A stretch of DNA of 64,000 nucleotides, taken from NCBI GenBank assembly GCA_030583865.1, contig CP129479.1, positions 446,744-510,743 on the forward strand, read 5' to 3'. The stretch is from Thermodesulfobacteriota bacterium. GTDB lineage: Bacteria; Desulfobacterota; GWC2-55-46. Under the pieces are notes generated by a model, which saw only the letters and a list, made by a program, of their open reading frames with translations, made no database searches and was not told the origin of the DNA. The translations under genes and the position numbers were made by a program. Of this stretch, positions 1-64,000 are shown one piece after another; within the stretch, counting starts at the first letter, position 1; each line of letters starts with the position of its first letter.

Positions 1-596
1 GCCCCGTCCAGGGCTGAAAGCTCCTCGCGCCGGATGTTCGTTATGAGGTTCCCGAAAGAATCTATATAGACGACCTCGCCCCTTATGCCGCCAGCCTCCG
101 GGACCGTCCTCGGCAGATCGAGCGCACGGATCTTATCGAGGGCCTGCCCCATCTCCTCGGGATTTGCGCCCAGGCTTAAGTGGGCCGCAATTGGGCCGAA
201 TATGTCCCGTCCGTGAAAGGTGCTCGCTACCTCGTCCCTGAAGAACTCCATATTTGTAAGCTCTATGGCCCTTACGATGCCGTCCTCGCGGACCGAGGGG
301 CTCAGGAGCCCGTTATCAGGGCCGACATAAAAAAACCTTTTGGTTTCGACCAGTATCGGTTTCCTGTCGCCCCCCACGCCGGGGTCCACGACCGCCACAT
401 GGATGGTCTTTTCAGGAAAATACCGGGAGGCGCCAAGCAGCACGAACGCGCCCTCGAGGATGTTCCCTGGCTGGACAAGATGGGTTATGTCGACGGTCCG
501 AACCGCGGGGTTGACCGACAATACCGCGCCTTTCATGGCGCCCTGGTAGGGGTCCTTGAGCCCGAAATCGGTCGTGAGGGTGATTATCCGTTCCAT
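1..596 (-). CDS. SAM hydroxide adenosyltransferase (DUF62 family), 3' end cut by window edge
   Basis: About 198 residues are visible and the stop lies outside the window. The protein begins MERIITLTTDFG, the usual start of the S-adenosyl-L-methionine hydroxide adenosyltransferase family, whose members hydrolyse SAM to adenosine and methionine. Conserved blocks seen are VDPGVGG, VGPDNGLL and FHGRDIFGP in the N-terminal domain, then IDSFGNLITNI, which opens the C-terminal SAM-binding domain. A run of seven T in the coding strand (near 309-315) stays in frame, so it is not a frameshift. The ATG at 594-596 has only a weak Shine-Dalgarno, but no better in-frame start is visible upstream. A halogenase role is a remote alternative within this fold. 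Family assignment is firm; the cellular role is unknown. Confidence 0.88.
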   Translation of the reverse strand, partial: MERIITLTTDFGLKDPYQGAMKGAVLSVNPAVRTVDITHLVQPGNILEGAFVLLGASRYFPEKTIHVAVVDPGVGGDRKPILVETKRFFYVGPDNGLLSPSVREDGIVRAIELTNMEFFRDEVASTFHGRDIFGPIAAHLSLGANPEEMGQALDKIRALDLPRTVPEAGGIRGEVVYIDSFGNLITNIRREELSALDG

Positions 597-769
597 TGCG
601 GAATAGTCTATTACACGGGGGCCGGTTTTTCAATCCCGCAGGCGCGGGAGAGCGCGCCCCCGCCCGTGGCCCCGGTCAGGAATGCCTGGATAAGAATAAA
701 CGTGAAAGACGGGCAGACGGCGGCTGAAGGGCGTTCATGACCTCCAGCCACTACGATATTTTGAAGCCG

Positions 770-1060
770 TCAGCCCCTGGGGGAGAAGGTCTTGCAGTCC
801 GCGTGCTCGCTGTGGTGGGAGACGTTGATGCCGGGAGCGGTGCACTCGTATGACTTGTTATAATTGCATTCGTAGGCCCTGCATGCCCCCACACCCCCTA
901 CGATGTCCGCCCCGCCCTTTGTCGGGGCCCTGTAAAAGGTGTCGCACGTGGCATGTCCGCCGTCGCCGACCGTGATGGCCATAGTGTGGCATTCGCTGTT
1001 TGTATTGTAAGCGCATTCCAGCACCGTGCAACTCATTATCTTCGGCATGGTAATGGCCAT
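770..1060 (-). CDS. Cys-rich protein with two DUF1540 modules
   Basis: This 96-residue protein carries two copies of the DUF1540 pattern. Cys11, 16, 24 and 39 form the first set and Cys60, 65, 73 and 89 the second, each with the CxxxxC...C...CxTF spacing typical of this small probable metal-binding module. There is no signal peptide or membrane segment. The start is supported by a purine-rich AAGGGGGAA just upstream of the ATG. It is transcribed divergently from the HD-GYP gene at 1373, with a dispersed R1 repeat in the spacer. DUF1540 has no established function; the eight regularly spaced cysteines suggest metal or redox binding, which is inference. Confidence 0.85.
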   Translation of the reverse strand: MAITMPKIMSCTVLECAYNTNSECHTMAITVGDGGHATCDTFYRAPTKGGADIVGGVGACRAYECNYNKSYECTAPGINVSHHSEHADCKTFSPRG

Positions 1061-1198
1061 TGCATTCCCCCTTTTTTATGGATCCCGAGCAGCCCTTTAC
1101 CCCTGTCAATTCTGAGTATAATCCCGTTCCTGGCCGTGTCAATCCGACTCATTAAGCCCTAAAGAATTTCTCCCGCCCTTCCGATAAATCTGAGTGGA

Positions 1199-1340
1199 GG
1201 CAACCTCTAAAAATTAGAGATTTTTACCGCAATCGAGGAAGGCCGGGAATAAAAAGCGGAGCATATATGGCGATATGTGAGCATTTTTATTCTCGGACTG
1301 ACGCAGAGTCCGGGGAAAAGATCAATTTTTAGAAGTTGTC
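1199..1340 (-). repeat. R1 dispersed palindromic element, copy 1 (inverted relative to the others)
   Basis: This is a 142-bp element with imperfect terminal inverted repeats: GGCAACCTCTAAAAATT at the left and AATTTTTAGAAGTTGTC at the right. It contains an inner palindrome (GAATAAAAAGCGGAGC paired with GCATTTTTATTC) and the marker GAGTCCGGGG. It is the only copy whose GGACTC arm faces the minus strand. It lies between two divergent genes, so it probably sits in or near both promoter regions. Confidence 0.85.
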
Positions 1341-1372
1341 CGGATAAAATCGCCTTCGGACGGCCTAAATAG

Positions 1373-2626
1373 ATGATGAAAAAAATAAGACTGAATGAGT
1401 TGGAAAAAGGCATGTATGTCTGCGGCGTCGAGAAGCGCGGCATGAGCCCGGTTTTCCTCGTAAATGACATCCTCGTGCGCTCGGATGACGACCTGGCGAG
1501 GATGTCGGCCAGGGGATACGCCCATGTATACATTTCACTGAATGAGGAAGCTCCCACCGGAAATCCCGCCAGTGGCGGGGCAGAAGACGGGCCTGCCGCC
1601 GTTCCTTTTTACCCGGAAACTGCTGCGCTGGCCGTGGCCGCTGAAGGGGCTGGGCAGGCCGAAGACTGCAAAACCGGCGCGTACGACCCCTATGGCGAGT
1701 TCAAGAAGGAGCTTACGGAGGCGGAGGCCATCCGGCACGACGCCGAACAGGTGGTGAGGGACTTCCTGCAGAACGCAAGGTGCGGCAATAGCATAGACTC
1801 GGAAAAAGTGCTTGAAACCGTGGGCCGCATGGTCGACTCGGTAATAAGGAACCAGGACGCCCTGACGAGCCTTGCACGCCTTAAGAGCTTTGACGACTAC
1901 ACCTTCGCCCATTCCGTGAACGTGTGCATACTCTCGCTCGCAGTGGGCCGCCACCTCGGCCTTGAAAAAGGCGATCTCGACCAGCTCGGCCTCGGGGCCA
2001 TACTCCACGACATAGGGAAGATGCTCGTGCCCGGAGAGCTCCTTAACAAGCCCGGACGCCTTAGCGAAGGCGAATTCAATGTAATGAGAAAGCACACGGA
2101 GCTCGGCAAGGACGTGCTCGCCGGGATGAAATGCGTGAAGGAGCCCGCGTTGAAGGTCGTGCTCGAGCACCACGAGCGTTTCGACGGGAGCGGCTACCAT
2201 ATGCGCCTTTCAGGGAGCGGCATACACCTCTACGCGCGAATAGCGGGAGTGGCCGACGTTTACGACGCGATGACCAGCAACAGGGTCTACCAGAAGGGGA
2301 TGAGGCCGGAAGACGCGCTCAAGAGGCTCTACCATTCACGCGGTTCGCTCTTCGACCCGGAGCTCGTCGAGAGGCTCATAAAGTGCCTCGGCGTCTATCC
2401 CATAGGGACCTGCGTAGAGCTCAATACCGGCGAAGCGGCCATCGTCAACATGATAAACCACTCGCACCCGCTCAAGCCCAGGGTGCTGCTTATTGCCGAC
2501 AGTGAGGGCCTGCCCTTCCCCGAGCCCCTGGAAACCGACCTCAAGGAGGACGCCGGGAGGTGGATAGTCGGCTCTAAAAGACCCGAGGAATTCGGCTCCC
2601 GTATCTCTGCCCTCTGCGCCAACTGA
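1373..2626 (+). CDS. HD-GYP domain protein with DUF3391-like N-terminus (probable c-di-GMP phosphodiesterase)
   Basis: The product is 417 residues. The first ~60 residues resemble the DUF3391 module often found in front of HD-GYP domains (KIRLNELEKGMYVCGV). An Ala/Pro-rich linker follows to about residue 110. The HD-GYP domain spans about 150-380, with His180, the HD pair in HDIGK (212-216), KPGRL and the HHE motif at 266-268. The signature that is normally GYP reads G274-Y275-H276, so the proline is replaced by His. Metal ligands look intact, so c-di-GMP hydrolysis remains plausible, but the GYP change could alter substrate or EAL-adaptor interactions. The gene follows R1 copy 1 and no clear promoter was identified. 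Confidence 0.9.
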   Translation: MMKKIRLNELEKGMYVCGVEKRGMSPVFLVNDILVRSDDDLARMSARGYAHVYISLNEEAPTGNPASGGAEDGPAAVPFYPETAALAVAAEGAGQAEDCKTGAYDPYGEFKKELTEAEAIRHDAEQVVRDFLQNARCGNSIDSEKVLETVGRMVDSVIRNQDALTSLARLKSFDDYTFAHSVNVCILSLAVGRHLGLEKGDLDQLGLGAILHDIGKMLVPGELLNKPGRLSEGEFNVMRKHTELGKDVLAGMKCVKEPALKVVLEHHERFDGSGYHMRLSGSGIHLYARIAGVADVYDAMTSNRVYQKGMRPEDALKRLYHSRGSLFDPELVERLIKCLGVYPIGTCVELNTGEAAIVNMINHSHPLKPRVLLIADSEGLPFPEPLETDLKEDAGRWIVGSKRPEEFGSRISALCAN

Positions 2627-2673
2627 CCTGACGCTCGCAAAAAAAATGTCCGACCCCTCTACCTTTCCCTCTC

Positions 2674-2708
2674 TTTCAGGGCGGAGGCGCGTTGCCTCCG
2701 CCCTGAAA
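2674..2708. terminator. Strong hairpin after the HD-GYP gene
   Basis: TTTCAGGGCGGAGGC (2674-2688) pairs perfectly with GCCTCCGCCCTGAAA (2694-2708) around a five-base loop, giving a 15-bp stem. It lies 48 bp after the HD-GYP stop. No T-run follows on the + strand, so termination is plausible but not proven. Confidence 0.5.
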
Positions 2709-2789
2709 TGCCGCCATTACACGCCTGTCGATAATCAGTGACCGCTCCGCGGAAATATTGTATATTGTAGGCCTGGAATGGAGGTAGCC

Positions 2790-3266
2790 ATGAACGGACC
2801 AGTGAAGCTTGACCTGAGGGGCGCGCCCGTGCACGAACGCCACCCAATGGTATTCGACGGATGGGAAGGTCTCGGTACCGGCAAGGTCCTGCAGATAGTG
2901 AACGACTACGACCCGAGGGCCATCAGGTATATGCTTGAATCCGAATACGCCGGAAAGTTCGAATGGGAGTGCGTATCCAAAGGCCCCGAATGGGTTGTGA
3001 ACATAACCAGGACGAGGCTTCCCGAGGCGACCGGCGAGGATCTGAGGAAAAAGGTCATCGCCGGGCTCGACAAGGTGAGGCCGCACCTGCAGGCCGACGG
3101 CGGCGACGTCGAGCTTGTGGAGATAGACGAGGCCGAAAAGGTCGTAAAGGTGCGGCTTACAGGCGCGTGCGGCGGCTGCCCCTCCGCGGCCATGACCCTG
3201 AAGTCGGGGGTGGAAGTCCAGGTGAGAAAATTCGCCCCGGAGATATTGAGGGTCGAGCCGGTTTAG
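2790..3266 (+). CDS. DUF2249 - NifU C-terminal (Nfu) fusion protein
   Basis: This 158-residue protein joins two modules. Residues about 1-75 match the DUF2249 fold (LDLRG...P, FDGWEGLGTG, a small domain linked to redox and nitrosative stress proteins). Residues about 82-158 form an NifU C-terminal scaffold domain with QADGGDVELV and the cluster-binding CGGC pair (Cys127, Cys130). Nfu domains assemble or carry Fe-S clusters, so this is probably a cytoplasmic Fe-S carrier with an added regulatory module. The ATG at 2790 is preferred over the one at 2778 because GGAGG sits five bases upstream of it. A second, stand-alone Nfu is encoded at 61947-62174. The fusion partner's role is inferred. Confidence 0.88.
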   Translation: MNGPVKLDLRGAPVHERHPMVFDGWEGLGTGKVLQIVNDYDPRAIRYMLESEYAGKFEWECVSKGPEWVVNITRTRLPEATGEDLRKKVIAGLDKVRPHLQADGGDVELVEIDEAEKVVKVRLTGACGGCPSAAMTLKSGVEVQVRKFAPEILRVEPV

Positions 3267-3320
3267 GGCTTAGGGGTCGAGCGAGCGGATGCAAATCCGG
3301 AAAACTTCCTCTTGTGTCGG

Positions 3321-3347
3321 AGATTCCCGGCGGAATGCCGGGAATCT
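3321..3347. terminator. Hairpin between convergent genes
   Basis: AGATTCCCGGC pairs with GCCGGGAATCT around GGAAT. It lies between the DUF2249-Nfu gene (+) and the YHS gene (-), where a two-way terminator would be expected, but there is no T-tract on either side. The rest of 3267-3518 holds nothing recognisable. Confidence 0.45.
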
Positions 3348-3518
3348 TCAACGGGCCTCTAAAGTCGCTTCCTCCCCCTTCCCCGGCCCGTTCACGCTCA
3401 TCCTCCCTTATGCTACGCTCGCCTTACCATCCGGGGTTTTGTTTCAAGGCAAAGAAAGACTTTGCGAATCAGCATTCGTCTGATGAAAAGGTCCGATCCC
3501 TTCGCACCTGTTCTAAAT

Positions 3519-3671
3519 TCATGCGGTCTTTTTCACGAAGCGCTCGGGCGCGTGCTCAAAGGCCTCCTTGCATGCCTCGCTGCAGAAGTAATATGTCTTG
3601 CCATTGTATTCGGCCGTGGCCTCGGCGTCCTCTTCGCTAAGCTCCATCTTGCATACGGGGTCGGCAGGCAT
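3519..3671 (-). CDS. Small YHS-domain protein
   Basis: This 50-residue open frame encodes a complete YHS module: DPVCKM at 4-9 (Cys7), then YYFCSEACKEAF with Cys30 and Cys34. YHS domains bind metal ions and occur alone or attached to copper transporters and oxidoreductases. A near-perfect Shine-Dalgarno, AAAGGAGGTGA, lies three bases before the ATG, which strongly supports translation. It is the last gene of a minus-strand group with a SAP-like protein and a radical SAM protein. Confidence 0.9.
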   Translation of the reverse strand: MPADPVCKMELSEEDAEATAEYNGKTYYFCSEACKEAFEHAPERFVKKTA

Positions 3672-3735
3672 GGCTCACCTCCTTTATGGTCACCCGGTTT
3701 GAGCCTTTGGGACGGCCTCGCTCAACAGGGCCCGG

Positions 3736-3927
3736 TTATGCGGAATTTTTCGGAAGGCAGTCTTCCCTCCAGCAGCACAGAAGCTGGTCGCATGAATCGC
3801 CTGCCGTCCCGAAGCACGGGAAATTTCCCTCTGCCCTCTGTATCTCCCTTATGAGTTCCCCTTTTCCCTTCCTCGACGTCTTAAGCCCGAGCCTCTTCGC
3901 CTTTTCCCGTACCTTTTCCATCTGCAT
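3736..3927 (-). CDS. Small SAP-like, Cys-rich protein
   Basis: The product has 63 residues. Residues 3-32 (VREKAKRLGLKTSRKGKGEL, then IREIQRAEGN) look like a SAP helix-extension-helix module, normally a nucleic-acid-binding motif. The C-terminal half carries five cysteines (38, 46, 51, 52, 57) in a CFGTAGDSCDQLLCCWREDC pattern, likely a small metal site. The gene overlaps the 3' end of the upstream radical SAM gene by 47 bp in another frame and precedes the YHS gene, so the three are probably co-transcribed. Similar short SAP/Cys proteins are familiar from Deltaproteobacteria, but I know of no assigned function. Confidence 0.8.
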   Translation of the reverse strand: MQMEKVREKAKRLGLKTSRKGKGELIREIQRAEGNFPCFGTAGDSCDQLLCCWREDCLPKNSA

Positions 3928-5098
3928 CAGCGGCCTTCCTCCTTCCGTCTTCTTCCCGTGAAAACCCCCTGTGTATGTGCTTCAATACCCACTCAAGCCC
4001 CCTCGAATAGGTGTTGTAATAATGATAGACCTGGTAGTTGCATGTAGAAAGGCACTTGGGGTTGCACTCCTTTTTCATCTCGCGGAGCCTCGCATGGTCG
4101 AATGCCGGCTCCCAGACCCTGCCCCAGTCTTTCTCGGTCGAATACAGCTCGAAGCAGGGGGCGAGCGTGCCGTCGAGCCGTATTACAAGAGAGTTTGTCC
4201 CGGCCCTGCAGTCCCAGGGCCTGCCCTTTCCCCTCACGAATTCCTTCATGGAACGGAGGTGCTCGGCGGAGTTGACCATGGGCCAGCCTTCGAGGTTCCT
4301 CTCGACGAGCCAGTCTATGAGTTCGTCGGTCTTCCTGAAATGCTCCTCTGATATCCAGAAGCCCTGCTCAAGGTACTTGTAATGTTTCTGCTCGATGACG
4401 GGGTGCTCGTTCATGTGATAGTCGGTGCCGATGTCGTGGTCCCGGGCTATGCGGGTAAGCTCCTTTACGTCCTCGATGTTCTCGGAGGTGATGTTTATGT
4501 TGAAGAAAATGATATAGCCGTACTTTTCCCTGAGCCTCACGAGGTGCTTGAAATGCGCCTTTACCCTCTCGAAGCTCTTCGGCAGCCCCGGCGCTTCCTT
4601 TATCTTATCGACCGCCAGGTTTATTGCCGCCACACCCGCGTCCCCGGCCCGCTCGATGAAGTCCCTGTCCATGAGGATGCCGTTCGTGGGGAGGTACATG
4701 AAGAAATCGCGGTCGCTCCCGTATTTGATTACGTCCAAAATGAACTTCTTCCGAAGGAGCGGCTCGCCCCCCATCAGGGCCACCACCCTGCAGCCCACTG
4801 TCCGGAGCCAGTCTATTGACTTTCTCGCCGTCTCCGGGGTCATGCCCTTCACTTTGTTGTTCCAGGTGAAGCAGTACCAGCAGTTTACGTTGCATTTCCA
4901 GTCGGTAAAAAGGTAGGAGAGGAGCGGCCTGAACCTGTCGGAATAATACCTCGATTTCAGATACGGTATGTACCAGCAGCGGAGGCCCCTTACGAGGTTT
5001 TTCGCCGTGTTCCGCGTCCTTTTGGCCAGAAGCCTGCCCGTTTTCCCGTCATCATCGAAACCCTTGTCCGCACCCGTTCTGCCCGGCTTTGAAAGCAT
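3881..5098 (-). CDS. Radical SAM protein with SPASM-like C-terminus
   Basis: The protein has 405 residues from the chosen start. The radical SAM cluster motif CNVNCWYC places three cysteines at about 69, 73 and 76, and MGGEP is the usual SAM-binding glycine motif. The C-terminal part has CRAGTNSLVIRLDGTLAPC and CNPKCLSTC, a SPASM/twitch-like auxiliary Fe-S site as in peptide- and carbohydrate-modifying enzymes. An in-frame ATG at 5155 would add 19 residues but has no ribosome site, whereas the ATG at 5098 is preceded by GGAGGAGGGAG. It overlaps the SAP-like gene. No precursor peptide was recognised nearby, so the substrate is unknown. Confidence 0.87.
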   Translation of the reverse strand: MLSKPGRTGADKGFDDDGKTGRLLAKRTRNTAKNLVRGLRCWYIPYLKSRYYSDRFRPLLSYLFTDWKCNVNCWYCFTWNNKVKGMTPETARKSIDWLRTVGCRVVALMGGEPLLRKKFILDVIKYGSDRDFFMYLPTNGILMDRDFIERAGDAGVAAINLAVDKIKEAPGLPKSFERVKAHFKHLVRLREKYGYIIFFNINITSENIEDVKELTRIARDHDIGTDYHMNEHPVIEQKHYKYLEQGFWISEEHFRKTDELIDWLVERNLEGWPMVNSAEHLRSMKEFVRGKGRPWDCRAGTNSLVIRLDGTLAPCFELYSTEKDWGRVWEPAFDHARLREMKKECNPKCLSTCNYQVYHYYNTYSRGLEWVLKHIHRGFSREEDGRRKAADADGKGTGKGEEARA

Positions 5099-5302
5099 GG
5101 CTCCCTCCTCCGGAAAAAACGCGGTCTTCCCCGTTGCGGGGCCGCTCACCATCATAAATTAGGACAGCTTTTGTCCCTTCAGTCAACTACCCGGCGGGCT
5201 GAAACCGGAAAGGCGCAATTTTGCTCTGATTTTTTCGGCCCGCTTCCAAAGACCGGCATTAAAATGGTATGCTGTTGCCTTGTTCCGAGGGAGGGGGAAA
5301 AC

Positions 5303-6685
5303 ATGAAACTTACGTTCGTCGGCGGCGCGAGCACAGTAACCGGCTCCTGCTACCATATCGAGGTCGGAAAATTCAGGTTCCTTGTCGAATGCGGCCTTCA
5401 CCAGGGCATGGGCTCGGATGAGCTCAACAGGAACCCCTTCCCTTTCGACCCGGCATCGCTCGACTTCATATTCGTAACGCACGCCCACATAGACCACTCC
5501 GGGATGCTCCCGAGGGCAGTGAGGGACGGCTTCAAGGGGAAGATAATCTCGACGGCTGCCACGAGGGACCTCCTCGAGCCCATGCTCTACGACGCGGCGA
5601 GCATACAGGAGAGCGACAGCGAATGGGCCACGCGGAAGGCCCTCCGCTCCGGCAGGCCGCCGCAGGAGCCCCTTTACACGAGCGAGGACGTCGAGAACGT
5701 GCTCCCTCTTTTTGAGATAAAGGAATACGACAAGATTTACCACCTCGGGCCGGGCGTGAAATTCCGTTTTCTCGATGCGGGGCACATACTGGGCTCGGCC
5801 TCGCTCGAGATATGGTACCAGGATAGCCCCGAAGAGAAAAAGATCGTCTTCTCAGGCGACATCGGCAAGAAGGAGAACCCCATAATAAAAGACCCCTCGG
5901 CGCCGGGCCTCGCGAATTACGTGGTGATGGAGTCCACTTACGGCAACAGGTCGCACAAGCCCTTGAACGAATCGATAAACGAGCTCGTAAGCGCGATAAA
6001 GACGACCTTCAGGAAGGGCGGGAACGTCTATATCCCTTCGTTCGCAGTGGGCAGGGCCCAGGACCTTCTTTATATCCTCAATAACCTGGTGCGCGAGGGC
6101 CGCCTATACAGGATAGACGTCTACCTCGACAGCCCCCTTGCCGAGGCCGTAACGAAGATTTATGTTGCGCACCCGGAATGCTTTGACGAGGAGGCGCGCC
6201 ACCTCTTCACCACCCGGCAGTCGGATTCGTCGATAAGGCTCCACTTCGTCCGTACGGCAGAGGAGTCGATGAAGCTCAACAGGCTCCGCTCCGGCAATAT
6301 CATCATAGCCGGGAGCGGCATGTGCGAGGGCGGGAGAATTAAGCACCATCTAAAGCACAACCTCTGGCGCTCGGAATGCAGCGTCGTATTCGTGGGCTAC
6401 CAGGCAAAGGGCACGCTCGGACGGAAGATAGTAGACGGCGCGAAGTCCGTGACCGTCCTCGGAGAAGAAGTCCTTGTCCGCGCCTCCATCCACACCATAA
6501 ACGGCTTTTCGGCCCACGCGGGCAGGGAGGGCCTCCTTGAATGGCTCTCGGACTTCGACGACTCGCCGGAGATATTCATCGTGCACGGCGAGGACGAGGC
6601 CGGGGAATCGTTCGCGGGGCTTATAAAGGAGAAGTACGGGTTTGCGACGAGGAGGCCGAAGAACGGGGAGACGGTGGAGATATAA
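5303..6685 (+). CDS. Metallo-beta-lactamase/beta-CASP RNA-specificity-type hydrolase
   Basis: The product has 460 residues. The metallo-beta-lactamase zinc motif H60-A-H62-I-D64-H65 is present, followed by GHILGSAS and SGDIG. The beta-CASP region includes VVMESTYGNRSH, IPSFAVGRAQ and GSGMCEGGRI, and the C-terminal block has GFSAHAGREGLLEW, characteristic of the RNA-specificity (RMMBL) domain. Such proteins are nucleases related to CPSF73 and RNase J and act on RNA in the cytoplasm. The ATG at 5303 follows GAGGGGGAAA; the frame is open further upstream but without conserved residues. It stands alone on the + strand. Confidence 0.9.
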   Translation: MKLTFVGGASTVTGSCYHIEVGKFRFLVECGLHQGMGSDELNRNPFPFDPASLDFIFVTHAHIDHSGMLPRAVRDGFKGKIISTAATRDLLEPMLYDAASIQESDSEWATRKALRSGRPPQEPLYTSEDVENVLPLFEIKEYDKIYHLGPGVKFRFLDAGHILGSASLEIWYQDSPEEKKIVFSGDIGKKENPIIKDPSAPGLANYVVMESTYGNRSHKPLNESINELVSAIKTTFRKGGNVYIPSFAVGRAQDLLYILNNLVREGRLYRIDVYLDSPLAEAVTKIYVAHPECFDEEARHLFTTRQSDSSIRLHFVRTAEESMKLNRLRSGNIIIAGSGMCEGGRIKHHLKHNLWRSECSVVFVGYQAKGTLGRKIVDGAKSVTVLGEEVLVRASIHTINGFSAHAGREGLLEWLSDFDDSPEIFIVHGEDEAGESFAGLIKEKYGFATRRPKNGETVEI

Positions 6686-7182
6686 GAGAATAACATTGAT
6701 TCATAAATAGGAAAACCCAGATCACAAAAAGAAAAAAAATGGCATTTTTCTTCTATTCACATTGAGTCTAAGAATAAAAATCAATCAAGCTCCAAATTTC
6801 TGCAAAGGGCAACCCTGAAAACGGGAATTCATAGGCGCATGCCGTCTGTCAGCCAAATCGCTTCCATTCATTGCATTTGAATTGGGGTGGCCAGGCGCAT
6901 CCGGCTTCGGCACAAGCTTGAAACGGATGGGCTGAGGCCCAAACGCTTGCAGTCCATAACAAGAGTAAAAAAGCAGTTTGTTTTTAGCTTTGCATATCTG
7001 CCACTCGCTCCTATCCCACTTCTGGCTGCAACACCCCACTTTAGATTGATCTTTCGAAGGAATTTTGTCACTCACCTGAGTCGAAGCCCCCACTAATAGT
7101 ATACTTTGAAATCCCTTCTACAATAAGTTGAATACTGCTGATTTTCTGAGAATTTCTGAAGCCTTACCTTCTCAGATTTCCC
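6686..7182. other. AT-rich intergenic stretch, no gene recognised
   Basis: About 500 bp visibly richer in A+T than the flanks, with poly-A tracts near 6726-6740. Short open frames exist on both strands (for example 6785-7093 minus and 6887-7096 plus), but none has a ribosome site, recognisable motif or the codon pattern of the neighbours. It precedes the dcw promoter and may be the decayed remnant of an insertion. Confidence 0.6.
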
Positions 7183-7211
7183 TTGACAAAGAATTTCATC
7201 GGGAATATAGT
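7183..7211 (+). promoter_or_regulatory. Sigma-70-type promoter of the dcw cluster
   Basis: The -35 hexamer TTGACA (7183-7188) is perfect. Seventeen bases later comes TATAGT (7206-7211), five of six matches to the -10 consensus. It is the only strong promoter seen upstream of mraZ, and transcription would start near 7218, about 100 bp before the gene. Confidence 0.85.
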
Positions 7212-7221
7212 TGACCAGCGT

Positions 7222-7266
7222 GTGGTATAAAGTGGTATTAAGTGGTATAAGAGGCCCCCAAGTGGA
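7222..7266 (+). promoter_or_regulatory. MraZ operator: GTGGW boxes at 10-bp spacing
   Basis: GTGGT occurs at 7222, 7232 and 7242 and GTGGA at 7262, all on an exact 10-bp period with one slot skipped (7252). Known MraZ operators are direct repeats of a TGGG-like core separated by five bases. Placement just after the inferred transcription start fits autorepression of the dcw operon by MraZ. Confidence 0.75.
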
Positions 7267-7318
7267 ATGAATGCATTCCTTAACTTGCTGGTTCCATGCA
7301 GACCGGGGAAGATAAGCG

Positions 7319-7753
7319 ATGTTCAAGGGCAGGTACGAGCACCTAATCGATTCCAAGGGCAGGATCAGCATACCCTCGAGGTTCAGGGAGACGCTGAACG
7401 AGAGATACGATTCCCGCCTCGTCGTGACCAACTACGACGGCTGCCTCATAGCCTACCCCCTTGCCGAATGGCAGAAACTCGAAGAAAAGATATCCGCCCT
7501 TCCGGAGTTCAAGAAGGACACGAAGGCGTTCCTCCGTTTTTTCTACTCCAGCGCGGCTGATTGCGCGATCGACAAGCTCGGGAGGATCCTCGTCCCGCAG
7601 ACGCTCAGGGACTATGCGAAGCTTGAAAAAGAGGTCGTCCTCATCGGCGCGTTCAGGCACATGGAGATATGGAGCAAGCCCCAGTGGGAGCAGGCGGCCG
7701 CGGCAGCTTCGGATGACGAGATAGTGAACACCCTCGAGCGCCTGGGACTATAG
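7319..7753 (+). CDS. mraZ: Transcriptional regulator MraZ
   Basis: The product has 144 residues and contains the two SpoVT/AbrB-like swapped-hairpin repeats of MraZ: YEHLIDSKGRISIPSRFR near the N-terminus and CAIDKLGRILVPQTLRDYA at about 82-100. MraZ forms a ring-shaped oligomer that binds direct repeats in front of its own operon and represses dcw transcription. Its probable operator lies at 7222-7266, immediately upstream. Only three bases separate its stop from rsmH, so the two are surely co-transcribed. Confidence 0.97.
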   Translation: MFKGRYEHLIDSKGRISIPSRFRETLNERYDSRLVVTNYDGCLIAYPLAEWQKLEEKISALPEFKKDTKAFLRFFYSSAADCAIDKLGRILVPQTLRDYAKLEKEVVLIGAFRHMEIWSKPQWEQAAAAASDDEIVNTLERLGL

Positions 7754-7756
7754 GGA

Positions 7757-8692
7757 ATGGCGGAGTTCGCGCACCTTCCCGTGATGCCCGCCGAGGTAGT
7801 GGATTTTCTCGGCTGCGCCCGGGCCGGGGCCTATGTGGACGGCACCGTGGGCGGCGGCGGCCACGCCTCAGAGATACTCAAGGCGAACCCCGGCAACAGG
7901 CTCATAGGCCTGGACAGGGATTCGGACGCGCTGGCAGCGGCTCAGAAGGCGCTCGCGCCCTTTACAGGAAGGTTCGTCCTGGTAAAGGAGAACTTCAGGA
8001 ACGTAAGCGCTGTCCTCGAGCGCCTCGAAGAGGGGCCGGTGGACGGCATGCTCCTCGACCTGGGGGTCTCGTCATACCAGCTCGAAAGCCCGGAGCGGGG
8101 CTTCAGCTTCCGCTTCGATTCGAAGCTCGACATGAGGATGGACAGGTCCTCGGGGCTCACTGCCCGCGACCTTGTGAATACGCTCGAAGAAGGCGAGCTT
8201 TTCCGCATCTTCATGGAATACGGGGAGGAGGCCCACTCGAGGAGGATAGCTAGGGCCATCGTGAAGGCGAGGGCGGCTGGAACGATAGAGACGACCGGCG
8301 AGCTTCAGCGCATAGTCGTCGAGGCGGTCCCGGCGAAGTTGAGGGGCGGCAGGATACACCCGGCCACGCGCGTTTTCCAGGCCCTGAGGATAGCCGTGAA
8401 CGACGAGCTCGGCAGCCTCAGGGAAGGGCTCGCAACAGGGATGGAGTCCCTTAAGCCAGGCGGCAGGATGGTGGTCATATCCTTCCACTCGCTCGAGGAC
8501 AGGATAGTAAAGGCCGCGTTCAGGAAGGCCGCGACCGGCTGCATATGCCCTCCGAAGTTCCCGGTCTGCGTATGCAAGAGGACGCCGCAGGCGCGGCTCG
8601 TATCGAAAAAGGCGGTCGCGCCTTCGGAGGAAGAGGTCGGCGGTAACCCGAGGGCAAGGAGCGCAAAGCTTCGCGCCATCGAGAAGCTCTGA
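7757..8692 (+). CDS. rsmH: 16S rRNA (cytosine1402-N4)-methyltransferase RsmH
   Basis: The product has 311 residues. The N-terminal HLPVMPAEV and the SAM-binding DGTVGGGGHASEIL motif identify RsmH (MraW), which N4-methylates C1402 of 16S rRNA in the P site. LLDLGVSSYQLE, RGFSFRFDSKLDMRMD, THPATRVFQALR-like RIHPATRVFQALRIAVNDEL and VISFHSLEDRIVK are the other conserved blocks. It is the second gene of the dcw cluster. An R1 repeat begins four bases after its stop and separates it from ftsL by about 230 bp, the largest gap in this cluster. Confidence 0.97.
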   Translation: MAEFAHLPVMPAEVVDFLGCARAGAYVDGTVGGGGHASEILKANPGNRLIGLDRDSDALAAAQKALAPFTGRFVLVKENFRNVSAVLERLEEGPVDGMLLDLGVSSYQLESPERGFSFRFDSKLDMRMDRSSGLTARDLVNTLEEGELFRIFMEYGEEAHSRRIARAIVKARAAGTIETTGELQRIVVEAVPAKLRGGRIHPATRVFQALRIAVNDELGSLREGLATGMESLKPGGRMVVISFHSLEDRIVKAAFRKAATGCICPPKFPVCVCKRTPQARLVSKKAVAPSEEEVGGNPRARSAKLRAIEKL

Positions 8693-8696
8693 AAAT

Positions 8697-8841
8697 GGCA
8701 ACCCCTAAAAATTGCCGTTTTCACCGGGCTCTGCGTAGGTTACGTGAATAAAAATGCTCACATATTCACATGGATGCTCCGCTTTTTATTTCCGCCCTTC
8801 CGGGAAAAGCGGAAAAATCTCAAATTTTCAGGGGGGTTGCC
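8697..8841 (+). repeat. R1 dispersed palindromic element, copy 2
   Basis: A 145-bp full-length copy with GGCAACCCCTAAAAATT at the left and CAGGGGGGTTGCC at the right. The inner palindrome GAATAAAAATGCTC/GCTCCGCTTTTTATTTC is intact. It sits inside the dcw cluster between rsmH and ftsL. A short open frame reading through it (8744-8935) is not a gene. Confidence 0.88.
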
Positions 8842-8919
8842 TATATGCTGCCCAACGGCCTGGCCGGGGGCAGGATGTGGTGAAGGCGGAGTTCGAGGCA
8901 AAAAAGAGAAGGAGGCGTC

Positions 8920-9264
8920 ATGGCTGAGGTGGTAAGCAAAAAGCTCGAGTTCCCGGGGGTGCTCCTCGGGCAGGACGTGAAGGCCAAGAGGGACCCGAGA
9001 GACCTGAATTTCATATACCTCGCCGTAGCCGCCTCGCTCGCCGCCATGCTTATCGTATTCGGCTTCGTCTGGAGCAGGCTCATGGTCGTGAACGCCGGCT
9101 ACGAGATATCAAGGGCAAACAGCGCCAGGGCGGCCCTCATAGAGCAGAATAAAAGGCTCAAGCTCGAGTACGTGCGCCTTAAGTCGCCTGAGAGAATAGA
9201 GAGGATCGCGGCGGAGATGGGCTTCGACAACCCCAAGAGCGGGCAGATAATCGTCCTCAGATGA
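8920..9264 (+). CDS. ftsL: Cell division protein FtsL
   Basis: This 114-residue bitopic membrane protein has a cytoplasmic N-terminus (1-30), one membrane span at about 31-50 (FIYLAVAASLAAMLIVFGFVW) and a short coiled-coil periplasmic tail ending in ERIAAEMGFDNPKSGQIIVL, the usual FtsL ending. With FtsB and FtsQ it links the Z ring to septal synthesis. Assignment rests on size, topology, this ending and position between rsmH and ftsI. GGAGG precedes the ATG, and its stop overlaps the ftsI start (ATGA). Confidence 0.9.
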   Translation: MAEVVSKKLEFPGVLLGQDVKAKRDPRDLNFIYLAVAASLAAMLIVFGFVWSRLMVVNAGYEISRANSARAALIEQNKRLKLEYVRLKSPERIERIAAEMGFDNPKSGQIIVLR

Positions 9265-11225
9265 GGAGGAGAAAGCAGGCCAAGGGAGATGCTTACCTCA
9301 AGCTCAGGCTGTATGTCATCCTGGGCCTTTTCCTTGCGGCCTTCGGCGCGATAATCTTCAGGGCCGTCCAGCTCCAGATAGTGAAGGGGCCGGAGCTCAA
9401 GAAGATGGCCGACAGGCAGCACAGGAAGACCCTGAACCTCCAGTCCAAGAGGGGGGACATATACGACAGGAACCTCAAAGAGCTGGCCGTGAGCATAGAG
9501 GTGGACTCGGTGTTCGCCCAGCCCGACAAGATAGAATCCCCCAGGGCTACGGCCAGGGCGCTGGCTCCGGTAATCGGGGTGTCCTCTTTCGAGCTCGAAA
9601 AGAAGCTCTCCGGGGAGGGGAGGTTCGTGTGGCTCAAGCGCCAGGTCGACTTGAAGGGCAAGGACCGCGACATGATACGCGGCCTCGAAGGCATAGGGAT
9701 AATAAAGGAGGGCAGGAGGTTCTACCCGAACAGGCAGCTCGCCTCAAACCTCATAGGCTTCACCGGCCTTGACGCAAGCGGACTTGAAGGCGTCGAGAAG
9801 TACTATGACACGATGCTGAAGGGCTCCTCGGCAAGGCTCACCGGCGAGAGGGACGCTATGGGCAGGGGCCTTCTCTACGAGGACCTCGACAAGACCGTGC
9901 CGCTCCGGGGCATGGAGGTCGAGCTTACGATAGACAAGTCGATCCAGTACATAGCCGAGAAGTCGCTCAAGAAGGCAGTCGACGCGTACGAAGCGAAGGG
10001 CGGGACGGCCATCGTCATGGACCCCATGACGGGCGAGATACTCGCAATGGCGACCCTGCCCTCCTTTGACCCGAACGACATACGGCGCTACGGCTCGGGG
10101 AGCTGGAGGAACAGGGCCATAGCCGATGTTTTCGAGCCGGGCTCGACTTTCAAGCTCTTTCTCATAGCCGCCGCCCTGGAGGAGAACATAGTAAAACCGG
10201 AAAACCGTTTCTACTGCGAAAACGGCAAGTACAGGGTGGCAGACAGGGTCTTCCACGACACCAAGGAGTACGGCTGGCTGACCGTAACCGAGATACTCAA
10301 GTATTCGAGCAACATAGGGACCGCCAAGATAGGAGAGGAGCTAGGCAGCGAGCAGGTTTACAGGTATTTGAAGGCGTTCGGCTTCGGCTCAAGAAACGGC
10401 ATAGACCTGCCGGGCGAGGCTGCAGGCGTGCTCAGGCACCCGAAGAACTGGTCGAAAGTCTCTCTCCACACCATTTCCTTCGGCCAGGGCGTGTCGGTAA
10501 CGGGGCTGCAGATGATCACGGCGCTTTCTTCGATAGCTAACGGCGGCTTCCTCATGCAGCCTTACGTGGTGAAATCCGTAAAGGAGCCCGGCGGCAGGCC
10601 GGTCGCCGAGACCCATCCGGTCGTCGTGAAAAGGATTATCTCCGATGATACGGCGAAGAAGCTTACGAGGATGATGGTCGAGGCCACCGGGAAAAAGAGC
10701 ACGGGAGAGCTTGCGGCGCTTACTGATTTCGAGGTTGCCGGGAAGACCGGGACCGCGCAGAAGCCCGACTTCAAAAAGGGCGGCTATGCGAGGGGTGACT
10801 ACATAGCCTCTTTCATGGGCTTTGTGCCGGCGGACGACCCGAGGCTTGCGATACTCGTGACCGTGGACGAGCCCCAGGGCGAGTATTACGGCGGCAAAGT
10901 GGCCGGCCCCGTGTTCAGGGAAATCGCCGAGGAGTCATTGGCGTACCTCGGGGTTTTCAGGGAAGGGCCCGGCGCGATGAGGGTCGAAAGGGCCCTCATG
11001 CATGAGGACGCGGCGCCTCTTGACGGGTACGCCGAGGAGCTTTCCGGGATACGGCCCATGGCAGTCCCGGACTTCAAGGGGAAGTCCGTGAGGATGGTGA
11101 TGAGGATGTCAAGGGAGAGGTCCTTTGACGTCGAGGTAAGGGGGAGCGGCAGGGCCGTAAGCCAGAGCCTGCCCCCGGGCTCGTCAATACCGTCAAAAGG
11201 GCCGGTTATAGTGGAGTTCAGGTAA
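9261..11225 (+). CDS. ftsI: Septal peptidoglycan transpeptidase FtsI (PBP3) with PASTA domain
   Basis: The product has 654 residues. A membrane anchor at about 17-36 is followed by the PBP dimerisation domain (RGDIYDRN at 64-71) and the transpeptidase domain. The active-site triad motifs are S295-T-F-K298, S349-S-N351 and K495-T-G497. Residues after about 595 (MAVPDFKGKSVRMVMRM) form a single PASTA domain, more usual in Gram-positive and deltaproteobacterial homologues than in E. coli FtsI. It cross-links septal peptidoglycan in the periplasm with FtsW. It starts inside the ftsL stop codon, implying translational coupling. Confidence 0.96.
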   Translation: MRRRKQAKGDAYLKLRLYVILGLFLAAFGAIIFRAVQLQIVKGPELKKMADRQHRKTLNLQSKRGDIYDRNLKELAVSIEVDSVFAQPDKIESPRATARALAPVIGVSSFELEKKLSGEGRFVWLKRQVDLKGKDRDMIRGLEGIGIIKEGRRFYPNRQLASNLIGFTGLDASGLEGVEKYYDTMLKGSSARLTGERDAMGRGLLYEDLDKTVPLRGMEVELTIDKSIQYIAEKSLKKAVDAYEAKGGTAIVMDPMTGEILAMATLPSFDPNDIRRYGSGSWRNRAIADVFEPGSTFKLFLIAAALEENIVKPENRFYCENGKYRVADRVFHDTKEYGWLTVTEILKYSSNIGTAKIGEELGSEQVYRYLKAFGFGSRNGIDLPGEAAGVLRHPKNWSKVSLHTISFGQGVSVTGLQMITALSSIANGGFLMQPYVVKSVKEPGGRPVAETHPVVVKRIISDDTAKKLTRMMVEATGKKSTGELAALTDFEVAGKTGTAQKPDFKKGGYARGDYIASFMGFVPADDPRLAILVTVDEPQGEYYGGKVAGPVFREIAEESLAYLGVFREGPGAMRVERALMHEDAAPLDGYAEELSGIRPMAVPDFKGKSVRMVMRMSRERSFDVEVRGSGRAVSQSLPPGSSIPSKGPVIVEFR

Positions 11226-11342
11226 AAAGAAGGGTTTGAAAAGAAAGCCCCTCTTGTGAGACAATACCGCGTTGAAGCAGGCGCTCAGGCCCCGGCTTTC
11301 GGGAGCGTAAGCCGCCGGTTTCCTTAAGTTTTAAGAGGCAGC

Positions 11343-12872
11343 ATGAAACTTGGCCAGATAACACCGTCTCTGGGCTGCAAGGTCCTCGGAAGCGTCGATA
11401 TAGAGATTACCGGCATCTCCTCTGATTCTCGGAATATCGCAAGAAGCAGCCGACCGGGCGAAGGGGCACTCTTCGCCGCCATCCCAGGCGAGCACGTTGA
11501 CGGCCATTCCTTCATACCCCAGGCCGTTTCATCCGGCGCTCCCGCCGTCCTTGCCGAGAGGGAGACCCCTTCCTTACCCGCCACCCAGATCATAGTGCCG
11601 GACGTGAGGGAGGCGCTCTCAAGGGCCGCTGACGTCTTCTACGGCGAGCCGTCAAGGGAAGTAGCCGTAATCGGCGTTACGGGCACGAACGGGAAGACGA
11701 CAACCACGTATCTTATCGAGGCCATACTCCTCGAGGCCGGCAAGCGGCCCGGGGTAATAGGCACGGTCAACTACCGTTATAACGGAAAGGCCTTCAGCGC
11801 CCCGCATACCACCCCGCAGGCCCCGGAGCTGCAGAAGATGCTCCGGGAGATGGCGGACGCCGATGTTACGCACTGCGTGATGGAGGTCTCCTCCCATGCG
11901 CTCGAGCAGAAGCGGGCGGCGCATTTGAGGTTCAGGGCCGGGGCCTTCACGAACCTCACGCACGACCACCTTGACTACCACAAGACGATGGACGAGTACT
12001 TCAGGTGCAAGTCCATCCTCTTCGACATGCTCCGCTCAACCGGCGGGATACAAGTCATAAACATCGACGACCCCTGGGGGGAAAGGCTCAAGGAGGCCAA
12101 CCCCGGCGCAATCACCTTCAGCCTCAGGGACGGCAGCGCACATGTCCGCCCGAAGAGCTACTCCCTCCTCGAAGGCCGGACCGAGGCCGTCATATCGACC
12201 CCCGCTGGCGAGGCCGCGATAGATGCGCACCTGGTCGGCGAATACAACCTGCAGAACATGCTATGCGCGATGGCGGTTGCCGTATCGATGGGCATAGAAC
12301 CGGGGACCGCGGCCAGGGGCATAGGCAGGCTCGAACGCGTGCCCGGAAGGCTCGAGAAGCTCGTATCCGGCGGCGAGGGCGCGTTCAGGGCCTATGTCGA
12401 TTACGCTCACACCGCGGACGCGCTGGAGCGGGCGCTTATTGCATTGAGGCCCGTGACGAGCGGCAGGCTCATAACGGTGTTCGGCTGCGGCGGAAACCGA
12501 GACAGGAAAAAAAGGCCCGTTATGGGCGAGGCCGCGGCCAGGTATTCGGACATAGTCATAGTCACGTCCGACAACCCGAGGGACGAGGACCCGCTGGATA
12601 TAATAAGCGAGATAGAGGCGGGCATGAAGGGCGTAAGGAAGTTCGGCCCGGGGGAGAGGCCCTCAGGAAAGGGCTATATGGTGGTCCCCGAGAGGAGAGA
12701 GGCGCTACGGAAGGCCGTGAGCATGGCGGGCAAGGGCGACACCATACTCGCCGCGGGCAAAGGGCACGAGGACTATCAGATAATAAAGGGCGTAAAGCAC
12801 CATTTCGACGACTACGAGGAGCTTCTCTCCCTCATCCACCCCGGCGGCATGGCCGCGAGACAGGCCCTGTGA
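11343..12872 (+). CDS. murE: UDP-MurNAc-tripeptide synthetase MurE
   Basis: The product has 509 residues with the Mur ligase order: N-terminal uridine-binding domain (SSDSRNI), ATP site GVTGTNGKTTTTYLIE, central MEVSSHAL and NLTHDHLDYH, and a C-terminal domain with TSDNPRDEDP. The DNPR motif is the signature of MurE enzymes that add meso-diaminopimelate rather than lysine, pointing to Gram-negative-type peptidoglycan. A gap of 117 bp from ftsI has no clear terminator. Its 3' end overlaps or abuts murF. Confidence 0.97.
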   Translation: MKLGQITPSLGCKVLGSVDIEITGISSDSRNIARSSRPGEGALFAAIPGEHVDGHSFIPQAVSSGAPAVLAERETPSLPATQIIVPDVREALSRAADVFYGEPSREVAVIGVTGTNGKTTTTYLIEAILLEAGKRPGVIGTVNYRYNGKAFSAPHTTPQAPELQKMLREMADADVTHCVMEVSSHALEQKRAAHLRFRAGAFTNLTHDHLDYHKTMDEYFRCKSILFDMLRSTGGIQVINIDDPWGERLKEANPGAITFSLRDGSAHVRPKSYSLLEGRTEAVISTPAGEAAIDAHLVGEYNLQNMLCAMAVAVSMGIEPGTAARGIGRLERVPGRLEKLVSGGEGAFRAYVDYAHTADALERALIALRPVTSGRLITVFGCGGNRDRKKRPVMGEAAARYSDIVIVTSDNPRDEDPLDIISEIEAGMKGVRKFGPGERPSGKGYMVVPERREALRKAVSMAGKGDTILAAGKGHEDYQIIKGVKHHFDDYEELLSLIHPGGMAARQAL

Positions 12873-12877
12873 GGCCC

Positions 12878-14263
12878 ATGAAGGCCGGGGATATGGCCTC
12901 CGTAATCGGAGGGAAGCTTGTAAGGGGCGGCAAGGATGCGCTCTCAAGCGGCGTATCTACCGATTCGCGGAACATAAAGCCGGGCGAGGCCTTTTTCGCG
13001 CTTAAGGGGCCGAGGTTCGACGGGCACGCGTTCATTAAGGATGTCTTCGCAAAAGGCGCGTCCGTTGCCGTCGTGGAAAAAGAGGACGGCATCGCGGATC
13101 TTCCCGAAGTGGCAGCGGTCATAAAAGTAGAGGACGCGCTCAAGGCGCTCGGCTCCCTTGCGGCCCACGTGAGAAGCCTCCACCGCATACCTGTCGTGGC
13201 AGTCACGGGGAGCGCCGGGAAGACGACCACCAAGGAGATGATAGCCTCGATACTTTCGGTATCGAGGAAGGTATTGAAGACCGAGGGGAACAGGAATAAC
13301 CTCATCGGCCTTCCGCTTACGATACTGGGGCTCGACCCCTCGCACGAGGCTGCTGTCCTCGAGCTCGGCATAAGCGAGGAGGGCGAGATGGAGCGCCTCG
13401 CGAGCATCTGCGGGCCCGACGTCGCGCTCATAACGAATATCGGAAGGAGCCATCTCCAGAGCCTCGGCTCAATCGATGGCGTTCAAAGGGAGAAGGGACG
13501 TCTTTTCGAGCTTCTTCCGCCGCACGGGGTGAAAATCGTGAACCTCGACGACCCTCGGGTCGTCGAGGCCGCAAAAGGCCCCGGCGAGACCGTCACCTTT
13601 TCAATGTCGGGGAAGGCCGACGTGCAGGTCGAAAGCCGGGATTCCGAAGACCCCTTCTCCGGACCCGTTGTTGTCTATAAAGTACGCGGAAAAAAGGTTG
13701 AGGCCAGGTTCGCCTCGCCCGGCGTCACCAGTGTAATGAACGGCGCCGCAGCCGTTGCCGCGGCGCTTGCGCTCGGGGCGCCTCTTGAAGACATGGCAGC
13801 CGGGCTTTCGGCCCCCCTTGCGGTCAAGGGGAGGATGGCGGTGGTGAAGGCCGGAGGGGTCGTTGTGCTTGACGACACCTATAACGCCAACCCCGAGTCG
13901 ATGACGGCGGCCCTGAAGACCCTGGCCGGGGCGCGGGGCAGAAAAATCGCCGTGCTCGGCGACATGCTCGAGCTCGGGGACGTGAGCGCAGCGGAGCACG
14001 CGTCCATCGGAATGTTAGCTGCCGGGCTCGGGGTCGATGCGCTCGTCGCGATAGGGGAGTTCTCCCTGAACACGGCGGAGGCGGCGCGAGCGGCCGGGGT
14101 CGAGAAGTCGTTCGGCTTCGCTTCAAAGGAAGAGGCGTTAAATGCCCTCCGGGCCGTCGTATCGGACGGCGACACGGTCCTCGTAAAGGGATCGAGGGGT
14201 GTCGCGCTCGAGGAAGTGGTCGAATTCCTGAAGCGCATGGATTCCAGAAGGGCCTGCGGATAA
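12878..14263 (+). CDS. murF: UDP-MurNAc-tripeptide:D-Ala-D-Ala ligase MurF
   Basis: The product has 461 residues from the ATG at 12878. Key blocks are STDSRNIKPGEAFFAL, the ATP loop AVTGSAGKTTTKEM, GNRNNLIGLPLT, ALITNIGRSHLQ and VVLDDTYNANPESM, all typical of MurF, which adds D-Ala-D-Ala to the UDP-MurNAc tripeptide. A GTG at 12869, overlapping the murE stop as GTGA, is an alternative start three codons upstream. The same frame stays open far into murE (to about 12005), but that part translates to a low-complexity Arg-rich string and is not coding. Confidence 0.95.
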   Translation: MKAGDMASVIGGKLVRGGKDALSSGVSTDSRNIKPGEAFFALKGPRFDGHAFIKDVFAKGASVAVVEKEDGIADLPEVAAVIKVEDALKALGSLAAHVRSLHRIPVVAVTGSAGKTTTKEMIASILSVSRKVLKTEGNRNNLIGLPLTILGLDPSHEAAVLELGISEEGEMERLASICGPDVALITNIGRSHLQSLGSIDGVQREKGRLFELLPPHGVKIVNLDDPRVVEAAKGPGETVTFSMSGKADVQVESRDSEDPFSGPVVVYKVRGKKVEARFASPGVTSVMNGAAAVAAALALGAPLEDMAAGLSAPLAVKGRMAVVKAGGVVVLDDTYNANPESMTAALKTLAGARGRKIAVLGDMLELGDVSAAEHASIGMLAAGLGVDALVAIGEFSLNTAEAARAAGVEKSFGFASKEEALNALRAVVSDGDTVLVKGSRGVALEEVVEFLKRMDSRRACG

Positions 14264-14276
14264 GAATTCAAAAGGA

Positions 14277-14298
14277 GGCAATCTCTTTTGAGGTTGCC
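14277..14298. repeat. Ends-only relic of R1, or a hairpin resembling it
   Basis: GGCAATCTC and GAGGTTGCC face each other across TTTT in the murF-mraY gap. Apart from one G-U pair the arms equal the two terminal 9-mers of R1 (GGCAACCTC/GAGGTTGCC), as if everything between the termini had been deleted. Chance similarity of a short hairpin cannot be excluded. Confidence 0.5.
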
Positions 14299-14315
14299 AG
14301 GAGAAACAGGAAGAG

Positions 14316-15386
14316 ATGCTCTATTATTTTCTATACCCGCTGGCCAAGTACCATACGATATTCAACGTATTCCAGTACATCACCTTCAGGACCATCTACG
14401 CGGCCATAACCGCGCTCGTCCTGAGCTTCATCATAGGCCCGTACATCATAAGGAAGCTCAAGTCCCTCAAGGTCGGCGAGGTCATAAGGGACTGCGGCCC
14501 CTCGAACCACCAGAGCAAGGCCGGCACCCCGACCATGGGCGGCGCCATCATACTGCTCGTCGTCATAATATCGGTGCTCCTCTGGGGCAATATGATGAAC
14601 GCATACGTATGGCTCCTCCTTTTCGTCACCCTCGGCATGGGGGCCATAGGCTTCGTTGACGACTACGACAAGGTCGTAAGGAAAAAAGGCGGCCTCCGGG
14701 CCAGGACCAAGTTCGTTTCGCAGGTCGCCGTCGCGCTCATCGCCGCGCTCTTCCTCTACTACAACGGCGTTGACACTGTCGTGTCCATCCCGTTCTTCAA
14801 AAACGCCTCCATTGACCTGAAGGCCTTCTATATCCCGTTCGTGGTCTTCGTCATAGTGGGCACCTCGAACGCGGTGAACCTGACGGACGGCCTGGACGGC
14901 CTGGCCATTGGGCCCATGATAATATCCGCGGCAACCTTCATGCTGTTCGCGTATCTCGTCGGGCACGTGAAGATAGCCAACTACCTGCATGTCCTGTACG
15001 TGCCCAAGGCCGGCGAGCTTACGGTCTTCGCCGGGGCCATGGTCGGCGCATCGCTGGGTTTTCTCTGGTACAACTCCTATCCTGCGCAGGTCTTCATGGG
15101 CGACGTGGGCTCGCTTTCGCTAGGGGGCGCGCTCGGCACCATAGCCGTCATCACCAAGAACGAGTTCCTTCTCCTTATCGTGGGCGGCATATTCGTGGTC
15201 GAGGCCCTTTCGGTCATCTTCCAGGTGGCCTCCTTCAAGCTCACCGGCAAGAGGGTCTTCGCAATGGCGCCGATCCACCACCACTTCGAGCTCAAGGGGT
15301 GGGCCGAGCCCAAGATAATAGTGCGGTTCTGGATAATATCCATAATACTCGCCCTTGTGGCGATAAGCACCTTGAAGATCAGATGA
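14316..15386 (+). CDS. mraY: Phospho-MurNAc-pentapeptide transferase MraY
   Basis: The product has 356 residues with about ten membrane spans. Conserved polar loops include [10 protein letters not shown], the DDYDK aspartates ([12 protein letters not shown]), [23 protein letters not shown] and the [13 protein letters not shown] histidine loop. MraY transfers phospho-MurNAc-pentapeptide onto undecaprenyl phosphate, making lipid I in the inner membrane. Its stop overlaps the murD start (ATGA). Confidence 0.98.
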
Positions 15387-16774
15387 TACGGAGCGCGGTC
15401 ATGAAAGGGGACTGTATCGGCGCAGCCAGGACTTCCCTTGGCGGGAAGAGCGCCGTAGTGGTCGGGTTGGGCAGGACCGGCATTTCGGTTTCCAGGTTCC
15501 TCCGCAGCTCCGGCGCAATGGTCGTTGCGACCGACTCGAAAGACGCCGGGAAGATAGAGGGGTTCGATAGCCTGCTTTCCATGGGGGTCGAGGTAAGGGC
15601 CGGCGGCCACGAAGGGGTGGGCCTTGACGGGGTGGACCTCGTGGTCGTGAGCCCGGGGGTGCCTTCGGACCTGGCGCTCCTTGAGCGGGCAAGGGAGAAC
15701 GGGGCCGAGGTCATAAGCGAGATAGAGCTCGCGTGGAGGTTCATGGACGCCCCTGTCCTCGCCATAGCCGGGACCAACGGGAAGACGACCGCCACCGCCC
15801 TCCTCGGAGAGGTGATGAATAAGGCGGGGTTTTCGACCTTTGTCGGCGGCAACATCGGCACCCCTGCGATAGAGTACGTCGAGAAGAACGGGGGCGCGGA
15901 CTTTGTGGTCCTCGAGGTATCGAGTTTCCAGCTTGAGAATGTAAGGCATTTCAGGCCCCGCGTGGGGGCGCTCTTGAATATTACCGACGACCACCTCGAC
16001 AGGTACAGGGACTTCGGCCATTACGCGGAGACCAAGATGAGGCTCTTCGAGAACCAGTCCGCGGGAGACTTCGCGGTCTATAACGCGAACGACCCGGCCA
16101 TAACCGGAAGGGCGCGCCTCCTCGGGTGCGGAAGGGCCGTGCCGTTCACCCTGGAAGGCAGGGTGGACGAAGGGCTCTTCCTGGACGGTGGCTCGATCGT
16201 CTTTCGCCGTGACGGCGGAAGGGAGGAATACCCGGTAAGCGGAATTAAGCTCAAGGGGCTCCACAATATCGAGAACGTCATGGCGGTCATAGCCTCCGCG
16301 CGCCTTTCCGGCGCCGAAAGGGACGCGGTGCTGGAAGCGCTCTCGTCCTTTACGGGCCTCCGCCACAGGATGGAGGTCGTGAGGGAAAAGGGCGGGATAA
16401 CTTACATAGACGACTCCAAGGGCACCAACGTCGGAGCGCTCATGATGGCGCTCAGGGGGCTGAAAGGGCCGGTTGTGCTCATAGCCGGCGGCGTGGACAA
16501 GGGCGGCGACTACGGCGTGCTCGCGGGGCTCGTGAAGGAAAAGGTCAAGCTCATGGTCCTCATCGGGGAGGCCAGGCCCAAGATAGAGAAGGCGCTGGGA
16601 GAGTGCTGCCGGACGGTCCTCGCTGGGTCGTTCGAGGAGGCGGTTGCGGCTGCGCATAAAAACGCGGCCCCCGGGGACACGGTCCTCCTTTCCCCCGCCT
16701 GCTCGAGCTTCGACATGTTCAGGGACTATAAGGAAAGGGGAGAGCGGTTCAGGTCGCTCGTGGAGGCCCTCTGA
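15383..16774 (+). CDS. murD: UDP-MurNAc-L-Ala:D-Glu ligase MurD
   Basis: The product has 463 residues from the ATG that overlaps the mraY stop. Motifs are [10 protein letters not shown] near the N-terminus, the ATP loop [55 protein letters not shown] and [10 protein letters not shown], all diagnostic of MurD. It adds D-glutamate to UDP-MurNAc-L-Ala in the cytoplasm. The same frame extends upstream inside mraY without conservation; ATGs at 15383 or 15401 are the plausible starts. Its final codons appear to contain the ribosome site of ftsW. Confidence 0.97.
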
Positions 16775-17871
16775 TAAAGATAAAGGACATAGACAGGGTC
16801 CTCATAATCTCGACCCTGCTCCTCGTGGTGCTCGGGGTGGTGATGGTCTATTCCACGAGCTACGTGGTGGCGATGAAGAGGTTCGGCGACGAGTACTTCT
16901 TCGTGAAGAAGCACGTGACGTACGCCCTGGCCGGGGTCGTCATGATGATAGCCGCCTCAAGGGTGCCCTATGTCGTCTATAAAAAGATGGCCTACCCGAT
17001 ACTCATCCTGGCCGCCGTCTTCCTTGTCTTCATCTACATACCGGGCATAGGCTTTTCCGCCGGAGGCGCCCGGAGGTGGATACGGCTCGGCCCCATAGCG
17101 TTCCAGCCCTCGGAACCGGCGAAGCTCGCGGTGATATTCTTCCTCGCGTACTCGCTCGCCGCCAAGAAGGACCTCATAAAGACCTTTTCCCCGGGGTTTC
17201 TCCCGAACGTGCTCATACCCGGGGTGATAATAGGCCTTATCATGTTCGAGACCGACCTCGGCACCTCGCTCGCGCTCGCTTCGATCGTATTTCTCATGAT
17301 ATTCGCCGCGGGCGTAAGGCTCCGGTATTTGCTCGGCTCTCTCGCGCTCCTGGGGCTCGCCATCTGGGTCGTGGTGCACAATTTCAAGTACATGATGGAC
17401 AGGATAATGATATTCGTCGACCCCTGGAAAGACCCGGAGGGCAAAGGGTTCCAGATGATTCAGTCGTTCCTCGCATTCGGCTCCGGCGGGCTTTACGGCG
17501 TCGGCCTCGGCGAAGGCAGGCAGAAGCTCTTTTTCCTCCCTGAGGCGCATACGGATTTCATCCTCTCGGTCATAGGGGAGGAGCTGGGCCTCATAGGCGT
17601 TACCGGTGTCGCGGCCTTCTTTCTCGTGATACTCGTCTGCGGGATAAAGGTGGCGCTCAAGGCAAGAGACCTGCACGGGCAGTACCTGGCCCTGGGCCTC
17701 ACCTTCATGATAGTCTTCCAGGCCGCCATGAACATGGGCGTCGTGATGGGGCTCCTGCCCCCGAAGGGGCTGCCGCTGCCGTTCATAAGCTACGGAGGGA
17801 CGGCGCTCATGGTGAACCTCATCGCGGTCGGGATATTGCTCAACATCTACATCAGGGAAAACGAGGCCTGA
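16774..17871 (+). CDS. ftsW: Lipid II polymerase FtsW, start codon non-standard or uncertain
   Basis: This is a SEDS-family membrane protein with about ten spans. Motifs include YSTSYVVA, FQPSEPAKLA, FETDLGTSLA, EAHTDFILSVIGEE and the C-terminal PLPFISYGGTA. It polymerises lipid II glycan at the septum with FtsI. The family's first membrane span is encoded from about 16792, but no ATG, GTG or TTG lies in frame until GTG at 16825, which falls inside that span. A GGAGG at 16762-16766 is seven bases before ATA at 16774 and four before CTG at 16771, next to the murD stop. I therefore place the start at 16774 (365 residues), with 16825 as the conventional alternative. Confidence 0.9.
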   Translation: MKIKDIDRVLIISTLLLVVLGVVMVYSTSYVVAMKRFGDEYFFVKKHVTYALAGVVMMIAASRVPYVVYKKMAYPILILAAVFLVFIYIPGIGFSAGGARRWIRLGPIAFQPSEPAKLAVIFFLAYSLAAKKDLIKTFSPGFLPNVLIPGVIIGLIMFETDLGTSLALASIVFLMIFAAGVRLRYLLGSLALLGLAIWVVVHNFKYMMDRIMIFVDPWKDPEGKGFQMIQSFLAFGSGGLYGVGLGEGRQKLFFLPEAHTDFILSVIGEELGLIGVTGVAAFFLVILVCGIKVALKARDLHGQYLALGLTFMIVFQAAMNMGVVMGLLPPKGLPLPFISYGGTALMVNLIAVGILLNIYIRENEA

Positions 17872-17877
17872 GGGGGA

Positions 17878-18990
17878 ATGGCGGTCCGTGAAGAAAAGGC
17901 GAAAAAGGGCTTAAGTCTTGTCTTCGCCGGCGGAGGGACAGGCGGACACCTCTTTCCGGCGATCGCGCTTGCCGAGGAGTTCAGGCGGAGAGATCCTGGC
18001 ATCGACATAACCTTCATGGGCGGCAGGGGCGGCCTCGAGGAGAAGGTCGTCCCGAAATACGGCTACCCTCTCAAGGTCTTCAAGGTCGAGGGGCTGAAGA
18101 GGAAGAAGGGCCTCGGGCGGATAAGGGCGGTCTTGAAGGCCGCCAGCTCCACGATGGAGGCGCTAAGGCATTTCCGCTCGACGAGGCCGGACGGGGTAAT
18201 AGGGAGCGGAAGCTACTCGTCCGCGCCGGTCGTGACCGCGGCAAGGCTCCTGGGTATAAGGACGGCCATATTGGAGCAGAACGCTCTCCCTGGGCTCACG
18301 AACAGGGTCCTCGGCAGGTTCGTAGACAGGGTCTATATCTCCTTCGAGGAATCGAGGGGGTACTTCCCCGGAGGGCGCACGATATTGAGCGGCAACCCGG
18401 TGCGGAGGGAGATCGCAAGGAAGCTCGAGGACAGGAGGGTGGCGGACAAGTTCTCGATACTCGTCTTCGGCGGGAGCCAGGGCGCCACGGCCATCAACGC
18501 GGCGTTCCTGGACGCCATAGAGTTCCTCACCGACATCTGGAGCGGCCTCCGGATAGCGCACCAGACCGGGAAGGAAGGCTACGACGCGGTGGTCGCCGCT
18601 TACAGGAGGAAGAGCCTCAAGGCCGAGGTCTCGGTGTTCATAGAGGACATGGGGGGCGCATACAGCTCCGCCGACCTCGTGGTATGCAGGGCCGGCGCGA
18701 CCTCGCTCGCGGAGATAACGGCATCCGGGCTCGCGGCCATACTGATACCGTATCCGTTCGCGTCGGACGACCACCAGGCCGTCAACGCCCGGTGCCTTGA
18801 AAAGGCCGGGGCAGCGGTGATGATAAGGCAGGACAAGCTTACCGGCGCGGTATTGGCGGAGGCCATAAAGAGGCTCTACCATGACCGACAGGCCCTGAGG
18901 GTAATGCGCGAGAGGTCGAAGTCGATGGGCAGGCCCAGGGCCGCGCAGGAGATAGCGGAAAATTTTTTGAGGTTATTAGGGGCGGCTTAG
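17878..18990 (+). CDS. murG: Lipid II synthase MurG (GlcNAc transferase)
   Basis: The product has 370 residues with the GT28 fold. The N-terminal lipid-facing loop is FAGGGTGGHLFPAIALAEE; GSGSYSSAPV, EQNALPGLTN, SGNPVRREI, FGGSQGATAIN and the UDP-GlcNAc motif CRAGATSLAEITA follow. MurG adds GlcNAc to lipid I at the inner face of the membrane. GGGGGA precedes the ATG, six bases after the ftsW stop. Confidence 0.98.
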   Translation: MAVREEKAKKGLSLVFAGGGTGGHLFPAIALAEEFRRRDPGIDITFMGGRGGLEEKVVPKYGYPLKVFKVEGLKRKKGLGRIRAVLKAASSTMEALRHFRSTRPDGVIGSGSYSSAPVVTAARLLGIRTAILEQNALPGLTNRVLGRFVDRVYISFEESRGYFPGGRTILSGNPVRREIARKLEDRRVADKFSILVFGGSQGATAINAAFLDAIEFLTDIWSGLRIAHQTGKEGYDAVVAAYRRKSLKAEVSVFIEDMGGAYSSADLVVCRAGATSLAEITASGLAAILIPYPFASDDHQAVNARCLEKAGAAVMIRQDKLTGAVLAEAIKRLYHDRQALRVMRERSKSMGRPRAAQEIAENFLRLLGAA

Positions 18991-19011
18991 GCCCGCGAAA
19001 GAGGTGAGGCG

Positions 19012-20397
19012 GTGTACAGGGGCAGGATACGGAAGATACATTTCATAGGAGTCGGCGGCAGCGGCATGAACGGCATAGCCGAGGTCCTCGTCAACATGGG
19101 CTACAATGTGACCGGCTCGGACCTCTCCGAGAGCGAGACCACCAGGAGGCTCAAGGGCCTCGGGGTGACCATATTCATAGGCCACAGGGCGGAAAACGTC
19201 GTCGGCTCCGACTGCGTGGTCTATTCCTCCGCCGTAAAGAAGGAGAACCCGGAGATAAGGGAGGCCGAATCCAGCCAGATTCCAATAATCCCCAGGGCCG
19301 AGATGCTCGCCGAGCTCATGCGCATGAAATACGGCATAGCCATTGCGGGCACGCACGGGAAGACCACGACGACCTCGATGGTCTCGATGATACTCGCCGC
19401 GGCCAACATGGACCCTACTATCGTCACTGGCGGGAAGCTTAATAGCCTCGGCGCCAACGCGAAGCTCGGGGGCGGGGACTTCCTCGTCGCCGAGGCCGAC
19501 GAGAGCGACGGGAGCTTCCTTAAGCTGTCGCCCACAATAGCCGTGGTCACGAACATCGACAGGGAGCACATGGACCATTACCGGGACATGGAGGAGGTCC
19601 GGGGCGCGTTCCTCGACTTCATGAACAAGGTCCCGTTCTACGGATGCGCGGTAATATGCCTGGACCACCCGGTCATACAGGGCCTCATACCGAAGATAAC
19701 CCGGAGGTTCAGGTCCTACGGGCTCACGGCCCAGGCCGACTTCCACGCGAAGAGGATAGAGCCTGACGGCATGAAGACCTCTTTCGAGGTCTGGGACGGC
19801 GGCGCGCGCATGGGGGAGATAACCCTCAATATGCCCGGCGAGCACAACGTCTACAACTCGCTTGCCGCGGTCGCCGTGGCAAGGGAGCTGGAGATACCTT
19901 TCGAGAGGATAAAGGCCGGGCTCGAAGGCTTTACCGGCGTTGAAAGGCGTTTCCATTTGAGGGGAGAGGCCGCCGGCATAACCGTGGTCGACGACTACGG
20001 GCACCACCCCGAGGAGATAAAGGCCGTGCTCAGGGCCGCGAGGAAGGGCTGGACAAGGAGGGTCGTCGCGGTATTCCAGCCGCACAGGTTCACGAGGACC
20101 AGGGACCTCTTTAACGAATTCCTCTCCTCCTTCAACGACGCGGAGAAGGTCATCATAACAGAGGTCTATCCCGCGGGCGAGGAAAGGATAGAGGGCGCAT
20201 CGGGCGAGGCGCTCTACAAGGGCATAAAGGCCTACGGCCACAAGGACGTATCGTACGTCCCCGAGCTTGCAAGTCTCCCGGAGCACCTGTCCGGCGTAGT
20301 CGAGACCGGGGACATTGTCATAACGCTCGGGGCCGGGGACGTCTGGAAGGCCGGGGTGGCATTCGTAAATACGCTTAAGAGCAGGGCGGGCGCGTAG
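19012..20397 (+). CDS. murC: UDP-MurNAc:L-alanine ligase MurC
   Basis: The product has 461 residues starting at GTG, preceded by [27 protein letters not shown] is the MurC N-terminus, [13 protein letters not shown] the ATP loop, [10 protein letters not shown] and [10 protein letters not shown] the central motifs, and [14 protein letters not shown] and FQPHRFTRT the C-terminal substrate motifs. It attaches the first L-alanine to UDP-MurNAc. It lies 21 bp after murG and almost abuts murB. Confidence 0.98.
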
Positions 20398-20435
20398 CCG
20401 TGCAGGCCGGAAGGGGCAGGGAAGACAGGGATTCC

Positions 20436-21338
20436 ATGCAGTATTCGTTATTCTTCATACAGCGCTTCAAGGGCAAGGTTCTCTTCAACGTGCCCATGAG
20501 CGAGCACACCTCGTTCAGGATAGGCGGCCCGGCGGACGTCATGGCCTTTCCGCAGGACGACGGAGACCTAAAGGACCTCGTTGCCTTTGCCGAGTCCAAG
20601 GGCTTCCAGTTCCACGTCCTCGGCGCGGGCACGAACCTCCTTGTGAGGGACGGCGGCGTCCGGGGCATAGTAGTCAACATGTGCGAGGGTTTTAAGGACA
20701 CAAGCTGGCTCGACGAAGGGAAGGCGATAGTCGGCGCGGGGGTGAAGCTTCCGGAGCTGGTTTCGCAGGCCAGGGACAGGGGCCTTTCCGGGCTCGAGTT
20801 CGCGGTCAATATCCCGGGGACGGTCGGCGGCGCGGTCATGATGAACGCCGGCGCGTACAACGGCGAGATGGCGGACGTGGTGGAGGGGATAGAGGTAATA
20901 GGCCGGAAGGGGCAGAAGGGCTTCATACCGAAAAGCGAGCTCAACTTCTCGTACAGGAAGGCCGTGCTCCCGAAGGGAGCGATAGTGACACGGGCCCATA
21001 TGCATTTCCGAAAGTGCGACCCCGGGGAGATAAGGGGGAAGATGGCGGAGTTCAGGGAGAGGAGAAAGGCGTCGAGCGCGATACCCTACCCCAACGCGGG
21101 CTCCATATTCAAGAACCCCGAGGGCAGGATAGCCGGGAAGCTCATAGAGGAGGCGGGCTTGAAGGGCGAGCGCTCGGGCGGGGCGATGGTCTCCGAGGCG
21201 CACGCCAACTACATAGTCAATGCAGGCGGGGCAAAGGCAAAGGACGTGCTCGCGCTCATGGCCCTCGTAAGGGACAGGGTCTTCAGCTCCCTGGGCATCG
21301 TGCTCGAGCCTGAGATAAAGGTTATAGGGGAGGATTAG
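20436..21338 (+). CDS. murB: UDP-N-acetylenolpyruvoylglucosamine reductase MurB
   Basis: The product has 300 residues from ATG 20436. PMSEHTSFRIGGPADV, GAGTNLLVRDGG, GLEFAVNIPGTVGGAVMMNAGAY (FAD-binding and active site), FSYRKAVLP and PNAGSIFKNPEG with an early C-terminus identify a type II-like MurB. It reduces enolpyruvyl-UDP-GlcNAc to UDP-MurNAc using NADPH. A GTG at 20400 in frame would add 12 unconserved residues; the ATG fits family length better. Confidence 0.95.
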   Translation: MQYSLFFIQRFKGKVLFNVPMSEHTSFRIGGPADVMAFPQDDGDLKDLVAFAESKGFQFHVLGAGTNLLVRDGGVRGIVVNMCEGFKDTSWLDEGKAIVGAGVKLPELVSQARDRGLSGLEFAVNIPGTVGGAVMMNAGAYNGEMADVVEGIEVIGRKGQKGFIPKSELNFSYRKAVLPKGAIVTRAHMHFRKCDPGEIRGKMAEFRERRKASSAIPYPNAGSIFKNPEGRIAGKLIEEAGLKGERSGGAMVSEAHANYIVNAGGAKAKDVLALMALVRDRVFSSLGIVLEPEIKVIGED

Positions 21339-21353
21339 GCATTGAGGCCCGGC

Positions 21354-22256
21354 ATGCTTAAAAAGAAGAAGATAGGCGTACTCATGGGCGGGACTTCCGA
21401 GGAGAGGGAGATTTCCCTCAAGACCGGCAGGGCCGTCCTGGGCGCGCTCCTTGAAAAGGGCTACAGGGCCGTTGCCATAGACGCTGGAAAAGACCTGCCG
21501 GCCAGGCTCAGGGCCGGGAAGATAGAGGTGGCCTTTATCGCGCTCCACGGTAGACACGGCGAGGACGGCTGCGTGCAGGGCCTCCTCGAGGTCATGGGCA
21601 TACCTTACACCGGCTCCGGCGTAAGGGCCTCTGCAATGGCCATGGACAAGGCGGTCGCCAAGAAGGTGATGGAGAGCCACAATGTTTCGACCCCGAAGTC
21701 CCTTGTCCATGACGGAAAGAGCGCCGTCACGCTCAGGCCCCCGCTCGTCGTAAAGCCCGCGTGCCAGGGCTCGGCGATAGGCGTGAGCATCGTAAAAGGA
21801 AGGTCCGGGCTCAAAAGGGCGCTTGAGCTCGCCGGCAGCTTCGGGGGCGGCGTGCTCGTCGAGAAGTATATAGAGGGAAGGGAAATTACGATAGGCATAC
21901 TGGACGGCGCGGTCCTTCCGACCATTGAGATAAGGCCCAGGAAGGGCTTTTACGATTACAGGGCCAAGTACACGAAGGGCATGACCGATTTCCTGGTCCC
22001 TGCGCCGATCCCGAAGGCTGTCGAAAGAAGGGCGGCCAAGGAGGCCCTTGCCGCCTACCGGGCGCTCGGGTGCTCCGGCGCAGCCAGGGTGGACGTGATG
22101 CTCGGCAAAACCGGGACCCCTTATGTGCTGGAGGTCAACACGGTCCCGGGCATGACGGAGCTGAGCCTCCTTCCGAGGGCTGCGGAGGCGGCGGGCATGG
22201 ACTATCCCGCGCTCGTGGAAAAGATACTGAGGGGCGCCGGGCTTAATAAGTTCTGA
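21354..22256 (+). CDS. ddl: D-alanine:D-alanine ligase
   Basis: The product has 300 residues from ATG 21354 (a TTG at 21342 is also in frame). It is an ATP-grasp enzyme: GVLMGGTSEEREISL, ALHGRHGEDGCVQG, YTGSGVRASAMAMDK, VKPACQGSAIGVSIV and the C-terminal metal-binding EVNTVPGMTE. It supplies D-Ala-D-Ala to MurF. Its TGA shares bases with the ftsQ ATG (TGATG). Two more distant Ddl-like ATP-grasp genes occur at 50947-53000. Confidence 0.97.
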   Translation: MLKKKKIGVLMGGTSEEREISLKTGRAVLGALLEKGYRAVAIDAGKDLPARLRAGKIEVAFIALHGRHGEDGCVQGLLEVMGIPYTGSGVRASAMAMDKAVAKKVMESHNVSTPKSLVHDGKSAVTLRPPLVVKPACQGSAIGVSIVKGRSGLKRALELAGSFGGGVLVEKYIEGREITIGILDGAVLPTIEIRPRKGFYDYRAKYTKGMTDFLVPAPIPKAVERRAAKEALAAYRALGCSGAARVDVMLGKTGTPYVLEVNTVPGMTELSLLPRAAEAAGMDYPALVEKILRGAGLNKF

Positions 22257-23095
22257 TGAAAAGGATAATGAAAAAAAAGAACAGGAGGCTCAAGGAGCCC
22301 TTCAGTCTCCGGGCCGCCCGCGCTGCAAGGAGCACGGCCAGGGTCCTTGCCTTCGCGCTGCCCTTGCCTATCCTCGCCTTCGGCTCGTGGTGGGCGCATG
22401 GGAAGCTCACGACCGCCAGCTATCTGAACATAACCGGCATAAGCGTTGTCGGGGCGGAGAGGGTGGGCGAGGAGGACGTAATAGGGCTTTCGGGCCTCAA
22501 GGAGGGGCAGAACCTCTTCTCGTTCTCCAAGGACCAGGTCGTATCGAGCCTAAAGGCCAACGCGTGGATAGAGTCCGCGAGCATCGATAGAAAGCTCCCG
22601 GACAAGGTCGTCATAGAGATAACCGAGAGGCGGCCCGCGGTATTCGTGAAGACGGACGCGTTATACCTTATGGACGCGCGCGGGATAATATTCAAGAGGT
22701 ACTCGGCGGAGGACGAGGGGCTCGACCTCCCGGTCGTGACCGGCTTCATTCCCGGGAGGTTCGGGGAGAGGGAAGAGGAGATGGAAGGCAGGCTCCTTGA
22801 GCTGATATCCCTGTTGAACAGCCGGAGCGGCTTCAATATAGCAGGCGTATCGGAGATAAGCGTAGACCCGGCGCACGGGCTCTCCATATTCACCCTCGAC
22901 GAGGGGGTGAGGCTCGATGTGGGCCTGGACGGGTTCGAGGAGAAGCTCCTCTCCTTCGAGAGGATACTCGGGACGAGGGACGGGGTGCTCCGGGGCATAG
23001 AGGCTTTCGACCTCAAAAACCACCGCGAGGTGGTGGTGAGGTTTGCAACCGACGTTGTAAAGAGAGGCGGTGAGGCGAATGGCGAAAAGGGATAA
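22256..23095 (+). CDS. ftsQ: Cell division protein FtsQ
   Basis: The product has 279 residues. A very basic cytoplasmic N-terminus is followed by one membrane span at about 29-46 and a POTRA domain from about 60 (ITGISVVGAERVGEEDVIGLSG), then LPDKVVIEITERRPAVFV and an FtsQ beta domain. It recruits FtsL/FtsB and FtsW/FtsI to the Z ring. It is translationally coupled to ddl and overlaps ftsA by 17 bp. Confidence 0.94.
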   Translation: MKRIMKKKNRRLKEPFSLRAARAARSTARVLAFALPLPILAFGSWWAHGKLTTASYLNITGISVVGAERVGEEDVIGLSGLKEGQNLFSFSKDQVVSSLKANAWIESASIDRKLPDKVVIEITERRPAVFVKTDALYLMDARGIIFKRYSAEDEGLDLPVVTGFIPGRFGEREEEMEGRLLELISLLNSRSGFNIAGVSEISVDPAHGLSIFTLDEGVRLDVGLDGFEEKLLSFERILGTRDGVLRGIEAFDLKNHREVVVRFATDVVKRGGEANGEKG

Positions 23096-24308
23096 CATAA
23101 TCGTCGGGCTCGACATAGGCACGACCAAGATATGCGCCATAGTCGGCGAGAAGACCCGGGAGGGGGTCGAAGTAATCGGCATAGGCACCCACCCCTCCAA
23201 GGGGCTCCGCAAGGGCGTGGTCGTGAATATCGAGAGCACGGTCGAGTCCATCCGGAAGGCGGTCGAAGAGGCCGAGCTCATGGCCGGATGCGAGATAAAC
23301 AGGGTCTACTGCGGCATAGCGGGCGGCCACATACGCGCCTTCAACAGCCACGGCGTCATCGCCATAAAGAACAGGGAGATAAACCAGGCGGACATCGACC
23401 GCGTGATAGAGGCGGCCCAGGCGGTCGTGATACCCCCCGACAGGGAGGTGATACACGTCATCCCCCAGGAATACATAGTGGACGACCAGGAGGGCATACA
23501 GGAGCCGCTGGGCATGATAGGGATAAGGCTCGAGGTCAAGGTGCACATAGTGACCGCCGCCGTGACCTCCGCGCAGAACATCGTTAAATGCGCGAACAAG
23601 GCCGGGCTCGACGTCGCGGACATCGCCCTGCAGCAGATAGCGTCGAGCGAGGCGGTATTGAACCCGGACGAGAGGGAGATAGGGGTCGTGCTGGTCGACA
23701 TCGGCGGCGGCACGACCGACATTGCCCTTTACCACGGCGGGACAATAAAGTATACTACGGTAATTTCACTCGGCGGGAACCAGGTCACTGGCGACATCTC
23801 CGTGGGTTTGCGGACTACCGCGAACGAGGCGGAGAAATTGAAGCGCGAGCACGGGTGCGCCATGACCGCGATGGTATCGAGGGACGACGTCATGGAGGTC
23901 CAGAGCGTCGGCGGGAACACCTCGAAGACCGTCTCGCGGTACATGCTCTGCGAGATAATCGAGCCGAGGGTCGAGGAGATATTCCAGCTCGTAAAGCGCG
24001 AGATAATGAAGTCCGGCTACGAGAACCTGGTCTCCTCGGGCGTTGTCCTCACGGGCGGCACCGCCGCGATGGAGGGCATAACCGAGCTCGCGGAGCAGGT
24101 CTTCAACCTGCCGGTTAGGAGGGGGCTCCCCATAGGCATAACCGGGCTCGTGGACGTGGTGAAGGGCCCCATGTACTCGACCGGCGTGGGCCTCGTACTC
24201 TACGGCGGGAAGCACCTTAACGGCACGCAGTTCATGAGGGGCTCGGACAGCACCCTTTTCAACAAGCTCTCTTCCAGGATGAAGGGCTGGATGAAGGAAT
24301 TTTTTTGA
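23079..24308 (+). CDS. ftsA: Cell division protein FtsA
   Basis: The product has 409 residues from ATG 23079. It is an actin-fold ATPase: IIVGLDIGTTKICAIVGE (phosphate 1), GIAGGHIRAFNSHG (1C domain), VLVDIGGGTTDIALYHGG (phosphate 2) and GVVLTGGTAAMEGITELA (adenosine motif). The C-terminus has an amphipathic tail (SRMKGWMKEFF) that tethers the Z ring to the membrane. A GTG at 23070 is a less likely start. ftsZ follows after 57 bp. Confidence 0.97.
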   Translation: MAKRDNIIVGLDIGTTKICAIVGEKTREGVEVIGIGTHPSKGLRKGVVVNIESTVESIRKAVEEAELMAGCEINRVYCGIAGGHIRAFNSHGVIAIKNREINQADIDRVIEAAQAVVIPPDREVIHVIPQEYIVDDQEGIQEPLGMIGIRLEVKVHIVTAAVTSAQNIVKCANKAGLDVADIALQQIASSEAVLNPDEREIGVVLVDIGGGTTDIALYHGGTIKYTTVISLGGNQVTGDISVGLRTTANEAEKLKREHGCAMTAMVSRDDVMEVQSVGGNTSKTVSRYMLCEIIEPRVEEIFQLVKREIMKSGYENLVSSGVVLTGGTAAMEGITELAEQVFNLPVRRGLPIGITGLVDVVKGPMYSTGVGLVLYGGKHLNGTQFMRGSDSTLFNKLSSRMKGWMKEFF

Positions 24309-24365
24309 GGCGCGGACAAGCGGATTTGAAAATACTCTCGGCGGCGGATATCAAGGAGGTGCTCG

Positions 24366-25529
24366 ATGGTGATTGAAATGGACGAGAACTTTAATTGCGG
24401 CGCGAAACTCAAGGTCATCGGGGTCGGCGGCTGCGGCGGTAACGCCGTGAACACCATGATAGAGAGCGGGCTTGACGGGGTCGAGTTCATGGCGGCCAAT
24501 ACCGACAGCCAGGCCCTCGAAAAGTCGCTGGCGAGCATCAGGGTTCAGCTCGGCGGGAGCCTCACCAAGGGCCTCGGCGCCGGCGCAAACCCCGAGGTCG
24601 GAAGGAACGCGGCGCTCGAGAGCAAGGACCAGCTCGTCGAGGCGGTGCGGGGAGCCGACATGGTATTCGTGACCGCCGGGATGGGCGGCGGCACGGGCAC
24701 GGGCGCGGGCCCCATAGTAGCGGAGGCCGCGAGAGAGGCCGGCGCGCTCGTAGTGGCCGTCGTGACCAAGCCCTTCGCCTTCGAGGGCCAGAAAAAGATG
24801 AGGCAGGCCGAGGACGGCCTTAAAAGGCTCCGCGAAGTCGTCGACACCGTGATCACCATCCCGAACCAGAGGCTCCTTTCAGTCGCCAACAAGAACACCT
24901 CCCTCAAGGACGCCTTCAGGAGGGCCGACGAGGTGCTCCTTCAGGCCGTCCGCGGAATATCCGACGTCATCACCATCCCCGGGCTCGTGAACGTGGACTT
25001 CGCGGACGTGCGCACCATCATGTCCGAGATGGGGCAGGCCCTCATGGGGAGCGGCTCCGCAAGGGGCGAGAACAGGGCAGCCGAGGCCGCAAGGAAGGCC
25101 ATATCCTCGCCGCTCCTCGAGGACATCTCCATAAGCGGCGCAAAGGGCATACTCATAAACATCACCGGCTCCTCGGACATGACCATCCACGACGTGGACG
25201 AGGCGTCGAGCCTCATACACGAGGAGGCGCACGAGGACGCGAACATCATCTTCGGCGCGGTCATCGACGAGTCGATGGGCGAGGAAGTAAGGGTGACGGT
25301 CATCGCCACCGGCTTCGGAAGGGAAGGCCGCCAAAAAGAGGTGATCGCCCCTGCCATGGTCCTCGACGACAACCTCGACGTGCCGACGGTCCTCAGGAAG
25401 GGCTTTGACAGGGGCGGCTATGAGCTGAAGAGCACGGAAATAAGGAGGCTCGGAAAGCTCGGCGGCTTCAACGTGGACGACGAGGACCTCTATGATACGC
25501 CGACCTTCCTCCGGAAGCAGGCGGACTGA
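24366..25529 (+). CDS. ftsZ: Cell division GTPase FtsZ
   Basis: The product has 387 residues. [14 protein letters not shown] opens the GTPase domain, the tubulin signature GGGTGTG lies at 107-113, and [11 protein letters not shown] is the T7 loop for GTP hydrolysis. The extreme C-terminus, [14 protein letters not shown], is the conserved peptide that binds FtsA. It assembles the Z ring. AAGGAGGTG precedes the ATG. It closes the dcw cluster and is followed directly by a short R1 element. Confidence 0.99.
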
Positions 25530-25533
25530 CAAG

Positions 25534-25601
25534 GGCGGCCTCTGAAAATTGATCTTTTCCCCGGACTCTGCGTAGTTACGGGAAAAGCTTTTAGAGTCGC
25601 C
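25534..25601 (+). repeat. R1 element, internally deleted copy 3
   Basis: The left arm (CTCTGAAAATTGATCTTTTC, then CCCGGACTCTGCGTA) is well preserved, but after GTTACGGGAAAAG the sequence jumps to CTTTTAGAGTCGCC, matching the right terminus. The AT-rich inner palindrome is missing, leaving about 68 bp. It begins within five bases of the ftsZ stop and may act as its terminator. Confidence 0.75.
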
Positions 25602-25666
25602 GAAACCAGTCCGCCTCCGGATGGGGCGCTTTCAGGCGCCAGTCAGTAATGATGTGGAAAAGGACA

Positions 25667-25696
25667 AAGGCCGCTCTGTCCAGTGAGGACGGCCTT
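25667..25696. other. Stem-loop in the ftsZ - radical SAM gap
   Basis: AAGGCC pairs with GGCCTT, and inside it GTCC pairs with GGAC around AGTGA, with a one-sided bulge. No T-run follows, so this is a possible structured RNA or weak terminator only. The remainder of 25602-25747 holds nothing I recognise. Confidence 0.3.
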
Positions 25697-25747
25697 CGCC
25701 GCGCTCCAGCCAGTTTTCCCTGGGGCGCGCCTACCCTCCTTCCCGCC

Positions 25748-25776
25748 TTGTAAACCCGCAATCGCTATGGGATAAT
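25748..25776 (+). promoter_or_regulatory. Probable sigma-70 promoter for the radical SAM genes
   Basis: TTGTAA (25748-25753) and GATAAT (25771-25776) are separated by exactly 17 bases, with four and five matches to consensus. The start would be near 25783, giving a very short leader before the TTG at 25797. Confidence 0.55.
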
Positions 25777-25796
25777 TTCAAGGATGCGTTCTATTA

Positions 25797-27518
25797 TTGC
25801 CCGGAGGCAGCCCGATATCCTGGTCTATTAAAAAAAAGATAAGGGAGGCGCTCTCTATCGAGCGCGGGACCGTTTACAAGGAGCACGGCGGAAGGCTAAG
25901 GCTCGCCCTCGTCTACCCGAACACCTATGGCGTCGGCATGGCGAACCTGGGTTTTCAGTCGGTCTACATGCTCGCGAACGACATGGAGGACTGCGCGTGC
26001 GAGAGGGCCTTCCTGCCTGACAAGGACACCCTTCTTGAACACGAGAGGACCGGAACACCGCTCCTGTCCTACGAGTCGCAGACCCCCCTGGCGGATTTCG
26101 ACGTGATCGCCTTCGCGATCCCCTTTGAAGAGGACTACGCCAATGCCATAAGGATACTCGATCTCGCGGGCATAGGGGCCAGGGCAGCGGAAAGGGCCGG
26201 ACAGGGGCCGCTCATCGCCGCAGGCGGCGTGGGGGTCTCGCTCAACCCTGAGCCCCTGGCGGATTTCATGGATTTCTTTCTCATAGGCGAGGCCGAGGGC
26301 TCGTTAAGGCCGGTCCTTGAGGACATCAAGCGGGGTATTGAAACGGGCCGGGGCAGGGGTGAAACACTCGATGCCCTGGACTCTTTCAGCTGGGTATACG
26401 TGCCGTCTTTCTATGGGTTCACCTATGAGGGGGCGGCGATAAGGGAGATACGGCCCAGGCCGAACGCGAAACCCGTTGTAAGGGCGGCCAAGGCAATGGA
26501 TGTGAACGGGCTCCCGGTCCCGCGTAGCTTCGTCTACACGCCACATACCGAGTTCAATGAAACCTATTGCGTGGAGGTCGAGCGCGGCTGCGGAAAGGGG
26601 TGCCGGTTTTGCGCAGCCGGGTTCCTGTATCTCCCGCCGCGCATGCGCGGTAGCGAAGCAGTGGCCGAGGCGATGGACGAAGGCATGGCGCGGGCCGGAA
26701 AAGTGGGGCTCGTGGGCGCGGCAGTATCAGAGTATCCGGAGATAAAGGACCTCCTTAAGAAGGGCATTGGGAAGGAAACGACCGTCACGCTTTCATCCCT
26801 CAGGCTCGACGAGCTTGACGAGGGGTTCCTATCGCTTCTCAAGGAAGCGGGATACAGGACCATAACGCTTGCCCCGGAGGCCGGGACCGAGCGGATGAGG
26901 GACATAATAAACAAGGGCATCACGGACGCCGGGATAATGGAGGCGGTCCGGCTCATAAGCGAGGCTGGTCTAAGGAGGGTAAGGCTCTATTTCATGGTCG
27001 GCCTCCCCGGGGAGGCCGACGAGGACGTGCAGGGCATAATCGACCTTTCGATTAACATAAGGAAGGCGCTCAAGGGCGGGGAGGTCAATCTTAGCCTTAA
27101 CCCCTTTGTCCCCAAGCCCTGCACCCCTTTCCAGTGGCACCAGTTCGCCTCTCTCGAGGTCATCGAAAAGAGGATGAGCGCGGTCAAGAAGGCGTTGGGA
27201 AAGGCCGGAATAACCGTGAGGGAGCTCCCTGCCAAAGAGGCCTTTGTGCAGGCCTATCTTTCAAGGGCCGACAGGAGGGCCGGAACGATAATCGAGGCGG
27301 CCTCTCAAAAGGGCTGGAAGAGGGCGATAAAGGGGCAGGAGGAGTTTGTAAAGGAATCGGTATTCCACCCGAGGGGAAAGGACGAGATACTCCCCTGGGA
27401 CATGATAGACCACGGCATAAAAAAGGACTACCTCTGGAAGGAGTACCAGAAGGGCCTTGCCGGAAAGACGACGCCGCCGTGCATTGTGGGGAAGTGCACG
27501 AGGTGCGGGGTTTGCTGA
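25797..27518 (+). CDS. B12-binding-type radical SAM protein (TIGR03960-like), first of a tandem pair
   Basis: The product has 573 residues. The N-terminal ~220 residues resemble a cobalamin-binding-like Rossmann region (LALVYPNTYGVGMANLGFQS, GGVGVSLNPEPLADF). The radical SAM core carries CGKGCRFC at about 262-269, then LAPEAGTERMRDIINKGIT and MVGLPGE. The C-terminus ends with CIVGKCTRCGVC, a possible extra Fe-S site. It is clearly paralogous to the next gene (same order of motifs, both with PWD...IKK/KKF..KEY near the end) but lacks the DUF2344 domain. The start is a TTG; no ATG is available before the conserved region. Function of the family is not established. Confidence 0.85.
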   Translation: MPGGSPISWSIKKKIREALSIERGTVYKEHGGRLRLALVYPNTYGVGMANLGFQSVYMLANDMEDCACERAFLPDKDTLLEHERTGTPLLSYESQTPLADFDVIAFAIPFEEDYANAIRILDLAGIGARAAERAGQGPLIAAGGVGVSLNPEPLADFMDFFLIGEAEGSLRPVLEDIKRGIETGRGRGETLDALDSFSWVYVPSFYGFTYEGAAIREIRPRPNAKPVVRAAKAMDVNGLPVPRSFVYTPHTEFNETYCVEVERGCGKGCRFCAAGFLYLPPRMRGSEAVAEAMDEGMARAGKVGLVGAAVSEYPEIKDLLKKGIGKETTVTLSSLRLDELDEGFLSLLKEAGYRTITLAPEAGTERMRDIINKGITDAGIMEAVRLISEAGLRRVRLYFMVGLPGEADEDVQGIIDLSINIRKALKGGEVNLSLNPFVPKPCTPFQWHQFASLEVIEKRMSAVKKALGKAGITVRELPAKEAFVQAYLSRADRRAGTIIEAASQKGWKRAIKGQEEFVKESVFHPRGKDEILPWDMIDHGIKKDYLWKEYQKGLAGKTTPPCIVGKCTRCGVC

Positions 27519-27541
27519 ACCATCCAGCATAAGATCAAATT

Positions 27542-27622
27542 CTTCCCCCTTTGAAAAAGGGGGATAAGAGGGGGATTCAGATGTTTTTAATCACCCCTCG
27601 CCCCCCTTTAGAAAGGGGGAAG
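27542..27622. repeat. R3: G-tract palindromic repeat
   Basis: CTTCCCCCTTT begins and AAAGGGGGAAG ends an 81-bp palindromic element that contains two smaller G5/C5 hairpins and an AT-rich centre. This kind of CCCCCTTT...AAAGGGGG repeat is common in intergenic DNA of many bacteria. It separates the two radical SAM paralogues. Confidence 0.75.
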
Positions 27623-27635
27623 TTAACGGACAGCA

Positions 27636-30212
27636 ATGCCATCGATGATTCAAAAAAAGAAAACGCGCAGACCGATAATGACCATTGACATAAAAAAACT
27701 CCTTCCCCTCGTAAGGAAGCCTTCGAGGTACGTGGGCGGGGAGGTCAATTCGATAAGGAAAGACCTCTCAAGGGTAAAGCTCGCCTTTGGCCTGGGCTTC
27801 CCTGACGCCTACGAAATAGGCATGAGCCATCTGGGCATCCAGATACTCTATCAGATACTGAACGGCAGAGAGGATATCGCATGCGAGAGGGTATTCGCGC
27901 CCTGGTCCGACATGGAGAAGCTCCTCAGGGAAAGGGAACTACCGCTATCCACCCTCGAATCCGGCATACCGCTAAATGAGCTCGACATACTGGGCCTTTC
28001 TCTACAGTATGAGCTTTCCTATACGAACGTCCTCAATATCCTCGACCTGGGCCGCATCCCCTTTTTCGCTAAAGAGAGAAAGAAAGACGACCCCTTTGTC
28101 ATCGGCGGCGGGCCGGTCGCCTTCAACCCTGAGCCCGTGGCCGAGTTCTTTGACGCCTTCCTTTTGGGAGACGGCGAAGAGGCCGCATTGGAGATAGCCG
28201 ACGCCGTCGTCGAGTGGAAGGAGAAAGGCAGGGAAAGGGAAGAGGCTTTAAGGGCCCTTGCCCGCATACCGGGCGTCTACGTGCCCTCTTTCTTCGAGCC
28301 GGAATATAACGAGGACGGCACCGTGAAGAGGATAGTCCCGCTCATTGAGGGATACGAGAGGGTCGTAAAAAGGACCGTCCCGGACATTAACGCCCTGCCG
28401 CTTCCGACCAGGCCGGTCGTGCCCTTCATGGAGACGGTCCACGACAGGGTGAGCGTCGAGATAGCGCGCGGCTGCACAAGGGGCTGCAGGTTCTGCCAGG
28501 CCGGGATGATATACAGGCCGGTGAGGGAACGGGAGCCGGCGCTCATAAAGAGGATCATCGAAGAGACATTGAGTAATACCGGCTACGACGAAGTATCGCT
28601 TCTTTCCTTGAGTACCGGCGACTATACGGACATAGAAGCGCTCCTCTCAGGGCTGATGAGGAGGTTTTCCGAGGAGAAGGTGGCGGTATCGCTGCCTTCC
28701 CTGAGGGTCGGCACCTTGAATTCAGCGCTGGCCTCCGAAATAAGGAAGGTGAGGAAGACAGGCTTTACCCTCGCGCCCGAGGCGGGGAGCGAAAGGTTAA
28801 GGCGGCTCATAAACAAGGGCATAACCGAGGAGGACCTCCATGCGGCGGCCCGCGACATATTCACGCTCGGCTGGAGCTCGGTAAAGCTCTATTTCATGAT
28901 AGGGCTACCCACTGAGACGGAAGAGGACATGCTCCATATAGTCCGGCTTGCCGGGTGCGTTAAGAACATCGGCAAGGAGGCCTCGGGCAGGTGGCCGCAG
29001 ATAAACGTGAGCGCGTCTTCCTTTATCCCCAAGCCCCATACCCCGTTCCAGTGGGAGCCTCAGATTATGATGGAGGAGGGGATTGAGAAGCAGGCGGTCC
29101 TCCGGCGGGAGCTTACGAAACTGAAGCTCGGCTTCAAATGGCACGACGCGGACATGAGCCTCATGGAGGGCGTATTCTCCAGGGGCGACCGGAGGCTCTC
29201 GAAGGCGGTTCTCATTGCGTTCAGGAAAGGGTGCAGGTTCGACGGCTGGAGCGAGTTCTTCGACTTTGCGAAATGGAAGGAGGGGCTTTCCGAGGCAGGC
29301 CTGGACCCTCATTTCTATACGCTACGGAAGAGGCGCTTTGACGAGGTCTTCCCCTGGGACCACCTTGAAACAGGCGCGACAAAGAAGTTCCTCATAAAGG
29401 AGTACGAGAAGGCGCTTGAGCTTGCGGGGACCCCGGACTGCAAGGCAGGCAAGTGCTCGGACTGCGGCCTCTGCGATTGGAAGGCCATAAGGCCCAGGTC
29501 CGCCTCCGGCGGGGCGGATCATGGCGCGGATGAGGCGAAAAGGCCCGTTCCGCCGGACGAGGTCTTCAGGACGAGGCTCAGGTATTCGAAAACCGGCGAG
29601 GCAAGGCTTTTGAGCCACCTTGAGCTCATGGCCGCTGTCATCAGGGGCATAAGGCGGGCCGGCCTCCCCATAAGGTACTCGCAGGGTTTCCACCCCATGC
29701 CCAGGCTCTCGTTCGGGCAGCCTTTGCCGGTGGGTATCGAGTCAGTGGACGAGTACATGGATATGGAGCTGTCCGGAAAAACGGAACCGGCCGGGCTGGT
29801 GGAGAAGCTCAACCGGGAAATGCCCGAGGGGATAAGGTTCCTCTCCGCTTCCTTCTTGCCCTTGAAACTTCCGCTCCCCTCTGGTATCATGACTGAGTAT
29901 ATTATCACATTGATGAAGGACGGCCCTCTGGGCTTGGATATAGATTCTGAACGAATTGATGGGCTTTTAAGGGATTTTTTAAGCAGGGACTCCATTCCGG
30001 TAAGTATCGAAAAGGAAGGCAGGACAAAGGACGTAGACTTGAGGCCGCTCGTCGGCGGGCTTTCCCGCACCGACGGCCTGACGCTCAGGCTTATGCTCAA
30101 AAAAGCCACGGGCGCGTCTGTCCGGCCTCACGACGTGCTCGCGTGCCTTCTCGGCCTGCCAAGGGAATCCGCCTCCTTAATCCCCATCCTGAAGACCAGG
30201 TCCGTCCAGTAA
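27636..30212 (+). CDS. B12-binding-type radical SAM protein fused to DUF2344 (TIGR03960-TIGR03936 type)
   Basis: The product has 858 residues. Residues about 15-230 form the B12-binding-like region (GFPDAYEIGMSHLGIQILY, GGGPVAFNPEPVAEFF). The radical SAM core has CTRGCRFC at about 279-286, then LAPEAGSERLRRLINKGIT and MIGLPTE. At about 600-615 lies CKAGKCSDCGLC. From about 645 the DUF2344 domain begins (FRTRLRYSKTGEARLLSHLE, YSQGFHPMPRLSFGQPLPVG). This two-part protein often sits beside ribonuclease G, as here, but its reaction is unknown; an RNA-linked role is inference. ATGs at 27636, 27645 and 27678 are all possible starts, none with a good ribosome site. Confidence 0.88.
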   Translation: MPSMIQKKKTRRPIMTIDIKKLLPLVRKPSRYVGGEVNSIRKDLSRVKLAFGLGFPDAYEIGMSHLGIQILYQILNGREDIACERVFAPWSDMEKLLRERELPLSTLESGIPLNELDILGLSLQYELSYTNVLNILDLGRIPFFAKERKKDDPFVIGGGPVAFNPEPVAEFFDAFLLGDGEEAALEIADAVVEWKEKGREREEALRALARIPGVYVPSFFEPEYNEDGTVKRIVPLIEGYERVVKRTVPDINALPLPTRPVVPFMETVHDRVSVEIARGCTRGCRFCQAGMIYRPVREREPALIKRIIEETLSNTGYDEVSLLSLSTGDYTDIEALLSGLMRRFSEEKVAVSLPSLRVGTLNSALASEIRKVRKTGFTLAPEAGSERLRRLINKGITEEDLHAAARDIFTLGWSSVKLYFMIGLPTETEEDMLHIVRLAGCVKNIGKEASGRWPQINVSASSFIPKPHTPFQWEPQIMMEEGIEKQAVLRRELTKLKLGFKWHDADMSLMEGVFSRGDRRLSKAVLIAFRKGCRFDGWSEFFDFAKWKEGLSEAGLDPHFYTLRKRRFDEVFPWDHLETGATKKFLIKEYEKALELAGTPDCKAGKCSDCGLCDWKAIRPRSASGGADHGADEAKRPVPPDEVFRTRLRYSKTGEARLLSHLELMAAVIRGIRRAGLPIRYSQGFHPMPRLSFGQPLPVGIESVDEYMDMELSGKTEPAGLVEKLNREMPEGIRFLSASFLPLKLPLPSGIMTEYIITLMKDGPLGLDIDSERIDGLLRDFLSRDSIPVSIEKEGRTKDVDLRPLVGGLSRTDGLTLRLMLKKATGASVRPHDVLACLLGLPRESASLIPILKTRSVQ

Positions 30213-30251
30213 AGGCGCTCTTTACCGCTACCGAGAGCGTCCACCGCGGGT

Positions 30252-31724
30252 ATGAAAAACACAAAAACAGAACTTGTTATAAGCTCTAACCCCTTTGAGA
30301 CCAGGGTGGCGCTTATCGAGCAGGGCAGGCTCTCCGAATTCTACGTGGAGCGCGCCAAGGACAGGGGCATAACCGGCAATATCTACAAGGGCCGTATAGT
30401 CAGGGTCCTTCCGGGCATGCAGTCCGCCTTCGTCGAGATAGGCATCCAGAGGACCTCGTTCCTTCACGTCTCCGACATAAAGGAGCCGCCCGAGGGCTTT
30501 GAGGAGGACGAGGAGGAGCACAAGCGGCACGCGAACGTCCGCATCCAGGACATCGTGAAGGAGGGCCAGGAGATAATGGTGCAGGCCGCGAAGGAGCCCA
30601 TCGGCACCAAGGGCGCCCGCGTGACTTCCTATGCATCTCTCCCGGGCCGCTACCTTGTCCTCATGCCCACCTACGACAAGATCGCAATATCGAGGAGGAT
30701 ATCGAGCGAAAAGGAGAGAAGGAGGCTCCGCGAGATAGTCTCTTCCATGCGCCAGCCCGGGTACGGCTTCATCATACGGACCGTCTGCGAGGGCATGAGG
30801 AAGGAAGACATCCAGGCGGACATGGAGTTCCTCATAAAGCTCTGGAAGGCCATCCTCAAAAAGAAGGAAGAGGTGCGGACGCCGGGGCTCGTCTGGGCCG
30901 AGCTGGACCTTACGCTAAGGACTATAAGGGACCTCTTCTCCGAGGACATAGAAAGGCTCGTAATCGACTCCAGGGACGAGTACGAGCGGGCGAAGAAATT
31001 CCTCGATGAGTTCATGCCGCACCTTGCCGGAAGGCTTGAGCTCTACGAGGGCAAGGAAGACGTATTCGACGCGCACGGCGTGGAAATAGAGCTCACCGAC
31101 GCGCTCGAAAGGAAGGTATGGCTCCGCTCCGGCGGGCATATAGTGATAGACCAGATGGAGGCCTTGACGGCCGTCGACGTAAATACCGGGAAATACGTGG
31201 GCAAGAGGAGCTCCGAGGACACGATAGTAAAGACGAACCTCGAGGCGGTAAATGAAATTGTCTACCAGCTCCGCCTCCGGAATATCGGCGGCATCATCGT
31301 AATAGACTTCATAGACATGGCAAGGCAGTCCGACAGGGAGAAGGTCTATAACACCCTCAAGGAGGCGTTGAAGGCAGACAAGGCCCGCACCAACATATTG
31401 AAGATCTCGGAGCTCGGCATAGTCGAGATGACGAGGAAACGGGTGAGGGAGAGCCTCTCGCAGTCGCTCTGCGAGCCCTGTCCCTATTGCGACGGGAACG
31501 CCCAGATAAAGGCCAAGGACACCATAATAATGGACATATACAGGGAGCTTGCGAGGGAGCTTCCCTTGAGGAAGAAAAAGGCGACCATCTACGTGAGCCC
31601 GTCGATCTCCGAGCGCATAAAGGAAGACCCCGCGCCCATACAGGATATAGAGCGCAAATTCGGGAAAAAGGTCTTTATTAAGCCGGTAGAGAGGTTCCAT
31701 CAGGAAAGATACGAGATCATCTGA
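30252..31724 (+). CDS. rng: Ribonuclease G (RNase E/G family)
   Basis: The product has 490 residues. An N-terminal S1 domain (about 36-125: GNIYKGRIVRVLPGMQSAFV) leads into the RNase E/G catalytic domain with the metal-binding aspartates D309 (TAVDVNTGK) and D352 (IVIDFIDM). The zinc-link CEPCPYC uses Cys410 and Cys413. The length fits RNase G, without the long RNase E tail, and the role is 16S rRNA maturation and mRNA decay. It follows the DUF2344 fusion gene by 39 bp, a conserved pairing. The L21/L27 genes that often follow are absent; repeats start immediately after its stop. Confidence 0.96.
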   Translation: MKNTKTELVISSNPFETRVALIEQGRLSEFYVERAKDRGITGNIYKGRIVRVLPGMQSAFVEIGIQRTSFLHVSDIKEPPEGFEEDEEEHKRHANVRIQDIVKEGQEIMVQAAKEPIGTKGARVTSYASLPGRYLVLMPTYDKIAISRRISSEKERRRLREIVSSMRQPGYGFIIRTVCEGMRKEDIQADMEFLIKLWKAILKKKEEVRTPGLVWAELDLTLRTIRDLFSEDIERLVIDSRDEYERAKKFLDEFMPHLAGRLELYEGKEDVFDAHGVEIELTDALERKVWLRSGGHIVIDQMEALTAVDVNTGKYVGKRSSEDTIVKTNLEAVNEIVYQLRLRNIGGIIVIDFIDMARQSDREKVYNTLKEALKADKARTNILKISELGIVEMTRKRVRESLSQSLCEPCPYCDGNAQIKAKDTIIMDIYRELARELPLRKKKATIYVSPSISERIKEDPAPIQDIERKFGKKVFIKPVERFHQERYEII

Positions 31725-31725
31725 A

Positions 31726-31858
31726 GGCAACCGTAAAAATTGATCTTTTTCCCGGACTCTTTGTCAGGCCGCGAATAAAAATGCTCACATATCATCATAT
31801 TTGCTCCGCTTTTTATTCCCGGCCTTCCTTGATTGAGGGAAAAATCTCAAATTTTTAG
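31726..31858 (+). repeat. R1 element, copy 4
   Basis: A near-complete copy beginning one base after the rng stop with GGCAACCGTAAAAATTGATC. The inner palindrome is present. The right end stops at AATTTTTAG and joins directly to the R2 element, so the last ~8 bp (AGGTTGCC) are lost. Confidence 0.85.
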
Positions 31859-31991
31859 CAGGCTGCTGAAAAAATCGTTCTCCGTCGTTGTCTTAGTCGC
31901 TTGGCACCCCGGCGTACACGAAAAGTACGCCTCATTCCTTGCTCCCCTGTTCCTAATGGGGCCTCGCAGCTGGAGCTTTTTGAGCAGCCTG
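31859..31991 (+). repeat. R2 dispersed palindromic element, copy 1
   Basis: Starts CAGGCTGCTGAAAAA and ends CTTTTTGAGCAGCCTG. An inner hairpin GGCGTAC/GTACGCC surrounds ACGAAAA. It is sandwiched between R1 copies 4 and 5. Confidence 0.85.
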
Positions 31992-32026
31992 AATTAAAAA
32001 CGGAGGGTTTCAGCAAGCTGCTCATA

Positions 32027-32151
32027 TTGATCTTTTCACCGGAGTCGGTGTAAAGCCGTGAAGAATGCTCACATATTATCATATATGCTCCGCTTTTTAT
32101 TCCCGCCTTCCTCGTTTGCCGGAAAAAATCTCCAATTTTCAGGGGTTGCAT
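32027..32151 (+). repeat. R1 element, copy 5 (left end replaced)
   Basis: Runs from ATTGATCTTTTCACCGGAGT through the inner palindrome to AATTTTCAGGGGTTGC. The usual GGCAACCTCTAAAA left end is replaced by CAGCAAGCTGCTCAT, which resembles an R2 end, suggesting a recombined junction. Confidence 0.8.
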
Positions 32152-32200
32152 GAACATCCCAGAAGCCCGTGTTTTGAAAGGGCTTTTCAGCTCAAAACCC

Positions 32201-32229
32201 TTGACAAAAGAAACCCGGCCCGTTACCAT
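32201..32229 (+). promoter_or_regulatory. Sigma-70-type promoter of the cytochrome genes
   Basis: A perfect TTGACA (32201-32206) lies 17 bases before TACCAT (32224-32229; four of six matches). The start codon of the diheme cytochrome follows at 32260. Confidence 0.7.
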
Positions 32230-32259
32230 GAATCTGCACATCATTATCCGGGAGTGTAA

Positions 32260-32925
32260 ATGCTTAGAGCCGTTTATCTAGCCGCCATTCCGGCCCTGGC
32301 CGCGGCGCTCTTCATATCGACCGGCGCCCATGCCGGGGTTGCTGAGGGTAAAAAGGCGTTCGAGGCCAGAAAGTGCGCCTCGTGCCACCAGGCCGCCGGC
32401 CCGGCGGCTGAAAAGACCATAAAGGACCAGCTCTCAAAAAAAGGCCCTGAGCTATGGTATTCCGGCAGCAAGTTCAAGGCCGGGTTCCTCGAGAAATGGC
32501 TCGCTGACCCGAGGCCCATAAGGCCCCTGGCCTATAACTCCGTGACCGAGAGGAACCCGGGCGGCCACCCGAGGCTTGCCGGGCAGGAGGCGGCGGACGT
32601 CGCGGCCTATCTGATGACCCTCAAGTCAGCCGACGTGAAGCCGCTCGGCATACAGGCGGCGGACAACCCCAAGGGCAGGATCGCATTTGTAAGAAAGCAT
32701 TCATGCTACGGCTGCCACCAGGTGAGGACGAGGGGCAGTCTTGTCGGGGGCTTCTCCGGCCCTTCGCTCGCCGAGGCCTCCGAGAGGCTCAATCCCGACT
32801 GGGTGTACGCGTATCTCTCAAAGCCCTCGGTATTCAAGCCGGTAAAGATGATGCCGGTCTACGCCGGGGTAATCAACGACGCGGAGATAAAGGGGCTTGC
32901 AGCGTATGTGGGGAGCCTGAGATGA
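32260..32925 (+). CDS. Periplasmic diheme cytochrome c
   Basis: The product has 221 residues. A signal peptide spans about 1-25 (hydrophobic core then AHA). Two haem c attachment sites are visible: C39-ASC42-H43 and C149-YGC152-H153, each in a cytochrome c-like domain, with candidate axial methionines in MTL and KMMPVY. It is exported and presumably carries electrons in the periplasm. It has a strong promoter, and its stop overlaps the start of a second cytochrome gene (ATGA), so the two form an operon. The partner reductase or oxidase is not evident here; a haem-copper oxidase-like gene is 29 kb away. Confidence 0.92.
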   Translation: MLRAVYLAAIPALAAALFISTGAHAGVAEGKKAFEARKCASCHQAAGPAAEKTIKDQLSKKGPELWYSGSKFKAGFLEKWLADPRPIRPLAYNSVTERNPGGHPRLAGQEAADVAAYLMTLKSADVKPLGIQAADNPKGRIAFVRKHSCYGCHQVRTRGSLVGGFSGPSLAEASERLNPDWVYAYLSKPSVFKPVKMMPVYAGVINDAEIKGLAAYVGSLR

Positions 32926-33293
32926 TGGCCATGACGAAGGGGCTCCTGATAACGGCTTTTGCACTCATTGCGCTCGGAGCGGCGTATGAACCCGCTTATG
33001 CAGCTACCGCGGAGGAGAACTACAGGTTCCACTGCGCGCAGTGCCACGGCCTCGAGGGAAAGGGGAACGGCATAAACGCGACGAGGGAGATGCCCGTAAG
33101 CCCGAGAGACCACACGAGCGCGCTCGAGATGGGAAAGCTTACGGACGCGGACATAATAAACGCCATAACGGACGGCGGGCAGGCGACAAGCAAGTCGAGC
33201 CTCATGCCGCCGTACGGAAAGACGCTTTCAAAAAACGAGATACTCGAATTGAAGGACTATTTGAGGAAGCTCTGCAACTGCAAGGCAAGGTAA
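32922..33293 (+). CDS. Periplasmic monoheme cytochrome c
   Basis: The product has 123 residues. The signal peptide ends near AYA-A (about 27-28). The haem site is C38-AQC41-H42 in FHCAQCHGLEGKGNG, and SSLMPPYG provides a likely axial Met, the pattern of small cytochrome c6/c5-type carriers. The ATG overlaps the upstream stop; a second ATG three bases on is equally possible. A longer open frame begins earlier in the upstream gene but is not real. It probably works with the diheme cytochrome. Confidence 0.92.
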   Translation: MMAMTKGLLITAFALIALGAAYEPAYAATAEENYRFHCAQCHGLEGKGNGINATREMPVSPRDHTSALEMGKLTDADIINAITDGGQATSKSSLMPPYGKTLSKNEILELKDYLRKLCNCKAR

Positions 33294-33310
33294 ACCCTTC
33301 AAGCAAGCTT

Positions 33311-33329
33311 AGGCGGCCCAAAGCCGCCT
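33311..33329. terminator. Stem-loop after the cytochrome pair
   Basis: AGGCGGC pairs with GCCGCCT around CCAAA, followed by TGG rather than a T-run. It is a possible weak terminator or attenuator before the DUF2065 gene. Confidence 0.4.
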
Positions 33330-33348
33330 TGGACAAAAGAGACTGGAA

Positions 33349-33558
33349 ATGGCTTCAGAAAAGTTCGGCTTCCTCCTCATGGTCCTCGGGGCGGTCCTCG
33401 TAATAGAGGGCATCCCGTATTTCGGTTTCCCAAAGGCCGTAAAGGAATGGGCAGGGTTCCTTCACAGGCTCCCGGAGAAGAGGATGAGGCTCTTCGGCTT
33501 CACCATAATGGCGGTCGGCATCACCCTTCTTTTCGCCATCAGGGACATCTGGCGTTGA
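33349..33558 (+). CDS. DUF2065 family small membrane protein
   Basis: The product has 69 residues and two predicted membrane spans (about 6-26 and 46-64). LVIEGIPYFGFPKAVKEW and FGFTIMAVGITLLFAIRD match the DUF2065 (YjeT-like) pattern. These inner-membrane proteins are of unknown function and are often near hflC or other membrane-protein genes. Here it sits between the cytochromes and a SpoIID-domain protein. Confidence 0.85.
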   Translation: MASEKFGFLLMVLGAVLVIEGIPYFGFPKAVKEWAGFLHRLPEKRMRLFGFTIMAVGITLLFAIRDIWR

Positions 33559-33661
33559 GGCGCGGATCTGCGCGGGTGACAATGGGCGCTTCTCCAGTAC
33601 GGCAGCATAAAAGCATCCCAAGGCCGGACCTTCAGCCCTGGCCCGGTATAGAATCCATTAA

Positions 33662-34783
33662 ATGACTGATTTCCTCAAGACAAGCCCACTCAGGCTCATA
33701 TGTGTCCTTGCGTTCTTTATCGGGGGCTGCCTCCATGCCGCGCCAGGGCAGGCGGTCGGCGACGAGAAGGTAAGGGTGCTGATATTGAAATCCGGCGGCC
33801 AGGTCGAGCTCAAGGGCACCGACAGGGGCGACCTCGTCATGCGCCCCGGCACGAACGGCACGATACTCTTGAACGGCTCGCGGGCGGCGCTCCCACTGAG
33901 GCTCTCCCCCAAAGGCAGGTTCATCTCGGTAAACGGGAAGCCCTACAGGGGTGTTATCGAGATAGCGGCCAGCGAGGGGCAGGCGCTTGTAATAAACGTA
34001 ATAGGGCTCGAAGCCTATGTGGCCGGGATAATCAATAACGAGATATCTTCCAAGTGGCCGGAAGAGGTGCTTAAAACCCAGGCGGTCATTGCCAGGACCT
34101 ATGCCGTATACAACATGAGGAGGAGGTCGAGCCTCCCCTACCACCTCGAGAGCTCGGTCATGGGGCAGGTCTACGGCGGCGCATCCAGCGAGGACAGCGC
34201 CTCTATACGCGCGGTCATGGATACCAGGGGCGAGATTCTCGTCTTCGACGGCGAGCCGGCCCTTACCGTATACCATTCCAACGCCGGAGGCATGACGGAA
34301 TCGGCAAGCGAGGTCTGGCTCAAGGGCTATCCGTATCTCGTCCCCGTCGAAAGCCCGTTCGACGGGGCGGCCCCGAGATACCTCTGGGAGTTCGCGGTCC
34401 CTGCCGAGTCGCTCGGCGAGGCGCTGTCCAGGGCAGGCCATCAGATAGGCACGCCCGAAGAGCTCAGGATTATCGAGACCACCTCTGCCGCGAGGATACG
34501 GACGCTGAGCGTCCGCGACCGCGAAGGCAGGGACGCCTGGCTTTCGGGGGAGGAGCTAAGGAAGGCCCTGGGCTATTCGAGCCTCAGGTCCGCGATTTTC
34601 GAGGTGGCAAAGGAAGGCGAGGTCTTCATATTCAGGGGGAGGGGGTCTGGCCACGGTGTAGGCCTTTCACAATGGGGGGCAAAGGGCATGGCCGAGAACG
34701 GGTATGCCTACAGGGACATACTCAGGCACTTCTATCCCGGCACCGAGCTCAAGCGGGGCCTCTCCTTTCGTAACCAGCCGTAA
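33662..34783 (+). CDS. SpoIID/LytB domain protein
   Basis: The product has 373 residues with an N-terminal signal or lipoprotein-like peptide (LRLICVLAFFIGGCLHAAPG, with a possible lipobox Cys at 23). The SpoIID domain spans about 105-365: YVAGIINNEISSKWPEEVLKTQAV, ARTYAVY, YHSNAGGMTESASEVW and the C-terminal GRGSGHGVGLSQWGAKGMA. In spore formers SpoIID is a lytic transglycosylase or amidase enhancer acting on peptidoglycan; in Gram-negative bacteria related proteins act in the periplasm on the cell wall. No sporulation genes are seen here, so a general peptidoglycan role is inferred. Confidence 0.9.
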   Translation: MTDFLKTSPLRLICVLAFFIGGCLHAAPGQAVGDEKVRVLILKSGGQVELKGTDRGDLVMRPGTNGTILLNGSRAALPLRLSPKGRFISVNGKPYRGVIEIAASEGQALVINVIGLEAYVAGIINNEISSKWPEEVLKTQAVIARTYAVYNMRRRSSLPYHLESSVMGQVYGGASSEDSASIRAVMDTRGEILVFDGEPALTVYHSNAGGMTESASEVWLKGYPYLVPVESPFDGAAPRYLWEFAVPAESLGEALSRAGHQIGTPEELRIIETTSAARIRTLSVRDREGRDAWLSGEELRKALGYSSLRSAIFEVAKEGEVFIFRGRGSGHGVGLSQWGAKGMAENGYAYRDILRHFYPGTELKRGLSFRNQP

Positions 34784-34838
34784 AATAAGGGTTTTATTCT
34801 ACTTTCCTTTTGTTTAGAATATAAGGGACCGTTTTTGC

Positions 34839-35858
34839 ATGGAGCTTTCGGATTTTCTGTTTGACCTGCCCGAGCACCTAATTGCCCAGCGCCCGCTCCC
34901 CGAGCGCGATGCATCAAGGCTCATGGCAGTCTCAAGGGAGGCCGGGACCATAGAGCACGGGTCTTTCAGGGACTTCCCCGGGTATCTCATGCCCGGCGAC
35001 CTCCTTGTCCTTAATGATACGAGGGTAATACCCACAAGGGTCTTTGGAAAGAGGGCAGGGGGCGGGAAGCTGGAGCTCCTGCTGGTCGAAAGGATCTCCT
35101 CCTCCGGAGGCGAGGAATGGAGGTGCATGGCAAGGCCGGGCAAGGGGTTAAGGCCGGGTTCTGCCGTTTTCCTCGAAGGGGCTCAAGGCGAGATAACCGG
35201 AAAGGACGAGGAAGGGCTCTTCACCGTGAGGTTCGACGGCCCTGTCGACCTTGAGCGCATTGGGAATGTCCCGCTCCCGCCTTATATAAGGAGGGAGGCC
35301 GACGAGTCCGACAGGACGAGGTACCAGACCGTATTCGCAGGAGAGGACGGGGCCATAGCCGCCCCTACCGCCGGGCTTCACTTTACGCCAGGGCTTCTTG
35401 ACGAGATAAGGAGCAAGGGCGTGCTCGTAAGGAGCCTGACTCTCCATACCGGGCCCGGGACATTCATGCCGGTACGCTCGGAGAAGATAGAAGAGCACAG
35501 GATGATGCGTGAGCGGTACTCGATCCGGGAGGACGTTTTCAAAGAGGTGGCGAGGGCCAAAAAAGAGGGCCGCAGGGTCGTTGCGGTCGGCACGACCGCT
35601 ACAAGGGCGCTTGAGTCGAGCGCGATAAGCGGGCTCGATAGCCCTGTCCTTTCCGGCTCGACCGGGCTTTTCATATACCCCGGGTACGAGTTCAAGGTGG
35701 TGGACGCGCTCCTTACGAACTTCCATCTGCCGGGCTCGACATTGATAATGCTTGTGTCCGCTTTCGCCGGGAGGGGATTAATACTCAGGTCGTACGCGGA
35801 GGCCGTCCGTATGGAGTACAGGTTCTTCAGCTATGGGGACGCGATGTTTATCCGGTAG
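34839..35858 (+). CDS. queA: S-adenosylmethionine:tRNA ribosyltransferase-isomerase QueA
   Basis: The product has 339 residues. FLFDLPEHLIAQRPLPERDASRLM, VLNDTRVIPTRVFG, AAPTAGLHFTPGLL and GTTATRALES are the standard QueA blocks. It transfers and rearranges the ribosyl part of SAM onto preQ1 in tRNA, making epoxyqueuosine at position 34. It precedes tgt, which inserts preQ1, so the queuosine steps are linked, although an R2 element and a promoter now lie between them. Confidence 0.97.
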   Translation: MELSDFLFDLPEHLIAQRPLPERDASRLMAVSREAGTIEHGSFRDFPGYLMPGDLLVLNDTRVIPTRVFGKRAGGGKLELLLVERISSSGGEEWRCMARPGKGLRPGSAVFLEGAQGEITGKDEEGLFTVRFDGPVDLERIGNVPLPPYIRREADESDRTRYQTVFAGEDGAIAAPTAGLHFTPGLLDEIRSKGVLVRSLTLHTGPGTFMPVRSEKIEEHRMMRERYSIREDVFKEVARAKKEGRRVVAVGTTATRALESSAISGLDSPVLSGSTGLFIYPGYEFKVVDALLTNFHLPGSTLIMLVSAFAGRGLILRSYAEAVRMEYRFFSYGDAMFIR

Positions 35859-35980
35859 CAGGCTGCTGAAAAAGCCCAATCTGCCGTGTCGTCTTCAAAA
35901 TTGGCAACTCAGGCGCACAAGAAAGTACGCCTCGTTCCTCATTTTTCGACTCCTTGCACCTTGGACTTTTTGAGCAGCCG
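35859..35980 (+). repeat. R2 dispersed palindromic element, copy 2
   Basis: Begins CAGGCTGCTGAAAAAGCCC immediately after the queA stop and ends GGACTTTTTGAGCAGCCG. GTACGCCTCGTTCCTCATTT is shared almost exactly with copy 3. Confidence 0.85.
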
Positions 35981-35994
35981 GTATGTTAATTGAT

Positions 35995-36026
35995 TTGGTA
36001 ATGTATCAAAAAAAGTCTGCTATAAT
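35995..36026 (+). promoter_or_regulatory. Extended -10 promoter of tgt-yajC-secDF
   Basis: A perfect TATAAT (36021-36026) is preceded by TGC (36018-36020), the extended -10 motif. The -35 region is poor (TTGGTA at 35995, 20 bases away), as is typical of extended -10 promoters. Transcription would begin about 65 bp before tgt. Confidence 0.65.
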
Positions 36027-36067
36027 ATTTTGCATCATTCGTTTCGGGTCTATATGCAACACGTTGA

Positions 36068-37222
<1,155 letters not shown>

Positions 37223-37289
37223 CCGCGTAAAAAAGAAATAAAAGCCTCTCCCGGCATCCGGGGGCGGCCAAAACAAGGAGGACCGTATA

Positions 37290-37610
37290 GTGCTGTTTCT
37301 ACCCGTTGCAACTGCTTACGCCCAGGACGCCCCGGCTGCCGCGCCGCTTTCCGGCATAATGAGCATAGCCCCGCTCATAATACTGTTCGTCATCTTCTAT
37401 TTCCTCCTGATAAGGCCGCAGCAGAAGAGGGCCAAGGAGCACAAGCAGATGATTTCGGCCCTCCAGAAGGGCGACAACGTCATCACCTCCGGCGGCATAC
37501 ACGGCAGGATAACCGCCGTGAACGAGGACAGCGTGACCGTGGAGGTTTCCGATGGCGTGAGGATAAAGGTCTCGAAGGAGGCCGTTACCGTCAGGAAGCC
37601 CCAGTCATAA
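37290..37610 (+). CDS. yajC: Sec translocase accessory protein YajC
   Basis: The product has 106 residues from a GTG with AAGGAGG eight bases upstream. After a short periplasmic start there is one membrane span (about 26-44: IAPLIILFVIFYFLLIRPQQ) and a cytoplasmic domain with ALQKGDNVITSGGIHGRI, the YajC hallmark. It associates with SecDF in the inner membrane. The order tgt-yajC-secD-secF is widely conserved. Confidence 0.97.
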   Translation: MLFLPVATAYAQDAPAAAPLSGIMSIAPLIILFVIFYFLLIRPQQKRAKEHKQMISALQKGDNVITSGGIHGRITAVNEDSVTVEVSDGVRIKVSKEAVTVRKPQS

Positions 37611-37625
37611 TATTTAAATACAACG

Positions 37626-37660
37626 CCGCCGCCCCTGCTGAGAGATGCGCGGCGGTTTTT
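37626..37660 (+). terminator. Intrinsic terminator or attenuator between yajC and secD
   Basis: CCGCCGC (37626-37632) pairs with GCGGCGG (37649-37655) and is followed by TTTTT, a classical rho-independent arrangement with a 16-base loop. A second GC-rich hairpin (CGCCCCC/GGGGGCG) lies near 37683-37699. It may lower secDF expression relative to tgt-yajC. Confidence 0.6.
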
Positions 37661-37746
37661 CTTGAAAAGGGTCCGCTGCAAACCGCCCCCGAGGGGGCGT
37701 GCGGCGGCTATTCCGGAGCCGGTTGCCGGCTTCATTCGGAGACGTA

Positions 37747-39333
37747 ATGAGAAGTATCTTTTGGCGTGTCATCCTTGTCGCCGGTTTTACGGCGCTGGCG
37801 TTCATACTATTCCTGCCCTCTACACCGGTCTCAAAGAGGCTCCCCTCGTTCTGGGCTGACAATATCCCCAAGATAAACCTCGGCCTCGACCTCCAGGGCG
37901 GCATGCACCTGGTGCTCGATGTTGACCAGGACAAGGCCGTTGAGAACCATACCCAGAGGCTCGCGGGCTCCGTCGAGGACGCGCTCAAGAGAAAGGGTGT
38001 CGCGTTCTATAACGTCGTCCGCGAGGGGCTCGACAACGTGGCAGTCTCCTACCCGGACGAGAGGTCAAAGGGGGAGATATCCCGTGTCGTAAAGGACGAG
38101 CTGGGCGTCTTCGGCTCCCCTGCCGACCAGAACGGCAGGCTCCTCTTCACGCTCGACAAGGGCGAGAGCGAGCGCATACGGGAGTGGTCGCTTTTCCAGG
38201 CCCTCGAGACCATCAGGAACAGGATAGACAAGTTCGGGGTGGCCGAGCCCTTAATACAGAAGCAGGGCGTAAACGAGGTCGTTGTGCAGCTCCCGGGCTT
38301 GAAGGACCCCGAAAGGGCCATACAGCTCATAGGGAAGACCGCTGTACTCGAGTTCAGGCTCGTGGACGAGTCCATGAGCCCGTACACCGCCGAGACCCAG
38401 GGGGCCCCCTTCGGCTCGGAGATCGTATACCAGCAGGGCTACGACAGCCAGACCGGGATGGTCCAGAAAACACCGTTCCTAGTAAAGAGGGATGCCGCGC
38501 TCACAGGCGACTCTCTCTCAGACGCACGGATGGCCTTCGACACGCAGTATAACGAGCCCTACGTCTCGCTCACTTTCGACTCGAACGGCGCGCGCGTCTT
38601 CGAGAGGCTCACGACCCAGAACGTCGGGAAAAGGCTCGCCATAGTCCTCGACGGGAACCTCCACTCCGCGCCGCAGATACGGGAGCCCATAGCCGGGGGC
38701 AAGGCCCAGATAAGCGGCGGCTTCACCCCGGAGGAGGCGACCGACCTCGCCATCATATTGAGGGCAGGCGCGCTCCCCGCGCCCGTCAATATCGTTCAGA
38801 ACGTCACCGTGGGGCCGAGCCTCGGCCAGGACTCGATTGAGGCGGGATTGAAGGCCGGTCTCCTCGGCGCTGCGCTCGTCCTTGTTTTCATGATTATTTA
38901 TTACAGGGCATCAGGGGTCATAGCCGACTTTGCCGTCTTCCTTAATATCATAATGCTCCTCGGCGCGATGGCGTGGCTCAGCTCCACGCTTACTCTCCCG
39001 GGCATAGCCGGGATAGTGCTGACGATAGGCATGGGGGTCGACTCGAACGTCCTCATATTCGAGAGGATAAAGGAGGAGCTCCACGCCGGGCGCACCCCGA
39101 GGTCGGCCATAAACGCAGGGTTCGACAGGGCGTTTTGGAGCATCGTTGACGCGCACGTCACGACACTCATCACGGCTGCGGTGCTCTTCCAGTTCGGGAG
39201 CGGCCCCATAAAGGGCTTCGCGGTGACGCTCAGCCTCGGTATCCTCATAAACCTCTTTACGGCCCTGGTCGGCACAAAGCTCATGTTCGACATACAGAGC
39301 GAGAGGTTCAGGGTCAAGAGGCTCAGCATATGA
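37747..39333 (+). CDS. secD: Protein translocase subunit SecD
   Basis: The product has 528 residues from the ATG at 37747. It has one N-terminal membrane span, a large periplasmic domain (NLGLDLQGGMHLVLDVD motif D1, FGVAEPLIQKQGVNEVVVQLPG) and five C-terminal spans with GLLGAALVLVFMIIYYRASG and GMGVDSNVLIFERIKEEL. SecD uses the proton gradient to help pull proteins across the Sec channel. The frame is open upstream to 37699, but GGAGA before 37747 and the family start favour this ATG. Confidence 0.97.
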   Translation: MRSIFWRVILVAGFTALAFILFLPSTPVSKRLPSFWADNIPKINLGLDLQGGMHLVLDVDQDKAVENHTQRLAGSVEDALKRKGVAFYNVVREGLDNVAVSYPDERSKGEISRVVKDELGVFGSPADQNGRLLFTLDKGESERIREWSLFQALETIRNRIDKFGVAEPLIQKQGVNEVVVQLPGLKDPERAIQLIGKTAVLEFRLVDESMSPYTAETQGAPFGSEIVYQQGYDSQTGMVQKTPFLVKRDAALTGDSLSDARMAFDTQYNEPYVSLTFDSNGARVFERLTTQNVGKRLAIVLDGNLHSAPQIREPIAGGKAQISGGFTPEEATDLAIILRAGALPAPVNIVQNVTVGPSLGQDSIEAGLKAGLLGAALVLVFMIIYYRASGVIADFAVFLNIIMLLGAMAWLSSTLTLPGIAGIVLTIGMGVDSNVLIFERIKEELHAGRTPRSAINAGFDRAFWSIVDAHVTTLITAAVLFQFGSGPIKGFAVTLSLGILINLFTALVGTKLMFDIQSERFRVKRLSI

Positions 39334-39400
39334 CGGGTAGATAACCCGGCTTTGAAACAAAGGGGTCTAAGCGGGAACGCCCGGGCCCCCTGGAGGATAG

Positions 39401-40315
39401 ATGGATTTCGTACGGAATACGAATATAGACTTCATGAGCAAGAGGCGGATCGCCTTCGTCATCTCCGTCGTGCTCGCGGTAATCGGCCTTATAGCGGCGG
39501 TATCGATACCGCTTGGAAAGGCCAACCTGAGCATAGACTTCGAGGGCGGGGTGGCCGTGCAGTTCAGGTTCGAGCAGCCTATCGAAATAGACAAGATGAG
39601 GACGGTCCTCGCTGAAAAGGGTTTCAAGGACGCCAATCTCCAGCAGTTCGCCGAGCCCACTAAGCTTCTCGTGAAGCTCAAGGGCGGGGAGGGCGACCTT
39701 AGGGCCGTATCGAATTCCATCGGGAGCGCCTTTACCGAGAGCATGCCCGGAAACCCCTTCATCATCGACTCCACTTCCGAAGTAGGCCCGACCGTCGGCA
39801 GGAAGCTCCAGAAGGACGCGCTATGGGCGGTAATAGTCGCGCTCATAGGCATACTCCTTTATGTCGCTTGGAGGTTCGAGCTGAGGTTCGGGGTCGCGGC
39901 TGTGATAGCTACCTTCCACGACGTCCTGGCCGTCCTCGGGATATTCTTTCTCCTCGACAAGGAGATGAGCCTACTTATAGTCACGGCGCTCCTTACGGTC
40001 GCAGGGTATTCCCTCACCGACACCGTGGTCGTATTCGACAGGATACGCGAGAACATGAGGAAAAAGGCCAAGGGGGACTTCGCGGCCCTTTTGAACAGGT
40101 CGGTAAACGAGGTGCTTAGCAGGACCATAGTGACATCCTCGACCACCCTCCTTGCAGCCCTTTCGCTCACCTTCCTGGGCGGGGAGGTCATACATGATTT
40201 TGCCCTCGCCCTCTCTCTCGGGGTGGTGGTTGGCACCTTCTCCTCGGTCTTTGTAGCGAGCCCGCTCCTTCTTTTATGGAAAAACAAGAAAAAACCGGCC
40301 CTTGCAAAGGCCTGA
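39401..40315 (+). CDS. secF: Protein translocase subunit SecF
   Basis: The product has 304 residues. One N-terminal span, a short periplasmic domain with LSIDFEGGVAVQF (SecF signature), and five spans with TVAGYSLTDTVVVFDRIREN and RSVNEVLSRTIVTSSTTLL. It pairs with SecD. GGAGG lies seven bases before the ATG. In many related genomes recJ follows secF; here a signalling cassette of about 6 kb lies between them. Confidence 0.97.
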   Translation: MDFVRNTNIDFMSKRRIAFVISVVLAVIGLIAAVSIPLGKANLSIDFEGGVAVQFRFEQPIEIDKMRTVLAEKGFKDANLQQFAEPTKLLVKLKGGEGDLRAVSNSIGSAFTESMPGNPFIIDSTSEVGPTVGRKLQKDALWAVIVALIGILLYVAWRFELRFGVAAVIATFHDVLAVLGIFFLLDKEMSLLIVTALLTVAGYSLTDTVVVFDRIRENMRKKAKGDFAALLNRSVNEVLSRTIVTSSTTLLAALSLTFLGGEVIHDFALALSLGVVVGTFSSVFVASPLLLLWKNKKKPALAKA

Positions 40316-40655
40316 CCGGCCCCATTCCCATCATCCTGTATCCGGTCCCGAGAGGGATAAGGCCTCAGGGCCTCGGATTGCCCTGAACTCGCGGGTATTC
40401 AGCCAGGTTCACGCCCTTTCTCCCCGATAAACCTCAAAAAATCACGGTTGTAATTTTTCGGGATCTGTGCTATTCACAGGTATCGGCTGCGGCGGTCAAA
40501 TCAATCGGAAGTTGAAGGAAAGCAACCGGCGCTGGATTGTTTTCCTTGCCGCATAATGGCTCACGATGGGCCGCGCCAGGCTAAGATGCCGTTAAACCTG
40601 AAGGTATTTTCGGCGTCTTTTTTTTGCTTGAAAAGGAGCAGCCATTCTCAAGCAG
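40316..40655. other. Intergenic region before the signalling cassette, no gene recognised
   Basis: About 340 bp. No convincing open frame, tRNA, terminator with T-run or c-di-GMP riboswitch signature was found. Small GC-rich inverted repeats (for example near 40361-40378) are not distinctive. Confidence 0.5.
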
Positions 40656-42221
40656 ATGGAAAACAAGGACTGCATCCCGAAGGTCCTGCCGCCCCTGGAC
40701 CTCTCCGGCTGGCGTGAATTCCAGAACGGGCTATCGTCCCTGCTGGGCATGCCGCTCTCCCTCTATGATCCCGGGGGAGCGCTGCTCGTGCCGCCTGCCA
40801 GGGAGCCGTGCGTCTGCAAGTCGATAGCCGGAAGCCCGCGGGGCGCCGAGCTATGCTCAGGCATGATAGCCCGCGTAATCAGGGAGGCGCTTGAGAAAAA
40901 GAGCGTCTATATCCATAAATGCCACGCCAACAAGTACATCTTCGGGATCCCGGTACTGCTTGATTCCGGCCATTCGTTCGTGATACTCGGGGGCCGCACC
41001 TATCTTAAGGGGACCGAGATACGGGATTTCTACGAAGGGGTGATGGGCTACGGCCTGGACGAGCAGGTCATATTCGGGCTCAGGGAGGAGATAAACCCTG
41101 TCCCGCCCGGTTCGATATTCATGGTCCCGGCCATTGTGAACGGCATGGCGGCGCCGTTTTTGCGGTGTGTCGTTACGTCCGCAGGCTCCTGCCTCGGTGA
41201 GTCCGGCCCAGTGGGCCTCAAGGGCTTCAAGGCGCTCGAGGAGGTGTACAAGTCGCTCGCGCCGGTCCTGGACAGGGAGGAGCTCTACGAGACGATCCTC
41301 GAGAAATCTTCCGAGCTCGTGGGCGCCGACAGGGGCTCGCTCATGATACTGGACAAGAAGAACAACGTCCTTTCGGTCAAGGCCGCCAAGGGCATGGACT
41401 TTAAAGCGGTCGAGAACCTGAGGATTAAGGTCGGCGAGGGGATATCGGGCGCAATCGCCGCAAAGGGGATGCCCGTCTTCGTAAGGGATATCGAAAGCGA
41501 GGTGCCGGCCTGGAAGAACAGGCCGAGGTACAAGACGAAGTCCTTCATATCCATCCCGCTCATGCTGGAGCGGAAGGTGATAGGCGTACTGAACGTCTCT
41601 GACAAGACTTCCGGCGATGTCTTCTCCGAGGAGGACCTCCACCTCCTCACCTCGTTCGCCAATTACGCCTCCATAGCGCTCGAGCGCGGGGCGTACTACA
41701 GCATGAGCGAGGAATTGAAGATGCTCTCCATGACCGACCCGCTCACCGGCCTTTTCAATAGGAGGTATTTCAGGGAAAGGCTCTTCGAGGAGGTCGAGAG
41801 GGTAAAGAGGCACAACGAGTGCTTCACTTCCTTCGTTATAGACATAGACAACTTCAAGACGTTTAACGACAGGTACGGCCACCTTGCCGGGGACGAGGTC
41901 CTGAAGGGGGTCGCGAGGGCCATCAGGGACGCGGTCAGGTCAATGGACGTGGTCGCGCGCTACGGTGGCGAGGAGTTCGCGGTCATACTCCCCCACACGA
42001 ACAAGAAGGACGCCTACGTAATCGCAGAGAGGATAAGGCGGGGCGTGCAGGACTACAGGCCGCCGAACGCGGACCACGACGTATGGCCCACCATAAGCCT
42101 GGGGGTGGCCGAGTTCCCGGTGGACGCGAGCCACATAGACGACCTCATAAACAAGGCCGACAAGGCCATGTATCTCGCGAAGAGGATGGGAAAGAACAAG
42201 GTTGTCGTTTATGAAAGATAA
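40656..42221 (+). CDS. PocR-like sensor - GAF - GGDEF diguanylate cyclase
   Basis: The product has 521 residues and no membrane span. Residues about 12-185 look like a PocR-type ligand-binding domain with clustered cysteines (52, 54, 67, 89) and IHKCHANKYIFGIPVLL. A GAF domain spans about 205-350 (VGADRGSLMILDKKNNVLSV, SFISIPLMLERKVIGVLNVS). The GGDEF domain (about 358-521) has DPLTGLFNRRYF, the active-site GGEEF (437-441) and an intact inhibitory I-site RxxD (428-431). It should make c-di-GMP in response to a cytosolic ligand, possibly metal- or redox-sensed through the cysteines (inference). Its last 11 bases overlap the next gene, so the cassette is coupled. Confidence 0.9.
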   Translation: MENKDCIPKVLPPLDLSGWREFQNGLSSLLGMPLSLYDPGGALLVPPAREPCVCKSIAGSPRGAELCSGMIARVIREALEKKSVYIHKCHANKYIFGIPVLLDSGHSFVILGGRTYLKGTEIRDFYEGVMGYGLDEQVIFGLREEINPVPPGSIFMVPAIVNGMAAPFLRCVVTSAGSCLGESGPVGLKGFKALEEVYKSLAPVLDREELYETILEKSSELVGADRGSLMILDKKNNVLSVKAAKGMDFKAVENLRIKVGEGISGAIAAKGMPVFVRDIESEVPAWKNRPRYKTKSFISIPLMLERKVIGVLNVSDKTSGDVFSEEDLHLLTSFANYASIALERGAYYSMSEELKMLSMTDPLTGLFNRRYFRERLFEEVERVKRHNECFTSFVIDIDNFKTFNDRYGHLAGDEVLKGVARAIRDAVRSMDVVARYGGEEFAVILPHTNKKDAYVIAERIRRGVQDYRPPNADHDVWPTISLGVAEFPVDASHIDDLINKADKAMYLAKRMGKNKVVVYER

Positions 42222-44424
42222 GACGCTTTTCAGCACCTGCCCGGACGGCGAGTTCTTCGGCAGGGCGTCCGAGATAGAATACATCTGCGGGAGGGCCGGG
42301 GCCGCCCTGCCCGCGCCCGCCATATTCCTCTTCGGGAGACGCTGGACAGGGAAGACCGAGGTGCTCCGGAGGGTCTTCAGGGACCTCTTCTGGGGGCAGG
42401 CCAGGGTAGTGCCCCTTTATTACCAGTTCAAGGGAGGGCGGCCCGGGGATGAGTTCGCCGAGGACTACCTTAAAGAGGTTCTCAAGCAGTACCTGGCGTT
42501 CAGGCTCCGGGACTCAAGGCTCGTAAGGAACGAGTTCACGCTCGATAAAATCGAGAGCCTCCTTGTCGACAACGACCTCTACGACCTTGCCGACCTAGCG
42601 GCCGTCCACCGGGAGGCAAGGAAGGCCGGTGACGAGACCGCGGCCCTGAGAAATGCCCTCCAGGCGCCGGCTGCCGTATCGGCCCGCTCAGGGATCCCCG
42701 TATACCTCATCCTTGACGACCTTGACCGCGCGGTCTCGGGCGCAGGGCAGAGCGAGGCCATGCTGGCCAGGGAGCTTATGGACTCGCTCGGGCCGTCCTC
42801 GTTCGTGGCCTCGGCTTCTGCAAGGCGGCCCCTCGAAGGAGGCGTATTTAACGGCCCGGCAGAGGCCCTGGAGCTAGAAGGCCTCGACGAGGAGACCGCC
42901 TCTTCCATGATGATGGACCTTTGCCGCATCCACGGGGTGGGGTTCGACGCCGAAATAGTGAAGCTCGGGGCCCACAGGCTCGACGGCAACCCCATGTACA
43001 TGAGGAACCTCGTCTGGGCCGCGGCAAAGGCCGGCACCGGGCTTACGACGCTCAAGGACTTCGCCGACGTCTATACGCAGGAGCTATTTGAGGGCAACAC
43101 CGGGTTTGCGCTGAAGTCCGCGCTGAATCTTCGCGGCATCAACGCGCTCCGTGTGCTCCATGCATGCTCAATCGCAACTAAACCCCTTACGAGCGAGGAA
43201 CTCTCGGAAAGGTTCAGGCAGGGCGAATCCGAGCTCGATACCATTATCGGGTCGCTTTCGGCAGGCGGCCTCCTCGAGGCGAGCCTCGGGTCGCTCAAAT
43301 GGACCGGGGACGCTGCAGTAAAGGACTTCATCTACTTCGTCTACGAGACGAGGGTCAAGGGCAGGTCAACGGAAGAGGTGCGGACTTACCTCGCCAGGGA
43401 GGTCTTGAAGGAGGGGTTCAACTTCAGGAGCTCCAGGATAGCGGTCAACCTCAAGGACGAGGTCTCCGAGGCCCTCAAGTCGTTTAACGGCCAGAAGTCC
43501 AGGAAGGTCCTTTTCAGCCATCAGGCGTTTGCAGCCCGGTTCCAGAAAGGGGCGCTGAAGACAGGGGCGGGGGACGACGGCGAGCTTGCCTTCCCGCAGG
43601 TCGTGGGCTGCTTCGATTCCGAACGGCTCGAGGCCAATGAGTCCGGCCCTCCGATAATCGTAGCCCACGGCTTCCAGAACGGCAGGTACGATTCCGGGAA
43701 CGAGGTCGTCTGGATGGCCGTTGTAAAGGACTCGGTCTCGCCGGTGAACATCGGGGACGTCGAGAACTTCCTCCGGAGGTCCCAGATACTCAGGGAGAAC
43801 TTCAGGGCAGCCAGGGTCGTCAGGTGGATGGTCTCCAGGGAGGGCTTCACGGCCGAGGCCCTTAAGCGGGCCGAGGCTGAGGGCGTCCTCTCTTCCGATT
43901 CCGTGCAGCTTAAGATAATAAGGGAAAACCTGGAGAGCAGGGGCAAAGGCGCCGGGGCCGCCGAGATAAACGGGACAGCGCCGGTCAAGGAATTCGAGGT
44001 CGTCCTGCCCTCGGCCTCAAAGGCCGAGCTCGTCGCCGCGAGGGCCGTCGAGGAGATAGGCACGGAGATGGGCTTTGACGATACTGCCATAGGGCAGATA
44101 AAGGCCGCCCTCGTCGAGGCGTGCATAAACGCCTTCGAGCACAGCAGGGTAAGAACGGCGAAGGTGTACCTGAAATTCGTGGCCTCCGCGGAAAGGCTTA
44201 CAATCCACGTCCAGAACGGCGGGGTGGACTTCGACAGCCTCTCGGAAGCGGCCTCGGCGCCCGCCGAAGCGGGGAAGCTCCCCAGGAAGCGCGGCTGGGG
44301 TTTCGAGCTCATGAAGGGGCTCATGGACGAAGTAAGGGTCGAAAAGGTCCGGGGCGGGGCCAAGGTCGTCCTGGTGAAGTACCTTGTCAGAAAAGGAGAC
44401 GGCGGGAATGGTCAAGAGATATAG
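42211..44424 (+). CDS. P-loop ATPase fused to an RsbW-type histidine-kinase-like ATPase
   Basis: The product has 737 residues from ATG 42211. An N-terminal AAA/STAND-like ATPase has Walker A GRRWTGKT (42-49) and Walker B VYLILDDLDR (about 164-173), followed by helical winged-helix-like sequence. The region of about 400-570 (EVVWMAVVKDSVSPVNIGDV, RWMVSREGFTAEAL) resembles the restriction-endonuclease-like module behind archaeal-type ATPases, probably lacking catalytic residues. The C-terminal ~130 residues are an HATPase of the anti-sigma RsbW type: N-box EACINAFEHS (636-645), QNGGVDFD and GWGFELMKGLMDEV. It overlaps the GGDEF gene by 11 bp and the STAS gene by 17 bp. I infer a partner-switching kinase gated by an NTPase sensor. 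Confidence 0.82.
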   Translation: MKDKTLFSTCPDGEFFGRASEIEYICGRAGAALPAPAIFLFGRRWTGKTEVLRRVFRDLFWGQARVVPLYYQFKGGRPGDEFAEDYLKEVLKQYLAFRLRDSRLVRNEFTLDKIESLLVDNDLYDLADLAAVHREARKAGDETAALRNALQAPAAVSARSGIPVYLILDDLDRAVSGAGQSEAMLARELMDSLGPSSFVASASARRPLEGGVFNGPAEALELEGLDEETASSMMMDLCRIHGVGFDAEIVKLGAHRLDGNPMYMRNLVWAAAKAGTGLTTLKDFADVYTQELFEGNTGFALKSALNLRGINALRVLHACSIATKPLTSEELSERFRQGESELDTIIGSLSAGGLLEASLGSLKWTGDAAVKDFIYFVYETRVKGRSTEEVRTYLAREVLKEGFNFRSSRIAVNLKDEVSEALKSFNGQKSRKVLFSHQAFAARFQKGALKTGAGDDGELAFPQVVGCFDSERLEANESGPPIIVAHGFQNGRYDSGNEVVWMAVVKDSVSPVNIGDVENFLRRSQILRENFRAARVVRWMVSREGFTAEALKRAEAEGVLSSDSVQLKIIRENLESRGKGAGAAEINGTAPVKEFEVVLPSASKAELVAARAVEEIGTEMGFDDTAIGQIKAALVEACINAFEHSRVRTAKVYLKFVASAERLTIHVQNGGVDFDSLSEAASAPAEAGKLPRKRGWGFELMKGLMDEVRVEKVRGGAKVVLVKYLVRKGDGGNGQEI

Positions 44425-44776
44425 GAACTTCAAGGAGCTTGGCGATACGGTAGTCCTTTATCCCGACGACTACATAAACGATATCGAGGGGGAGAAGCTC
44501 GAAGACCTCTGCGCAAACTACCTCGACCGGGGTTTCAGGAAGATAGTGGTGGACTTCTCGGAGACCGAGCTCGTCAACTCGATAGGCGTGTCCATACTGA
44601 TAGGCGTGATAGAAAAGGTCAGGGAAAGGGACGCGAGCATATACTTCTCGGGCCTGAAGCGCGTGAACTACGACATATTCAGCATAGTGGGGCTCACCAA
44701 GCACATCAGGATATTCGAGACCGAAGAGGATGCCCTCGGCACCGGCTCCAAGACGGCGGGCCAGGCGGTCCTGTGA
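44408..44776 (+). CDS. STAS-domain anti-sigma-factor antagonist
   Basis: The product has 122 residues and is a single STAS domain: VVLYPDDYINDIEGEKLEDL, IVVDFSETELVNSIGVSILIGVIE, then GLKRVNYDIFSIVGLTKHIRIFE. The serine in NSIGVS is at the position phosphorylated by RsbW-type kinases in SpoIIAA/RsbV. It overlaps the kinase-fusion gene by 17 bp, so they are very likely a kinase/antagonist pair. No cognate sigma factor is encoded nearby, so the output may be the adjacent c-di-GMP enzymes. Confidence 0.9.
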   Translation: MVKRYRNFKELGDTVVLYPDDYINDIEGEKLEDLCANYLDRGFRKIVVDFSETELVNSIGVSILIGVIEKVRERDASIYFSGLKRVNYDIFSIVGLTKHIRIFETEEDALGTGSKTAGQAVL

Positions 44777-44909
44777 TGAAAATTGATCTTTTCCCCGGAC
44801 TCTGGGTAGTTACGTGAATAAAAATGCCCACATATTGCTTATATGCTCCGCTTTTTATTCCCGGCCTTCATTGATTGCGGGGAAAATCTCTAATTTTCAT
44901 AGGTTTCAT
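44776..44909 (+). repeat. R1 element, copy 6 (divergent ends)
   Basis: Starts at the STAS stop with TGAAAATTGATCTTTTCCCC and ends AATTTTCATAGGTTTCATG. The middle, including GAATAAAAATGCCCAC and GCTCCGCTTTTTATTC, is well preserved. It separates the STAS gene from the HD-GYP gene. Confidence 0.82.
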
Positions 44910-44938
44910 GAATAAACACCAATCCCCTGGAGGCATGG

Positions 44939-46165
44939 ATGTCCGAGACCGAACTGAGCCTTGAAAGGCTCCTCTTCAACCTTAACACCCTTGCCGAGCT
45001 CGGTGAAGAGATAACTTCCCCGAAGGACTTTACGCGCGTGGTGAAGTCCTCGCTCTATATGGTCATGGGCACGTTCTCCTCGTCCAGGGGGGCCATATTC
45101 CAGCACGAGAACGGGAGCGGCTCTTACATGCCGATCGCGTCCAAGGGCCTGGGCGACATCGGGGGCCTGAGGCTCAAGCTCGCCCCGGAGACCATAGCCG
45201 AGCTCCTGAAGCGCAGGGAGCCGGTCGAGCTCGGGGGCGGCAAGGACGCCGGTTTCCTCGGCGCCGCAAGGGAAGCGCTTGAAAGGATCGACGCGAAGGT
45301 CCTGGCCTGCCTGACGGTGAAGGACGAGCTGTTGGGCCTCATAGCCATAAACGGGAAGTTCTCCGGGGAGCCCTTCACGCTCTACGACCACCAGCTCCTT
45401 TCGGTCATGTCCCAGCACATATCGTTCTCGCTCCACAGCCATTCGCTTCTCATGAAGCTCATGCACAAGTACACGGAGAACAAGGGCCTTTACGAGAACT
45501 TGAGGCGCATATACTACGACACCATACACGCGTTCGCCGCCGCCATCGACGCCAAGGACTCGTACACGAGGGGCCATTCCCACAGGGTCTCGGCCTACAG
45601 CGCCGCGCTCGCGCGCGAGATGGGCTGGTCCAACGAGGAGGTGGAGGGCATAAGGATAGCCGGCCTCCTCCACGACATAGGGAAGATTACCGTCGACAAG
45701 ACGATAATAAACAAGGCCAGCCCCCTTACGAGCTACGAGTGCAGGGAACTAAACTCACACCCGGTCATAGGCTACGAGATACTCTCGAAGATAAAGTTCC
45801 CCTGGAAGGGCATACCCATGATGACAAGGAACCACCACGAGAAGGTGGACGGCACAGGGTACCCCGACAGGCTCAGGAAGTCCGAGATACCGATTGGCGC
45901 CAGGATAATGGCGCTGGTCGACGCCTTCGACGCCATGACCACCGACAGGCCCTACAGGCCGAAGCTTTCCTTCAGGGAGGCGATATGCGAGGTCAGGGAG
46001 AACTGGAACAGGCAGTTCGACCCGGACGTGATACAGCCCTTCATATCGGTCATAAGGAAGGAAGTCAAGAGGGAGGCGGACAACCCCACTATAGTGCCGC
46101 TCCTTCAGGAGGAGCTTGACGCGGTGTCGCTTAACAGGATCCTCGAAGGGTTCCCCGGGGCCTGA
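44939..46165 (+). CDS. GAF - HD-GYP protein (c-di-GMP phosphodiesterase)
   Basis: The product has 408 residues. A GAF-like domain covers about 12-165 (SSSRGAIFQHENGSGSYMPI, LACLTVKDELLGLIAINGK). The HD-GYP domain has H-S-H-R near 214-216, HDIGK with HD at 245-246, HH at 299-300 and canonical GYP at 307-309, so it should cleave c-di-GMP to pGpG or GMP. It ends a cassette that begins with a diguanylate cyclase and includes a partner-switch pair, so synthesis and breakdown may be balanced by the same inputs. No membrane segment is seen. Confidence 0.92.
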   Translation: MSETELSLERLLFNLNTLAELGEEITSPKDFTRVVKSSLYMVMGTFSSSRGAIFQHENGSGSYMPIASKGLGDIGGLRLKLAPETIAELLKRREPVELGGGKDAGFLGAAREALERIDAKVLACLTVKDELLGLIAINGKFSGEPFTLYDHQLLSVMSQHISFSLHSHSLLMKLMHKYTENKGLYENLRRIYYDTIHAFAAAIDAKDSYTRGHSHRVSAYSAALAREMGWSNEEVEGIRIAGLLHDIGKITVDKTIINKASPLTSYECRELNSHPVIGYEILSKIKFPWKGIPMMTRNHHEKVDGTGYPDRLRKSEIPIGARIMALVDAFDAMTTDRPYRPKLSFREAICEVRENWNRQFDPDVIQPFISVIRKEVKREADNPTIVPLLQEELDAVSLNRILEGFPGA

Positions 46166-46487
46166 ATTCCGCAGGCGTTCCTGCCGTGAAATAACGCGTC
46201 AGGCGCGCCTGAGCAGTTCATCTTGAAAAAGGCTTTCTGCCCGCTGCCGCGCTTTTCAGGCAAGGGCTACTTTTTGCCTGCGGTCGTCCATAAAAGGCCG
46301 GACCAAATCCCGCACCCTCCGCGAAGCCGGAATTGATCGGCGAAAATCGGACCACGCCCCATGACTCCGGCGCGGCGCGTGCACCCCTTTTGCCGGGCAT
46401 CCTTTCCTTGACCTTTGCTCCCTTTGAAAGTAAAATGGTCTCCGACCGACCCGTTTACTTATTTTCGGACAGGGTGAAGATTGATTG
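46166..46487. other. Intergenic region before recJ, no gene recognised
   Basis: About 320 bp without a convincing open frame. No repeat from the R1-R3 families and no clear promoter hexamers were found. Short frames on the minus strand here lack ribosome sites. Confidence 0.5.
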
Positions 46488-48200
46488 ATGCTCGGAAGAC
46501 GGTGGAAAATCAGCCCGGCTAACAGGGAACTGCAGGAGCGGCTGGGCAGGAAGTTGAACATACTCCCCCTTACGGCGCAGCTTCTCGTAAACAGGGGCCT
46601 TGTCGACGCGGACAAGGCCTTTTCTTTTCTCAAGCCGGACCTCGCCTCGCTCCACGACCCCATGCTCATGAAAGGCATGGACAGGGCCGTCGAGCGTATA
46701 GCCCGCGCGCTTCGCGAAAGGGAAAAGATTACCGTCTACGGCGACTACGACGTCGACGGCGCGACCTCGACGGCCCTTCTTTCCCTCTTTCTCCGCGAAA
46801 TCGGGGCGGACGCCGCCACGTACATACCCGAGAGGCTCGCCGAGGGATACGGCCTTAACCCCGAGGCCGTGAAGAAGCTCGCTGCCTCGGGCTGCCGCCT
46901 GGTAATAACCGTGGACTGCGGCTCATCGAACAGGGCAGAGGTGGAACTGGCAAATTCGCTCGGCATTGACGTCATCGTAACCGACCACCATGAAATGCCT
47001 AAGGACGCGCCTCCCGCGCTCGCGGTCCTCAATCCCGGCCAGGAGGGGTGCCGTTTCCCTTTCAAGGGGCTCGCGGGGGTGGGGGTCGCTTTCAACCTCG
47101 CGCTTGCGCTCCGGGCATATCTCCGCGAGACGGGGTGGTTCAGGGAAGGCGAGCCTAACCTCAAGAGATACCTCGACCTCGTGGCCCTGGGGACGGTAGC
47201 GGACCTCGTCCCGCTCATGGACGAGAACCGCGTTTTCGTGCACTACGGCCTGAAGGAGCTCGAGGCAATGAAGAGGCCGGGGCTTAAGGCCCTCGTGGAA
47301 GGGGCCGGGCTCAAGGGCAGGCTCTCGGCCAGCCACATCGCCTTCCAGATGGCGCCGAGGCTCAATGCCGCCGGAAGGATATCCACCGCCGACACGGCGC
47401 TCAGGCTCCTTACGACCGAAAGCCCGGAAGAGGCCTCGGCCCTTGCGGCGGCCCTCGAAAAAGAGAACTCCTCGCGGCAGAGGATAGAGGCCGAGACCCT
47501 GGAAGAGGCCCTCTCCATGCTCGAGGGGCACAGGGACAGGGGCATAGTCCTCTATTCCGAGCGCTGGCATCCGGGCGTCATAGGCATAGTCGCGTCCCGG
47601 CTCGTGGACAGGTTCTCGAGGCCGGCGGTCCTCATAGCGCTTGAGAACGGGGTGGGCAAGGGCTCGGCAAGGAGCATACGCTCCTTCAACATCCTCGAGG
47701 GGCTCAAGGGCTGCGCTGTCCTCCTCGAACGTTTCGGCGGGCACAAGGCAGCGGCGGGCCTGACCGTCTCCGGCGAGATGGTCGAGGCCTTCAGAAAAGA
47801 GTTCATCAGGCAGGTGAACGGCGCCCTTACGGACGAGGACCTCGTATCTGAAATGACGCTCGACGCGGTCGTCTCCCTCGAGGAAGTCGGGAGAAGGCTC
47901 GTCTCCGAAATAGAGAGCCTCGCCCCGTTCGGCGCCTCCAACCACGAGCCGCTCCTTTGCCTGCCCGATACGCATATAGTGGAAACCGAAGTCGTGGGCG
48001 CAAGACACCTGAAGTTCAAGGTGAAGCATAACGGGCGCGTCCAGCGCGGCATAGGGTTCGGGCTCGCCGGCCTCCACCCGGTGCAAGGCAAGGGCTACGG
48101 CATAGCTTTTTCGCCTTACATGGACGAATGGCAGGGCAATACGAGCTTGAGGCTGAGGATAAAGGACGTCAAGCACGGGTTTGCAAATCCCTTGACATGA
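46488..48200 (+). CDS. recJ: Single-stranded-DNA-specific exonuclease RecJ
   Basis: The product has 570 residues. The DHH phosphoesterase motifs are D86-Y-D88-V-D90 (VYGDYDVDGATST), D166-H-H168 (VTDHHEMP), VALGTVADLVPL and, in the DHHA1 part, RFGGHKAAAGLTV. A C-terminal OB-like domain completes the RecJ core. It degrades single-stranded DNA 5'-3' in recombination and repair. The ATG at 46488 is preferred over a TTG one codon upstream. An R2 element begins 33 bp after its stop. Confidence 0.97.
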   Translation: MLGRRWKISPANRELQERLGRKLNILPLTAQLLVNRGLVDADKAFSFLKPDLASLHDPMLMKGMDRAVERIARALREREKITVYGDYDVDGATSTALLSLFLREIGADAATYIPERLAEGYGLNPEAVKKLAASGCRLVITVDCGSSNRAEVELANSLGIDVIVTDHHEMPKDAPPALAVLNPGQEGCRFPFKGLAGVGVAFNLALALRAYLRETGWFREGEPNLKRYLDLVALGTVADLVPLMDENRVFVHYGLKELEAMKRPGLKALVEGAGLKGRLSASHIAFQMAPRLNAAGRISTADTALRLLTTESPEEASALAAALEKENSSRQRIEAETLEEALSMLEGHRDRGIVLYSERWHPGVIGIVASRLVDRFSRPAVLIALENGVGKGSARSIRSFNILEGLKGCAVLLERFGGHKAAAGLTVSGEMVEAFRKEFIRQVNGALTDEDLVSEMTLDAVVSLEEVGRRLVSEIESLAPFGASNHEPLLCLPDTHIVETEVVGARHLKFKVKHNGRVQRGIGFGLAGLHPVQGKGYGIAFSPYMDEWQGNTSLRLRIKDVKHGFANPLT

Positions 48201-48232
48201 AACATGAAACAAAATATATTTTCGTGTTGCTT

Positions 48233-48357
48233 CAGGCTGCTGAAAAAGCCCCAATCTGCGGCGTCGTCTTCAAAATTCGTCACTGCGACGTACTAAGAAA
48301 GTACGCCTCATTCCTCATTTTTCGACTCCTTGCATCTTGAGCTTTTTGAGCAGCCTG
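48233..48357 (+). repeat. R2 dispersed palindromic element, copy 3
   Basis: A complete copy: CAGGCTGCTGAAAAAGCCCC at the left, GAGCTTTTTGAGCAGCCTG at the right, with the inner GACGTAC...GTACGCC hairpin. It lies between recJ and the lytic transglycosylase gene. Confidence 0.88.
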
Positions 48358-48404
48358 AATGAGGTTTTAAGTTTTTGAGCAACTTGTTTGGAGATATCCT
48401 CTTG

Positions 48405-49040
48405 ATGCATCTCGGGAAATCACATAAAATGATTCTCCGGAAAGGGCTGGCCGTCTTCGCCTTCGCCATCGTCCTCGGGGCCGTTTTCGCGCCGTCGCTT
48501 ACGAGCGGGAAGTTCGTGGCCGGGGTCTTCCCGGATGGCGACAGGTCGCTTAACTCTTCAAGGCACTATGTGCTGGACGTATTGCGCGAGAACAGGACCG
48601 GGCTCGGCGCGCTCGAGGAGCTTAAGCTCGCGGAGGTCATAATAATGGAGAGCGTCGAACACAAGCTCGACCCTCTTTTCGTCCTCGCCCTCATAGAGAC
48701 CGAGTCCACCTTCTACAACTGGTCAAGGTCGTTGAGGGGCGCAATGGGGCTCATGCAGATAATGCCCTCGACAGGGGAGGAGATAGCCCGCCAGCTCAGG
48801 CTTGAATGGAAGGGCGAGGAGACGCTCCTCGACCCCTATACCAACATAAAGATGGGCGTGCATTACTTCTCGAAGCTCAAGCGCAGGTACAAGGACGTCG
48901 GGTTGACTCTCGCGGCCTACAACGCGGGCCCGGGGAAGGTGGACGCGTGGATGAGGGACGGGATCGGGCCGTCCGCCTTTTACGCCGAGAGGGTATTGGA
49001 GAACTACAGGAGGTTTCTGGAAAGGGCCGCGTACAATTAA
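48405..49040 (+). CDS. Lytic transglycosylase (SLT domain)
   Basis: The product has 211 residues from ATG 48405 (TTG 48375 and ATG 48429 are alternatives). An N-terminal hydrophobic segment at about 12-30 acts as signal or anchor. The SLT domain (about 75-210) has the catalytic glutamate in ALIETESTFYN (Glu100 by the ES pattern), GAMGLMQIMPSTGEEIA and LTLAAYNAGPGKVDAW. It cleaves peptidoglycan glycan strands in the periplasm. It lies between two R2-type elements, isolated from any obvious operon. Confidence 0.92.
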   Translation: MHLGKSHKMILRKGLAVFAFAIVLGAVFAPSLTSGKFVAGVFPDGDRSLNSSRHYVLDVLRENRTGLGALEELKLAEVIIMESVEHKLDPLFVLALIETESTFYNWSRSLRGAMGLMQIMPSTGEEIARQLRLEWKGEETLLDPYTNIKMGVHYFSKLKRRYKDVGLTLAAYNAGPGKVDAWMRDGIGPSAFYAERVLENYRRFLERAAYN

Positions 49041-49045
49041 CCGCG

Positions 49046-49155
49046 AAAAAGCCCGCTCCATTGATTTGCTTCAGAATCGGACATTCGTACAATGAGGATT
49101 CGTCTCGCCTGTTGCTTTTCGGCTCCTTGCGTCCGGGCTTTATAAGCGGGCTGCA
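49046..49155 (+). repeat. R2-like element, diverged copy 4
   Basis: GCGAAAAAGCCCG at the left and CGGGCTTTATAAGCGGGCTG at the right preserve the R2 plan, and TTCGGCTCCTTGCGTC matches the R2 interior, but the middle is changed. It directly follows the lytic transglycosylase stop and could serve as a terminator. Confidence 0.6.
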
Positions 49156-49228
49156 TGTGAGTTGCTTGAGTTTTTTTCGGCAGCATCATTGAGAACGGCA
49201 GCGGAATACGAACGATAAAGGCGGAGAA

Positions 49229-50164
49229 ATGACCGTTAAGAGAAAGGCCAGCCCGGCCGAGGCGATGTTCAACTTCGGCGGGGTTTCAAGCGAGGTGTTC
49301 GAGGGGAAAAAGCCCCGTTATTCGGTGCTGCCGGTCCCCTATGACCTTACGGCCTCGTACATAAGCGGCATGAGGGGCGGCCCAAGGGCCATAATCGACG
49401 CCTCCACCCACATGGAGCTCTATGACGAAGAGCTCGGCTGCGAGCCGTACGAAGCCGGGATAGAGACCCTGCCCCAGCTTGAGGCCACGGCGCTCGGGCC
49501 GGAGGAGATGATACGGAGGGTCAGGGAGTCGGTCGCCTCCATCCTGGACGAGGGCAAGGTGCCCGTAATGCTCGGAGGCGAGCATTCGATAACGCTCGGG
49601 CTCGTGCAGGCACTCCTGGAAAGATACCCCGGCATGTCGGTCCTGCAGCTCGACGCCCATGCCGATATGAGGGACTCCTACCAGGACACCCCTTTCAACC
49701 ACGCCTGCGTCGCCAGGAGGATATCCGAGCTCTGCCCCATAGTCCAGGTGGGGATAAGGAGCCTTTCGGCGGACGAGGCCGCGTTTCTCAAAGGTGAAAG
49801 AAAGGCGGGCAGGAAGGCCGGGACGCGCATAAAGACGTTCACCGCGCTCGATGTGCTGAAGGGCGTAAGCCCGAAGGCCATAGCCTCAAGCCTGACCAAT
49901 GACGTCTGCATCACCATCGACCTGGACGTCTTCGACCCCTCGATAATGCCGGCAACCGGCACTCCCGAGCCCGGCGGGCTCGGATGGTACAACGTCCTGG
50001 ATGTCGTTAGGGAAGCCGTCTCGAAAAAGAAGGTGGTGGGGTTCGACGTCGTCGAGCTCTGCCCGCTTCCGGGCAACATAGCGCCGGATTTCCTGGCCGC
50101 TAAACTCGTATACAAGATAATGGGCTACATGAACCGCGGCAGGAGGAGGCAGCGCCTGCCTTAA
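49229..50164 (+). CDS. speB: Agmatinase (ureohydrolase family)
   Basis: The product has 311 residues. All six manganese ligands of the ureohydrolase fold are visible: H119 in GGEHS, D142-A-H144-A-D146, and D231-L-D233 in [17 protein letters not shown] favours agmatinase over arginase. It converts agmatine to putrescine and urea. A pyruvoyl-dependent arginine decarboxylase follows 65 bp downstream, so the two genes give arginine to agmatine to putrescine. GGCGGAGAA precedes the ATG. Confidence 0.93.
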
Positions 50165-50229
50165 AACGTGCTCCACGGCCGCATCCGCGGCCTCAACCAC
50201 ATAATCCGCTATTCCGGGGGTATAGAAAA

Positions 50230-50775
50230 ATGTTCGTTCCGAAAAGGGTGTTTTTTACAAAAGGCGTAGGGATACACAAGGAAGAACTCACGTCTTTCGA
50301 GCTTGCGTTGAGGGACGCGGGGATAGAGAAGTTCAACCTGGTGCAGGTCTCCAGCATTTTCCCGCCTGCAGCCAAGATAGTGCCCAAGACAGTAGGGCTC
50401 AAGAAGCTGTCCCCCGGCCAGATCGTCTTCTGCGTCATGAGCAGGCTCTCGAGCAACGAGCCCAGGAGGCTCCTTGCGGCCTCGGTCGGCTGCGCGATAC
50501 CGATGGACAGGAAGCTATACGGCTATCTCAGCGAGCACCACGCCTACGGTGAGACCGACACCGCAGCGGGCGACTACGCCGAGGACCTTGCGGCCGCGAT
50601 GCTCGCCTCGACGCTCGGCATAGAGCTGGACGAGAACCTCGGCTGGGACGAGAAAAAAGAGATATACAGGATAAGCGACAAGATAGTAAAGACGTCCAAC
50701 GTAACGCAGTCGGCGATAGTAAAGAGCGACGGGAAGTTCACCACCGTCGTGGCCGCCGCGGTCCTCATACCTTAA
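50230..50775 (+). CDS. Pyruvoyl-dependent arginine decarboxylase
   Basis: The product has 181 residues. The self-cleavage site is VSSIFPP with Ser41-Ser42; cleavage between them yields the beta chain and an alpha chain with an N-terminal pyruvoyl group. [19 protein letters not shown] and [13 protein letters not shown] match the PvlArgDC family known from methanogens, Chlamydia and many environmental bacteria. It makes agmatine, the substrate of the upstream agmatinase. No other polyamine gene is adjacent; an ATP-grasp cluster follows after 171 bp. Confidence 0.93.
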
Positions 50776-50946
50776 GCGGCTCAAGGCCTGATTATCCGGC
50801 GCATCCTGTGCATGGGACAATAGAAGCGCAATGAGCCGGTTGCGGGGCCCTGCCCCATTCGCGTGGAGGAAGGACAAGCGATGTTTCTTCCCCGCCCGCG
50901 CCCTCTTTGCGCAAACCCGAGTTGATGCTGAGCCTGAACCCGGTAC

Positions 50947-51960
50947 ATGAAAATCGCACTTACCTATAACCTCAAGAAAGATCTCGGGGAGGCGCAGCGC
51001 CTCCCCGAGGACTTCTACGCCGAATGTGACGAGCCCGAGACCGTCTTCGCCGTCCGGGACGCTTTGGCCGGGCGCCACGGGGAGGTCCTCATGGTCGAGG
51101 CGGACGAGGACGCGTTCGAGAAGCTCAGGCGCGAGAGGCCGGACATCGTCTTCAACATGGCCGAGGGGCTCTGGGGCGAGAGCAGGGAATCGCAGATACC
51201 GGCCATGCTCGAAATGCTCCGGATCCCGTATACCGGCTCGAACCCGCTCACGCTGGGCCTCTGCCTCAACAAGGCGCGCGCCAAGGAGGTGCTGGCCTAT
51301 TACGGCATCCCTACCGCAAGGTTCGTTGTCGCGCGGACGAACGGACTCGAAATCCACAGGCTACTCTCATTCCCCATGATAGTGAAGCCGCTTTTCGAGG
51401 GGTCGAGCAAGGGAATAAAGAACGACTCCATAGTATCCGGGCCCGAGGAGCTCGAACGGAAGGTCGCTTCCGTTCTGGAGGAATACTCCCAGCCGGCCCT
51501 GGTCGAGGAATACCTCCCGGGACGCGAGTTCACGGTGGCCCTAATGGGGAACGGGAGCAATATCAAGGTGCTCCCCATAGTCGAGATAAACTACTCGGCC
51601 CTGCCTGCCGGCGTAAACCACATCTATTCCTACGAGGCCAAATGGGTGCTCGACACCCCGGATGCCCCCCTCGACATATTCAACTGCCCTGCTGACATAC
51701 CCGAAAGGCTGAAGACCGCCATAGAGGCCGTCTCAAGGGACGCCTTTACGGCGCTCGACGTCAAGGACTGGTGCAGGATAGACGTGAGGCTCGATACCTC
51801 CGGCCTGCCGCACGTAATAGAGCTCAACCCGCTCCCTGGGATACTCATGGACCCAAAGTGCAATTCCTGCTTCCCGAAGGCCGCCCGGGCCGCTGGCATG
51901 GACTTCAGCACACTGGTGAACGGGGTCCTCGACGCGGCGCGCGGGAGGTACGGGGTATGA
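50947..51960 (+). CDS. Ddl-like ATP-grasp ligase A
   Basis: The product has 337 residues. It has the D-Ala-D-Ala ligase layout: FNMAEGLWGESRESQIPAML, PYTGSNPLTLGLCLNKA, IVKPLFEGSSKGI (ATP grasp), VEEYLPGREFTV, SYEAKW and the metal-binding RIDVRLD with ELNPLPG. The true cell-wall ddl is at 21354, so this copy has probably specialised to join other amino acids or amines. Its stop overlaps the start of a second ATP-grasp gene. Substrates cannot be read from sequence. Confidence 0.85.
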   Translation: MKIALTYNLKKDLGEAQRLPEDFYAECDEPETVFAVRDALAGRHGEVLMVEADEDAFEKLRRERPDIVFNMAEGLWGESRESQIPAMLEMLRIPYTGSNPLTLGLCLNKARAKEVLAYYGIPTARFVVARTNGLEIHRLLSFPMIVKPLFEGSSKGIKNDSIVSGPEELERKVASVLEEYSQPALVEEYLPGREFTVALMGNGSNIKVLPIVEINYSALPAGVNHIYSYEAKWVLDTPDAPLDIFNCPADIPERLKTAIEAVSRDAFTALDVKDWCRIDVRLDTSGLPHVIELNPLPGILMDPKCNSCFPKAARAAGMDFSTLVNGVLDAARGRYGV

Positions 51961-53000
51961 GCCCCGCCAGGGTGAAGATAGTCTTCAACGATGACGGTAG
52001 CGATACCTACACCCTCGGCGAAAAAACAGTAGACCTGGATAACATACTTACGACCGTAAGCGACGTCGAGGGCGCGCTCCGCTCGAAGGGGTACGAGACC
52101 GCAAGGGTGCCCTTGAGGAGGCGCGAAGACCTCGAGCGGTTTACGAAGGAGATACGGGACCCGGAGGCGGTCGTCTTCAACCTCTGCGAGGGTGCGTTCA
52201 ACAGGAGCTCGCTCGAGATGCACGTTGCCGCCCTCCTCGAGCTCCACGGAGCGAGGTTCACGGGCAGCGGACCGCTGACGCTCGGGCTCGCGCTGGACAA
52301 GGGGCTTACAAAAGACATACTCTCGAGGAGGGGCGTGCCCACCCCAGGGTACGCGGTCATGGCCGAGGCGTCCGGGAAGACCGGGGAGCTCGAGTTCCCG
52401 CTCATCGTCAAGCCGCTACGCGAGGACGCGAGCATCGGAATAGATTCCGGGGCCGTCGTCGAGAGCCCGGTGGAATTAAGGGAAAGAGTCGACCACATAC
52501 TCTCGAACTACGCCCAGCCCGCTATAGTCGAGGAGTACGTGGACGGCAGGGAGTTCAATATCGCCGTCATGGGGAACGGGAACAGCAGGCGCGCCCTGCC
52601 CCCTTCCGAGATACTCTTCGTCGATTTCCCCGAGGGCAAACCCAAGATATGCTGCTACGAGGCTAAGTGGGTCGAAGAGAGCCCTTTTTACCGCAAGACC
52701 GTGCCTTCCTGCCCGGCGGAAATACCCGAGAAGCTCAAGGTAGAGCTCCAGGCGGTCGCGCTCAAGGCCTACGGCATGATGGGGTGCAGGGACTATGCCA
52801 GGGTGGACATGAGGCTCGGGAAGGACGGCAAGGCCAAGGTCCTGGAGGTCAACCCAAACCCGGACATATCCTCGGACGCGGGGTTTGCGAGGGCCGCAAA
52901 GGCCGCCGGCCTTGATTACCCGGACCTCATAGCCGCCATAGTGGATGCGGCCGTGTCGAGGTACGCGCCGCAGGCCGGAATGGCCTCGGGAAGGACATGA
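51957..53000 (+). CDS. Ddl-like ATP-grasp ligase B
   Basis: The product has 347 residues from the ATG in the ATGA overlap with ligase A (the frame stays open upstream but is not coding there). It has VVFNLCEGAFNRSSLEMHVAA, RFTGSGPLTLGLALDKGLTK, IVKPLREDASIGI, VEEYVDGREFNIAVMG, CYEAKW, RVDMRLG and EVNPNPD. It is a diverged paralogue of ligase A. Two coupled ATP-grasp ligases, then an acetyltransferase and a methyltransferase, suggest stepwise synthesis of a small peptide or amide-type metabolite (inference). Confidence 0.85.
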   Translation: MSPARVKIVFNDDGSDTYTLGEKTVDLDNILTTVSDVEGALRSKGYETARVPLRRREDLERFTKEIRDPEAVVFNLCEGAFNRSSLEMHVAALLELHGARFTGSGPLTLGLALDKGLTKDILSRRGVPTPGYAVMAEASGKTGELEFPLIVKPLREDASIGIDSGAVVESPVELRERVDHILSNYAQPAIVEEYVDGREFNIAVMGNGNSRRALPPSEILFVDFPEGKPKICCYEAKWVEESPFYRKTVPSCPAEIPEKLKVELQAVALKAYGMMGCRDYARVDMRLGKDGKAKVLEVNPNPDISSDAGFARAAKAAGLDYPDLIAAIVDAAVSRYAPQAGMASGRT

Positions 53001-53512
53001 GCGGGAGCGGAGGCGGGATAACCGTGAGGAAGACGCTTCCCGGGGACAGGCCCGCCCTGGTCGACATTATAGAAAACTCGGAGAACCTGAGCAGGGAGGA
53101 GATGGATTGCGCGGCGGAACTCCTTGATATATACTTTAAAAACCCGCTTGAGACCGATTACCTCTTTCTTACGGCGGCAGACCCCTCCTCCTCTCCCGCG
53201 GGTTACGCCTGCTACGGGAAAAGGCCGCTAACGGACGCCGTATATGACATCTACTGGATCGTGGTGGACAGCCGCCAAAGGCGCGGCGGCATAGGGACCA
53301 GGCTGATCGAGGAGCTTGAAAAACTGCTCAGGGAAGAGGGGGCCCGGATGCTGGTGGCCGAAACATCGGGGCTCCCGGCCTATGAGGCCGCGAGGAGGCT
53401 CTATCTCAGGAACGGTTTCCGCGAAGAGGCCCGGATAAGGGAGTTCTACAAGCCCGGAGACGACATCGTCTTCTATACCAAGCGCTTACAAAAAACAAAC
53501 GGGGACGCCTGA
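52997..53512 (+). CDS. GNAT family N-acetyltransferase
   Basis: The product has 171 residues. The acetyl-CoA motif is RRGGIGTRLIEELEKLL at about 96-112, preceded by DIYWIVVDSRQR and followed by RRLYLRNGFREEARI, typical of GNAT enzymes. It starts inside the stop codon of ligase B (ATGA), so it belongs to the same operon. A likely job is N-acylation of the ligase product or its amine precursor, but the substrate is unknown. Confidence 0.85.
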   Translation: MSGSGGGITVRKTLPGDRPALVDIIENSENLSREEMDCAAELLDIYFKNPLETDYLFLTAADPSSSPAGYACYGKRPLTDAVYDIYWIVVDSRQRRGGIGTRLIEELEKLLREEGARMLVAETSGLPAYEAARRLYLRNGFREEARIREFYKPGDDIVFYTKRLQKTNGDA

Positions 53513-53513
53513 A

Positions 53514-54131
53514 TTGGAGCTGGAGAGCATAAAGAAAATCTACGCCGGTTATTCGAACGTCTATGACGTCCTTTTCAAGGGGATATTCTATCCGAGGATA
53601 AAGCACGCCATCAACTATATGGACATCAAGCCCGGGGACAGGGTGCTCGACGTCGGTGTCGGGACAGGCCTCTCCCTTTCGGAGTTCCCGGGCTGCTGCA
53701 AGGTGGTGGGGATAGACCTCTCCACGGCCATGCTCAAAAAGGCCAGGGACAAGATACGGAAGCACGGGCTCGACCACATAAACGTCATGAGCATGGACGC
53801 GATGAGCATAGGCTTCAAGGACGACAGCTTCGACAAGGTATTCATCTCGCACGTGGTGAGCGTCGTGCCTGACCCCTACAAGCTCATGTCCGAGGTAAGG
53901 CGGGTCTGCAAGAAGGGCGGCCAGGTGGTGATAGTGAACCACTTCAAGTCGAGCAACAAGGTCGTGGAGGTCGTCGAGAAGCTCATAAACCCCGTCTGCA
54001 AGAAGATAGGGTGGAGGTCGGACCTCTGCCTCAACGAGTTCATAAACCGCTCGGGACTCAACGTCAGGCAGAAGTACATGCTCAAGAAACTGGACTTCTG
54101 GCACATACTCTTCGCAACGAACGAGAAATAA
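53514..54131 (+). CDS. Class I SAM-dependent methyltransferase (PmtA-like)
   Basis: The product has 205 residues from a TTG start, one base after the GNAT stop. Motif I is VLDVGVGTGLSLSEF and motif II GIDLSTAMLKKA. The block ISHVVSVVPDPYKLMSEVRRV, then VVIVNHF, resembles phosphatidylethanolamine N-methyltransferases of the PmtA type, though small-molecule N-methyltransferases share it. It is the last gene of the ATP-grasp group. Methylation of an amine in the cluster's product or of a phospholipid head group are both possible. Confidence 0.83.
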   Translation: MELESIKKIYAGYSNVYDVLFKGIFYPRIKHAINYMDIKPGDRVLDVGVGTGLSLSEFPGCCKVVGIDLSTAMLKKARDKIRKHGLDHINVMSMDAMSIGFKDDSFDKVFISHVVSVVPDPYKLMSEVRRVCKKGGQVVIVNHFKSSNKVVEVVEKLINPVCKKIGWRSDLCLNEFINRSGLNVRQKYMLKKLDFWHILFATNEK

Positions 54132-54144
54132 GCCCCGGGGGCAT

Positions 54145-54615
54145 TTGCGTTCCAAGGACAATATCCTATCCGGCCATTCGATCCAGCCGATGTCCTCCGG
54201 GGACCTCGAAGAAGTCCTCAGGATAGAGAAGGCCTCTTTCCCGAAGCCCTGGACCAGGGGCATGTTCGAAGGGGAGATCAAGAACCCGGTCTCGTTCGCG
54301 TACACCCTGCGGGTGCGCGCCGAAGAGAGGGAAGAGATCGCGGCATATATCGTCTTCTGGATAGTCCACGGAGAGGCCCACATATTGAACATCGCGGTCT
54401 CCCCGGCCCTCCGTGGCAGGGGGGTGGCCTCCAAGCTCCTCGGCCTCATGCTCCAGCTCATGAAGCGGAACATGGTCTACGAGGTCTTCCTCGAGGTCAG
54501 GGTTTCGAACGACGCCGCCAGGAGCCTCTATAAGAGATTCGGGTTCAGGGAAGCGTTCGTCAGGAAAAACTACTACGGGGACGAGGACGCGATAGTCATG
54601 GTCCTCGACCTGTGA
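54145..54615 (+). CDS. rimI: Ribosomal protein S18 alanine N-acetyltransferase RimI
   Basis: The product has 156 residues from a TTG at 54145; ATG 54190 is an alternative but would cut into the first strand. IQPMSSGDLEEVLRIEKASFPKPW and ILNIAVSPALRGRGVASKLL (acetyl-CoA loop), then FLEVRVSNDAARSLYKRFGF, match RimI. It acetylates the N-terminal Ala of S18; in many bacteria it is linked to tRNA t6A genes, which are not seen here. It sits 14 bp after the methyltransferase gene. Confidence 0.85.
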   Translation: MRSKDNILSGHSIQPMSSGDLEEVLRIEKASFPKPWTRGMFEGEIKNPVSFAYTLRVRAEEREEIAAYIVFWIVHGEAHILNIAVSPALRGRGVASKLLGLMLQLMKRNMVYEVFLEVRVSNDAARSLYKRFGFREAFVRKNYYGDEDAIVMVLDL

Positions 54616-54637
54616 ACGAAAATGGGAACCGGCAGGT

Positions 54638-55456
54638 TTGGAAATAAAAGCTGAGATAATATATAACGACAGGATGGCCAAGGGGTACTTCAAGCTCGGG
54701 CTTGCTTGCGCGACCCCCGAGGTGAAGCCCGGCCAGTTCGTGATGCTCAGGGTCTCGGACGGGCTTGACCCGCTCTTGAGGAGGCCTTTCGGCATCTATC
54801 GGATGCTTGGGCGTACTCTCGGGCGGGAGACCGGGGCCAGGGGCGCGTCCTCGAAGAGGAAGGGCATCGAGGTCCTCTACAGGGTGGTGGGAAAGGGCAC
54901 GGCCATACTTTCTGAAAGAAGGCCCGGCGAGACGCTCGGGGTGCTGGGCCCGCTCGGGAACGGCTTTCCGGACACGCCCGAGGGCAGCAGTCCGGTGCTC
55001 GTCGCGGGCGGCATGGGGATAGCCCCTCTTTACCTCCTGGCAAAGAGGCTCGGAGGGGGGACGCTGCTTTTCGGGGCGCGCTCAAAGGCAGAGACGGCTC
55101 TCCTTAAGGATTTCAGGGGACTCGGCCTCAGGATAAAGACCGCGACCGAGGACGGGAGCGCCGGCATAAGGGGGCTCGTGACCGGCCTCCTTGAAGACGA
55201 GCTTACGCCGGAATCTATTGTATACGCGTGCGGCCCGGTCGGGATGCTGAAAGCCGCGGCTGCCATTTCAAGGAAGGCCGGGGCGCGCTGCCTCGTCTCC
55301 CTTGAGCGCTCGATGGCCTGCGGCATAGGGGTGTGCCTGGGGTGCGCGGTCAGGGCAAAGGCGCACAAGGAAGAGAAGGAGAACCGGTTTTACAAGATGG
55401 TCTGCTCTGACGGGCCGGTCTTCCGGGGCGAGGAGATAGATTGGGACCTGTTGTGA
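54638..55456 (+). CDS. pyrK: Dihydroorotate dehydrogenase electron transfer subunit PyrK
   Basis: The product has 272 residues from a TTG start. The FAD motif RRPF is at 49-52, [11 protein letters not shown] is the NAD-binding start, and the [2Fe-2S] ligands are Cys228, 233, 236 and 256 in the usual CxxxxCxxC...C spacing. PyrK passes electrons from dihydroorotate oxidation by PyrD to NAD. Its stop overlaps the pyrD GTG start, and the two form the class 1B enzyme. Confidence 0.95.
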
Positions 55457-56376
55457 AGAAGACAAAGGCCGGGGCCGAGGTGACTATCGCGGGCTTGAAA
55501 TTCAAAAACCCGGTGATGACCGCCTCGGGAACCTTCGGGTACGGGGTCGAGTTCGCGCCTTATATGGACCTCGGCAGGCTCGGAGGCATAGTGGTCAAGG
55601 GACTCTCCCTCTACCCGAGGCAGGGGAACCCCGGGCCGCGTATAGCCGAAACACCTTGCGGGATGCTGAACGCCATAGGCCTGCAGAACGTGGGCGTGGA
55701 CGATTTCATCGAAAAGAAGCTTCCGCTAATCCGTACAGCCGACACGCACGTAATAGCGAACATCTTCGGCGAAACTGTCGAGGACTATGTGGAGGTCGCA
55801 AGGAGGCTCGACGGCGCTGAAGGGGTCGCGGCTCTTGAGGTGAACATCTCCTGCCCCAACGTCAAAAAGGGCGGCATCGTCTTCGGCACCGACCCGCAGG
55901 AGGCCTTCAAGGTGGTCTCCGCGGTACGCAAAGCCACGAGGCTCCCCGTCATAACGAAGCTCTCGCCGAACGTAACCGACATAAAGGTGATGGTAAAGGC
56001 CGCGGAGGACGGCGGCACGGACGCGGTCTCGCTCATCAATACCATCACCGGCATGGTTATCGACGTGGAGAGGAGAAGGCCCGTCCTTGCGACCGCGACC
56101 GGCGGGCTCTCGGGACCGGCCATAAGGCCCATAGCGGTACGCATGGTCTGGCAGGCGGCGCAGGCCGCAAGCGTCCCGGTAATCGGCATGGGCGGCATAA
56201 TGACGGCAAGGGACGCCCTCGAATTCATGATAGCCGGCGCCACTGCAGTCCAGGTCGGCACCGCGAGCTTCATCGAGCCGGAAGCCGCAGTCAAGGTGGC
56301 CGAAGGCATAGAAGAGTACCTCTCCAAAAACGAAACCGACGTTCAAGACCTCATAGGCTCGTTAAGGCTCGCCTGA
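55453..56376 (+). CDS. pyrD: Dihydroorotate dehydrogenase (class 1B), catalytic subunit
   Basis: The product has 307 residues from GTG 55453, in a GTGA overlap with pyrK; TTG 55441 is an alternative. [25 protein letters not shown], the catalytic Cys134 in [11 protein letters not shown], and [16 protein letters not shown] are class 1 features; a Cys rather than Ser base fits class 1. It oxidises dihydroorotate to orotate in pyrimidine synthesis in the cytoplasm. Confidence 0.97.
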
Positions 56377-56436
56377 GCCGGTTCCCGCCTGCAAGCCATT
56401 TCAGAAGCTACGCGTTCCCTCTCTATCAGATGTTGA

Positions 56437-56492
56437 GGCAACCTCTAAAAATTGACTCTTTTTCCCGGACTCTGTGCCACTCTTTAGGGTTG
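56437..56492 (+). repeat. R1 element, internally deleted copy 7
   Basis: GGCAACCTCTAAAAATTGAC and CCCGGACTCTGTG match the left arm. After CCACTC the sequence jumps to TTTAGGGTTG, resembling the right terminus, so the inner palindrome has been lost. About 56 bp, in the gap after pyrD. Confidence 0.72.
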
Positions 56493-56545
56493 AATTTTCC
56501 TCCTTTAAAGGTTAATTTATCCAAAACCGGTTGAAGGGAGGAAGC

Positions 56546-56848
56546 ATGAAGAACCCGATAGAAAAGATCCTCAAAAGGTCCAGCATCACCTCCGAGATGT
56601 ATCACAAGCTCTCGAAGCTCAGGTGCAGGCTCGACAAGGATATGGACGCAATCGGGAAGAAATTCAAAAAGGACCTCGCCAAGGCGGAGAAGATAGCGAA
56701 GAAAAAGCTCAAGGCCGCGGAGCAGCTGAAGGTCTGGAAAAAGGGCGGGTACGAGAAGCTCGCGAGCAAGGTCCAGAAAAAAGCCGACGCGCTTATGAGA
56801 GCGGCCAAGAAAGACTACAAGCTCGCGCTGGCGAAGCTCAGGAAATAA
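56546..56848 (+). CDS. Lysine-rich small protein of unknown function
   Basis: The product has 100 residues, 28 of them Lys. It is almost entirely alpha-helical in character, with heptad-like stretches (KKFKKDLAKAEKIAKKKLKA, EKLASKVQKKADALMRA). There is no signal peptide. GGGAGG lies five bases before the ATG and a textbook terminator follows 14 bp after the stop, so it looks like a single, well-expressed gene. The composition recalls histone H1-like or other nucleic-acid-binding proteins, but I recognise no family. Confidence 0.8.
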   Translation: MKNPIEKILKRSSITSEMYHKLSKLRCRLDKDMDAIGKKFKKDLAKAEKIAKKKLKAAEQLKVWKKGGYEKLASKVQKKADALMRAAKKDYKLALAKLRK

Positions 56849-56861
56849 GAGTGGCTCCACC

Positions 56862-56892
56862 AAGGGCCGGCAGTCCTGCCGGCCCTTTTTTA
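56862..56892 (+). terminator. Rho-independent terminator after the Lys-rich gene
   Basis: AGGGCCGGCAG pairs perfectly with CTGCCGGCCCT around TC and runs into a T6 tract. It is the clearest intrinsic terminator in the window. Confidence 0.92.
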
Positions 56893-56983
56893 GTGCCTGC
56901 TGAGTGTGCATGGTTCATGCGATCACATTCCTGAACCGGCCCTGAGAATGCAATTTTCGTCATGGCTCCCGCATATGGAACCA

Positions 56984-58633
56984 ATGAAGAATGAAAACAT
57001 AAGGCGCGTTTCCGTAGGCCTTTTCTTTGCCATTTTGCTGGCCATAGGGTTCGGAAGCTACCGGGATTACAACATATCATGGGACGAGCCGCTTCAGCGC
57101 GACATAGGCGCGGCGACTGTAAAGCACGTCTCCGAGGTTCTCGGTTCAGACCTCCTTGACGGCAGGTTTGCCAGCCTGCCGCCCCTGGAAGAATTCGTAG
57201 ACAAGGACTATGGAGTCGCCTTCGAAGCGCCGGCCGTGGCACTGGAGGTGCTCTTTAAAATCCGGGGGGCGCGAGAGGCGATTTTTTTTCGCCACATACT
57301 CACATTCCTCATCTGCCTTTCCGGGGTCTACGCGGTCTACAGGTTAGCTTCCCGGCGCTTCGCTGACTGGAGGATCGGGCTTCTGGCGGCGCTTTTCCTC
57401 GTGCTCACGCCGCGTCTTTTCGCCGAATCATTCTACAACTCGAAGGACGCGGTCTTCATGGCTGTTTTCGCGATTGCCATGAACACGACAGTCTCCTTCG
57501 TGCTCAAGCCGGGCATGAGGACGGCTCTAATCCATGCCCTTGCGACCGCCGTCGCAATCGACGTGCGGATAATGGCAGTCATACTGCCGGCAGCCGCTGC
57601 GGCGATTCTGGCGGTCAGGCTGCTCAGGAACGAGCTGCCCGTCCGAAAAACGCTCATCGCGGCATCCGGCTATTTGCTCGCCTTATGCCTCTTTGTCGTC
57701 GTGTTCTGGCCCTATCTTTGGCAGGACCCGTTCGGGAATTTTGTGCAGGCCTTCCAGAACATGTCCAAATTCAGGTGGGATGAAGACGTGCTTTATATGG
57801 GGAGCTTCGTCCCGGCCACGGGCGTCCCGTGGCATTATATCCCGGCCTGGGTATCGATAACGACCCCCGTGCTTTACCTTGCGCTTTTTATCGCGGGTTC
57901 ATTCGCAGCCATTCGGAGGATGATTTTCAATCTCATTGCGCGCCGGTTCAGGCTATGGACGAGCGAAGCCGAATTGCAGGATATTGTATTCCTCGGGTTG
58001 TTCGCGGCGCCGGTCGCGGCGGTAATCGCGCTCAACTCGACACTCTACGACGGCTGGAGGCAGCTCTACTTCATCTACCCGGCCTTTCTGCTCCTCGCGG
58101 TGAGGGGATGGGTGTCTCTTTGGGGTTTCCGTTTGCCCAGGAACATGAATAAGGCGTTATTGCTCGTCATCACGGCGGCGTCCGTATTTTTTACGGCCGC
58201 ATGGATGTGGAAGGCGCACCCTCTGCAAAACGTGTATTTCAATTACTTTGCGGGCAAGAATATAAAAGACCGCTACGAGATGGACTACTGGGGCCTGGGC
58301 AACAGGAAAGCGCTTGAGTATATCCTTGAGAACGACAGGAGCCCGGTAATTCACGTCCGGGCTGACAGCGCCACACCCCTGAAATTGAGCATCTACATGC
58401 TGGAGCCGGATAAAAGGGTCCGCATCAGGGAAACAGATGAGATGACCGCCCCCTATTATGTCCTGAACAACTACCGGCTTTTCAAGGAGCCGCTTGAGTC
58501 AAAATACGGAAAGGAGTACGACCTCTTCTACGAATTGAAGGTCGGCGGCGAGGCCGTCCTGTCGGTTTTCAAGTGGAAGGGGGATGAAAGGCTTAGGTCC
58601 CCCTCTGTTGAATCCGATACAAGGACGAAATAG
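56984..58633 (+). CDS. Membrane glycosyltransferase, GT-C/ArnT-PMT type
   Basis: The product has 549 residues from ATG 56984 (ATGs at 56948 and 56975 also in frame). About ten membrane spans are visible. The first loop has SWDEPLQRD, the acidic motif of GT-C enzymes that use polyprenyl-phosphate sugars, and SFYNSKDAVFMAVFAIAMNT occurs further on. A soluble C-terminal part (about 430-549) follows. The next gene is a DPM-like glycosyltransferase that could make the polyprenyl-phosphate sugar donor, so the two likely act together on lipid A, protein or a surface glycan (inference). Confidence 0.82.
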   Translation: MKNENIRRVSVGLFFAILLAIGFGSYRDYNISWDEPLQRDIGAATVKHVSEVLGSDLLDGRFASLPPLEEFVDKDYGVAFEAPAVALEVLFKIRGAREAIFFRHILTFLICLSGVYAVYRLASRRFADWRIGLLAALFLVLTPRLFAESFYNSKDAVFMAVFAIAMNTTVSFVLKPGMRTALIHALATAVAIDVRIMAVILPAAAAAILAVRLLRNELPVRKTLIAASGYLLALCLFVVVFWPYLWQDPFGNFVQAFQNMSKFRWDEDVLYMGSFVPATGVPWHYIPAWVSITTPVLYLALFIAGSFAAIRRMIFNLIARRFRLWTSEAELQDIVFLGLFAAPVAAVIALNSTLYDGWRQLYFIYPAFLLLAVRGWVSLWGFRLPRNMNKALLLVITAASVFFTAAWMWKAHPLQNVYFNYFAGKNIKDRYEMDYWGLGNRKALEYILENDRSPVIHVRADSATPLKLSIYMLEPDKRVRIRETDEMTAPYYVLNNYRLFKEPLESKYGKEYDLFYELKVGGEAVLSVFKWKGDERLRSPSVESDTRTK

Positions 58634-58671
58634 ATACTGTTTGCATATCAAACGCAAAACCGGAACGAGCC

Positions 58672-59460
58672 ATGCATAATACCGTCATAGTGGTGCCGTG
58701 CTACAGCGAGGAGAAGAGGCTCAACCGGGGCGCCTTCCTCGAATTCGCCTCGAGAAGCGAGGGCCTCCACTTCATCTTTGTAAACGACGGCAGCAGTGAC
58801 GGGACCGCCGTAATTATAGAGGAGATGAGGAGGGCGAACCCCGCCAGGATATCCTGCCTCCACCTGGAGAGGAATTCGGGAAAGGCCGAGGCCGTAAGGC
58901 GGGGCGTGCTTAAGGCCATAGCTGACGGGTGCCGGAGCTTCGGCTACTGGGACGCCGACCTCGCGACCCCGCTTGAGGAAATCACAGTCTTCCGCAGGCT
59001 GCTTGAGGATGAGAGGTGGAAGGTGGTCATCGGATCAAGGGTGAAGCTCCTCGGAAAGGAGATAACGAGGAACGAGATGCGCCACTACGCGGGCCGGGTC
59101 TTCGCGACCATCGCAAGCCTCCTCCTGAGGATACCCGTATACGACACCCAGTGCGGCGCGAAGCTTTTCAGGAACACGCCCGAGGCCCGAGGGGCATTCA
59201 GCAAGCCCTTTAAAGTCAAATGGATATTCGATGTCGAGCTTCTTGCCAGGATTTCATTATTGGAAAAAAAGAACGATAATCCCGATTTCATCAAGAGCTG
59301 GATAGAGTCGCCGCTCGGGAAATGGACTGACATAAAGGGCTCGAAGGTCACTTGGTTCGATTTCTTCAAATCGGCTTTCGAGATGCTCAAGCTCTTTGTC
59401 CTGCTTTATGCGCCGGTTATAAAAGAACGATATGAGAACGAATTGCTGCAGGCCAGATAA
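58672..59460 (+). CDS. Family 2 glycosyltransferase (polyprenyl-phosphate sugar synthase-like)
   Basis: The product has 262 residues. VIVVPCYSEEKRLN, FVNDGSSDGTAVIIEE and the DAD motif in GYWDADLATPLEEI are GT2 hallmarks, closest in layout to dolichyl-phosphate glucose/mannose synthases; DTQCGAKLFR is also typical of that group. There is no clear membrane span apart from a C-terminal hydrophobic stretch (MLKLFVLLYAPVI). It probably makes the lipid-linked sugar used by the upstream GT-C protein. A two-way terminator follows. Confidence 0.88.
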   Translation: MHNTVIVVPCYSEEKRLNRGAFLEFASRSEGLHFIFVNDGSSDGTAVIIEEMRRANPARISCLHLERNSGKAEAVRRGVLKAIADGCRSFGYWDADLATPLEEITVFRRLLEDERWKVVIGSRVKLLGKEITRNEMRHYAGRVFATIASLLLRIPVYDTQCGAKLFRNTPEARGAFSKPFKVKWIFDVELLARISLLEKKNDNPDFIKSWIESPLGKWTDIKGSKVTWFDFFKSAFEMLKLFVLLYAPVIKERYENELLQAR

Positions 59461-59488
59461 GCGGGGATTGAGCTACAGGCATGAAAAG

Positions 59489-59523
59489 AAAAACCGGGAA
59501 GGCCCGCGCCTTCCCGGTTTTTA
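59489..59523. terminator. Bidirectional rho-independent terminator
   Basis: AAAAACCGGGAAGG pairs with CCTTCCCGGTTTTT around a six-base loop, with A- and T-tracts on the two sides. It lies between the convergent glycosyltransferase (+) and mrp (-) genes and can serve both. Confidence 0.92.
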
Positions 59524-59542
59524 CATTTCCATATCTGTCCGG

Positions 59543-60601
59543 CTATTCGAGATCCAGCACGCTCACCTTGGCTGCTACTGAACAGGCTATCTCGACAAAC
59601 GATTTTGCATGGGCCGAACCCGGGTCCGCGTGCGTTATGGGCATCCCGGTGTCTCCGCCCTCCCTTATGGCCATGTCGATGGGGATCTTCCCGAGGAGCG
59701 GCACCTGGTACCTTTCGCTCGTCTTCTCGCCGCCGCCGTGGCTGAATATCTCGGACGTTCCGCCGCAGTGCGGGCAGACGAACTGGCTCATGTTCTCTAT
59801 TATTCCGAGGACCGGGACCTTTACCTCCTTGAACATCCTTATGGCCCGCCTCGCGTCTATTAGCGCCACGTCCTGCGGCGTGGTAACTATGACGGCGCCT
59901 GTGAGGGGTATGGTCTGCACGAGCGTAAGCTGCGTATCTCCCGTGCCCGGCGGCAGGTCTATCACGAGATAGTCGAGCTCTCCCCATTCGACGCCGACGA
60001 GGAACTGCTTTATGAGCTGCATTACAAGCGGGCCGCGCCATATGAGCGGAGTTTCCTCGTCGAGCATGAACCCTACCGAGACGAGCTTGATCCCGTACTT
60101 CTCAAGGGGAACGAGACGCTCCTCGGGGGTGGCCTGCAAAGGCTCGTGTATGCCCATCATGAGCGGCAGGCTCGGGCCGTAGAGGTCGGTATCGAGGAGG
60201 CCCACCTTGGCCCCTGACTGCGCCAGCGCCACTGCCAGGTTCACGGCGACGGTGGACTTTCCGACCCCGCCCTTTCCGCTCGCCACGGCGATGGTGTTCC
60301 TAACGCCAGGTATAGGCGCCTTGCCCGGTACCCCTTTTGATTTCGGCACCTCGGCGCCGGTCGTGACGGAGACTTCGGTCACGCCGGGTATCGCCTTCAC
60401 GGCGTTCACCGAGTTGGCCTCCAGTTCCTTCTTCAATGGGCACGCCATCGTCGTGAGCATGAGCGTGAAGCTCACCTTCCCGCCCTCGACCTTCACGTCC
60501 CTTATCATGTTGAGCGTAACGAGGTCCTTGCCGAGCTCCGGGTCCATTACGCCCCGGAGAGCGTCCAGCACGACGGCCTCTGTGATGTTGTTTATAGCCA
60601 A
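59543..60601 (-). CDS. mrp: Mrp/NBP35-type Fe-S cluster carrier ATPase
   Basis: The product has 352 residues from a TTG start with GGAGG upstream. Residues about 1-85 are a MIP18 (DUF59) domain with Cys54. The P-loop is GKGGVGKST (109-117) with LLDTDLYGPS and LPPGTGD, the deviant Walker motifs of the Mrp/ApbC family. The cluster-binding CxxC is Cys276-Cys279. It loads [4Fe-4S] clusters onto target proteins. It is the last gene of a minus-strand group of iron-sulfur-related genes. Confidence 0.95.
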   Translation of the reverse strand: MAINNITEAVVLDALRGVMDPELGKDLVTLNMIRDVKVEGGKVSFTLMLTTMACPLKKELEANSVNAVKAIPGVTEVSVTTGAEVPKSKGVPGKAPIPGVRNTIAVASGKGGVGKSTVAVNLAVALAQSGAKVGLLDTDLYGPSLPLMMGIHEPLQATPEERLVPLEKYGIKLVSVGFMLDEETPLIWRGPLVMQLIKQFLVGVEWGELDYLVIDLPPGTGDTQLTLVQTIPLTGAVIVTTPQDVALIDARRAIRMFKEVKVPVLGIIENMSQFVCPHCGGTSEIFSHGGGEKTSERYQVPLLGKIPIDMAIREGGDTGMPITHADPGSAHAKSFVEIACSVAAKVSVLDLE

Positions 60602-60623
60602 ATCAATACCTCCGTTCCCGTGG

Positions 60624-60815
60624 TTAGGCCGAGGCGGCCTCCTTGAGCGCCGCCATGAGCTCTCCGAGCGGCGCGCCATCCCTTTTTGCCGCCTCCTCTA
60701 TCGAGACCGCCCCACCGCAGCACGAGTCTATCTGGAAGCGCGTGAAGACCCCGATGGTCTTCGGATATTGCTTTATGCAGTCGTTTACGACCATTTTTTC
60801 ACTTATCATCTCCAT
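60624..60815 (-). CDS. DUF542 (ScdA N-terminal) domain protein
   Basis: The product has 63 residues. VNDCIKQYPKTIGVFTRFQIDSCCGG is the pattern of the ScdA/RIC N-terminal domain, with Cys13, Cys32 and Cys33; in full-length RIC proteins this precedes a di-iron hemerythrin-like domain that repairs Fe-S clusters after nitrosative stress. Here it stands alone. It overlaps the DUF1858 gene by 17 bp. Starts at 60815 or 60809 are both possible. A role in Fe-S repair or delivery alongside Mrp is inferred. Confidence 0.88.
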   Translation of the reverse strand: MEMISEKMVVNDCIKQYPKTIGVFTRFQIDSCCGGAVSIEEAAKRDGAPLGELMAALKEAASA

Positions 60816-61041
60816 CCCCTTTTCCTTTCCCCCTTCCTTCCGCCGCTTCGTTAAGCTCCTTGAGGAGCGAGTCGATATCGGCGTTGTGCATGCCCGAGCC
60901 GAAGTCTATGTCCTCATAGCCTGACCCCGGGCAGTCGAAGCACCCCTTGCCGAAGTATTTCCTGAAGACCTCGGCGGTGCCGGGGTACTTCTCGATGACC
61001 TCGCCGATTATCATGTCCCTTGTTATCGCCGGGCCTGCCAT
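60799..61041 (-). CDS. DUF1858 domain protein
   Basis: The product has 80 residues. ITRDMIIGEVIEKYPGTAEVFRKYF and GKGCFDCPG (Cys34, Cys37) match DUF1858, a small domain related to DUF542 and often fused to or near hybrid-cluster and Fe-S proteins. The tail is rich in Gly, Lys and Asp. It starts one base after the upstream stop and overlaps the DUF542 gene, so the three downstream genes are coupled. Confidence 0.88.
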   Translation of the reverse strand: MAGPAITRDMIIGEVIEKYPGTAEVFRKYFGKGCFDCPGSGYEDIDFGSGMHNADIDSLLKELNEAAEGRGKGKGDGDDK

Positions 61042-61042
61042 T

Positions 61043-61462
61043 TCACTTCTTTACGGCCGCTGCGGGCGGCGCCGGGGCCGGCTTGATGGTCATGAGCATG
61101 TTAAGCGCGAAAAAGGCTATCGATACCGCCTCGACGAGCGAGAAGGCTATGAGGACAGTGTTGCCGCCGATATCGCTCTGGACTATCCAGCCCGCGGCCA
61201 TCCCGACGAGCCCTATGTTCGCGAGCCAGAGCTGCGCGTACGCCAGGCGGTCGGAGTAGAGCGGGCGGCCGCTGAAACGGGGCAGTATGTGGTAGGCCAC
61301 CCCGTATATCATCATGGACATCCAGCCGAGGAGGTTAAAGTGTGCGTGTATCGGCATCCACGGGTAGACCGGCCCTGCCGCGCTCATGTGCAGGCCGAGC
61401 AGCACTGACAAAAGGAAGTATATGATCGCGAATCTTATGAACCAGACTGTTATGGTGCTCAT
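61043..61462 (-). CDS. Short haem-copper-oxidase subunit I-like membrane protein
   Basis: The product has 139 residues and about four membrane spans. PWMPIHAHFNLLGWMSMMIYG and YHILPRFSGRPLYS resemble part of the haem-copper oxidase/NO reductase subunit I family, with a histidine pair H-A-H near residues 39-41 and His58. It is far too short to hold the whole 12-span catalytic core. Its place among nitrosative-stress-related Fe-S genes suggests a haem-binding sensor or accessory protein for NO or oxygen chemistry, which is inference. R1 copy 8 lies just upstream. Confidence 0.78.
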   Translation of the reverse strand: MSTITVWFIRFAIIYFLLSVLLGLHMSAAGPVYPWMPIHAHFNLLGWMSMMIYGVAYHILPRFSGRPLYSDRLAYAQLWLANIGLVGMAAGWIVQSDIGGNTVLIAFSLVEAVSIAFFALNMLMTIKPAPAPPAAAVKK

Positions 61463-61484
61463 CTAATGCCTCCTGCTGGTTTGT

Positions 61485-61920
<436 letters not shown>

Positions 61921-61946
61921 TTATTCAGCTTGCAGGGCCTTTTTTA

Positions 61947-62174
61947 TTAGACCGAAAGGACCTGCTTTATCTCCGGCACGCGCTCCTTTATCGCCCTTTC
62001 AATGCCCATCGCGAGCGTTATCTGCGCGCTGGGGCAGCCGGAGCAGGCGCCCTGGAGCTGTACCCGCACTATGCCCTGGGCCTCGTCCACGTCCACGAGC
62101 TCTACGTTGCCGCCGTCAGCCTGAAGGGCCGGCCTTATGCCGTTAAGAGCCTCTTCGACCCGTTCCCTGATCAT
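61947..62174 (-). CDS. NifU C-terminal (Nfu) Fe-S scaffold protein
   Basis: The product has 75 residues and is a single NifU-like domain: IRPALQADGGNVELVDVDEA and the cluster site CSGC (Cys44, Cys47). It assembles or carries Fe-S clusters in the cytoplasm. GGAGG lies eight bases before the ATG and a good promoter is just upstream. It leads a group whose other members (ferredoxin, DUF1858, DUF542, Mrp) all relate to Fe-S proteins. It is similar to the Nfu half of the fusion at 2790. Confidence 0.94.
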   Translation of the reverse strand: MIRERVEEALNGIRPALQADGGNVELVDVDEAQGIVRVQLQGACSGCPSAQITLAMGIERAIKERVPEIKQVLSV

Positions 62175-62210
62175 AATATACTCCTCCGTAAGTGGTTATT
62201 GGAACAATAT

Positions 62211-62241
62211 ATTATAGCCCATAGTATACGGCCCTTTCAAG
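62211..62241 (-). promoter_or_regulatory. Promoter of the nfu group
   Basis: On the minus strand TTGAAA (62236-62241) is followed 19 bases later by a perfect TATAAT (62211-62216). The spacing is slightly long. It lies about 37 bp upstream of the nfu start. Confidence 0.6.
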
Positions 62242-62412
62242 CCATAATAAATGATTTCCGTCATAATCGGGGGACTCCCTTTTACGCCCAGGGGGGCACA
62301 TTTATGGCTGCCCGCTTGAATTGGGAGGCGTGTTCTGGTACTTTTGTATTGGCCCTTCCTGGGCTTAATGCGCTTAAGGGCCGTGGCGTACACCCGGACC
62401 AGTGCGGAGAAG

Positions 62413-63804
62413 ATGAGAGAAGAGGCCACATACCATGCCAGGTCGGTGAAAGAAGAAAACCGCGCGCTCGCGCACGGCTGGCTCATCCTGGCGGTATTTT
62501 CCCTCGTATTTGCCGGTATCTTCGCCCTGCTTGTTGCGCTCGCGAGGACCCCTGTCATAGAGGAGATGCTCCCGCTCGGGAGGGACTACATCTATGTGGC
62601 GCTGGTCGGGCATGTCGTGCTTGCTGTAGTCATCTGGTTCCTTGCCTTCAAGGGCTTCCTATGGGTCTATTCGCTTCCCTCGGCAATATTCTCCCCTGCC
62701 CTGGGAAGGGCTTCCCTCGCGCTCTCGGCCCTCGGCATGGCCCTTGTAGTCATATCCGCGGTATTCGGGCTCGGCGAGGCCGAGCTCGCCAACTATGTGC
62801 CGGTCCTACTTACGCCGGTTTTTTACGCGGGGCTCTTGTCTTTCGGGGCCGGGGTGCTCCTTTCGCTCGTTAATTTCTTCCTTACCGTCTTCTTCGCAAA
62901 GGAGAGGCTCGGGGTCTTCACCTTCGGCATGCTCGCAGCCGGGGCGGCGGTAACGGTGGCCTTCGCCTGCTTCGCCCTTTCCGGCTGGTTCCAGCACGCG
63001 GGAGGGAAGATGCACCTGGATTTCGAGCGGCTCTTCTGGGGCGGCGGCCACATACTCCAGTTCGCGAACACAATGGCCATGTCGGCCGTCTGGCTCCTTC
63101 TCGTGAAGCTCGTACTGGGCAGGGAGGCCATAGGCCCGAGGACGGCAAAGGCCCTGTATGCCCTTTTCATCGTTTCCGTGCTGCCAGCGCCGGCCATATA
63201 CTTCCTGCATGACATATCGAGCCAGGCCCATAAGGAGAGCTTCACCTGGCTCATGCAATGGGCAATCGGCCCCCTCGTAGCCGTATTCATCCTGGCCTCG
63301 ATAGCGGCAATCGCCAGGACAAGCCCGAGGCCCTGGAAGGACCCGGCCTTCTCGTCCCTGGTCCTTTCCATATCCATCTTTCTCCTCGGCGGGTTCATAG
63401 GATTGAGCATAGACGGCGTCAACACCATCATCCCCGCCCATTACCATTGCGTTATCGGGGCCGTGACTATAGCCTTCATGGGCCTTTTCTACGAGGTGCT
63501 TCCCGGTTTCGGGAAGTCCCTATGGGGGAGGAGGATGGCGGCTATCCAGCCCTGGCTCTATGGCGCCGGCATCGTCCTCTTCGCAATCGGGCTCTTCATG
63601 GCCGGTTCGCACGGGGTGGCAAGGAAGACCTATGGCGGGGAGCAGAACCTCAATACGATAGGTAAGCTCATCGGCATGTCGGTCATGGGCCTTGGGGGGC
63701 TCGTGGCCATAGCAGGGGGAGTTACTTTCGTCCTTAACGCGCTACTCTCCCTTTTCGGCAGGAAAGCCCGTTCCCCCGAGCCCGGCATCCAGCCCGCACC
63801 TTGA
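62413..63804 (+). CDS. Haem-copper oxidase subunit I-like membrane protein
   Basis: The product has 463 residues from ATG 62413 (GGAGA upstream); the frame is open from 62344. About twelve membrane spans. Candidate haem and copper ligands are His in VALVGHVVLAVVIWF, His in GGGHILQFANTMAM, and the HYH group in IIPAHYHCVIGAV, an arrangement like cbb3/NO-reductase-type subunit I. AYxxE/Y cross-link residues could not be assigned with confidence. It is followed by ctaB, a haem O synthase, which supports a haem-copper terminal oxidase. Subunit II was not found inside the window. Confidence 0.82.
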   Translation: MREEATYHARSVKEENRALAHGWLILAVFSLVFAGIFALLVALARTPVIEEMLPLGRDYIYVALVGHVVLAVVIWFLAFKGFLWVYSLPSAIFSPALGRASLALSALGMALVVISAVFGLGEAELANYVPVLLTPVFYAGLLSFGAGVLLSLVNFFLTVFFAKERLGVFTFGMLAAGAAVTVAFACFALSGWFQHAGGKMHLDFERLFWGGGHILQFANTMAMSAVWLLLVKLVLGREAIGPRTAKALYALFIVSVLPAPAIYFLHDISSQAHKESFTWLMQWAIGPLVAVFILASIAAIARTSPRPWKDPAFSSLVLSISIFLLGGFIGLSIDGVNTIIPAHYHCVIGAVTIAFMGLFYEVLPGFGKSLWGRRMAAIQPWLYGAGIVLFAIGLFMAGSHGVARKTYGGEQNLNTIGKLIGMSVMGLGGLVAIAGGVTFVLNALLSLFGRKARSPEPGIQPAP

Positions 63805-63882
63805 TAAGGGGCTCTCCCTGGCCAGGCCTGAATGGATTAGATGCAAGTTCAGGGCTTTATACATTAAAGGAGGGTTTTCTTT

Positions 63883-64000
63883 ATGGAAATAGGCAGGTAC
63901 CTTGAGCTCTTCAAGCTCAGGATATGCAGCCTCATAACCTTCAGCGCCATCGTGGGTCTCGTGGCCGCTTCATCGCCGGGAGCGACCCTCGGCACGGCCC
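63883..64000 (+). CDS. ctaB: Protoheme IX farnesyltransferase, 5' part only
   Basis: Only the first 39 residues are inside the window: MEIGRYLELFKLRICSLITF, then an IVGLVAA membrane segment. The YLELFKLRI start is typical of CtaB/CyoE, the UbiA-type enzyme that farnesylates haem B to haem O. AAAGGAGGG lies eight bases before the ATG. Its position after the oxidase-like gene fits. The rest lies outside the window. Confidence 0.82.
   Translation, partial: MEIGRYLELFKLRICSLITFSAIVGLVAASSPGATLGTA

Follow-up and report, generated by a model that had tools for sequence, protein, structure and literature searches.

Ligases of the Ddl fold, named after D-alanine-D-alanine ligase (Ddl, EC 6.3.2.4), serve cell-wall synthesis, and EpmB, a relative of lysine 2,3-aminomutase (LAM), serves the modification of EF-P. 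In the AblA/AblB pathway, which leads to N-epsilon-acetyl-beta-lysine, a lysine 2,3-aminomutase is instead coupled to a GNAT acetyltransferase; this combination is a known osmolyte route of methanogens and has been proposed to operate in Pelobacter (PMC3543383). The locus described here lies in a window of 64 kb (the whole stretch of DNA that was analysed) and encodes two Ddl-like ATP-grasp ligases, A1 and A2, together with a GNAT. Like the AblA/AblB pathway, the system brings together a lysine 2,3-aminomutase and a GNAT acetyltransferase, but its GNAT comes from another, short family, two ligases are added and AblB was not found in the window's genome. A comparable difference separates it from the Clostridium subterminale LAM (2a5h): both of the substrate-binding aspartates are conserved in the LAM of the window's genome, whereas in many phyla the operon partners of the homologue are A1, A2 and the GNAT and not ablB. 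We rate the whole as a probable system of ATP-grasp small-peptide synthesis. No description of an A1-A2-GNAT-LAM cluster was found in the literature searched, most subscription journals being outside the reach of that search, and an earlier mention is possible.

Organization of the locus

The cassette, as we term it, consists of three genes on the forward strand: A1, a ligase of the Ddl fold (50947-51960; Pfam PF07478, Dala_Dala_lig_C, 1.4e-33), A2, a diverged Ddl-like ligase (51957-53000; PF07478, 8.9e-33), and the GNAT N-acetyltransferase (52997-53512; Acetyltransf_1, 2.5e-12). A SAM methyltransferase (MT) with a TTG start follows on the same strand (53514-54131; Methyltransf_11, 8.7e-24). 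The tight packing of these four genes, pointed out in the preliminary description, agrees with both the coordinates and the sequence: A1 and A2 overlap by an ATGA (51957-51960), as do A2 and the GNAT gene (52997-53000), and a single base (53513) lies between the end of the GNAT gene and the start of MT. That description had called MT PmtA-like, a reading that has weakened, as NF045882 demands 390 bits and MT reaches 139.9.

The flanking genes, all again on the forward strand, constitute what we refer to as the backbone. An agmatinase (49229-50164; TIGR01230, 225.4 bits, cut-off 174.3) and a pyruvoyl-dependent arginine decarboxylase (ADC; 50230-50775; NF009064, 228.7 bits, cut-off 207) precede A1, as had been noted earlier, with both families above their curated cut-offs and 171 bp between ADC and A1. 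On the other side lie RimI, the ribosomal protein S18 alanine N-acetyltransferase (54145-54615; TIGR01575, 123.8 bits, cut-off 86.4), a PyrK-like electron-transfer subunit of dihydroorotate dehydrogenase (54638-55456) and the dihydroorotate dehydrogenase PyrD (55441-56376), the last identified by its sequence and its position behind PyrK; all three are syntenic in relatives, whether or not these have the cassette. Scans for promoters and terminators gave matches at chance level.

Sequence features of the ligases and the acetyltransferase

The A1 (n=71) and A2 (n=65) proteins were aligned to E. coli DdlB, whose residue numbers are used throughout. K97, K144, E180, E187, K215, R255, D257, E270 and N272 are invariant in all 71 A1 and 65 A2 proteins, so that both ligases should still be capable of the chemistry that involves ATP and magnesium. 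Each aligns with the Ddl family over the greater part of its length. The ATP-grasp fold of Ddl is likewise shared along the whole length of A1, whose model (mean pLDDT 94.1) is closest to P. aeruginosa DdlB (Z 34, 2.3 A, 295 residues). In contrast to Ddl, however, all 136 proteins (71 A1 and 65 A2) have glutamate in place of H63 and tryptophan in place of Y216. A2 further displays S150->A in 63 of its 65 members, and G276->D and L282->G in nearly all 65, while A1 retains S150 along with a glutamate aligned with E15. Thus, as read from the alignment, the ATP-binding residues are preserved and the substrate pockets appear altered in both ligases.

The changes at Y216 and H63 in every member argue that neither A1 nor A2 is an ordinary Ddl. 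Both also fall far short of every curated NCBIfam cut-off listed for Ddl, the best scores being 189 bits for A1 and 150.5 for A2, each against 243. The possibility that either might prove to be a common D-Ala-D-Ala ligase, raised in the preliminary description, is therefore contradicted by score and residues alike, and the same sub-cut-off scores and substrate-residue changes led us to reject an ordinary Ddl duplication. The best family matches would accordingly yield the annotation D-alanine-D-alanine ligase for two proteins that are probably something else. An ordinary ddl is encoded elsewhere in the window, outside the cassette (21342-22256, forward strand), as had been stated, and its equivalents of E15, H63, S150, Y216, R255, N272 and G276 are all canonical. 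In the phylogenetic tree the A1 proteins form one clade (support 79) and the A2 proteins another (support 100), which would fit a divergence of the two older than the spread of the module.

The GNAT model (pLDDT 93.6) has its best solved match in 2r7h (Dde_3044 from Desulfovibrio; TM 0.87/0.94, the latter by target length; 36% identity), a member of the same family within the GNATs (profile E 7.4e-49). The latter is a structural-genomics entry deposited as a 'putative D-alanine N-acetyltransferase', and our literature search found no paper assigning a function to it. Past 2r7h, the fold search recovered generic GNATs that offered no clue to the substrate.

A cassette inserted into a conserved backbone

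We compared the locus with those of 59 relatives. The A1-A2 pair is present and adjacent in about 40 of the 59, and the order A1-A2-GNAT-MT-rimI-pyrK-pyrD recurs in the loci of 20 relatives, with MT missing from one; in those 20 loci ADC precedes A1 wherever the examined stretch extends that far. Profile searches of the 59 genomes recovered the GNAT only from cassette-bearing ones, including G003, where the contig ends inside the GNAT gene. Seven ligase-free relatives (G031, G037, G039, G045, G049, G050 and G052) have ADC and MT adjoining, with a gap of about 75 to 690 bp between them and the same backbone around, in the order recJ-SLT-...-ADC-MT-rimI-pyrK-pyrD. At least 12 relatives have MT but no cassette. 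G046 (locus L050) shows the converse, a cassette that lacks MT: its GNAT gene runs straight into rimI, and no MT was found genome-wide. Throughout the class the block MT-rimI-pyrK-pyrD is conserved, whether the cassette is there or not, MT being 60-99% identical.

Given that the ligases and the GNAT travel together, and that ADC and MT adjoin when they are absent, A1-A2-GNAT comes and goes as one unit, a cassette of three genes set into a backbone that is itself conserved. With the A1-A2 pair adjacent in about 40 relatives and A1-A2-GNAT recurring in several other phyla, the arrangement is far beyond chance. MT and the genes leading from arginine to putrescine seem to neighbour this cassette without being related to it, and MT is probably not part of its pathway; we rejected both MT and ADC as pathway members because they persist, adjoining, in cassette-free loci. 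The cluster of four genes originally envisaged is hence reduced: A1, A2 and the GNAT hold as a conserved unit, the conservation of gene order that was looked for being evident both in these relatives and in several other phyla, whereas MT and ADC drop out, being kept without the cassette and, in the case of MT, absent from G046. The cassette-free relatives represent natural controls.

Linkage to lysine 2,3-aminomutase across phyla

A scan of a collection of 84,980 species' genomes with the A1 alignment yielded at least 562 confirmed relatives, the best 80 of which were analysed. A radical-SAM protein of the LAM family is encoded beside A1 in 54 of these 80 loci, and in 48 of the 54 the genes for A1, A2, the GNAT and LAM are clustered and ADC is absent. 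According to genome records, the 48 belong to Ignavibacteria, Bacteroidota, Kryptonia, Desulfuromonadales, Acidobacteria, Planctomycetota and Auribacterota. Among the same best 80 of at least 562 loci, the commonest order is A1-A2-GNAT-LAM, the gap between the GNAT and LAM genes measures 16-291 bp (49 loci), and those from other phyla have as a rule neither MT nor ADC near the cassette; the genes flanking the four, such as a recG-like helicase, vary by lineage. The same four-gene module in many phyla usually signifies a shared metabolite.

The order ADC-A2-GNAT-LAM-A1 in Nitrospinae (L081) joins the ADC-type and LAM-type arrangements. Four archaeal loci (L123, L126, L127 and L128), counted in the 54, show LAM-A1 with a convergent A2 on the opposite strand and have no GNAT of the cassette family beside them, and a KSB1 locus (L131) has the A1-A2 pair but no LAM next to it.

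In the window's own class, LAM and cassette are unlinked. The single such protein of the window's genome is encoded away from the cassette, in the vicinity of pyrE/pyrF-like genes (G000:C1:38780-39952), and is 69% identical to the LAMs of the Nitrospinae clusters. It obtains 512.5 bits on TIGR03820 (cut-off 525.4; scored on a 355-residue fragment), more than on the models for glutamate aminomutase (460.4) or arginine aminomutase (399.4), and 503 bits against the C. subterminale LAM. Twelve LAMs from the clusters and this genome share an invariant D314 and D351, which align to D293 and D330 of 2a5h, the aspartate pair that binds the side-chain amine of lysine. Model scores and this pair thus favour a LAM over a glutamate aminomutase. 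A whole-genome search for AblB (TIGR03827), which matched in control genomes, found none in the window's genome, implying that beta-lysine would be made there without the standard acetyltransferase at hand.

The presence of LAM nonetheless correlates with that of the cassette: 38 of 42 cassette-positive relatives encode a LAM of this type (identity of 59% or more), against 1 of 12 cassette-negative ones (Fisher p 1.6e-7 with kinship ignored; p 0.17, not significant, within family f4 alone). A first count, made before contig ends and missing loci were examined, had contained eight genomes with LAM and without the pair. The final count leaves out G016, G018, G024 and G051, whose assemblies lack or truncate the locus, as well as G053, which has ADC and MT on different contigs and a LAM at 59%; its 42 positives include G003 and G043, whose contigs end inside the cassette, and three of its 12 negatives (G038, G040 and G042) were called cassette-free from searches alone. 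The four cassette-positive relatives in which no LAM of this type was found have assemblies 79-92% complete, and the cassette-free genome that does have one (64% identity) is G050.

Predicted pathway and alternative explanations

Taken together, these associations make it probable, in our estimate, that A1, A2 and the GNAT, with a separately encoded LAM, synthesize a small N-acetylated product, peptide or amide, based on beta-lysine, most likely an N-acetylated beta-lysine di- or tripeptide. L-lysine would be converted to beta-lysine by LAM, as suggested by its family and the conservation of its substrate residues. One of the ATP-grasp ligases would then turn a carboxylate into an acyl phosphate and couple this with an amine provided by beta-lysine or by a partner amino acid, the second might attach a further residue or work at the other end, also through an acyl phosphate, to give two amide bonds in all, and a free amine would finally be acetylated by the GNAT. 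Such enzymes predict a peptide of a rare amino acid, beta-lysine, produced independently of ribosome and NRPS. The acylated and methylated peptide- or polyamine-amide-like compound of the preliminary description survives in part: an acetylated, peptide-like product is still the best guess, but methylation and the polyamine find no support, MT and ADC being backbone genes.

The products of a LAM and an acetyltransferase can also serve as compatible solutes, as in the methanogen route cited above. Here the GNAT would be a short, unrelated replacement for AblB making N-acetyl-beta-lysine, and the ligases would extend this to a neutral or zwitterionic peptide osmolyte; the presence of LAM and the absence of AblB in the window's genome are consistent with such a role. 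Yet N-epsilon-acetyl-beta-lysine needs neither ligase, no recurring neighbour of the cassette was recognized as a salt-stress or transporter gene, and many hosts come, by their genome records, from groundwater and sediments and not from brines, so that we regard the osmolyte as unlikely. A quite improbable option would have agmatine, putrescine or a related polyamine as the substrate of the ligases and the GNAT, with MT finishing the compound. The tight gene spacing in the window's genome would suit it, as would the presence of ADC beside the cassette in the window's class, the SM23_61 group and Nitrospinae, but it has to contend with the adjoining ADC and MT that persist without the cassette, with the occurrence of the cassette in most phyla without a polyamine gene nearby, and with several relatives in which agmatinase was not found at the locus.

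The parallels with EpmB and with the ligases of cell-wall synthesis raise the further prospect that beta-lysine, or a peptide, is placed onto a protein or a polymer of the cell envelope, in the manner of EF-P beta-lysylation or peptidoglycan cross-bridges. We consider this very improbable: the genes seen to recur next to the cassette in different phyla included no protein target, carrier protein or murein gene, the LAM of the window's genome reaches 243 bits on the EpmB model against a cut-off of 369, and A1 and A2 occur in archaeal loci as well.

Returning to the free acetylated beta-lysine peptide, a wider reading, which we hold tentatively and at somewhat less than even confidence, is that A1-A2-GNAT-LAM constitutes a pathway of ancient origin, shared by many lineages, whose product fulfils a basic role in physiology. 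The peptide might then act as a solute, metal ligand or redox buffer in organisms from Ignavibacteria to Desulfuromonadales and, in part, Bathyarchaeota. Cassette-bearing lineages with named or cultured members include Desulfuromusa kysingii DSM 7343, Stygiobacter electus and Melioribacter.

Variant loci and neighbouring genes

The SM23_61-type Deltaproteobacteria (L070, L072, L075, L076, L083 and L085) display a second variant of the module. They have the order ADC-A1-A2, accompanied by agmatinase wherever the contig extends to it. A SAM methyltransferase different from MT comes next and, in most of these loci, glycosyltransferases; neither GNAT nor LAM was found nearby. A lone A1 is seen in Candidatus Wallbacteria (L088), where a search of 6 kb to each side detected neither A2 nor GNAT nor LAM. 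A fusion of A2 and GNAT in L102 and L104 proved to be apparent only, arising from an ORF in the wrong frame. The hosts of the four archaeal loci are Bathyarchaeota and an uncultured archaeon; a RimI-like GNAT gene stands before LAM in these, and pdxA-like and uroporphyrinogen-decarboxylase-like genes are located upstream in three of them.

Among the relatives, L056, L057, L059, L063 and L064 keep ADC and the cassette but showed no agmatinase at the locus; agmatine may thus have another fate there. A deoxyhypusine-synthase-like gene, exemplified by L056:4186-5220 (PRK00805, 437.7 bits, cut-off 434), has no counterpart at this position in the window, and the only homologue in the window's genome, at 26%, lies at G000:C1:1582065-1582958; in many relatives this gene precedes agmatinase and ADC.
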